In this document: piece by piece, positions 1 through 33,196 of the stretch
How positions within the stretch are numbered: the first letter of the stretch is position 1
Layout of the letters: each line of letters opens with the position of its first letter
Assembly (NCBI GenBank): GCA_004294265.1
Contig: REAG01000132.1
Span: 1-33,196, forward strand
DNA from: Cytophagales bacterium
GTDB lineage: Bacteria; Bacteroidota; Bacteroidia; Cytophagales; UBA9547
Length of the DNA: 33,196 nt
Reading direction: 5' to 3'
Notes under the pieces: model-generated
Database searches by the model: none
What the model was told of the DNA's origin: nothing
The model's input: the letters and a program-made list of their open reading frames with translations, nothing else
Translations under genes and position numbers: made by a program

Positions 1-38
1 TAAATAAGTCGCAAAAAAAAATAAATTAACTCGAAATA

Positions 39-380
39 ATGAAAACTAAAAAATCAATATTGCCATCGGGAGTTACCCAAGAAATGGTAGATGAATGGAA
101 AGAAGAATTTGGAAAGATAGACCTTATTACTGTTGTGGATAAGGATGACTCTAGCAAGATTTACAAATGTGTAGTAAGAAGGGATATCCCTGACAAAACA
201 CATAATCAGGCTGTAAAATGGCTCACTACCGACCTTGGCAAATCGTGCGACATACTACTTAAAGGCTGTTGGCTTGGTGGCGATGAAATCATTAAAAAAA
301 ATCCTGCCTTTAATTTGGATGCAGGAAGCAAAATATCTGAGCGATTGATTACTTCAGATTCGGAAGTCGTAAAGCTATAG
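39..380 (+). CDS. Small tail-module protein, possible tail assembly chaperone
   Basis: A 113-aa soluble protein with mixed charge, no signal peptide and no membrane segment. It has a conserved-looking WLTTDLGK / WLGGDE core (about residues 62-83). I do not recognise it by sequence. The chaperone suggestion rests on its position just upstream of the baseplate genes and on a second short frame that overlaps its end in the -1 frame, an arrangement typical of tail assembly chaperone pairs (lambda G/GT, Mu gp41/42). The ATG at 39 follows an A-rich leader without a Shine-Dalgarno sequence, which is normal for Bacteroidota. No tape-measure gene follows, which is unusual for this position. Confidence 0.55.
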   Translation: MKTKKSILPSGVTQEMVDEWKEEFGKIDLITVVDKDDSSKIYKCVVRRDIPDKTHNQAVKWLTTDLGKSCDILLKGCWLGGDEIIKKNPAFNLDAGSKISERLITSDSEVVKL

Positions 381-381
381 A

Positions 382-494
382 GAGCCAGCCTGAGCTGACG
401 TGGATGGACAAATATAGTGCCATAATTATGCACTATTTACACATTGATAATCCTGAAGATTTGGATGCAGACACTTTCGCTCTCAGGCTGGCTC
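382..494. repeat. 13-bp perfect inverted repeat around the short ORF
   Basis: GAGCCAGCCTGAG at 382-394 is perfectly complementary to CTCAGGCTGGCTC at 482-494, with 87 nt between the arms. The left arm starts one base after the stop codon of the upstream gene, and the ATG at 404 lies inside the loop. In mRNA this could be a long-range stem affecting termination, reinitiation or frameshifting. That role is inference. Confidence 0.6.
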
Positions 495-532
495 AAGCGA
501 AATTTATCATAGGACATTTGAATCCAACGTAA
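404..532 (+). CDS. Short ORF downstream of the chaperone-like gene, -1 frame
   Basis: A 42-codon frame beginning MDKYSAIIMHYLHIDNPEDL and ending at the TAA at 530-532, five bases before the next gene. The frame is open upstream to 341, so it overlaps the end of the preceding gene (stop at 378-380) by about 40 nt in the -1 register. It could be translated alone from the ATG at 404, by reinitiation, or as a frameshift extension of the upstream protein. No canonical X-XXY-YYZ slippery heptamer is visible in the overlap. The composition (DADTFALRLAQAKF) looks like real protein. Function is not recognised. Confidence 0.5.
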   Translation: MDKYSAIIMHYLHIDNPEDLDADTFALRLAQAKFIIGHLNPT

Positions 533-537
533 TAAAA

Positions 538-1098
538 ATGGAATATAAGGTTGATTTGGAGAATAGATTAGGGGCTGATTTTGGTAGCCCTAAAAATCTT
601 TTGTACGTGCCAGGTGTGATTGCCAATGTGGGTTTTTCAGCTATAAAAAATCAATTTAAAAAAAGTGGATTAAGAGGTAAATATGCCATTAATGAAACTT
701 TTGATAGAATAGAAATTACAAAGCCCATTAATTACGTATTTCCGCTCGACCCACTCGTGGAAGTTGCGTGGGGATTTAAAAATATTATTACAGAGCAAAC
801 CGTAGGCGAGCCTGTGTTGGAGCAAGTTGGCAAAAAAATGATGTCCGTTCGTATTCGAGGTATTTTGTGGGATGGTTCTGAAAAATATCCTGAAAAAGAA
901 ATAAAAGAGTTCTTTAATATTTTTAAAACACAACAAATTTATGAGGTAAATTCAAGAATTTTTAATGTTTTTGGCATCAAAAGGATATTTGTCGAAGATA
1001 TACAAATGCCGATATTAGAGGGTTATGAAGATACGCAACCTTTTGAAATACAGGCTTATTCTTATAAACCTGTGGAATTGGAAATTATAGACCTTTAA
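538..1098 (+). CDS. DUF6046-like phage tail/baseplate protein
   Basis: A 186-aa protein resembling the DUF6046 proteins of Bacteroidota tail modules. Recognisable parts are the N-terminal LLYVPGVI segment, the VEVAWGFKNIITEQTVG stretch near residue 75, an IRGILWDG motif near 107, and the C-terminal QPFEIQAYSYKPVELEIID. Proteins at this position normally lie between the tape measure and the hub and are expected to act in tail-tube/baseplate connection. It starts five bases after the preceding stop and is followed by a heptad-repeat spacer. The family assignment is from recalled motifs; the role is inferred from position. Confidence 0.6.
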   Translation: MEYKVDLENRLGADFGSPKNLLYVPGVIANVGFSAIKNQFKKSGLRGKYAINETFDRIEITKPINYVFPLDPLVEVAWGFKNIITEQTVGEPVLEQVGKKMMSVRIRGILWDGSEKYPEKEIKEFFNIFKTQQIYEVNSRIFNVFGIKRIFVEDIQMPILEGYEDTQPFEIQAYSYKPVELEIIDL

Positions 1099-1100
1099 GT

Positions 1101-1177
1101 CAATTATTAATTATCAATTATAAACTGTCAATTATCAATTATCAATTATCAATTATCAATTATCAATTATCAATTAT
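1101..1177 (+). repeat. Heptanucleotide tandem repeat (CAATTAT) abutting a start codon
   Basis: Eleven 7-nt units fill the whole spacer: CAATTAT, TAATTAT, CAATTAT, AAACTGT, then seven uninterrupted CAATTAT copies. The last unit supplies the A and T of the ATG at 1176, so copy-number change would alter the 5' leader directly. Confidence 0.92.
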
Positions 1178-2186
1178 GAAATTTATTATTATGTTACTGA
1201 CTTGCTTGATTACGATTACAAATTTTGCTGCAGGTAAAAAAATTGTGATGCGAGAAGTGGAATCGGTAAGCGGAAAAAAAGGCTGGAGCAATTTGACAAA
1301 TAAAGCTACGCTTACATTTGCCAAGAATATACTTTTTGACAAAAATGACAACATCAAACTTACAGAAGTGATTTCGGTAGGTTCGACTATCGAAATTGAG
1401 CTTGGGTATGATGGCAATTTAAAGCAAGAATTTAAAGGGTTTATTACAAAAATAAATCAAACTATTCCTATAAAATTAGAATGTGAGGATGACATGTACG
1501 TTTTAAAACGAAAAACACTTAAACCAAAGACTTTTGAAAATGCGGAATTGATAGATATTGTAAAGTATATTACTGAAGGCACAAATTATACATTGAATGT
1601 GCTGCCAAGCCATGTAGGTAAATTTACGATTGAAGGCACTAATGCCACTTCAGCCATTGTGTTGCAATATATCAAAGAAAAATACGGATTTGCAACTAGC
1701 TTTATTCGACAAAATGAGCTTACCGTAGGTTTTCCGTACCAAATTGAAAGTAAGGGCGATACTTACGTTTTGGATTTTGGAAATAATATTGTAAGCCATA
1801 ATTTAGAATTTAAAACCAAAGAAGATACTAAATTAATACTCAAAGGCACTAGCCACAATAAGGGCAAAAAGCCTTTGAAAGTAGATTACAACCCACAAAA
1901 AGCCTTGGATAGCGAAGCCGAAAAAAGGGATATTCCACTCGATAGCAATTTGACAGAAGAACAGGCTTTAAATCGGCTTAAAATTGAATACGAAAAAGTG
2001 CTTATAGATGGATATAGTGGCGATATAGTGCTTTTTGGGATTCCATTTATAAATACTGGAGATGCCGTAATTTTGAAAGACCCCGATTTTGCTGACCGCA
2101 AGGGAAAGTATTTAACAGGAGATGTAGAATGGAGTTTTAGCACGGCTGGATACAGGCGAAAAGTAGGAATTACAAAACAAATTTAA
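1176..2186 (+). CDS. Baseplate hub protein (gp27 / late control D-like)
   Basis: A 336-aa protein with the layout of hub proteins of contractile tails. The N-terminal part contains GWSNLTNKATLTFAKNI (residues 28-44) and VGSTIEIELGYDGNLKQEFKG, the strand pattern typical of gpD/gp27-like proteins in Bacteroidota phages. The C-terminus carries DPDFADRKGKYLTGDVEWSF and GYRRKVGI, another hub hallmark. The hub forms the ring that carries the spike. The first 20 residues are hydrophobic but probably are the first hub strand rather than a signal peptide. The ATG lies at the end of a heptad-repeat tract. The gene is followed after two bases by the spike-like gene, so the two are probably co-translated. 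Confidence 0.72.
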   Translation: MKFIIMLLTCLITITNFAAGKKIVMREVESVSGKKGWSNLTNKATLTFAKNILFDKNDNIKLTEVISVGSTIEIELGYDGNLKQEFKGFITKINQTIPIKLECEDDMYVLKRKTLKPKTFENAELIDIVKYITEGTNYTLNVLPSHVGKFTIEGTNATSAIVLQYIKEKYGFATSFIRQNELTVGFPYQIESKGDTYVLDFGNNIVSHNLEFKTKEDTKLILKGTSHNKGKKPLKVDYNPQKALDSEAEKRDIPLDSNLTEEQALNRLKIEYEKVLIDGYSGDIVLFGIPFINTGDAVILKDPDFADRKGKYLTGDVEWSFSTAGYRRKVGITKQI

Positions 2187-2188
2187 CT

Positions 2189-2743
2189 ATGGAAGGCTTA
2201 GAAGAATTATTTTGGAAATTGATAAAAAGCAAAGTGATTTGCCAATCCATTTATGCCGTTGTTACAAAAATAAATGACAATCAAACCATAGCGTGTGAGG
2301 GTTTGGAAACGCAAACCATCTATACGGATGTGCAACTTACGGCAACCGAAACTAAGGAATCTTACATTTTGGTAACGCCAAAAATAGGAAGTACAGTTAT
2401 ACTTTCGTTTTTAAACAACAACATAAACGATGCTTATGTAAGCGGTTTTAGTGATTTGGATAAAATTCAATTGATAATTGCTCATTCACAATTGACAATT
2501 AATAAGGATGGAATTGTTATGAATGGTGGGGATTTGGGCGGATTGGTTATTGTGCAAAAATTAGTAGGTAAAATAAACGCTTTGGAGCAAAAATACAATG
2601 ATTTGTTAAACAGCTGTAAAACACAAGTAGTAACTCTTGCGCCAAGCGGTACGTTTCCAATGGCTTCGTTTTTTGCATCTAATTTGCCCATAGCTCCCAA
2701 AACGAGCGTAGGGGATTTGGAGAACGAAAAAGTAAAACACTAA
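2189..2743 (+). CDS. Baseplate spike / gpV-like protein
   Basis: A 184-aa protein starting two bases after the hub gene. Residues 20-100 show a beta-rich OB-fold-like pattern (AVVTKINDNQTIACEGL, then TPKIGSTVILSFLNNNINDAYV), as in gpV/gp5-type spike N-terminal domains. The following segment (TINKDGIVMNGGDLGGLV) resembles the short needle repeats of such proteins. It is followed by a short helical stretch with coiled-coil character (KLVGKINALEQKYNDLLN). No lysozyme domain is present. The assignment rests on fold pattern and on adjacency to the hub. Confidence 0.6.
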   Translation: MEGLEELFWKLIKSKVICQSIYAVVTKINDNQTIACEGLETQTIYTDVQLTATETKESYILVTPKIGSTVILSFLNNNINDAYVSGFSDLDKIQLIIAHSQLTINKDGIVMNGGDLGGLVIVQKLVGKINALEQKYNDLLNSCKTQVVTLAPSGTFPMASFFASNLPIAPKTSVGDLENEKVKH

Positions 2744-2781
2744 AAGCCCCCAAACCACCGAAGGGGGCTTAGGCTTACGCA
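2744..2781. repeat. GC-rich hairpin element with GCTTACGCA tail
   Basis: AAGCCCCC (2744-2751) pairs with GGGGGCTT (2763-2770), followed by AGGCTTACGCA. It starts inside the stop codon of the spike gene. This is one of five related elements in the tail module. They stand out sharply in GC content and resemble Bacteroidota dispersed palindromes. This copy could also act as a weak terminator. Confidence 0.75.
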
Positions 2782-2786
2782 TTTTA

Positions 2787-2828
2787 TCAACTATCAACTA
2801 ACCACTAATAACTAACAACTAACCATTA
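2787..2828 (+). repeat. Heptad-repeat leader (nnnACTA units)
   Basis: Six 7-nt units: TCAACTA, TCAACTA, ACCACTA, ATAACTA, ACAACTA, ACCATTA. The last base is the A of the ATG at 2828. Confidence 0.85.
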
Positions 2829-3124
2829 TGAATGATATTTTATTAGATTTTGTTACAGGAGATTTGGAAATAGAAAATGGGGATTTTGTGATTGGCAATT
2901 CGGATGCTCAAAATATTGAACAAATATTGCTGAGTTCGCCAAGCGAGTGGTCTGAGCCTAAAATAGGATTTCAAATGCAACGCTATCTAAACGCCAGCCC
3001 TAGCCAGTCGGAACGATTTGTAAGGGAGCTTTCCATACAGTTAGAGGATTTGGAAGGTATGAAAATCAATAAAATTGATATTTCACAGGGGTTTAATAAC
3101 GCAATAATTGATGCGGAATATTAA
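2828..3124 (+). CDS. gp25/gpW-like baseplate wedge protein
   Basis: A 98-aa protein matching the length and pattern of small gp25-like wedge proteins. It opens with a DILLDFVTGDLEIENGDFVI segment, then SDAQNIEQILLSSPSEW and PKIGFQMQRYLNA (the 'glycine plus aromatic' segment of the family), and ends with a short beta region (MKINKIDISQG). In contractile tails this protein joins the sheath to the baseplate. It lies directly upstream of a LysM/gpX-like gene, as expected in a baseplate cluster. The start is the ATG that overlaps the heptad repeat. Confidence 0.72.
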   Translation: MNDILLDFVTGDLEIENGDFVIGNSDAQNIEQILLSSPSEWSEPKIGFQMQRYLNASPSQSERFVRELSIQLEDLEGMKINKIDISQGFNNAIIDAEY

Positions 3125-3218
3125 GTGAGATTTTGAGAAGTGAGATTTTGAGAAGTGAGATTGTGAGAAGTTAGAAGTGAGAAGTGAGAAGTGAGAAGTG
3201 AGAAGTGAGAAGTGAGAT
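3125..3218 (+). repeat. GTGAGAA tandem repeat tract
   Basis: Two or three 15-nt units (GTGAGATTTTGAGAA and a variant) give way to GTTAGAA and then five perfect GTGAGAA heptads starting at 3177, 3184, 3191, 3198 and 3205, plus a GTGAGAT at 3212. Each unit contains a GTG triplet, so potential start codons recur in all three frames just ahead of the next gene. Confidence 0.92.
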
Positions 3219-3234
3219 TTTACATATATATATA

Positions 3235-3516
3235 GTGGTTACAAAAATAAGGTGTTCGGGAAATAGAAGTTTGAAAGATATTGCTTTTGAACATTACGGA
3301 AAGATGGAAGGTGTTCTTGAGATTTTAAAATTAAATCCAAAGCTACAGATTACAGATGTTCCAAAAGCTGGAGATTTAATTTTTGTAAAAGTAAATGAAG
3401 ATAAAAATAAGGTAGTGAATCAATACAAAAATGATGATTATAGACCCTCCACTGGCTCAAACCTCTTTGTGTTTCCACATATATTTGATGATACGTTTGG
3501 GAGTGTGTTTAATTAA
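3235..3516 (+). CDS. LysM/gpX-like tail protein
   Basis: About 93 aa. Residues NRSLKDIAFEHYGKMEGVLEILKLNP...PKAGDLIFV form a single LysM-like domain of the type found in tail protein X and gp53-like baseplate components. I prefer the GTG at 3235 (MVTKIRCSGNR...) because family members begin a few residues before the LysM strand. The frame also runs back to a GTG at 3205 inside the GTGAGAA repeat, which would add ten residues. The C-terminal tail (DDYRPSTGSNLFVFPHIF) is not recognised. The stop codon TAA is the first three bases of the next heptad tract. Confidence 0.6.
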   Translation: MVTKIRCSGNRSLKDIAFEHYGKMEGVLEILKLNPKLQITDVPKAGDLIFVKVNEDKNKVVNQYKNDDYRPSTGSNLFVFPHIFDDTFGSVFN

Positions 3517-3576
3517 TGGTTAGTTGTTAATGGTTAGTTGTTAATGGTTAGTTGTTAATTATTAGTTATTAATGGG
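3514..3576 (+). repeat. Heptad-repeat spacer (TAATGGT/TAGTTGT)
   Basis: Nine 7-nt units: TAATGGT and TAGTTGT alternate three times, then TAATTAT, TAGTTAT, TAATGGG. The tract begins with the stop codon of the upstream gene and runs into GGGCTTACTCA, a variant of the tail found on the GC-rich hairpins. Confidence 0.9.
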
Positions 3577-3622
3577 CTTACTCATGGTATTGATAGTAAT
3601 TTTAGTTCAATAATATTGGTTA

Positions 3623-3655
3623 AAACCTATAAGGTTTTTGAAACCTTATAGGTTT
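3623..3655. repeat. 15-bp perfect hairpin (AAACCTATAAGGTTT)
   Basis: AAACCTATAAGGTTT (3623-3637) and AAACCTTATAGGTTT (3641-3655) form a perfect stem with a 3-nt loop between the LysM-like gene and the fibre gene. It could terminate transcription or protect RNA. Similar ACCTATAAGGT palindromes are dispersed in Bacteroidota genomes (recalled, not checked). Confidence 0.8.
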
Positions 3656-3716
3656 ATTAAATAGTTCAACAAAATTGGTTTTTAAACCGATTTTTAACTC
3701 ATTAAAAAATAAAAAA

Positions 3717-5306
3717 ATGGCAACAACGACATCAATAGACCTCGTTACAAGGGCGGAAGTAATTAAGAACGAAACCGCTGAAGGTCAGAACACAGCTACA
3801 CGAGTGGGTAGTTGGCTTAGGGATAGTTGGGATACCTTGCAAACGCAAATTGGCGGTTTTGTGAGCAATACGGCTTTGGGAACTTTACTCGCAAATTATA
3901 TTCCTTTGAGCCAAAAAGGTGCAGTTAATGGCGTAGCTCCGCTGGGAGCAGATGGGAAAGTGCCAGTTGAGAATTTACCTTATGATTTTTATTTTAAGCA
4001 AGAAGGGACTACTACTGTTACTTTAGCTAATAATTCAGCGTTTGCATTACTTCCATTTCAAAAACGAACTATAAAAGCTAACACAATAAAAAAAGGAGAT
4101 GTTTTTTATTGTAATTTTTATTTTTCAATGGTTGCAAATTCTATGTTTGGAGTTTCTCCGTCTTATTTAATCGGAATTAATTCGTTAGTATTTTCACCAA
4201 GTTCGTTTAATAATAATATTAATCAATTTAGATTAGAAATATTAAATATAGGTGGGATAAATAATGTAAAAGTAAGTTATTTAAATACTTCAAATGAATT
4301 ATTTATATCAGTTGATTTATCAGTTGATTTAGTTATTGATATACGAAAAGGTCTTGATAGTAGATTATCTACTGCATTTTTTACCGACATTCAATTTTAC
4401 AAAAAAAATATTTTTCAGGTTTGGGGTAATATTTCGGGTAGTATTACAAATCAAACAGATTTGCAAACAGCATTAGATGCTAAAAGTAGTGCAACTCAAA
4501 CTATGGGATTGCAAACTCAAATAAATGCTATAAACACACTATTAAATTCTAATGATGTGGATTTGGATAATGTGCAAGAATTAGTCGATGCCATTAAAAC
4601 TTTGCAAACCAGTTTAGCTACTATTTTGGTAAATAATTTGACGGCTGGAGGCACAACTAAGGCACTTACGGCTGAGCAAGGAAAGATTTTGAAAACTTTG
4701 GTAGATGGCAAACAAAATGCACTTGTAAATATTTCTGATTCCGAAAAGCGGTTGAAAAATGGATTAACAACTACCCTAGATTTTGGAGAAAGAGTTCTCT
4801 TGGATAGCAATTCGCAAAGCATGGCACCACCATCGGACGAAGGTTATTATGAAACTGTATTAGATTGGGTAGCTAAAAAAATGTATGCCTTTGATGGTCC
4901 AAACACAAATGTAAGTATTGACTGGCAAAATAGACAACTGAAAGATAGCAATGGTAGTGTTAAATTTAATTGGGAAACGCAAACAATAGCTTTACCCTTA
5001 GCAGATTATGATAGTATTCCCGCTGTAATAATTAATGATACTAATGATATACCTATTTTAATTGCAGACCAAAGAACTCTTTTATCTTCTAATACGCGTG
5101 TTTTTGATTTTCAAGATTGTAAATTAAATATGTCTATCGGAAGTATAGCTGGGCAAAATGGATTCACAATTAGATTGCAAAATATGTCTGAACCCGAGTC
5201 TTCGGTTAATGGCGGAGGTATGCAATGTGGCACAATTTTTGTTAAAAATGGAGCTTTAAAATATAAAGGAGCAAACGGTACGGTTACGACAATTGCACCA
5301 GCATAA
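3717..5306 (+). CDS. Tail fibre / receptor-binding protein
   Basis: 529 aa from the ATG at 3717 (MATTTSIDLVTRAEVIKN). An in-frame upstream start at 3675 would add 14 residues encoded by low-complexity DNA and is less likely. The N-terminal part holds the fibre signature KGAVNGVAPLGADGKVPVENLP. The middle carries repeated trimeric-fibre segments (NQTDLQTALDAKSSAT, QELVDAIKTLQTSL, LTAGGTTKALTAEQGKILKTLVDGKQN). The C-terminal third is beta-rich without a recognisable chaperone domain and would carry the variable receptor-binding part. The product would decide target specificity of the particle. Its place between the LysM-like gene and the J-like gene is unusual, since fibres normally follow the J and I genes. 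Confidence 0.75.
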   Translation: MATTTSIDLVTRAEVIKNETAEGQNTATRVGSWLRDSWDTLQTQIGGFVSNTALGTLLANYIPLSQKGAVNGVAPLGADGKVPVENLPYDFYFKQEGTTTVTLANNSAFALLPFQKRTIKANTIKKGDVFYCNFYFSMVANSMFGVSPSYLIGINSLVFSPSSFNNNINQFRLEILNIGGINNVKVSYLNTSNELFISVDLSVDLVIDIRKGLDSRLSTAFFTDIQFYKKNIFQVWGNISGSITNQTDLQTALDAKSSATQTMGLQTQINAINTLLNSNDVDLDNVQELVDAIKTLQTSLATILVNNLTAGGTTKALTAEQGKILKTLVDGKQNALVNISDSEKRLKNGLTTTLDFGERVLLDSNSQSMAPPSDEGYYETVLDWVAKKMYAFDGPNTNVSIDWQNRQLKDSNGSVKFNWETQTIALPLADYDSIPAVIINDTNDIPILIADQRTLLSSNTRVFDFQDCKLNMSIGSIAGQNGFTIRLQNMSEPESSVNGGGMQCGTIFVKNGALKYKGANGTVTTIAPA

Positions 5307-5466
5307 AAGCCCCCCAACCCCCGAAGGGGGCTTAGGCTTACGCAAGATTTTGAAATGAAAAACCTCTTACCACTAAGGGGATAAAAATTAATAACGCTTT
5401 CCAAGTGGTTGGGAGCATAAACAAGCGGCAGCACTTCCCCTTTCGGGGGTTAGGGGGCTTTTAAAA
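5305..5466. repeat. Two GC-rich elements in inverted orientation
   Basis: A hairpin element at 5305-5342 (AAAAGCCCCCCAACCCCC then GAAGGGGGCTTAGGCTTACGCA) is matched by an inverted copy at 5433-5463 (CTTCCCCTTTCGGGGG then TTAGGGGGCTTTTAA). The two copies can pair over about 24 bases across a 90-nt loop. They fill the spacer between the fibre gene and the J-like gene. Nothing coding is seen between them. Confidence 0.8.
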
Positions 5467-5468
5467 CA

Positions 5469-5612
5469 ATGGCAAAATCAATCGCATTTCATTACTCTCA
5501 AATAATTGACTTAAAAAGTACACAAAGTCAATTAAAAAACCAATTAGAGCCTTTAGGCAATAGTTCGGTGGATAACGGCTACTATTGCATGGACAACGGA
5601 CGTAAGTTTTGA
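5469..5612 (+). CDS. N-terminal fragment of baseplate J-like protein (frameshifted)
   Basis: A 47-codon frame (MAKSIAFHYSQIIDLKSTQS...) starting three bases after the hairpin pair, with the N-terminal shape of Bacteroidota J-like proteins. It loses sense near residue 33 (NSS) and stops at 5610-5612. The expected continuation (AIVRWITATIAWTTDVSFD) is present in the +1 frame from 5557. A single extra base, or a 2-base loss, around 5555-5565 would explain this. It may be a real inactivating mutation, a sequencing error, or recoding. Confidence 0.6.
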   Translation: MAKSIAFHYSQIIDLKSTQSQLKNQLEPLGNSSVDNGYYCMDNGRKF

Positions 5613-5655
5613 TGTAAAGCGAGAGGAGTTACAATATATTGCAGATACGGCACTC

Positions 5656-6294
5656 GTGGGCAATGATAACTGGCTCGTGGATGTAGCTAAAGATTTTAGA
5701 TTTAATACAACTACTAATAATATGGTGCCGCTTGTTATAGATTTAGTGAGCAAGGCGAGTGTGTATGCAAGTCCAACTTTGGGAAGTAATGAAATAAAAC
5801 CTATTGCAGTAGCTACTGTGATTAAATCGAATGCAGGATTTACTAATTTGTTGGTAGCTAAGAGTTTGGGAGCTACATTTCAGAAATTAAATATCAATGA
5901 ATTAAACGCTTTTCGCAACTATATTACTCAATATAAGCAATTTACAGGAACTAATATACAGGTTTCTAGCCAAGATAGCGATGTAATGGCGTATAATTTG
6001 CAAATTCGTTTTGACTTCACAAAAGGAACGCCAAATCCCGAATTGACCATTAAAACCGCTATCGAAACGGCATGTAGAAATATAGGTTTTAATGGCAAAT
6101 TGGAGCGTTTGGTTTTGGAAGATGCTATTCAAAAAGTACCAGGTGTTTTGGGAATAGTTGGCGATTACAAAGCCAAAGATTTTACTGCATCCGAGTTTAT
6201 ATTTTTCCAAGATTATTACCAAACCGTAAGCGGTTATATCAATTTAAGCACTAATAATGCAGATTTAATCATGGTTTTAACGCCAAACGAATAA
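5656..6294 (+). CDS. Baseplate J-like protein, main part
   Basis: The GTG at 5656 gives 212 aa, but coding sense extends back to 5557 in the same frame (TIAWTTDVSFDVKREELQYI), so this is the body of the gene begun at 5469. The region VATVIKSNAGFTNLLVAKSL...LNINELNAFRNYI, VSSQDSDVMAYNLQIRFDF, IETACRNIGFNGKLERLVLEDAIQKVPGV is characteristic of the C-terminal half of J-like wedge proteins, which bridge the central hub and the fibres. If the shift is real, the protein made from 5656 lacks the N-terminal domain and the baseplate may not assemble. Confidence 0.7.
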   Translation: MGNDNWLVDVAKDFRFNTTTNNMVPLVIDLVSKASVYASPTLGSNEIKPIAVATVIKSNAGFTNLLVAKSLGATFQKLNINELNAFRNYITQYKQFTGTNIQVSSQDSDVMAYNLQIRFDFTKGTPNPELTIKTAIETACRNIGFNGKLERLVLEDAIQKVPGVLGIVGDYKAKDFTASEFIFFQDYYQTVSGYINLSTNNADLIMVLTPNE

Positions 6295-6295
6295 A

Positions 6296-6323
6296 AATTA
6301 ACAACTAACAATTATTAACCATT
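6296..6323 (+). repeat. Heptad-repeat spacer (AATTAAC/AACTAAC)
   Basis: Four units directly after the J-like stop: AATTAAC, AACTAAC, AATTATT, AACCATT. The last units run into a perfect hairpin. Confidence 0.7.
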
Positions 6324-6363
6324 TTTAAAATTGGGTTTTAACCCAATTTTAAAAATGGTTAAT
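6314..6363. repeat. 24-bp perfect inverted repeat with 2-nt loop
   Basis: The arm at 6314-6337 (ATTAACCATTTTTAAAATTG then GGTT) is exactly complementary to 6340-6363, with TT as the loop. It lies between the J-like gene and the tail I-position gene, so it would form a very stable RNA hairpin. A run of U is absent on either side, so a classical terminator is not certain. Confidence 0.9.
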
Positions 6364-6380
6364 GGGCTTACGCATGATTT

Positions 6381-6430
6381 AAAAGCCCCACCCCCAGCCC
6401 CTCCCACAAGGGGAGGGGTGCTTACGCATG
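6381..6430. repeat. GC-rich hairpin element with GCTTACGCATGATTTT tail
   Basis: CCCCTCCC (6398-6405) pairs with GGGAGGGG (6411-6418) around ACAAG, preceded by AAAAGCCCCACCCCCAGC and followed by GTGCTTACGCATGATTTTG. A shorter GGGCTTACGCATGATTT copy sits immediately upstream at 6364-6380. Confidence 0.8.
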
Positions 6431-6436
6431 ATTTTG

Positions 6437-6457
6437 AATTAACAATTAACAATTAAA
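6437..6457 (+). repeat. Heptad-repeat leader (AATTAAC)
   Basis: AATTAAC, AATTAAC, AATTAAA, then TA and the ATG of the next gene at 6460. Confidence 0.7.
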
Positions 6458-6459
6458 TA

Positions 6460-6981
6460 ATGGATATAAGGATAGATTTTAAGAAATATATTATCATGCT
6501 ATTGCCAGTTTTGTTACGCAAAACAAAAATGGTTCAATGGCTGGAGTGCCTGACAAAACCCTACAAAACCATGCTTGACTGGTTGCAGGAATTCTCGGAC
6601 ACAACGATTGAAAACGCCAAATACAACGCTCAAACGCATGTATTTACGGAGCTTTTGCAAACTAAATTTCCTAATTTGGGAGTGATAATAGAAAATTCAA
6701 ACGACACAACTATTGATGATGTGTTAATTGGCACAAGGGTTAGGAACGATTTTGACATATTTATTGGAACAAAAATAAACAACAACAATAACGTAAGCAT
6801 CGGCACGAGATTAGATGGATTGGTAATTGATATTCCAGACTTCTATGTAAAATTAATTACTTCAGCTACTCCCACGGAGCTTATTCAATTAAGAAGTTGG
6901 ATAAATAAATACAAAATATATTCAACAACATATCAAATAACGGATTTGAGTAAAACAATAATTTATTTTAAAAATTACTAA
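6460..6981 (+). CDS. Tail protein in the I position (baseplate wedge end)
   Basis: A 173-aa protein placed just after the J-like gene, where tail protein I normally lies. The N-terminal segment (YIIMLLPVLLRKTKMVQWLECL...PYKTMLDWLQEF) matches the opening of Bacteroidota proteins in this slot. The middle has paired DDVLIGTRV / DIFIGTKI / NVSIGTRL repeats, and the C-terminal ITSATPTELIQLRSWINKYKIYSTTYQI is typical of the group. Its expected role is linking the baseplate wedge to the fibre. No catalytic motif is present. Identification is by position and recalled motifs. Confidence 0.55.
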   Translation: MDIRIDFKKYIIMLLPVLLRKTKMVQWLECLTKPYKTMLDWLQEFSDTTIENAKYNAQTHVFTELLQTKFPNLGVIIENSNDTTIDDVLIGTRVRNDFDIFIGTKINNNNNVSIGTRLDGLVIDIPDFYVKLITSATPTELIQLRSWINKYKIYSTTYQITDLSKTIIYFKNY

Positions 6982-6994
6982 ATAATTAAGAATT

Positions 6995-7042
6995 AAAGCC
7001 CCACCCCTTCCCCTCCCACAAGGGGAGGGGTGCTCCGCAAGA
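6995..7042. repeat. GC-rich hairpin element, CTCCGCAAGATT variant
   Basis: AAGCCCCACCCCTTCCCCTC with CCACAAGGGGAGGGGTGC forms the same kind of hairpin as the copy at 6381-6430. Here the tail reads GCTCCGCAAGATT instead of GCTTACGCATGATT. The preceding bases (AATTAAG, AATTAAA) are two further heptads. Confidence 0.8.
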
Positions 7043-7080
7043 TTAAAAACTAATAATTACATATATATATATAAAGAAAA

Positions 7081-7908
7081 ATGAAAAGATACGGAATAAC
7101 GCAATCAATGTTACCTTTAGAGGGTGTGAAATTTGGGTTACAAGATTTAACCTACATTCAACAGGGGATTTTGGATAATGATATAGCCTTTGTAAAATCA
7201 CAACTTCCCGATACATTTACAGCAACAACGCCTGTGATAATTGAGGGGTGTAAAATTACAAAAGTAAGCCCAACGCAATACAGTTGGGATGCGGGAACTA
7301 TCTATTATGATGGTATGTTTTACACGGTATTTGCAGGAGTTTTAAATACAGCAAACGCAAGTGTTGTTCCAAAATGGGTAGTCAATAATACACCAGTAGG
7401 ACAATATGCGAGAAATTTAGTTATTCCATTTAGCACCAATTCGATTATTCAAGTCAATAAGGACGCGCAAATGGTTTTGGCAGAAAGTGGCTTGTTTGAT
7501 TATGACAAAAACTACACACTCAAATACCTTACCTCACTAAATGCGTGGACATTTGATGATTTGAGAATGGTACATTCGTTAGATTTAAGCGATTTTACAA
7601 GTGGCGTTGGTAAGGCGTTTGGCAAATATGCAGGATGGGGATTAGCGGATGGGCAAGGTGGAAGACCTGATTTAAGAGGTCGATTTGTGGTGGGCAAATC
7701 GACTGTTGCAGGGAATTATTTCGATTTGTTAAATACGGGCGGAGCGGAAATGGTAACTTTGAGTGCGAATGAAAGTGGGTTGAGAGAGCATGGGCATACC
7801 GCAAATAGCAGTCAAACTGCACATGATCATAGTTTTAATTTAACCTCAAGAGGATATGCTGGCGGTGTATCAGTTGCAAATGCTTATTCACATAAAGCAT
7901 CTATATAA
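7081..7908 (+). CDS. Tail collar-domain fibre protein, probably truncated
   Basis: A 275-aa protein. The N-terminal 150 residues are a beta-rich fibre region (YSWDAGTIYYDGMFYTVFAG). Residues about 185-245 form a phage tail collar-like domain (GKYAGWGLADGQGGRPDLRG, RFVVGKS, GGAEMVTLSANESGLREHGH). Collar proteins normally continue past this point to a terminal PYYVLAYI-type strand. Here the frame ends with AYSHKASI and a TAA just after the histidine-rich loop, so the C-terminus is missing or replaced. The next 150 bp are AT-only intergenic DNA and the gene marks the end of recognisable phage sequence. Confidence 0.65.
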   Translation: MKRYGITQSMLPLEGVKFGLQDLTYIQQGILDNDIAFVKSQLPDTFTATTPVIIEGCKITKVSPTQYSWDAGTIYYDGMFYTVFAGVLNTANASVVPKWVVNNTPVGQYARNLVIPFSTNSIIQVNKDAQMVLAESGLFDYDKNYTLKYLTSLNAWTFDDLRMVHSLDLSDFTSGVGKAFGKYAGWGLADGQGGRPDLRGRFVVGKSTVAGNYFDLLNTGGAEMVTLSANESGLREHGHTANSSQTAHDHSFNLTSRGYAGGVSVANAYSHKASI

Positions 7909-8001
7909 ATTATGTTTTATATTTTTTAAAAATTAATTTTTAAACATATTTAATCCTATTTAAAATTCAATTTTTTAAAATATGAGTGTTCATACCTATT
8001 T

Positions 8002-8029
8002 TTTGAAATTTGACTATAATTTATGTTTG
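8002..8029 (+). promoter_or_regulatory. Bacteroidota-type promoter for the TSP3 lipoprotein
   Basis: TTTG at 8002-8005 and TATGTTTG at 8022-8029 match the -33/-7 consensus (TTTG, TAnnTTTG) with 16 nt between, slightly short. The ATG lies 33 nt downstream. Confidence 0.5.
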
Positions 8030-8061
8030 CATAATCATTTAAACTTAAAATAAATAATCAA

Positions 8062-9108
8062 ATGAAAAATTATCTATTAATTGGTTCGGCATCGCTTTTG
8101 CTAACCTTATCATGTTCTAAAAAAGAGGATGCTCCTGCTCCAAATCCAAAGCCTGAACCAGCACCAACAAGTGTAAATTTAAGATCAACAACGGCAAAAC
8201 CGTCTGCAAAACCAAATGTGGCGGTAAATGTAAAAAACGAAGCTAGTAAATCGACTAGAGTTACTTCGGCTTCTCCTCAAAGTGCAGATAAAGATAAAAA
8301 CGGAGCAACTGTAACTTTGCAATCTGCCAATCCATCAAATGCTCAAAGTGTGAAAGTTATGCGAGGAAATACTTCGAGCCAAAGAGCTGAGGTAGATGGT
8401 GCTATGCAAGGTTGGTCTATTTCTGAAGTGTATATTATGGATGAGTTTGACCCAAGTGACACTATTTTTGTGGTTTCTAATAACCCAAAACATTATGATG
8501 CAGACCATGATGGCATTGAAGATATAAACGATTTAGATGACGACAACGATGGAATACTAGATACGGAAGACACTGATGATGACGGGGATGGGATATTGGA
8601 TATTAACGAAGATGGCGATGCTGATAATGACGGAATACTAGATGTGGATGATTTGGATGATGACAATGACGGAATTTTGGATGTTAATGAAGTTTTAGCC
8701 ATTATGGATTCGGATGGTGACGGCATAAATGATGATTTAGATACGGATGACGACAACGATGGAATACCAGATACGGAAGACACTGATGATGACGGAGACG
8801 GTATTTCAGATGAAGATGAAGATGATTTTGCAAGCCTAGATTCGGAATTTGATTTGTCTTTATTCTTCTTTGCAAATGGCGAATATATTACTTATGATGC
8901 TTCAGATTCTAACGATGCTTGGGATTGGGGTAACTGGTATTCAGATGCAACAGGCAAATATATTTCTTTAGATTTAGGTACAGATGCCGAAGAATTATAT
9001 GAAATAGAATCAATTTCAACTGATGGTTCTTCTATGCTTGTTTCTACATACGATGAAGATTCTGATTTAAAAGTATATATCAAATTAGCAACAATTAATC
9101 TTAACTAA
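8062..9108 (+). CDS. Surface lipoprotein with thrombospondin type 3-like calcium-binding repeats
   Basis: 348 aa. A hydrophobic signal ends in LTLSC-SKKED (Cys18), a Bacteroidota-style lipoprotein signal with acidic residues nearby that often marks surface export. A Pro/Ala/Ser-rich linker (20-110) follows. Residues about 146-252 are Asp-rich TSP3-like repeats (DADHDGIEDINDLDDDNDGI, DSDGDGINDDLDTDDDNDGI), expected to bind calcium and form a rigid stalk. The C-terminal 80 residues form a separate small domain with WDWGNWYSDATGKYISLD. Two segments of the repeat region are almost identical in DNA (8536-8585 and 8746-8795), a sign of recent internal duplication or gene conversion. Function is unknown; adhesion or structural support is likely. 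Confidence 0.78.
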   Translation: MKNYLLIGSASLLLTLSCSKKEDAPAPNPKPEPAPTSVNLRSTTAKPSAKPNVAVNVKNEASKSTRVTSASPQSADKDKNGATVTLQSANPSNAQSVKVMRGNTSSQRAEVDGAMQGWSISEVYIMDEFDPSDTIFVVSNNPKHYDADHDGIEDINDLDDDNDGILDTEDTDDDGDGILDINEDGDADNDGILDVDDLDDDNDGILDVNEVLAIMDSDGDGINDDLDTDDDNDGIPDTEDTDDDGDGISDEDEDDFASLDSEFDLSLFFFANGEYITYDASDSNDAWDWGNWYSDATGKYISLDLGTDAEELYEIESISTDGSSMLVSTYDEDSDLKVYIKLATINLN

Positions 9109-9290
9109 AATTGAGATTAATTTATATAAAGTCCAATATATAATTACAAATTCCTTTTTTAACTTTTCCCCATTGGGGAAATAAGAAAGGGGTTTTCTAA
9201 AAATTAAATTGTTAATATTTAATGGACTCAATTTAAAATATATTACTAAAAATTAAATGTTAAGTTGTTAAATTATAAACTCAATCAATT

Positions 9291-9329
9291 AAAAATCCCT
9301 ATCAAAAATTTATTTTGATAGGGATTTTT
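9291..9329. terminator. Strong bidirectional terminator-like hairpin
   Basis: AAAAATCCCTATCAAAA (9291-9307) and its exact complement (9313-9329) form a 17-bp stem with a 5-nt loop, ending in runs of T on both strands. It lies 180 bp after the TSP3 lipoprotein gene. Confidence 0.75.
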
Positions 9330-9340
9330 TCATTTCTTAA

Positions 9341-9459
9341 GGGAACCTCTAAAAACTCCAATATTGTTTTCAAAAACCCCACCCAAACCAATTTCTGCTA
9401 CGAAACCGCAGTATCCAAGTAGGAAGGCTTTATCGGAATTGAGGTTTTTAGGAGTTCCC
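9341..9459 (-). mobile_element. 119-bp MITE-like element, copy 1
   Basis: The ends GGGAACCTCTAAAAACTCCA and the complement of GAGGTTTTTAGGAGTTCCC are imperfect terminal inverted repeats of about 20 bp. Its reverse complement matches the element at 15890-16008 over the full 119 bp with about ten mismatches by eye. No transposase is encoded. TAA flanks both sides as a possible short duplication. Confidence 0.8.
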
Positions 9460-9880
9460 TAAAATAAATGTTTCCACAATACCAATTAGATAATTTTGAT
9501 ATTTCAGCTCTAGAAACTTTACGTAACATTACAACCAAGACAGAATTTATGTCATAGAATTTAGAGTAAAAAACATACTTACTCGAGGATAGAATGCATC
9601 CGAATACGAATTAAAAGGCTTTATGGTAAGTTAGTTAATTAATTCAAGATTTTCCTCTTTGAGAAAAGCCAGTATTTATAATGATTTTTATAAGCAGATA
9701 GCAATATAAACAACACCATTTATAATCAAAAAGGACTTTACATTCATAGCCATTCGCTCTAAATTATATTGAGTCCACTAAATATTTACAATTAAATTTT
9801 CATAAAACCCTTTCTTATTTCCCCAATGGGGAAAAGTTTGCAATGAATTCGTAATTATTTATTTGAATTTATATAGATTT

Positions 9881-10651
9881 TCAAAATGTTCCAACCCCAT
9901 ACTGTGAAGAAACTTGAACAGGTTGAACTTTAACTATTTTAAATAAATGTAATAAACGAATTACTTGATAGGTTGGATCAAATTCAAACCATTTTAAAGC
10001 AAAATTTACTCTTTTAGGGTACATGTGATGATTATTTTGAAATAACTCTCCAAAACATACAAAATCCCAAATAAATGTATTTTTAGATTTATCATTTGCA
10101 TTGTAGTTGTGATAACCATGCTTATGTCCACTCCAATTAACAATAGCACCGTGTATAGGTCCCATCAAAAAATGAATTGGTAAGAGAAAATACAAATACC
10201 ACATACCTGTTGGAACAAAATAAATATAAAATAAAGAATAGGCAGTTCCCCATGCAAGCCTAACAAGCCAAATATCGCCCAAATTTTCTACAGCTTTCCA
10301 TTCTGGTAACTCTTTCAAGAAACGTTCTTCTGGATTTTTTTTATATTTTAAAAAATCATTGTAAATATTTTTTGTGTCCCACATCATGGAAAATAGATTT
10401 TTTGAATGATGTGGAGAGTGAGGGTCTTTTGGAGTATCGCTATAAGCATGATGCATACGATGTAATATTGCGTATGCTCTTGGAGATAAATACGATGCTC
10501 CTTGAGTTACAAATTGAAACACAAAAAAGAACTTTTCCCAAAATTTATTCATTGTAAACATTTTATGGGCGGCATATCTGTGCAAAAAGAATGTTTGACT
10601 AAACAGGCTCATGTACCAATGCAGGATAAAGAATATGACTATTGCTACCAT
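9881..10651 (-). CDS. Acyl-CoA / fatty acid delta-9 desaturase
   Basis: A 256-aa membrane di-iron desaturase that would introduce a cis double bond into fatty acyl chains to adjust membrane fluidity. The three histidine clusters are present: HRYAAH (residues 24-29), HRMHH (64-68) and QNNHH (205-209). HKHGYHNYN (177-183) supplies the further conserved histidines. Hydrophobic segments lie at about 1-20, 135-170 and around 195. The protein is slightly shorter than animal stearoyl-CoA desaturases, as is common in bacteria. The neighbouring intergenic sequence has a -7 box at 10710-10717. No fatty acid gene lies nearby, so it is probably transcribed alone. The redox partner is unknown. Confidence 0.9.
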   Translation of the reverse strand: MVAIVIFFILHWYMSLFSQTFFLHRYAAHKMFTMNKFWEKFFFVFQFVTQGASYLSPRAYAILHRMHHAYSDTPKDPHSPHHSKNLFSMMWDTKNIYNDFLKYKKNPEERFLKELPEWKAVENLGDIWLVRLAWGTAYSLFYIYFVPTGMWYLYFLLPIHFLMGPIHGAIVNWSGHKHGYHNYNANDKSKNTFIWDFVCFGELFQNNHHMYPKRVNFALKWFEFDPTYQVIRLLHLFKIVKVQPVQVSSQYGVGTF

Positions 10652-10709
10652 TTTATTTTTATTAAGTTAAGATATATACGTAAGTAGTTGTAATACGATA
10701 ATGTTTTTA

Positions 10710-10717
10710 CAAATTTA
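10710..10717 (-). promoter_or_regulatory. Candidate -7 box for the desaturase
   Basis: On the minus strand this reads TAAATTTG (TAnnTTTG), 59 nt ahead of the start. No clear TTG -33 element is visible, so it is a weak call. The rest of the 457-bp gap 10652-11108 holds only a palindromic repeat and the toxin-antitoxin promoter region. Confidence 0.35.
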
Positions 10718-10920
10718 AAATTAAATATTTGATTTTATTCATAAATATTAATTAAATAGAAAGTTTTTATTCAAAATTCTCTTTTTAAATCACTTAAAAC
10801 TATTGAAAAGCCTATTTAATTACCAAACGCTTAAAAACTTCGTTTTTTGAGTTACTTTGCCCTTGAGAAAAGGATAGTGATAAGGTTTTGAAATAAATAT
10901 TTGTGTTTTAAGTTTTTATC

Positions 10921-10981
10921 CCGTGGCAGGTGTATTCACCTGACACCGTATAAGTGTGGCATGTAAAGACACCTGCCACGG
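10921..10981. repeat. Dispersed palindrome CCGTGGCAGGTGT, copy A
   Basis: CCGTGGCAGGTGT (10921-10933) pairs exactly with ACACCTGCCACGG (10969-10981), followed by ATTCAAG. Related copies lie at 11735-11790 and 12684-12743. The inner part of this copy is diverged. Confidence 0.85.
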
Positions 10982-11029
10982 ATTCAAGTTTTTTTTTATG
11001 AATTAAAAAAGCTAAAAAAGAAGTTTTTG

Positions 11030-11091
11030 GTATAAATTTTTTAAATTTATACATTAATGATAAAAATTTTAAAATCATTTAACTATATTTG
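11030..11091 (+). promoter_or_regulatory. Promoter and possible operator of the toxin-antitoxin pair
   Basis: TATATTTG at 11084-11091 fits the -7 consensus, 17 nt before the antitoxin ATG. A 10-bp perfect palindrome, GTATAAATTT (11030-11039) with AAATTTATAC (11043-11052), lies just upstream of the -33 region, where a self-repressing antitoxin could bind. The operator role is inference. Confidence 0.4.
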
Positions 11092-11108
11092 TATAACAAC
11101 AACAGAAT

Positions 11109-11321
11109 ATGCAAACCACACAAATAATGCAAGCGATTAATCAACTGCCAATATCCAAGCGGTTTTTTGTGGTGGAGGAAACTATAAAATCTATTAAAAA
11201 AGAAGAAATGAAGCATCGCATGGAATCAGCAGCTGAAGCACTTTATAATGATTATGCAACAGACAAAAACCTTACTGCTTTTACAACTTTAGACTTTGAA
11301 CATTTTTATGAAACAAAGTGA
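11109..11321 (+). CDS. Antitoxin of a MazEF/PemIK-type module
   Basis: A 70-aa, helix-rich, charged protein (MQAINQLPISKRFFVVEETI, then KSIKKEEMKHRMESAAEALY) of the kind found ahead of MazF/PemK toxins in Bacteroidota and cyanobacteria. Its end overlaps the toxin start by 14 nt, so the two are translationally coupled. It should neutralise the toxin by binding and probably represses its own promoter. The C-terminal DFEHFYETK would be the toxin-binding tail. There is no SpoVT/AbrB fold of classical MazE, so it is a non-MazE antitoxin type. Confidence 0.7.
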   Translation: MQTTQIMQAINQLPISKRFFVVEETIKSIKKEEMKHRMESAAEALYNDYATDKNLTAFTTLDFEHFYETK

Positions 11322-11646
11322 AATTTGGTTGATTGATTTAGACCCAACCAAAGGTGCTGAAATTCAAAAAAAAAGACCTGCCATTATTATAAACGACAAC
11401 AAACTTGGCAAACTGCCCTTAAAAATAATTATTCCTATTACAGACTGGAAAGATCATTATGAAATTGCCCCTTGGATGATAAAAATTGAGCCAAATATCA
11501 AAAATGGACTTTCTAAAACTTCCTCTGCTGATTGTTTTCAAATTCGTTCGCTTTCGCAAGAAAGGCTTATTAAAAAATTAGGAACCATTGACAAAACCAT
11601 ACTTGATGAGATTAAAGAAGCAATTAGAAAAGTATTAGATTTATAA
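11308..11646 (+). CDS. MazF/PemK-family endoribonuclease toxin
   Basis: 112 aa from the ATG at 11308 (MKQSEIWLIDLDPTKGAEIQ). The upstream TTG at 11296 would add only MNIF and is unlikely. Motifs typical of the family are the N-terminal EIWLIDLDPTKGAEIQ loop, KKRPAIIIND, the IIPITDW strand and the C-terminal KTSSADCFQIRSLSQERL segment. The family cleaves mRNA at short sites to arrest growth. It is full length with no sign of decay. The module is bracketed by two copies of the CCGTGGCAGG palindrome. Confidence 0.85.
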   Translation: MKQSEIWLIDLDPTKGAEIQKKRPAIIINDNKLGKLPLKIIIPITDWKDHYEIAPWMIKIEPNIKNGLSKTSSADCFQIRSLSQERLIKKLGTIDKTILDEIKEAIRKVLDL

Positions 11647-11734
11647 TCTCTCTGCTGTTGTGCGGCTCTTACTAATGAAAGTATCCGCTTGTTCCCTCAA
11701 TATTTAAGCTTCTCTCTTACTGGTGCAAGCTTAA

Positions 11735-11790
11735 CCCGTGTCTTCACCTGACACAATATTTGTTTGTCAGGTGAAGACACCTGCCACTGA
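11735..11790. repeat. Dispersed palindrome, copy B (left arm shortened)
   Basis: GTCTTCACCTGACA (11740-11753) pairs with TGTCAGGTGAAGAC (11765-11778), followed by ACCTGCCACTG. The outer left arm lacks about seven bases (CCCGTG runs straight into TCTTCACC), so the outer stem is lost. Confidence 0.8.
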
Positions 11791-11892
11791 TACAGAATTG
11801 GTTTTTAGTTATCTGATACTTTGACTATATTTTACATTATTAATATTATTCTTTAGTCAAACATGTATTGCGTTTACTCAATTATACTTATT

Positions 11893-12510
11893 TTAAAATT
11901 TAAAAACAACACCCACATTCAATTGTCCATAATGGTCTATTAAGATGGAAGATGTGGAGTAAACGGAAATATTACTTTGGGTCTGGGTATAAATATCATC
12001 TCTCTTTTTGCCTGTTGAAAATAAGAGTGAGTAAATATAACTCACTCTTAGCGAAATTTTTTCAGAAATTGTATAGTCAAATCCAATAGAAGGAGAAATG
12101 CCAATGAGAAGCATTATACTTGTTCCAGCTCCTGCTCCAAAGCCCCCAGATGAATAATTGGATTTAGAATAGAAATGAAACCCTGTACCTATACCTACAA
12201 ATGGCAACACTTTCTTTTTTTTGATTAAATAATAGTCGCATACCATTTGTAAAAAACCATCAGATTTAGTCATTATTAACGAATAAATGGCATTGGGATC
12301 ACTAATAGTTTCTTTACCCAATGTATAATAACCTGCTTTTGCTCCAAAAGAAAACTTTTCTGAAATTTGCGAAGTTACAAAAACAGAACCACCAAAACCT
12401 AAAGAATAGCCACCATGAGTAAGCCCTGATTGAACACCAAGTTTCACTTTGGCAAATGAAACTATACTTGATAATAATAATATTTTAATAAATGCTTTTT
12501 TTAACTTCAT
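11893..12510 (-). CDS. Outer-membrane beta-barrel protein
   Basis: 205 aa from the ATG at 12510 (MKLKKAFIKILLLSSIVSFA), a clear signal peptide. A longer frame from 12588 would put 26 unlikely residues in front of it. The mature protein is a run of amphipathic strands (GVQSGLTHGGYSLGFGGSVF, SFGAKAGYYTLG, LPFVGIGTGFHFY, LRVSYIYSLLF) ending in LNVGVVFKF with a terminal aromatic, the usual C-terminal signal for insertion by the BAM complex. This pattern matches small 8- to 10-strand barrels of the OmpW/outer-membrane-beta-barrel group. No ligand is indicated. It stands alone between palindromic repeats B and C. Confidence 0.7.
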   Translation of the reverse strand: MKLKKAFIKILLLSSIVSFAKVKLGVQSGLTHGGYSLGFGGSVFVTSQISEKFSFGAKAGYYTLGKETISDPNAIYSLIMTKSDGFLQMVCDYYLIKKKKVLPFVGIGTGFHFYSKSNYSSGGFGAGAGTSIMLLIGISPSIGFDYTISEKISLRVSYIYSLLFSTGKKRDDIYTQTQSNISVYSTSSILIDHYGQLNVGVVFKF

Positions 12511-12683
12511 TTTTTTAAGAATTTTAAAATCAAACTTTACACAACTTAAGCAGATGTTTGTTCCGCTAGTTATAATTGCAGGATTCAAAATAGCAACTTA
12601 GTTGAATGGTTTCAAAATAATAAATCCTTTTTTTTAGCTATTCATTAATATTTTGTACTACCAATAGTCGCTAGCGTTCCTAT

Positions 12684-12743
12684 CCCGTGGCAGGTGTCTT
12701 CACCTGACATCGTATATGTGTTAGGTGAAGACACCTGCCACGG
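12684..12743. repeat. Dispersed palindrome, copy C (most complete)
   Basis: The 25-base arm at 12685-12709 (CCGTGGCAGGTGTCTTCACC then TGACA) pairs with 12719-12743 at 24 of 25 positions, loop 9 nt. This is the best preserved of the three copies and lies 80 bp after the 3' end of cysM, between cysM and the barrel gene. Confidence 0.88.
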
Positions 12744-12824
12744 ATTCAAGAGTTACTAGTTAGATTCGAGCGACTTTGGAGAAATATTGAAAAATAAAAT
12801 TTATTTCATTCAAAATTTTACTTA

Positions 12825-13706
12825 TCATCCAAACAAATCACTTGATAAATATCTATCGCCTCGGTCGCAAATGATGCAAACTATCAAGCCTGAAGTGAGT
12901 GTTTTGGCAAGTTCTACGGCTGCATGTGCCGAACCACCGCTGCTCATGCCTGCAAAAACTGCCTCTTCTCTTGCCAATCGATTGGTCATTATTCGGGCAT
13001 CTTGTTCGCTAATATCCAAAGTTAAATCTACTCTTTTGGCATCAAATATTTTGGGTAAATAATCGGGTGTCCAACGTCTGATTCCTGGTATTTTTGAGCC
13101 TTCTGTAGGTTGGCAACCCACAATTTGAATGGCTGGATTTTGTTCTTTTAAATACATAGAAGTTCCCATAATAGTGCCTGTTGTGCCCATTGATGACACA
13201 AAATGGGTAACTTTTCCGTTAGTATCACGCCATATTTCGGGTCCTGTGCTGCGATAATGCCCCATAAAATTATCTGGATTATCGAATTGGTTGAGCATTA
13301 AGTAATGCTTATCTTCAGTTTTTTGAATGGCATAATCACGGGCTTCTTCCATCGAACCTTTAGCGGAAGTTAAAATAACTTTTGCTCCAAAAGCCTCCAT
13401 CGTTAGGATGCGTTCTCGGGTAGAATTTTCGGGCATCACCAATTCAATTTTTACGTCAAAAAGCCGTGCTATCATCGCTAAAGCAATTCCTGTATTTCCG
13501 CTTGTAGCTTCAATTAAAGTTGTATTAGGTTTTATTTCGCCTCTTTCTAATGCCCCTTTTATTAAACTGTAAGCGGCTCTATCCTTAACACTTCCGCCAG
13601 GATTATGTCCTTCTAATTTACCAAAAATTTGCACATTTGGATTCGGATTTATCTTTTTGAGTTCTACAAGCGGAGTATTTCCTACAAAATCAAGCAAAGT
13701 TGCCAT
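12825..13706 (-). CDS. cysM: Cysteine synthase B (O-acetylserine sulfhydrylase)
   Basis: A 293-aa fold-type II PLP enzyme making L-cysteine from O-acetylserine and sulfide (CysM types also use thiosulfate). The PLP lysine is K41 in GGSVKDR, the substrate loop is TSGNTG (68-73) and the phosphate loop is SSMGTTGT (171-178). The segment EGSKIPGIRRW is typical of CysM rather than CysK, as is the length below 300 aa. It is divergent from the aminotransferase gene at 13828, with a shared 121-bp promoter region. metX, also in sulfur amino acid metabolism, lies about 3 kb away. Confidence 0.93.
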   Translation of the reverse strand: MATLLDFVGNTPLVELKKINPNPNVQIFGKLEGHNPGGSVKDRAAYSLIKGALERGEIKPNTTLIEATSGNTGIALAMIARLFDVKIELVMPENSTRERILTMEAFGAKVILTSAKGSMEEARDYAIQKTEDKHYLMLNQFDNPDNFMGHYRSTGPEIWRDTNGKVTHFVSSMGTTGTIMGTSMYLKEQNPAIQIVGCQPTEGSKIPGIRRWTPDYLPKIFDAKRVDLTLDISEQDARIMTNRLAREEAVFAGMSSGGSAHAAVELAKTLTSGLIVCIICDRGDRYLSSDLFG

Positions 13707-13729
13707 GCTAAAATGTTTTAATTATTATT

Positions 13730-13737
13730 CAAAAATA
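13730..13737 (-). promoter_or_regulatory. Candidate -7 box for cysM
   Basis: It reads TATTTTTG on the minus strand, 23 nt ahead of the start. No matching -33 TTG at proper distance was found. Confidence 0.4.
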
Positions 13738-13799
13738 TATAAATTAACTTAGTTTTTAATTTTATAGTTCAAAAAAGTAAAAAACTTAATTTCTATGTA

Positions 13800-13807
13800 T
13801 AATTTTG
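13800..13807 (+). promoter_or_regulatory. Candidate -7 box for the aminotransferase gene
   Basis: TAATTTTG fits TAnnTTTG, 20 nt upstream of the ATG at 13828, giving a very short leader. A -33 TTG is not evident. Confidence 0.4.
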
Positions 13808-13827
13808 CATCAAAATAAAGTCATCGC

Positions 13828-14988
13828 ATGATAATTAAACCTGCAAAAACATTAGAAGAAACCAAGGAATACTATTTTTCTATTAAGTTAAAAGAAATCA
13901 AAAAAATGCAAGAACAGGGCATTGACGTGATCAATGTGGGCATTGGAAGTCCTGATTTACCGCCTTCGGACAATACCATTCGCAAATTAATCGAAAGTGC
14001 TTCAAACCCAACCACGCATGGCTATCAAAGTTATGTGGGCTTAAAAGAATTTAGAAAAGGATTTGCCGATAAATATTTATCGCTCTATGGCGTAGATTTG
14101 AATGTAGATACAGAAGTATTGCCGCTTTTGGGTTCTAAAGAGGGAATTATGCACATTTCCTTAACTTTTCTTGATCCTGATGACGAAGTTTTAGTGCCTA
14201 ATCCTGGCTATCCAACCTATGCTTCGGCTTGTAAAATAGCAAAAGCAAAAGTAATAACCTATAATTTAATTGAAAAAAATAATTATTATCCTGATTTTGA
14301 AGAAATTGAAAAACAGGATTTAAGCAAAGTAAAATTAATGTTTTTGAATTACCCCAATATGCCTACGGGAGCACCCGCTACGGAGGAAGTTTTTAAAAAA
14401 TATATTGCTTTTGCTCACAAACACAAAATTTTATTGGTGCATGACAATCCATATTCCAGTATTTTAAATCATAATCAATTAAGTATTTTGGCATATCCTG
14501 GAGCTATGGAAGTGGCAATAGAGCTTAATTCGATGAGTAAATCGCACAACATGGCGGGCTGGAGAGTGGGGCTTGTGGTGGGAGCTGCAGATTATATTCA
14601 AAGTATTTTAAAGATAAAAAGTAATATAGATTCTGGGCATTTCTTACCGATTCAATTGGCGGCTGCTGAGGCTTGCAACAATACACCCGAATGGCATGCC
14701 AACCAAAACCGAATTTATGGCAAAAGAAGAGAAGTAGTTAGACAAATTTTGGAATATATTGGCTCTGATTACGACAAAGAACAAGTTGGAATGTTTATGT
14801 GGGGACGGATTCCTTCAAGATTTAAAAAGTCGGAAGATTTTACAGAATATTACTTGCATAAAACCCATGTTTTTATGACGCCAGGTTTTATTTTTGGTTC
14901 AAATGGAGAGGGATATTTGCGAATTTCACTTTGCACAAGCGAAGAAAGATTGAAAGAAGCCTTAGAAAGAATTAAAAATGATGGGTAA
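13828..14988 (+). CDS. PLP-dependent class I/II aminotransferase
   Basis: A 386-aa fold-type I aminotransferase. The PLP lysine is K238 in SMSKSHNMAGWR. HGYQSYVGLKEFR (64-76) is the substrate-side loop, and NYPNMPTG (174-181) stands in for NPNNPTG, with Asp206 in VHDNPYS. The overall form is close to LL-diaminopimelate aminotransferase (DapL) and related alanine/methionine aminotransferases (AlaC, MtnE-like). The exact amino acid cannot be told from sequence. It is followed after 19 bp by miaA on the same strand and probably shares its transcript. Confidence 0.85.
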   Translation: MIIKPAKTLEETKEYYFSIKLKEIKKMQEQGIDVINVGIGSPDLPPSDNTIRKLIESASNPTTHGYQSYVGLKEFRKGFADKYLSLYGVDLNVDTEVLPLLGSKEGIMHISLTFLDPDDEVLVPNPGYPTYASACKIAKAKVITYNLIEKNNYYPDFEEIEKQDLSKVKLMFLNYPNMPTGAPATEEVFKKYIAFAHKHKILLVHDNPYSSILNHNQLSILAYPGAMEVAIELNSMSKSHNMAGWRVGLVVGAADYIQSILKIKSNIDSGHFLPIQLAAAEACNNTPEWHANQNRIYGKRREVVRQILEYIGSDYDKEQVGMFMWGRIPSRFKKSEDFTEYYLHKTHVFMTPGFIFGSNGEGYLRISLCTSEERLKEALERIKNDG

Positions 14989-15007
14989 TGAAAAAAATTC
15001 TTAGATT

Positions 15008-15901
15008 TTGAAAAAAAAACTCATAATCATACTTGGTCCAACAGCAGTAGGCAAAACCGATGCAGCAATTAAATTGGCAACGGATTTAAAAACTGATATT
15101 ATCTCGGCTGATTCTCGGCAGTTTTATAAAGAAATGTCTATCGGAACAGCCAAACCAACCGAAACTCAACTCGCAACGGTTAAACATTATTTTATAAATA
15201 ATTTAAGTATAAATGATGATTACAGTTGTGGAGATTTTGAACGTGAAGTAATTGATAAACTTACTTTGTTGTTTGAAAAAAACGATTCAGTTGTGATGGT
15301 AGGCGGTTCAGGTTTGTTTTTAAAAGCAGTATGCGAGGGCATTGATGAAATGCCGCCAGAAGATAAAGAATTGAGAGCCAAATTGAACCTTCAGTTTCAA
15401 ACCGAAGGACTTTCAAACTTACTTTTACAACTCAAAAATCTTGACCCAGATTATTTTAATCAAATCGATCATCATAATTCCCAACGCATTATTAGGGCTT
15501 TGGAAGTTTGCATTAGCACTCAAAAACCTTATTCTAGTTTTAGAACAGGAAAAATCATTAAACGAGATTTTGAAATCATAAAAATAGGTTTAATGCTTGA
15601 TAGAGCTCTTTTATACAAACGAATAAATGAAAGAGTGGATATTATGTTAGAAAACGGACTCGAAAACGAAGCAAAATTTTTATATCCTTATAAAAATATA
15701 AATGCCCTCCAAACCGTTGGCTATCAGGAGTTTTTTGATTATTTTGACGATAAAATAACAAAGGAAAAAGCCATAGATTCTATCAAACAAAACACACGAA
15801 GATTTGCTAAAAGGCAAATGACTTGGTTTAATAAAGACAAAGAAATTCATTGGATGCATCCCGAAGATGCAGAACAAATTTTTAATTATGGGAACTCCTA
15901 A
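15008..15901 (+). CDS. miaA: tRNA dimethylallyltransferase
   Basis: A 297-aa enzyme that transfers dimethylallyl to A37 of tRNAs reading UNN codons. The P-loop is GPTAVGKT (10-17), followed by DSRQFYKEMSIGTAKPT and GGSGLFLKAVCEG. HHNSQRIIRALEV and KQNTRRFAKRQMTWF (near the C-terminus) complete the family pattern. The start is a TTG, since the nearby ATG at 14988 runs into a stop. The last residues (YGNS) and the stop codon are encoded by the first bases of a MITE-like element at 15890, so the original C-terminus was replaced. All catalytic parts are kept, so the enzyme should work. Confidence 0.93.
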   Translation: MKKKLIIILGPTAVGKTDAAIKLATDLKTDIISADSRQFYKEMSIGTAKPTETQLATVKHYFINNLSINDDYSCGDFEREVIDKLTLLFEKNDSVVMVGGSGLFLKAVCEGIDEMPPEDKELRAKLNLQFQTEGLSNLLLQLKNLDPDYFNQIDHHNSQRIIRALEVCISTQKPYSSFRTGKIIKRDFEIIKIGLMLDRALLYKRINERVDIMLENGLENEAKFLYPYKNINALQTVGYQEFFDYFDDKITKEKAIDSIKQNTRRFAKRQMTWFNKDKEIHWMHPEDAEQIFNYGNS

Positions 15902-16008
15902 AAACCTCAATTCCGTTGAAGCCCTCCTACTTGGATTCTGCGGTTTAGTAGCAGAAATTGGTTTGGGTGGTGCTTTTAAAAATAATATTGGGGTTTTTAG
16001 AGGTTCCC
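15890..16008 (+). mobile_element. 119-bp MITE-like element, copy 2, at the 3' end of miaA
   Basis: GGGAACTCCTAAAAACCTCA at the left and the complement of GGGGTTTTTAGAGGTTCCC at the right are imperfect terminal inverted repeats. TTAT directly flanks both ends, a possible 4-bp target duplication. About ten mismatches separate it from the copy at 9341-9459, present there in the opposite orientation. Confidence 0.82.
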
Positions 16009-16083
16009 TTATGCTTTATAAGAAATTTTATTTTACAATATTTCCTATTAATTCAAAAAGAACATTTCAACAAAAAAAAATAA

Positions 16084-17148
16084 TTATCTTAAAAAATCAC
16101 GAATAGCAACTTCTATTTTTTCAGATTCTATCAAAAAACCATCATGACCAAACAATGATTCTAAAAGAATCAATTTGGCATTTGGAATATGATTTTTCAG
16201 AAATTGTTGTTCCACAACTGGAAATAAAATATCAGTTGAAATGCTCATAATCAAAGTATTAGCTTTTACTAAAGAGAGGGCATTTTCTAAACTAATTCTA
16301 TTTCTGCCTACATTATGTGAGTCTAAAATCAAAGTTAAAGCCCAGTAAGAAAAAGCGTTAAATCTGTTTCCGAATTTTTGTCCTTGATATTTTTGGTAAG
16401 AAGCTGCCTTATAATTTCCAAGAGCATTAATATCATCTTTTTGAGTTTCATTGTAGGTTTCGTAACTTCTATATGATAGCAAAGCCATCGTTCGAGCAAC
16501 TTTCATGCCTTCAATTCCAGCATTTTCGTTAGAGAATTTCCAAGTTTGATCGGCACAAATTGCCATTCTTTGTGTTTCATTCAGAGCAATTCCCCAAGGC
16601 GAAGTGCGTGCGTTGGTTGCCATTAAAATTAGGTTTTTTATTAAATCTGGGCATGAAACCGCCCATTCTAAGGCTTGTTGTCCGCCTAAAGAACCACCAA
16701 TGCAAGTATGAATTTCAGATATTTGAAGATGCTTTCTTAATATTTCGAAAGTAGCAACAATATCACGCATAGAGATAGCAGGAAAGTCATGCAAATAATA
16801 TTTTCCATTCTTAGGATTTATGGACAATGGACCAGTACTTCCATAACAAGATCCTAAAACATTAACACATATAATAAAATGATTTTCGGGATTAAAAAGC
16901 TTGTTTTCGCCAAAAATTTGTCCCCACCAATTAAAAACTTTAGCATCACCAGTTAAGGCATGACAAACCCAAACGACATTGTTTTTTTTGGCATTATAAG
17001 TGCCATAAGTGGAATAATTTAATTCAAAACCTGGCAAAAACTCACCAGATTCAAGCTCAAAACGAGCATCAAATTTAAAAGTTAGATCTTCTGATTTCCA
17101 CGAAGGAATAACATTTTCTAAAACGTCTTTTTGAGAATTTACCAACAC
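16084..17148 (-). CDS. metX: Homoserine O-acetyltransferase
   Basis: A 354-aa alpha/beta-hydrolase-fold acyltransferase that activates homoserine with acetyl-CoA at the start of methionine synthesis. The nucleophile is S153 in GGSLGGQQALEW. D306 (STDILFPV) and H335 (GHDGFLIE) complete the triad. LTGDAKVFNWWG (65-76), NVLGSCYGSTGP and MAICADQTWK are further family motifs. Some family members use succinyl-CoA; the acyl donor cannot be decided by eye. A promoter with good -33/-7 spacing precedes it. It is divergent from the DUF1573 gene. Confidence 0.92.
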   Translation of the reverse strand: MLVNSQKDVLENVIPSWKSEDLTFKFDARFELESGEFLPGFELNYSTYGTYNAKKNNVVWVCHALTGDAKVFNWWGQIFGENKLFNPENHFIICVNVLGSCYGSTGPLSINPKNGKYYLHDFPAISMRDIVATFEILRKHLQISEIHTCIGGSLGGQQALEWAVSCPDLIKNLILMATNARTSPWGIALNETQRMAICADQTWKFSNENAGIEGMKVARTMALLSYRSYETYNETQKDDINALGNYKAASYQKYQGQKFGNRFNAFSYWALTLILDSHNVGRNRISLENALSLVKANTLIMSISTDILFPVVEQQFLKNHIPNAKLILLESLFGHDGFLIESEKIEVAIRDFLR

Positions 17149-17166
17149 ATTTTTTTAATTGGATTG

Positions 17167-17196
17167 CAAAAATACTATATTAAGTATTTTTTACAA
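17167..17196 (-). promoter_or_regulatory. Promoter of metX
   Basis: On the minus strand TTG (17194-17196) and TATTTTTG (17167-17174) are separated by 19 nt, the expected Bacteroidota spacing. An imperfect AATACT...AGTATT palindrome (17171-17188) lies between the boxes and could be an operator. Confidence 0.55.
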
Positions 17197-17302
17197 TATA
17201 AACTTGAATTAAAATCAAATATTAAAATTATTTTTTTAAATCAATACTTAAATACAACATATCAAAAAAAAATCCGTTTATAATATAAATTTATAAATAA
17301 TT

Positions 17303-17680
17303 ATGATTAGACAAATTTTAATAGTTTCCCTTTTATTTATAGGAGCAAATGCTTTTGCTCAAGCTGATTTTAAATTTGAAAAAACGGAATTTGATTTTGG
17401 CTCAGTTACAGAAAAAGACGACACTTTATGGTGTGATTTTAAATTCAAAAACATTGGCTCAGAACCTTTAATTATTTCGGAAATAAAAACTGCCTGTGAA
17501 TGTACATTGGCTGATTGGTCTAAAAAACCAGTAATGCCAGGAAAAGAAGGTGTAATTAAAGCTGGATATAAATACAAAGGCAAATCGGGAAATTACAATA
17601 AATCTTTAACTATTTTGGCAAATACATTGCCAGCTATGAGCCAATTAACTATCAAAGGTGTCATTTTAGCTCCAAAGTGA
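17303..17680 (+). CDS. DUF1573-family secreted protein
   Basis: A 125-aa protein with a signal peptide (MIRQILIVSLLFIGANAFAQ) and a single Ig-like (ASH/HYDIN-related) DUF1573 domain: FDFGSVTEKD, FKFKNIGSEPLIISEIKTAC, GKEGVIKAGY, then NKSLTILANT and the closing LTIKGVI. The paired cysteines of TACECT are a family hallmark. These small proteins are periplasmic or surface-exposed in Bacteroidota; the specific role is unknown. It stands alone between divergent metX and a convergent barrel-like gene. Confidence 0.82.
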   Translation: MIRQILIVSLLFIGANAFAQADFKFEKTEFDFGSVTEKDDTLWCDFKFKNIGSEPLIISEIKTACECTLADWSKKPVMPGKEGVIKAGYKYKGKSGNYNKSLTILANTLPAMSQLTIKGVILAPK

Positions 17681-17694
17681 TTTATTATTTTTTT

Positions 17695-17727
17695 AAAAAG
17701 TCTTAAATATAAAATTTTAGACTTTTT
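17695..17727. terminator. Bidirectional terminator between convergent genes
   Basis: AAAAAGTCT (17695-17703) and AGACTTTTT (17719-17727) form a stem with T-runs on both strands, lying in the 52-bp gap between two convergent genes. Confidence 0.6.
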
Positions 17728-17732
17728 AATTT

Positions 17733-18506
17733 TTACCAAATAGTTAATATTAAACCTATCGAAGCATAATGAAAATTAATTGATTGCCAATAGTTTTGAT
17801 ACATATAACCAGTTGTGATATAAGTTCCTCCATTTTCTCTTTCATTTAATTTATATGCCAATTGAATACCAAATTCAGTCCTAAAAGCATTAGTTCCACT
17901 AAAATTTGGTGCATATCGTCCTTGTAAAACACAAGAAATTTTTTCGGATAATTTAAAGTCAGAATTAAGTCCAAATTCTGTAAAATTTTCTTTTAAATAC
18001 ATATCTCTCGAAAACCCAATTCCTAATCTTAAATAAGTATTAAATTTTGAAATTAAATTGAATTGCAAAACTTGCCAATCTAAGGTAGCATAATTGCTTC
18101 TATTGAATTCGTGCAAATAAAAATACCTAATTTGCGTAGAAATTAAACCCCAATTTGCCCTAATTTCGGGTGTTGGTACAGCTGATGGGTAGGCAAATGA
18201 AGTGCCTAATTGAGGTAATAAATCAATAGACTTAATCCTCGGATTTGATTCTTGTCTTGAATTGATTAAAAATTTTTGATATTGAAAGAAACTTGCTATT
18301 GATTGATAAGAATATTGAAATAATTGAAACAAGATTAATGTATTTTGAAATGAATTATCTCTAGAATTTCTATTATTTCTGTTTGTATTTGTGTTTGAGC
18401 CTATATTATTTTGTTTAGATAACTTTTTTAAATCATCCGTTTGAGCAAACAAAAAATGAAAATGAAAAATGAAAATACAACAAAAATGAAATTTTGATTT
18501 TTGCAT
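17733..18506 (-). CDS. Outer-membrane-like protein of unknown function
   Basis: 257 aa. A hydrophobic, aromatic-rich signal peptide (CCIFIFHFHFLFAQ) is followed by an Asn/Ser/Arg-rich linker (GSNTNTNRNNRNSRDNS) and then alternating amphipathic strands (LRLGIGFSRDMYLKENFTEF, GLNSDFKL, FGIQLAYKLNERENGG) ending YASIGLILTIW. The terminal aromatic and strand pattern suggest an outer-membrane beta-barrel. I do not recognise a family. It is transcribed away from the MerR regulator 340 bp upstream, which may be its regulator, but nothing in the sequence proves this. Confidence 0.55.
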   Translation of the reverse strand: MQKSKFHFCCIFIFHFHFLFAQTDDLKKLSKQNNIGSNTNTNRNNRNSRDNSFQNTLILFQLFQYSYQSIASFFQYQKFLINSRQESNPRIKSIDLLPQLGTSFAYPSAVPTPEIRANWGLISTQIRYFYLHEFNRSNYATLDWQVLQFNLISKFNTYLRLGIGFSRDMYLKENFTEFGLNSDFKLSEKISCVLQGRYAPNFSGTNAFRTEFGIQLAYKLNERENGGTYITTGYMYQNYWQSINFHYASIGLILTIW

Positions 18507-18848
18507 TAAATTTTTAGTATTTAAGTATAAGATAATAAATGTATGATTACGAAAAAAAGAATTATAAAGATATTAATTTTTAAAATTCGTAGAGTTTTTG
18601 CAATAAAGAATTTTAATATCTTTTAAATGAAAAATAAATATTACTTAAATCTAAAGTTATATTTTATAATTATCGAATACTACAACATGCTGATTATTAA
18701 CTGATTATAAAATATTAAGTTAAAAAATCTAATGTATTATATAAAATTATTTAATTCAATAATGTGTATAAGTAAAAATAAATCAAACAAATACACTAAA
18801 AAATAATTTACACTTATAGGCTTATATTATAATAAGATTATTTCAGTT
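18507..18848. other. Divergent intergenic region, no gene seen
   Basis: This 342-bp stretch is over 80% A+T and has no convincing ORF, hairpin or consensus promoter. It lies between the divergent outer-membrane-like gene and the MerR/cobalamin regulator and should hold their promoters and any operator. I see no clear palindromic operator. Confidence 0.5.
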
Positions 18849-19733
18849 ATGAGTAATTATAGTATTAAAGATTTAGAAGTTTTATCGGGCATTAAAGCAC
18901 ATACCTTACGGATTTGGGAGCAAAGATACAATCTTATTGCCCCTTTAAGGTCTGATACTAACATTCGTCAGTATAATGGCGAAGATTTGAAGTTATTACT
19001 TAATGTATCGTTATTAAATGATAATGGCTATAAAATTTCTAAAATAGCCAGCATGACACATGATCAAGTAATAGAAGAAGTTATTTCTCTTACAGAAAAG
19101 AACTCTAAATTTTCGGATCAAATACATGCTCTAACCTTATCAATGATAGATATAGATGAGCCGAGATTTGAAAAAATAATATCTAAAAATATTCTTCAAC
19201 TCGGTTTAGAAAAAACAATGATTAACATCATTTATCCATTTTTTACAAAAATTGGATTGATGTGGCAAACGGGTTCTATCAATCCAGCTCAAGAACACTT
19301 TATTTCTAATTTAGTACGTCAAAAATTAATAGTAGCCATTGATGGACAATATAATATTTTGACTGAAAAAGCTAAAAAATTCTTGCTTTTTCTGTCAGAA
19401 GGAGAGTTGCATGAGTTGAGTTTACTTTTTACCCATTATATAGTTAAATCAAGAATGCAAAAATCCATCTATTTGGGTCAGTCGCTTCCATTTCAAGATT
19501 TACATAAAATTTATATATCGCATAAACCAGAATATATTGTTACTTCTATAACCTCAACTCCAAAAGAATGTTCTGTTCAAGATTATGTTTTGATGTTAGG
19601 TAATAGTTTTCCGAATAGTACAATTTTATTATCTGGCTATCAAGTGGTTGGTCAAGATTTAAAAATTACATCCAATACCATAATTTTAAATAAAATAGAT
19701 GACTTAATAGATCTTATTGAAGATATTAAGTAA
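18849..19733 (+). CDS. MerR-type regulator with cobalamin-binding domain (CarH/LitR-like)
   Basis: 294 aa. Residues 4-70 are a MerR winged helix (YSIKDLEVLSGIKAHTLRIW, EQRYNLI, then NIRQYNGEDL). Residues 100-160 are the helical B12-capping domain with the W-x9-EH signature (W139, E149, H150). Residues 175-294 are the Rossmann-like B12-binding domain. The lower-ligand histidine is kept (H188, GELHELS), while the usual D/ExHxxG ends in Ser191 instead of Gly. CarH/LitR proteins use adenosylcobalamin to repress genes in the dark and release them in light. No carotenoid or photolyase gene is in the window, so the targets are unknown. Confidence 0.82.
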   Translation: MSNYSIKDLEVLSGIKAHTLRIWEQRYNLIAPLRSDTNIRQYNGEDLKLLLNVSLLNDNGYKISKIASMTHDQVIEEVISLTEKNSKFSDQIHALTLSMIDIDEPRFEKIISKNILQLGLEKTMINIIYPFFTKIGLMWQTGSINPAQEHFISNLVRQKLIVAIDGQYNILTEKAKKFLLFLSEGELHELSLLFTHYIVKSRMQKSIYLGQSLPFQDLHKIYISHKPEYIVTSITSTPKECSVQDYVLMLGNSFPNSTILLSGYQVVGQDLKITSNTIILNKIDDLIDLIEDIK

Positions 19734-19743
19734 TAAAAATTAA

Positions 19744-20538
19744 TTATTCTTTTTTTTCAAATTTTTGTTTTACATTAAAAGGAAATTTCAATTCTTTATT
19801 TCCTGTTTCAACTTTTTGATGCTCAAGACCGATATAAAAATTTTGAAAACCATTTCTATTTTGATAACTCAAAGAAATTTTATTCAAATAAGCAAAAAAT
19901 GTAGTTGAATCTAATTTTTGAAAATTATCATAAATTATACTTAATTTATCATTAGTTTCTTTTTGCAATAATTCTATTCTATGCAATTCTAAGGTGCTAT
20001 TTTTAATGTAGTTTTCTATTATTGTTTCTTCTCTTGTTTGTTTTGTAAGAGTAAAACTAGTATCTATACAATCGTAAGAGCTATCACATTCTAAAACTTG
20101 ATAAGGAATATTTCCATATAAAATAGATTGAAGCATTTCGTAAGTTACATCCAAATTAAATCTTCTTTTTAAACCCTGATAAGAATAAGAATAATACTCT
20201 TTTTGTAATTTATTTATAAAATAAATGCTATCTTTTGTTAAAAGGCATCGAGCGGCTTCTATGCCTAGTGCAGCAGTTACAGAAATCCAAATGATAGAAT
20301 CTTTTTTTACTCTTATGTTTGCATTGGCATTAAAATTTTCAACTCCATCATGAAATTCTATTTTACTTTTGCAATTTAAGTAATTAAAATCAGCATGTTT
20401 AGCTTTGATAAGTTTACGAATTTTTCTTTTTACCTCAACTTTATATTCAGGTTCTGACATAGATTTTATTACTCTTTTTTTATGACAACTTACTGCCAAA
20501 AAAAGAAATATTAAAAATCCTAAAAATAGTTTATTCAT
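19744..20538 (-). CDS. DUF4292 (LolB-like) lipoprotein
   Basis: A 264-aa lipoprotein (signal ending LAVSCHKK, Cys18) matching DUF4292. The family hallmark is KKDSIIWISVTAALGIEAAR followed by LLTKDSIYFINK and YYSYSYQGL. DUF4292 is related to LolA/LolB lipoprotein carriers as I recall, so a role in outer-membrane or lipoprotein assembly is plausible but unproven. It overlaps the upstream TPR gene by 8 bp, so the two are translationally coupled. It converges on the MerR gene with a 10-bp gap. Confidence 0.8.
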   Translation of the reverse strand: MNKLFLGFLIFLFLAVSCHKKRVIKSMSEPEYKVEVKRKIRKLIKAKHADFNYLNCKSKIEFHDGVENFNANANIRVKKDSIIWISVTAALGIEAARCLLTKDSIYFINKLQKEYYSYSYQGLKRRFNLDVTYEMLQSILYGNIPYQVLECDSSYDCIDTSFTLTKQTREETIIENYIKNSTLELHRIELLQKETNDKLSIIYDNFQKLDSTTFFAYLNKISLSYQNRNGFQNFYIGLEHQKVETGNKELKFPFNVKQKFEKKE

Positions 20539-22258
20539 ATAATTTACTTTCAGAAATTTTCTTGTCTAAAAACTCGGAAGTTTCACCCATTATTTTTGCT
20601 TTTTTCCAGTATTTAATTGCATCATTTTTTTTGCCTAATTGAAATAAAACATCGCCATAATGTTCAACTATTGTTCCATTGTCGGACTTATCTACAATTT
20701 TTTCAAAAACATCAGCAGCACCTTTAAAATCTTTGAGGGCATATAAAATCCAAGCATAAGTATCTAAATAGGTGGCATTATCTGGATATTCTTTAATTAC
20801 TTTTTCACTCAACTTTTTTGCATAGTCTAATTTTTCTTTTCTTACAGAAAGGTAATAACTATAATTATTCATTACCAAATGGTTATTTTCATCCATTTTC
20901 AAAACCTCTTCAAAGGCTTCATCGGAGCGTTTGTAATCTTTTGCTCCATTGTAACTATCGCCAAGCATTGTAATAAATTGCAAGAGCATAGCTTTGTCGT
21001 TTAATGAGAGTTTTCTGCCTTCTTCAAAAGCAATAGTTGATTTTGAATAATTTTTTTTCATTTGATGTGCTAATCCATTATAAAACCAAAATAGGTTTTG
21101 ATTTGGAAAAACTTCTAAGGCTTTTTCTGAGTGCACGAGCATACTATCGTACAGCTGCAATTCATGATCTAAGATATTGATTTGTTGCCATATTTTGTAT
21201 TGAGTATTATCTATTTTTATTGATTTCAAGTAGTTTTCTAAGGCTTCTTTGTTTTTGGTTGCTATTGTTAAGATATCAGCATAAACAGCATAAGATCTAG
21301 AATCTGTAGGATGCGTTTTGATTAATTCTTGAGCTAAATTTAAGCATTGATTTTTAAGGCTTTCGTTAGGTAGTTGTCTGATTTTAGAAATGATAATATT
21401 TAATTTTGCTTCCATATTCATATTTTGATTTCTGAAAGCTTTTAATAGTAATAAATCTGAATTTATGCTATCACCTTTTGATCTATAAATGTCAGAAAGT
21501 GCCAAAACTCCAAATGCATTATCAGGGTCTTTTAGTAAAATTTGATTTACTAATTTTTCGGCTTCATCATATTTTTCATTGGAAAGCAACATTTCAATTT
21601 GAAGCATTACATACCTTTGTTCGTCAGGAAAAGCATCTATTAATTTTTTTCCTTCTTTAAGAGCTTCTTCTAACTTACCATTTTTAAGATGAATTTGTTG
21701 TTTGGCTGTTATTACTTCTTCAGTTACGCCAAAAGCTTTTTCTAATTTATCAAAACATTTAATTGCATCATCCAATTTATTGACTTGTAAAAACATATTT
21801 CCAAGTTCATAATTATACTCAACAGTATTTGGTACTTTTTTTATCAGATTTTGATATAATTTTATAGCTTCATTGAAGTTTTGTTTTTGGTCATAAATTT
21901 GTGCCAATAATTGGTAATAATATTTATTTTGATCGTTTAATTGAACTGCCTTTTCGGCATACATTTGGGCTTTGTACCAATTTCTTTGTTTAAAATAAAT
22001 TTGTGCTAACATGTAATTTGTGGCAGCACTTGTTGGATTTCCAGAGAGTGATTTCTCAAAATTTTGCACAGCTTTTCCATAATTTTCAACTGTAAATTCT
22101 TTTACACCTTCCGAAAAAGAATATTCAGCAAGTTGGCTTTTTGAAATATCTGCCGTTATATTTTTTTTCTTTTTAAAAAACGGAAAATCTGCTTTTGCAA
22201 ACAGTGAAAATATAAAAAGTAGAGATATTGTAAGTTTTATTTGCTTTTTGTTTATCAT
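20531..22258 (-). CDS. Secreted TPR-repeat protein
   Basis: A 575-aa protein with an N-terminal signal (MINKKQIKLTISLLFIFSLF, then AKA) and about ten tetratricopeptide repeats through most of its length (VENYGKAVQNFEKSLSGNP, NWYKAQMYAEKAVQLN, NFNEAIKLYQNLIKKVPN, and so on, to the C-terminal KNDAIKYWKKAKIMG). The TPR superhelix is a protein-binding scaffold. Its stable overlap with a DUF4292 lipoprotein suggests a periplasmic or outer-membrane complex. The partner is not evident. A -7 box (22301-22308) lies upstream. Confidence 0.85.
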   Translation of the reverse strand: MINKKQIKLTISLLFIFSLFAKADFPFFKKKKNITADISKSQLAEYSFSEGVKEFTVENYGKAVQNFEKSLSGNPTSAATNYMLAQIYFKQRNWYKAQMYAEKAVQLNDQNKYYYQLLAQIYDQKQNFNEAIKLYQNLIKKVPNTVEYNYELGNMFLQVNKLDDAIKCFDKLEKAFGVTEEVITAKQQIHLKNGKLEEALKEGKKLIDAFPDEQRYVMLQIEMLLSNEKYDEAEKLVNQILLKDPDNAFGVLALSDIYRSKGDSINSDLLLLKAFRNQNMNMEAKLNIIISKIRQLPNESLKNQCLNLAQELIKTHPTDSRSYAVYADILTIATKNKEALENYLKSIKIDNTQYKIWQQINILDHELQLYDSMLVHSEKALEVFPNQNLFWFYNGLAHQMKKNYSKSTIAFEEGRKLSLNDKAMLLQFITMLGDSYNGAKDYKRSDEAFEEVLKMDENNHLVMNNYSYYLSVRKEKLDYAKKLSEKVIKEYPDNATYLDTYAWILYALKDFKGAADVFEKIVDKSDNGTIVEHYGDVLFQLGKKNDAIKYWKKAKIMGETSEFLDKKISESKLYE

Positions 22259-22300
22259 TTTTAAAACGAAATTTATATTCTTTTTTTAGAAAAATATTTA

Positions 22301-22308
22301 CAAATTTA
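22301..22308 (-). promoter_or_regulatory. Candidate -7 box for the TPR-DUF4292 operon
   Basis: TAAATTTG on the minus strand, 42 nt ahead of the TPR start. A -33 TTG was not found. Confidence 0.4.
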
Positions 22309-22429
22309 ATTAAAATTCATTAATTTAAGTGAATTAAATAAAAAATGTAATTAAAGTTATAATTCTACTTTTTTTAATATTACGTAAATCAAAAATATAT
22401 TATTGATTTACCTTTTAAATAAAGTAATT

Positions 22430-23278
22430 TTATATAATTTTTTTCTCAATTGATTGAATTACATTTCCATTTATATCAAACAAAACAAAAACTAAATGAC
22501 AATTATCTGAATTCCAACTTTCATTCAAATTTCCTCTGAAATTAATCCCATATAATCGTTTTGTTGTTAAATCTTTAACTTTGACGGTCGAAATAATTTC
22601 TCTGTTTTGTGATTGATAAACATGGCTTTCCCAAATACCATAATTATTGGATTTTTCAAGCTCAAGTTGAATTTTTGAAGTCCAATCTGTGGGTGAAATA
22701 AGCCTTGAGGAGCCCTGAAAATCAATTCTATCAATCATACCAATCGGAACTGCCTGTATTCCAAAAGCAGTTTTTATGCTTTCTCCAACATCTGATCTAA
22801 AATCGTAACTATATTTTCCTGGTCTTGGCGTAGAGAAAAAATCTGATGCGTGTAATTTAATAATATTAACTTTGTTTTTAAAATTAAGTTCGATGTCTTC
22901 AAAAACTGGTTTGGTGTTTTTTGGGCAGTTTCCGCATAAGCTTCCAGTAAAATATTCTAAAAATACTTTTTTTGTTTGAGTTGAATCTGCAAAAGTGCCA
23001 TCTACAATAATTGAATCAAGTGCATTTGATTTTATAAAATTTAAACTTCCTCTCAAAACTTTGTTATGAACATAATCTAAAACATCATCTGAACCAACTT
23101 TTTGAGGTTTTATAATATTACTTTCAGTTATATAAACTAAAATTTTGTTTGTGTTGTTTTTATCATCTGTAACAATTGATGATTGATCAGTTTTTATATC
23201 TTTCAATTTTATTTGATCACAAGAAAGTAAGGTTTTAAAAATAAAAAATAAAATAATAAATTTTAATGTCTTTTTCAT
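22430..23278 (-). CDS. Omp28-like lipoprotein with thioredoxin-like CGNC domain, permuted order
   Basis: A 282-aa lipoprotein (LLSC, Cys20). Residues 104-185 are the Omp28 thioredoxin-like core (VFLEYFTGSLCGNCPKNTKP, IIKLHASDFF, YDFRSDVGESI, AFGIQAVPIGMIDR), with CGNC at 115-118. In known Omp28 proteins this core comes first and the VYLTED...IKPQ...DYVHNHVLRG segment follows. Here that segment (KILVYITESNIIKPQ, DYVHNKVLRGSLN, residues 45-80) precedes the core. The normal C-terminal end (WNSDNCHLVFVLFD...IEKKI) is retained. It starts one base after the DUF6029 stop and is the last gene of the operon. The permutation judgement is from recalled family sequences. Confidence 0.72.
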   Translation of the reverse strand: MKKTLKFIILFFIFKTLLSCDQIKLKDIKTDQSSIVTDDKNNTNKILVYITESNIIKPQKVGSDDVLDYVHNKVLRGSLNFIKSNALDSIIVDGTFADSTQTKKVFLEYFTGSLCGNCPKNTKPVFEDIELNFKNKVNIIKLHASDFFSTPRPGKYSYDFRSDVGESIKTAFGIQAVPIGMIDRIDFQGSSRLISPTDWTSKIQLELEKSNNYGIWESHVYQSQNREIISTVKVKDLTTKRLYGINFRGNLNESWNSDNCHLVFVLFDINGNVIQSIEKKII

Positions 23279-23279
23279 A

Positions 23280-25001
23280 TTAAAAACTACTTGAAACTGT
23301 TAAAGTTAAACCATCTGTTGCGGGCACAAGCCTACAAACGCCCCCTACACAAAGTACACCAGCTCGCCTTCTTCCATAACTCAAAGATACTCTAGTTGTT
23401 TTTTTATTATATCCTATTGTTCCAGAAAGATAATGAGTAGGTTCTTTATATAATTCTTCAATTCCTTGAGGTTTAGAATCTGTTAAATAACCGTAATTAA
23501 AATCATTAAGTACAGAAAAAAACCAACTGTTTCCAATGCTATATTCACCCAAAAACGTACCCCAATTTCCAAAATCTTGACGAGAATACAAATGTTGTAA
23601 TTCCATTCTCGCTATTTTACGTGGTTTAATTTTAAAAGATACGTCAACAACAAGCACATGAGCTCTGATTATGTTTTTGAATGGCGAAACTTGAACTACT
23701 TTATTGTCTAATTCTAAGTAAATGTAAGCGGTGTTAAATTTCCATTTTTCTGTTAATTTTTTATTTAATTCAAAGCTGAGGTTTCTGTAAAGCATGTGTC
23801 CGCCTAAGTGAATCCCATTTTTATCTATTTTAAAATCATCTGCCAAACTAGAAGTATATCCTAAAAATTTAGCATTAGGCTCTTTTGCTATTTCTTCAGG
23901 TGTAATTGGAGTTTTGTTAATATTGTTTACCATAGCATAATTTACAGAAATTTTAGTTCCATATTTTCCTCCAAAAAGTGTTCCTTGGTCAAATCTATAC
24001 ATCATGTCTAGTTGAATGCCAATTTCGCCATTGGGTTGGGTTGCATAAGGATAAATAGATGCTAGTCTATAAACATGTTGAGGCGTTCCTGCTGGCAAAT
24101 AATTAATCATCAAATCATTTAAAGTTGCGGATCTTGCACTTCTAAAATTCATGTTATCTAATCTTTTAAACTGAGCTACAATTCCAAAATTTTTGGGAGA
24201 ATAAGAAGTGCTTAGCCAAAGTGCATCACCTTTTTTAAAAATATTGCCATTAATTTCGGAAGGATCGTTAATTTTATAAGCATATTCTGAGGTAATATTA
24301 AAGTTATTTCGAGTTATGTTAAACCTAGCTCCATAGCAAGATACGTTTTCTGGAAGGGTTAAAGTTGGATTTTTATCGGCTTCAAACTTACTTACAAAAC
24401 TGCCACCTAAAGAAATTCTGGTAGCTGAACTATCCAAAAATGGCAATAAGTCATTTAGATATATTTCTGCATCAGCCCCCCTAACCTTTCCTGCACTTTT
24501 ATCAAAATAGAAGCGTTGATCGCCTATTAAACCTTTGATAACAACTCCTTTTATGCCTGTATATCGGATTCTGAATCCGTCAAAAGCATTATCATAGCCT
24601 AATCCCCATTCCCAATAGGTTCTTAAAGTAAGCCCATTTCCAAATTGCTCATAAAAATTTCCTGCCGTAACGTCCAATCCATGATGTTTGAAATTTATGA
24701 ATCTAAATGGAATTCCACCTCCTTTGTAACGTCTGTCAAAACCTTGCATGGCTGGGTAATATCCTTCAAAACGCCCACCAGCCGTAATATTATCTCTGTA
24801 ATACATTAAGTTAAGGTAGCTATTACTGCCTGATTTTTCTGGAACTGCTGTTGCATTTATGCTTGAATCGGCTCTATATGTTTGAAAGTCAGTTTGAAAA
24901 TCTCCATGAATTTCTCCTGCGTCTATTTTTTTTTGTGATATTATATAATTTGATGTTAATAAAAAAGTAAAAAAATAGTAAAAATGTAATCGTATGTTCA
25001 T
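23280..25001 (-). CDS. DUF6029-family outer-membrane beta-barrel protein
   Basis: A 573-aa protein with a signal peptide ending near residue 22 (SNYIISQ) and a long run of beta-strands. It matches DUF6029: GEIHGDFQTDFQTYRADS, NAFDGFRIRYTGIKGVVIKG, GSFVSKFEADKNP, and the C-terminal SYGRRRAGVLCVGGVCRLVP then LTLTVSSSF with its terminal aromatic. This predicts a large barrel in the outer membrane, function unknown. Its place between a TlpA thioredoxin and an Omp28-like lipoprotein (spacings 24 and 1 bp) suggests the barrel works with them. The paired cysteines in LCVGGVC near the C-terminus are possible redox targets (inference). Confidence 0.82.
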   Translation of the reverse strand: MNIRLHFYYFFTFLLTSNYIISQKKIDAGEIHGDFQTDFQTYRADSSINATAVPEKSGSNSYLNLMYYRDNITAGGRFEGYYPAMQGFDRRYKGGGIPFRFINFKHHGLDVTAGNFYEQFGNGLTLRTYWEWGLGYDNAFDGFRIRYTGIKGVVIKGLIGDQRFYFDKSAGKVRGADAEIYLNDLLPFLDSSATRISLGGSFVSKFEADKNPTLTLPENVSCYGARFNITRNNFNITSEYAYKINDPSEINGNIFKKGDALWLSTSYSPKNFGIVAQFKRLDNMNFRSARSATLNDLMINYLPAGTPQHVYRLASIYPYATQPNGEIGIQLDMMYRFDQGTLFGGKYGTKISVNYAMVNNINKTPITPEEIAKEPNAKFLGYTSSLADDFKIDKNGIHLGGHMLYRNLSFELNKKLTEKWKFNTAYIYLELDNKVVQVSPFKNIIRAHVLVVDVSFKIKPRKIARMELQHLYSRQDFGNWGTFLGEYSIGNSWFFSVLNDFNYGYLTDSKPQGIEELYKEPTHYLSGTIGYNKKTTRVSLSYGRRRAGVLCVGGVCRLVPATDGLTLTVSSSF

Positions 25002-25025
25002 AAACTATTTTGAATTCAAAAAAAT

Positions 25026-25538
25026 TTAATTTTTTAAAGTTTCCTTTTTTATTAATTCAAAAAGTTCGTCTTCGTCTCCTGGGTTGTAAGAATTATGTTG
25101 CCATATAATTTCACCATTTCTATTTAACAAAAATGTGTGTGGAATGTTGTTTACGTTTAAAGCTCTCTTAAAATCTCCGTTAGAATCTATTAAAATATGA
25201 TATTTCCAGCCTCTGCTGTTTGCAATAGGAGCAACTTTTGCTATGTTTCGGGCATCGTCAATAGATATTGCAACAAATTTTACGCCCGTTTCTTTTACCC
25301 AAGTTGGGAAAACCTCATTGATGTTATCTAATTCTTGAATACAAGGTTTGCACCAAGTTGCCCAAAAATCAATTACTGTCAATCCAGAGTCGTTTAGAAT
25401 AGATTTACTATTAATATTTTTTCCTGTTATATCTTTTAAATCTATTTCAGGAAGTTTTCTTCCACTTTGTGCTTGTAAGATATTTGAAAATAACAGACAA
25501 ATAAATACTAAAAGTAAATTCTTTTTTATGAATTGCAT
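25026..25538 (-). CDS. TlpA-like periplasmic thioredoxin
   Basis: A 170-aa protein with a signal peptide (LLFSNILQAQ) and a thioredoxin/AhpC-TSA domain: LPEIDLKDITGKNINSKSIL, then VIDFWATWCKPC (W62, C63, C66), VKFVAISIDD, and a cis-proline in the NNIPHTFLLN segment. Proteins of this type reduce disulfides in the periplasm. It lies inside the operon, 32 bp after the Trx-BACON gene and 24 bp ahead of the DUF6029 gene. It is a likely electron source for the CPYC and CGNC proteins around it, by inference. Confidence 0.88.
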   Translation of the reverse strand: MQFIKKNLLLVFICLLFSNILQAQSGRKLPEIDLKDITGKNINSKSILNDSGLTVIDFWATWCKPCIQELDNINEVFPTWVKETGVKFVAISIDDARNIAKVAPIANSRGWKYHILIDSNGDFKRALNVNNIPHTFLLNRNGEIIWQHNSYNPGDEDELFELIKKETLKN

Positions 25539-25570
25539 GGATAATTTAAGTATAAATATTTTTGAAATTG

Positions 25571-27250
25571 TTATTCAATAATTAATTTATGTATTTTATT
25601 GTCTTCCGTTTGAACGAAGTATAAACCTTGGTTTAATCCTTTTAAATCAATTTCTTTTGTTGATTTTACTTCAATCAGTAGCTTACCCATTGTGTTAAAA
25701 AGTTTTAAGCTTGATGCTGGGTTAAGTTTTAAAGTTTGATTAACTCCAATAGGATTAGGGGTTAAAACATAATTAATTGATTTTTCTGAATTTTTTGTTT
25801 CAATATTTGTTGTACTTGATGTTTGAGAAACAGTTACCATTCTTGCAGTATTAAATCCTACAAAGCTTATTGTAGCGATTCTTGTTGCTCCAGTAGTGTT
25901 ATCTGAATTTGTAGATAAAATGACAATGTTAGAAGCGTCTCCTGAGTTTGGATCAGCAGTCAACCAAGACGGAAGGCCTATGATAGACCAATACGTGTTA
26001 CAGCTTAAAAATACCTCATTAGAGTTTATTCCAGAAAATGCTACATCGGCTAAATCTGTTTCAAAAATTAAAGGTACTGGTTCTTGTGTAACGGTTATAT
26101 ATTTTGTGATGCCGTCACCAACAACAGTTAAAACAGTGTTGTTTTTATGTGCTGTTAGACTTTCTCTAACAGAAATTGAAAATTTTCCATTATTTATTCC
26201 TGAAGCCGAAGCAAGTGTTATCCAATTATCACTTTGAAATACTTTCCAATTAACATTACTTGTAACTGTAATAATTGTCGAAGAAGCATCTATTGGAAAT
26301 GAAACATCAAGAGTTGATACATTCAAATTTCCGCCAATTCCGTTTTGTTTAATTTCAACCATTCTTCTGTTACCAATTCCAGAAAAAGATAAAACTCCAG
26401 TTCTAGATTTTGCTCCATTATTAGCAGTAGCTGTTGCTTGAAAAATAATATTTCCGTTTCCAGAAGTAGTGGTGATTGTTACCCAATCACTAAGAGATTT
26501 AACACTCCAAGCAATTGAGCTTGAAACTGAAATATTTACTGTATTACCTTGGTTGAAGAAAACTAAATTTTCTGTTGCTACATTAAGGTTAGGTCCTGGA
26601 TTAAAGTTTTTTGCTATTGCATTATCAATAAAATTGTTGTCAACCAATCCATATCCAAGGCTTGTTACTTTTTTGGTTATTGGATCTATAATTCTATAAA
26701 CAGAAGGCATATCTGGAGTTGTCCAAAATGCGGAATTATTTGTGTTGTGATGCTTTCTGCCACCAGGCAACAAAGGATCACTCCAAGATGCATCTACAAA
26801 GCTAAATTTAGCTTCGTTTAAAAAATTAAATCTACCTTTTAATAATTCAATGTCCTCACAACTTCCATCAGCATAAAGTTTTTTATCTGCAAACCATATT
26901 GTGAGGTCGTTTTTATAACTCATAATAGTAGAGTTTGCTGATGTTGCTGCGTTCATACAATAGGGACAATCGCTTGCAGTTACAACTACTAAAATAGCTT
27001 TTCCATAATTTGCTATATCTTCTTCTATGCTTCTTCTTTCAAAATGTGGATTACATGTAGATACTAAGCCTTCTATCGGAAATTTTATAGAAGCAAAATC
27101 ACTTGAGGGACCGCCAATAATCAACTCTTCGTTGGTTACAAGTGTTGCAGTATTACCGCTTGGAAATAAAATTCCTCCAACAGTTACAACTTGTGCATAT
27201 AAGGAAGTACTTACAAATAAAACGCTTGCTACAAATATTTTTTTTAACAT
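25571..27250 (-). CDS. T9SS-secreted protein: CPYC thioredoxin-like domain, 3 BACON repeats, sorting domain
   Basis: 559 aa. Signal peptide MLKKIFVASVLFVSTSLYA. Residues 20-218 form a thioredoxin-like domain with CPYC at 95-98 after a hydrophobic AILVVVTASD strand, and a proline-containing DMPSVYRIIDPITKKVTS segment in the cis-Pro position. Extra cysteines C66 and C131 and a His pair (167-168, KHHNT) are shared with the 1432-aa paralogue. Three BACON repeats follow (about 221-480; WSVKSLSDWVTI, NWKVFQSDNWITL, YWSIIGLPSWL). The end (NYVLTPNP...LNQGLYFVQTED...HKLIIE) is a type A T9SS sorting domain. The protein is therefore exported through the outer membrane and fixed at the surface or released. 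Confidence 0.82.
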   Translation of the reverse strand: MLKKIFVASVLFVSTSLYAQVVTVGGILFPSGNTATLVTNEELIIGGPSSDFASIKFPIEGLVSTCNPHFERRSIEEDIANYGKAILVVVTASDCPYCMNAATSANSTIMSYKNDLTIWFADKKLYADGSCEDIELLKGRFNFLNEAKFSFVDASWSDPLLPGGRKHHNTNNSAFWTTPDMPSVYRIIDPITKKVTSLGYGLVDNNFIDNAIAKNFNPGPNLNVATENLVFFNQGNTVNISVSSSIAWSVKSLSDWVTITTTSGNGNIIFQATATANNGAKSRTGVLSFSGIGNRRMVEIKQNGIGGNLNVSTLDVSFPIDASSTIITVTSNVNWKVFQSDNWITLASASGINNGKFSISVRESLTAHKNNTVLTVVGDGITKYITVTQEPVPLIFETDLADVAFSGINSNEVFLSCNTYWSIIGLPSWLTADPNSGDASNIVILSTNSDNTTGATRIATISFVGFNTARMVTVSQTSSTTNIETKNSEKSINYVLTPNPIGVNQTLKLNPASSLKLFNTMGKLLIEVKSTKEIDLKGLNQGLYFVQTEDNKIHKLIIE

Positions 27251-27293
27251 CTTTAGTTTTAAATTTTATGAATTAAATTAATGTAAGATTGTG

Positions 27294-28247
27294 TTAGTCC
27301 ACAATTATTTTTTTGGTAATATTAGAACTAGTTTTGATGAAATATATTCCTTTTTTCAATCCTAAAATTTCAAGTTTGTTTACTTGTGTTTGTTTCAATA
27401 TTAAATTACCAATCATATCATAAAGTTCAAAACTAATATTTTGATTAAATTTCAAAACTTCATTTTGCCCAACTGGATTAGGAGAAAATTGAAATTCTTC
27501 TGAAGTTGGTTTGTCAGTTGAAATTTTTGAAACTATTCCTGCTAATTGTATAATGTTTATGCTTGTTACTGTATTTAAGCTAGTTACGGTTAATATTGCA
27601 TTTCTTGCTTCAGAAGAGTTCGCTTCTAGCGGTTTAAAATTTAATATTCCATTAGTTAATCCAGTAATTGAGTTTACTAACAACCAAGATGGGATACCTG
27701 TGATAGTCCAAGCTGAATTGCTTGTTATGCTCACGCTTTGACTAGAATTTATTCCAGATAATGAAACCACAGAACGTCCTAATCTTAAAACTGGTAGTGG
27801 TAAATTAGAAAATCTAAAAGAAACAATCTGAATCTCAGTAGGTGTTGCTGCGTCATAAGTTTCATATTCTAATTCTAAAACGCCTGGAGTGGAATTGGTA
27901 TATAATGTAATCTTAAATAATTGAGATGCTCCAGTTACAGAAAGTATTGATTGTCCACTTTCTGACGCAGCTCCTGGTTGATTGCATTTTTTAGAGTCGC
28001 ATAAAGTAAAGACCCAACCAGCAGGTATTTTACTTGTGCTTGTTTTTAATCTGTAAACTAAATTTACGGTTGTATTGGATAAGTTTTTGGCTTTTGCATC
28101 CAATAAATACTCTTCATCAGAAACAAAGATTTCAGTTTGATCTATGATTGGTCTTTCAAATTCAAAAGTGTTTGAAGCACTTAAAAGTCCAAAAAATGAG
28201 AGATTTAATATAAATATTAAATGTATTGTTGTAGCTATTTTCTTCAT
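27294..28247 (-). CDS. T9SS-secreted protein with one BACON repeat
   Basis: 317 aa. Signal peptide near residues 1-24. Residues 25-150 form an Ig-like domain with LVYRLKTSTSKIPAGWVFTL and a Cys pair (C83, C88 in LCDSKKC), a pattern seen in other Bacteroidota surface proteins. One BACON repeat follows (about 155-235; SNSAWTITGIPSWLLVNS), then a type A T9SS domain (FSPNPVGQNEVLKF...LKKGIYFIKTSSN, KIIVD). It has no thioredoxin domain. It sits 43 bp upstream of the 559-aa Trx-BACON gene in the same operon and may be a partner or substrate of it. A -7 box lies at 28275-28282. Confidence 0.75.
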   Translation of the reverse strand: MKKIATTIHLIFILNLSFFGLLSASNTFEFERPIIDQTEIFVSDEEYLLDAKAKNLSNTTVNLVYRLKTSTSKIPAGWVFTLCDSKKCNQPGAASESGQSILSVTGASQLFKITLYTNSTPGVLELEYETYDAATPTEIQIVSFRFSNLPLPVLRLGRSVVSLSGINSSQSVSITSNSAWTITGIPSWLLVNSITGLTNGILNFKPLEANSSEARNAILTVTSLNTVTSINIIQLAGIVSKISTDKPTSEEFQFSPNPVGQNEVLKFNQNISFELYDMIGNLILKQTQVNKLEILGLKKGIYFIKTSSNITKKIIVD

Positions 28248-28274
28248 TTTTTTTTATTTTATATGATAATAATA

Positions 28275-28282
28275 CAAATTTA
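28275..28282 (-). promoter_or_regulatory. Candidate -7 box for the redox operon
   Basis: TAAATTTG on the minus strand, 27 nt ahead of the 317-aa gene and after the terminator of the 1432-aa gene, so the downstream six-gene run could have its own start. A -33 TTG was not found. Confidence 0.4.
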
Positions 28283-28301
28283 ATAATTTATTATTAAAAA
28301 A

Positions 28302-28340
28302 CATAATTTCACTTTAAAATTTATTTAAAGTGAAATTATG
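28302..28340. terminator. Terminator-like hairpin after the 1432-aa gene
   Basis: CATAATTTCACTTTAAA (28302-28318) and its exact complement (28324-28340) form a 17-bp stem with a 5-nt loop, 34 bp past the stop of the 1432-aa gene. It separates that gene from the downstream operon. Confidence 0.7.
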
Positions 28341-28374
28341 TAAGATAATTAATTATATTTTTAAGTTCTTTTAA

Positions 28375-31300
28375 TTATTCAATCACTAGTTTTTTGGTAA
28401 TTCCATTCTCGAACTTTATGAAAAATATACCTTTATGAAGATTAGTCGTTTCTATTTTATTATTTAGGATTGGGACATTTAATTTTGTTCCTAAAAGGTT
28501 ATATACTTCTGATTTATAATCTGAAATTATTTCAACAGTACCGCCTAATGAAATTGGATTGGGATACATAGAAATAATTGTGTTTTCAGGTGATAAGCTA
28601 CTCAAATTAGTTGTAGGACTAGCTTTTTGACTAACAATTATTTCTTGAAAGCCTTTTTGTCCAGTAATTGTTAAGGTTGCCATTCTTTCAGCACCTGAAT
28701 TTAGAGAAGGATTTAAAATAATCGTCATGTCGCCTTCACCAGAAATAGGATCTGCTTCTAACCAATTAGGTAAGCCAGTAATTGTCCAGAATGTGTTTGA
28801 AGTAATGTTTAAAATACCAGAATTTATATCACTTGAAAGTGTCAAAACCGTCATGTCTAGATTTAATGATTGCGTTGCTCCTTCTTGAAATATATCAATT
28901 ACCTTTTTAATTCCTAATCCAGATACTGTTACTGTTCCCATTCTTGATTGGGTAGTAGGGTTACTAATTGTTCTAATTTTAAATTGTCCATCATCAATTC
29001 CAGTTGCATTCATAATTGAAACCCAAGTCAAATCTTCAAAAACAGTCCAACTTGAATTGCTAGTAACATTTATATCAAATTCTGAAAGGGCAGATGTAGT
29101 TGTAACAATTGATTTATCAATAGACCAAGTTGGTATTCCTCCGTTTTGATTAATTTCAAAGAATAAAGTTTGGCTTCCTCCTATTATAGTTACAACTGCT
29201 GATCTAAATCTAGAGCTAGGATTTTCAATAAAAGAGAATTCAATATTCTGATTTGAATTTCCAGATGTAGTTGACAATGTAATCCAGTTTGGCAATACAG
29301 AGGCAGACCAAGTTATGTTACTAGTGATGGTAAAAGTAGCAGTACCTGCAAAGGAATTGACACTCATATTGCTAGAAGACAAATTAAATATGGTTGCAGC
29401 TGCATTTTGGTTAATTTCAATAACTCTATTTATCGTTGAGCCAGAAACAGTAATGGTTGCAGTTCTATCGGAAGTTATGAGATTTTCTGCTACCGAGAAA
29501 GTCAATAATCCATTTAATATTCCTGTGTTGGTAGAAATATTTATCCAGCTATGTGGATTTGAAACTGTCCAATCTAAGTTACTAGAAATATTAACAGATT
29601 GCGTAGCTGATGGGTTTGCTACAAATGTTAATGAATTATTTGAAACCGACAATGAAGGCGATTCTCCTAATTGATTTACTGTAATTTCTCGGTTAAATCC
29701 TCCACCAGAAACTGTGATTATTGCACTTCTAGACAAGTAATAGTTATTGCTTGAAGTTGAAATTTCTATAGTAGCGTTGTTATTACCACTTGTATTATTC
29801 AAACTTATCCAAGTTACAGGATTTGAAACATTCCAGTTTGTATTACTTAGTATATCAACATTTGCAACTCCTGAAGAGGCATTCATTTGAAAGTTGTTGG
29901 AAGAAACTGTTAATTCAAAGTTTGCACCTGCTTGAGTAATGTTTACTATTTGGATTAAAGATGCTGCAGTAACAGTAATTGATGCTATTCTAGCAGTTGT
30001 AATTGTATTTTTGCTAACTTCAATGTCTATGGTTTGATTCATAGAACCAGAATTTGAACTTAAAGTTATCCAACTTTGGTTGTTTGAAATGCTCCAATTT
30101 GTGTTTGAAGTAATACTAAGACTTTTACTAGAATTTAAGTTATTGTATGTCAAATTATTAGTTGATACTCCCAAACTTGGATTTGCTCCCAAAATGGTTA
30201 CATTAACAACTTTTGAATTTCCAGATCCAAAATTTAAGGTAATTTGAGCGGTTTTATTCAATATGCTTGTATTTGCACTTGTATTTGCAGTTAAGGTCAT
30301 GTTGCCAAAGCCTGAATTGGTGCTTAAAGTAAGCCAAGTTTGGTTACTGGATGCTGTATATGAAGTATTGCTCGAAATAATTATATTTTGAGAACCTCCA
30401 GCCGAAGTTTTACTAAAACTTGAAATATCGGTTGAAAGTACAGGAGTAGCTCCTGCTTGGCTTACAAGTACTGATTGAATAGACCCTAAAACACTTACAG
30501 AAATAATTGCATTTCGAGAAGAAGTACTTGTGTTTGTTGTTGCTGTTATACTTGGAGTTGCATTACCTGAGCCACTTAAAGCACTTGATGAAAGCCAAAG
30601 ACCTGAGCTTGATAATACCCAATTTGTGTTTGTTAAAATATTAATATTTTGAGAAGAGCCTGCTTCTCCATAACTAATACTTGCAGGATTTACAGTTAAA
30701 ACAGCTGACGCTCCGTTTTGGGTTAAAGAAATGACTTGTTTTAATGAACCTCCAGAAATAGTAATTTCTCCAGCTCTTGGTGTAATATTTATATTTGAAC
30801 TAGCTGTAATATTAAAGCTTCTTAAACCTGCTGTACCTGAAGTAGTTGAAAGTGTAACCCAAGCTACATTTGATGAAACTATCCAATTAACATTGCTTGT
30901 AACTGTTACTCCTCTAATTCCTCCTGACGAATTATAACTTAAACTCGTAGGATTTAAAACCATGCTTTCGTTTGCTCCTGTTTGAGTTATGGTAATAAAC
31001 TGAGTTAAAGATGCACCAGAAACCGTAATAATTGTGCTTCTTGAAATAATAGAAGTATTTTCATCGGCTGATACATTTACGTTTGCATTTCCTGAACCTG
31101 AATTACTCCCTAACGTGAGCCAAGCTACTGTTTCATTTACAGTCCAAGTAGGTAAATTACTTGTTATAGTTAAGTTTTTTGAACCTGCAGCCGAACCAAA
31201 TCCATAAATTGTAGGGTTTACAACTAAAGATGGTGTAATTCCAGGCTGAGTAACAGTTAAAATTCTTGATAAAGTACTTCCACTAATAGTTACACCTGCC

Positions 31301-32673
31301 GAACGAGAAAATATGGTCGTATTGGGGCTAGATGTTACAGTAAAAACACTGTTCCCGTTTCCAGAAGTTATATTTGTACTCAACCAAGTGGCATTTTCAG
31401 ATACTGTCCAACTCATATTACTAGTTACTGTAACTGGATTTAAACTTCCTGCTTGTGCAGGATTCAAAGCATTTGGATTGATAGTTAATTGCGGAGCTGC
31501 TCCTGTTTGGGTAATATTTACTATGATATTGTTACTGCCAGACGAAAAAGTTATCGAACCTGTTCTTAAAGTAATACTTGCATTTGCACTTGCAGTAGAA
31601 GAAATAACTAAATTTGTTGTGCCACTAGCAGAGCTTAAAGTAATCCAACTTGGTGTTCCACTAGTGTTCCAATTCATATTGCTTGTAATCGAAATATTAT
31701 TTGATGACGAGGCAGAACCATATACCAATTGAACAGGATTAACATTAAAAATTGGTGCAGCACCTGCTTGAGAGACAGTTATTGTTCTAGTTATACTTCC
31801 GCCTGTAACAGAAATAGTTGCAGTTCTAGCATTTGTACTCAAATTAGCAGTTGCATTTGCAGTAAGAGTTCTATTTCCACTACCTGAAGCAGTACTAAGT
31901 GTAAGCCAAGCTGCATTATCTGCGGTTACCCAACCACCAGAACCAGTTATAGAAAAATTTAAACCACTAGCTGAGGCAGGAAATGAAAGGGACATAGGTG
32001 CTAGAGTCAAACTTCCGCCAGGAATAAAGTTTCTTGCAATAGCTGCGTCTAAAGCAGCTACATCTAAATAATAACCATAAGATGTTAGTTTTTTTGTTTG
32101 AGGATCAAAAATTCTGTACGAAGAAGGCATTCCTGGACCCATCCAAAAAGCTGTGTTTTTGTCGTTGTGATGTGGTCTTCCAAGAGCTCCATCCCACCAA
32201 TAAGATTCCATAAAAGTAAAATTTGCTTGATTCAAAAAAGAAGATTGTGTAAGATTTTTTTGACTTCCAACTTCATCGCAATCGCTTGTCTGACCTTCTA
32301 GCCTTGCGACAACATGCCACAAACGTATGTTTGGGAGTCTTGAAATTATGTCATTTTTTGCTGCATTTGCTGCAATTACACAATACGGACAATTACTTGG
32401 TGAAGTAACTACAAGCACAACTTTTCCATAAGTATCTATTTCTTGATTTAGGGTTCTAGGAGTCTCAGCAGGCAAACAATTAGTTGCAGCAGCTAAAGGA
32501 AATGTGATATTCAATATATCACTCGATGGACCACCAATTAATAACTCTCCATTAATATGAGAATTTGCATCACCACCATCTGGTATTCTGATGCCATTTA
32601 CAGTTACAATTTGAGAATAACTTACTATTGAAATAGTTAATAGTAAAAACGAAAATTTGATAAAATTTTTCAT
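28375..32673 (-). CDS. Giant T9SS-secreted protein: CPYC thioredoxin-like domain and 13 BACON repeats
   Basis: 1432 aa. Signal peptide (FSFLLLTISIVSYS). Residues 21-218 form the same domain as in the 559-aa paralogue: CPYC at 95-98, C66 and C132, PHHN (167-170), and MPSSYRIFDPQTKKLTS. Thirteen BACON repeats of about 87 residues fill 222-1349, each marked by a SNxxW...W(I/L)xLSxxSG pattern (NWNTSGTPSWITL, NWSISNNQSWITL, SWTVFEDLTWVSI and others). They are diverged from each other, so not a recent expansion. The end (MYPNPISLGGTVEII...LHKGIFFIKFENG, KLVIE) is a T9SS sorting domain. BACON repeats are probable glycan or mucin binders or spacers in Bacteroidota, so this may be a redox-active stalk at the cell surface. 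Confidence 0.83.
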   Translation of the reverse strand: MKNFIKFSFLLLTISIVSYSQIVTVNGIRIPDGGDANSHINGELLIGGPSSDILNITFPLAAATNCLPAETPRTLNQEIDTYGKVVLVVTSPSNCPYCVIAANAAKNDIISRLPNIRLWHVVARLEGQTSDCDEVGSQKNLTQSSFLNQANFTFMESYWWDGALGRPHHNDKNTAFWMGPGMPSSYRIFDPQTKKLTSYGYYLDVAALDAAIARNFIPGGSLTLAPMSLSFPASASGLNFSITGSGGWVTADNAAWLTLSTASGSGNRTLTANATANLSTNARTATISVTGGSITRTITVSQAGAAPIFNVNPVQLVYGSASSSNNISITSNMNWNTSGTPSWITLSSASGTTNLVISSTASANASITLRTGSITFSSGSNNIIVNITQTGAAPQLTINPNALNPAQAGSLNPVTVTSNMSWTVSENATWLSTNITSGNGNSVFTVTSSPNTTIFSRSAGVTISGSTLSRILTVTQPGITPSLVVNPTIYGFGSAAGSKNLTITSNLPTWTVNETVAWLTLGSNSGSGNANVNVSADENTSIISRSTIITVSGASLTQFITITQTGANESMVLNPTSLSYNSSGGIRGVTVTSNVNWIVSSNVAWVTLSTTSGTAGLRSFNITASSNINITPRAGEITISGGSLKQVISLTQNGASAVLTVNPASISYGEAGSSQNINILTNTNWVLSSSGLWLSSSALSGSGNATPSITATTNTSTSSRNAIISVSVLGSIQSVLVSQAGATPVLSTDISSFSKTSAGGSQNIIISSNTSYTASSNQTWLTLSTNSGFGNMTLTANTSANTSILNKTAQITLNFGSGNSKVVNVTILGANPSLGVSTNNLTYNNLNSSKSLSITSNTNWSISNNQSWITLSSNSGSMNQTIDIEVSKNTITTARIASITVTAASLIQIVNITQAGANFELTVSSNNFQMNASSGVANVDILSNTNWNVSNPVTWISLNNTSGNNNATIEISTSSNNYYLSRSAIITVSGGGFNREITVNQLGESPSLSVSNNSLTFVANPSATQSVNISSNLDWTVSNPHSWINISTNTGILNGLLTFSVAENLITSDRTATITVSGSTINRVIEINQNAAATIFNLSSSNMSVNSFAGTATFTITSNITWSASVLPNWITLSTTSGNSNQNIEFSFIENPSSRFRSAVVTIIGGSQTLFFEINQNGGIPTWSIDKSIVTTTSALSEFDINVTSNSSWTVFEDLTWVSIMNATGIDDGQFKIRTISNPTTQSRMGTVTVSGLGIKKVIDIFQEGATQSLNLDMTVLTLSSDINSGILNITSNTFWTITGLPNWLEADPISGEGDMTIILNPSLNSGAERMATLTITGQKGFQEIIVSQKASPTTNLSSLSPENTIISMYPNPISLGGTVEIISDYKSEVYNLLGTKLNVPILNNKIETTNLHKGIFFIKFENGITKKLVIE

Positions 32674-32704
32674 GATTTATTTATGTTTTATGTTGGAATA
32701 ATTA

Positions 32705-32735
32705 CAAATATAAATAATATTTTTATCAACAACAA
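32705..32735 (-). promoter_or_regulatory. Promoter of the 1432-aa gene
   Basis: On the minus strand a TATATTTG -7 box (32705-32712) is preceded by three TTG triplets in a row (32727-32735). The middle and the last of these give -33/-7 spacings of 17 and 20 nt. The start codon is 31 nt downstream. Confidence 0.6.
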
Positions 32736-33196
32736 TATTATTTGTTAAAAAATTAAACATTTATAAAAACAGAATTTCAAAAATCTAAATCTAAAAATGG
32801 AATAAAATTATGATATTTACTTAACTGACAAAACGCAGGGCAATATTTATTTTGAAATTTTTGATATTATTAATAACTTTAGATGATTTAAAAGATTGAA
32901 AAAAAAGATTTTAAAAATTTCTTGCCTAACATCCAGGGCAAACGCATTTAAGATAAACAATTGTTTTAAATTAAAATATTACTAATTATTAACATAAATT
33001 TAACTAAAAATAGTTGAATTTAAGGGTTGAATTCTGCTTTTTAAATTTTAAAATAAAGTAATATTTCTTCATTTAATAAAAAATAATTCTTTTTTTGAAT
33101 TAAATATTTATCAAATATATTTAAAATTATAATACTTAGAAAGATTCATTTTTAAAATAAAATTATCTCATTCAATTTATAATTATATTTTTACTT
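32736..33196. other. Intergenic DNA, no gene seen
   Basis: A 461-bp, very AT-rich stretch upstream of the 1432-aa gene. The only oddity is a GC-richer patch around 32930-32950 (CATCCAGGGCAAACGCATTT) with a partial echo at 32834-32844 (ACGCAGGGCAA). No ORF, RNA gene or mobile element can be supported. Confidence 0.5.

Follow-up and report, generated by a model that had tools for sequence, protein, structure and literature searches.

A conserved TlpA-DUF6029-Omp28 operon with T9SS-secreted thioredoxin-like proteins: a candidate surface thiol-disulfide exchange module in Bacteroidota

Genes and features of the locus

Six adjacent open reading frames on the minus strand run from position 32673 down to 22430 of the window, by which the whole analysed stretch of 33,196 nt is meant, and encode proteins of 1432, 317, 559, 170, 573 and 282 aa in that order (Table 1). 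All six were present where an earlier sequence-only reading had put them, separated by between 1 and 127 nt (127, 43, 32, 24 and 1 nt), and the families named in that reading (BACON, the T9SS tail, Redoxin/TlpA with WCKPC, DUF6029 and Omp28 with CGNC) were upheld by Pfam and NCBIfam profiles. Nearly all mature cysteines of the six proteins fall in the conserved pairs described below. The genes downstream of these, one TPR and one DUF4292, were not counted in the unit. The source is a draft Bacteroidota genome (G000) of 3.4 Mb in 383 contigs, which also encodes a DsbD_TM protein (683-aa open frame) and SprA, the latter being present in 39/40 genomes and hence non-discriminating.

Table 1 Features of the six-gene locus and their positions in the window
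Feature	Position	Strand	Basis
1432-aa protein: signal peptide, CPYC thioredoxin-like domain, 11-13 BACON, weak T9SS-type tail	28375-32673	-	profile matches
CPYC thioredoxin-like domain of the 1432-aa protein	32014-32616	-	PDB profile matches; low-confidence model
Stem-loop, perfect 18-bp, followed by a U run; terminator- or attenuator-like	28301-28341	-	z -5.0
317-aa protein: N-domain with C83-x4-C88, 1 BACON, T9SS tail	27294-28247	-	HMM, alignment, TIGR04183
559-aa protein: CPYC thioredoxin-like domain, 3 BACON, T9SS tail	25571-27250	-	profile matches
TlpA/ResA-type periplasmic thiol-disulfide oxidoreductase, 170 aa, WCKPC	25026-25538	-	Redoxin profile
DUF6029 outer-membrane beta-barrel, 573 aa, ~24 strands, CVGGVC	23280-25001	-	Pfam E 1e-167; model
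Omp28-family lipoprotein, 282 aa, lipobox C20, CGNC (C115, C118)	22430-23278	-	Pfam E 7e-15

The stem-loop separates the 1432-aa gene from the 317-aa gene, and a 37-nt imperfect hairpin differing from it occurs at the equivalent place in the closest relative found, a Cytophagales MAG of the same genus (G001, JAAFIH010000007.1). The presence of a hairpin in the window and of a different one in G001 suggests separate expression of the first gene. Short stretches resembling the window hairpin were also found elsewhere in the genome.

The CPYC domain of the 1432-aa protein spans approximately residues 20-220 and includes cysteines 66, 95, 98 and 132, its only cysteines, and that of the 559-aa protein includes cysteines 66, 95, 98 and 131. 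Each domain has four conserved cysteines, two of which (C66 and C131/132) lie beyond the CPYC pair noted earlier. The N-terminal domains of these two paralogues were 44% identical, and that of the 1432-aa protein was 61% identical to its counterpart in G001. All ten PDB profile matches of the domain were to the thioredoxin superfamily, as were 56 of the 58 obtained once remote relatives had been added (best E 4.5e-4). An AlphaFold2 model derived from three sequences showed the expected order of elements at a pLDDT of 39, and the best Foldseek matches of this poor model were thioredoxins with an E of only about 0.1, which were not counted as evidence for the fold. By profile comparison the CPYC domain is a member of the thioredoxin superfamily. 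The earlier proposal of a thioredoxin fold around CPYC was borne out as far as superfamily placement, and with a model at pLDDT 39 the fold itself is putative.

T9SS sorting domains had been proposed for three of the proteins. TIGR04183 was matched above its cut-off of 23 bits at the C-terminus of the 559-aa protein (33.5 bits) and in the 317-aa protein (34.9 bits), whereas the tail of the 1432-aa protein was subthreshold when taken alone, with no NCBIfam match at E 1 or 0.01 and a local HMM match (E 0.012) below threshold by itself. TIGR04183 was found in 16/17 of the upstream proteins of alignment A4, including the 1437-aa same-genus relative of the 1432-aa protein, the one exception being the 1432-aa protein itself.

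The BACON-CPYC proteins are a lineage-specific part of the system. Among the genomes searched, CPYC relatives with long BACON arrays occurred only in G000 and G001, and a single-sequence CPYC search of 395 genomes of the phylum returned nothing but noise outside the genus. A 302-aa CPYC version in G550 is on a different contig from the DUF6029 gene of that genome, and the remote relatives are proteins of 240-276 aa with a CxxC and a T9SS tail, some of them distant from any DUF6029. In the conserved system the slot of the BACON-CPYC protein is usually filled by another T9SS thioredoxin, of the Omp28 type or otherwise. In this genus the BACON repeats may act as spacers or as glycan-binding arms that tether the CPYC domain at the surface. 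A phage-type BACON protein was rejected as an identity for the 1432-aa protein on account of its signal peptide, thioredoxin-like domain and operon position. Two of the remote CPYC relatives (L169 5979-7911 and L170 6291-8316) each adjoin a 374-376-aa C-x-I-C protein (CSIC and CRIC), a recurring pair without DUF6029.

Cysteines C83 and C88 are the only two in the 317-aa protein and had been overlooked in the sequence-only reading. The N-terminal domain of this protein matched a family of approximately 240-aa T9SS proteins bearing the motif C-W-G-x(0-2)-C-Y (2e-9 for the HMM match, with two sequences tested), and in an alignment of 24 members that included this protein and its G001 counterpart (A9) the two cysteines were the sole invariant columns. 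An HMM of the family with the cysteines masked recovered the pair in 40/45 matches, the other five being four weak matches and one degenerate. Three representatives were scanned against Pfam and NCBIfam, in which the N-terminal domain matched no family and the T9SS tail alone was matched. These comparisons assign the 317-aa protein to a small C-x(3-4)-C T9SS family associated with the module. Three members of the small family adjoin the module in one genome (G020, L067 1407-6611), one of them without the cysteine pair.

The 573-aa protein is a full-length member of DUF6029 (PF19494, 559.5 bits over positions 8-538). Its model was confident (pLDDT 89.5, pTM 0.84) and formed a barrel of approximately 24 strands, in agreement with the large outer-membrane barrel proposed previously. 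The nearest solved folds were the 24-strand ushers FimD/PapC (3ohn, TMt 0.56, TMq 0.47), and at the level of fold the model was also similar to the copper transporter OprC and to further TonB barrels (TM ~0.4). A cysteine pair missed in the earlier reading, C551-VGGV-C556, is located in the hairpin that leads into the last strand and was invariant in 30/30 DUF6029 proteins that a Pfam search recovered from the order. The pair was likewise invariant in 48/48 aligned proteins of a second set, a weaker count since that set was partly gathered with a pattern containing CVGG(V/I)C and only the Pfam-found set is unbiased. The hairpin, between the last two strands, is predicted to be on the outer face by strand counting on the model, which assumes that both termini are periplasmic.

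The 170-aa protein has the attributes of the TlpA/ResA type, namely a Redoxin/AhpC-TSA domain (Pfam Redoxin 1.2e-18), a WCxxC motif and a signal peptide, and its match to NCBIfam ResA was 5.6e-22, yet under the curated cut-off. Residues W62-C63-K64-P65-C66 were conserved in 61/61 TlpA neighbours, which were sequences preselected for a WC..C/CKPC motif. The 282-aa lipoprotein matched Omp28 (PF11551) at 55.7 bits against a cut-off of 34.9 and NCBIfam lipoprot_Omp28 at 91 bits, under the stricter cut-off of 150, and its lipoprotein cysteine C20 and active-site C115/C118 were present in 61/61 relatives. The distribution proposed earlier, with TlpA in the periplasm, the lipoprotein and barrel at the outer membrane and the CPYC proteins secreted, is consistent with the signal peptides, the invariant Omp28 lipoprotein cysteine, the confident barrel model and the presence of SprA in the genome.

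Conservation of the gene set in Bacteroidota

The neighbourhood analysis was based on 99 non-redundant DUF6029 loci. TlpA was directly upstream of DUF6029 (-1) in 80/97 loci compared to 5/768 far genes, Omp28 was directly downstream (+1) in 78/96 loci compared to 1/768, and both adjoined DUF6029 in 69/99. A T9SS-tailed CxxC protein was at -2 in 31/95 loci versus 4/768 distant genes (p 5e-28), and most of the upstream T9SS proteins contained an Omp28 domain. The small C-pair T9SS family, which was also counted by position and tail only with cysteines not used for selection, occurred at -2/-3 in 33/182 cases versus 5/768 (p 4e-20) and was mostly divergently transcribed. Related genomes were counted as independent in these p values; given the size of the effect, kinship of the genomes is not expected to alter the conclusion. 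Co-occurrence of the genes across Bacteroidota, on which the earlier suggestion of a functional unit depended, was far above background and extended over many families. TlpA with WCKPC, DUF6029 and Omp28 with CGNC are a conserved operon core. One locus (L148, around 8143-11587) has tandem TlpA genes, with CRPC and CVPC, ahead of DUF6029.

DUF6029 was present in 31/291 genomes of the order, and the GTDB genome set contained at least 586 stretches with it, including Hymenobacter, Flavobacteriales, Bacteroidales, Chitinophaga-labelled MAGs and others. Over the 291 genomes, with a threshold of E<=1e-10 for the small family, 19 had both DUF6029 and the small family, 12 DUF6029 alone, 10 the small family alone and 250 neither (p 6e-15). 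In one family of the order (f2) DUF6029 is retained with neither TlpA nor Omp28 as a neighbour, and another (f20) keeps the small C-pair family without DUF6029; these exceptions indicate that parts of the module are separable.

In G001 the order of genes (1437, 312, 176, 575 and 313 aa) was that of the window without the 559-aa paralogue, and a genome of the same family (G006) had a 240-aa DCSVC protein with a weak T9SS tail followed by TlpA, DUF6029 and Omp28. The G001 gene set (L011 7713-18757) is located beside genes unrelated to those of the window, and another genome of the genus (G002) is without DUF6029 and the CPYC domain. The contexts in G001 and G002 suggest that the module has been gained and lost, or transferred, within the genus.

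Relation to known systems

To our knowledge, it is an open question by what means the secreted surface proteins of Bacteroidota that bear cysteines stay redox-functional beyond two membranes, and we know of no description of the passage of thiol equivalents across the outer membrane or of BACON repeats in HBP35, a T9SS thioredoxin protein of Porphyromonas gingivalis. HBP35 resembles the CPYC proteins in having a thioredoxin-type CxxC N-terminal domain, a T9SS C-terminal domain and a surface location, a likeness of layout, and it differs as a single protein for which the sections of the report covered give no TlpA-DUF6029-Omp28 operon (PMC2907840). According to the same sections, its reduction of insulin was lost on C48S/C51S substitution, a precedent for activity in a thioredoxin protein secreted by the T9SS (PMC2907840). 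A T9SS thioredoxin plus Ig-like protein of Muribaculaceae is the subject of a 2026 preprint, with no mention of this operon in the part considered (PMC13404670).

Surface thioredoxin relays exist, as in the pneumococcal CcdA-Etrx-MsrAB2 pathway, which carries electrons of cytoplasmic thioredoxin to proteins of thioredoxin fold at the surface (PMC3914529). The PDB matches obtained for the CPYC domain include thioredoxin-fold entries of the Etrx kind. However, the pneumococcal pathway is that of a Gram-positive with one membrane, no outer-membrane barrel and no T9SS, and the operon in the window is without MsrAB. Compared with the DsbD/TlpA (CcmG/ResA) pathways, the TlpA of the window is an ordinary member and the genome has a DsbD_TM protein, but those pathways end in the periplasm whereas this operon adds a barrel and secreted proteins. 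The window shares an Omp28 domain with CGNC with the Omp28 family (PF11551) and the protein 00502 of Paraprevotella clara, and T9SS-tailed Omp28 proteins are common at -2; the role of 00502 is in trypsin recruitment rather than redox (PMC9477747), and the window has another thioredoxin-like domain in the -2 slot.

DUF6029 appeared in a single paper of the literature searched, and the only function found for it was a suggested link to polysaccharide porins in that paper, on OPX proteins, which proposes that it may export polysaccharide and where neither the cysteine pair nor the operon is described (PMC9603273). Our literature search found no work in which TlpA was linked to an Omp28-related protein, or the T9SS to disulfides and TlpA, an absence that is weak as most subscription papers were outside its scope. 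The families are known; no earlier description seems to exist of the operon, of the two barrel cysteines or of the small family of T9SS proteins.

Interpretation of the locus

We favour, with moderate confidence, the explanation that the locus represents, in its local form, a module conserved in Bacteroidota for thiol-disulfide exchange at the outer membrane and surface. Its core would be the periplasmic TlpA, the DUF6029 barrel with its invariant cysteine pair and the Omp28 lipoprotein, and a secreted thioredoxin-fold protein and the small C-x(3-4)-C protein would be clients or partners delivered to the surface by the T9SS. The DsbD of the genome would keep TlpA reduced, TlpA and Omp28 would set the redox state of the barrel hairpin cysteines, and these would exchange with the secreted thioredoxin proteins, which in turn would reduce or isomerise disulfides of surface proteins, or of the small C-pair protein, in the oxidising exterior. 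A reducing direction is favoured by the WCKPC TlpA together with the DsbD supply. The relay suggested earlier, from TlpA to the lipoprotein and barrel and on to the secreted proteins, would be part of such a module; exchange among the proteins, its reductive direction, its substrates and any crossing of the outer membrane are all putative. If the hairpin faces outside, it would be out of reach of the periplasmic TlpA unless another step intervenes, and the DUF6029 pair could be a structural disulfide; both points count against the exchange reading. A stronger form, in which DUF6029 is an outer-membrane counterpart of DsbD whose CxGGxC hairpin links periplasmic TlpA/Omp28 to the T9SS-secreted thioredoxins in a relay from cytoplasm to surface, is in our judgement unlikely.

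Dsb enzymes handle the disulfides of LptD in outer-membrane assembly, and TlpA and Omp28 might instead form or correct the single disulfide of DUF6029 during its assembly, with the barrel engaged in unrelated transport and the T9SS proteins as surface accessories. This explanation has a modest chance of being correct: it would account for the invariant barrel pair and the strict adjacency of TlpA and Omp28, and is compatible with the suggested export of polysaccharide (PMC9603273), but a pair in a short local hairpin should need no isomerase, and the conserved cysteine pairs and thioredoxin folds of the secreted partners are left unexplained.

Handling of metal or haem, in which the cysteine pairs are ligands kept reduced by TlpA, Omp28 and the secreted thioredoxins and the barrel is an uptake channel, seems rather improbable. 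HBP35 is a T9SS thioredoxin that, in the sections of the report covered, binds haemin and sustains growth when haemin is scarce (PMC2907840), and the DUF6029 model resembles OprC and TonB barrels at the fold level, although that likeness is generic at TM ~0.4 and no metal transporter or regulator recurred among the neighbours read. Adhesion or capture at the surface, with the T9SS thioredoxin/BACON proteins binding glycans or foreign proteins and their cysteines structural, is decidedly improbable; the long BACON arrays in the genus and the recruitment of trypsin by 00502 of Paraprevotella clara, an Omp28-related T9SS protein (PMC9477747), are in its favour, but it does not explain the tight tie to periplasmic TlpA or the conserved CxxC sites. 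That the genes are coincidental neighbours with no joint function is highly implausible despite the isolated DUF6029 of family f2, since the core is together in many distant genomes, with both partners adjacent in 69/99 loci from many families and orders, and looks unlike a chance cluster.

A conserved operon combining the barrel, a periplasmic TlpA, the lipoprotein and T9SS thioredoxins makes the question of surface redox directly testable. It also gives a functional handle on DUF6029, and its context defines the small T9SS protein family.

Elsewhere in the window, a 543-aa ORF (3675-5306) had a weak match below cut-off to a phage tail-fibre repeat, the only Pfam result for the three scanned among several ORFs in the region of 1-9 kb. 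The 543-aa ORF is possibly phage-derived.
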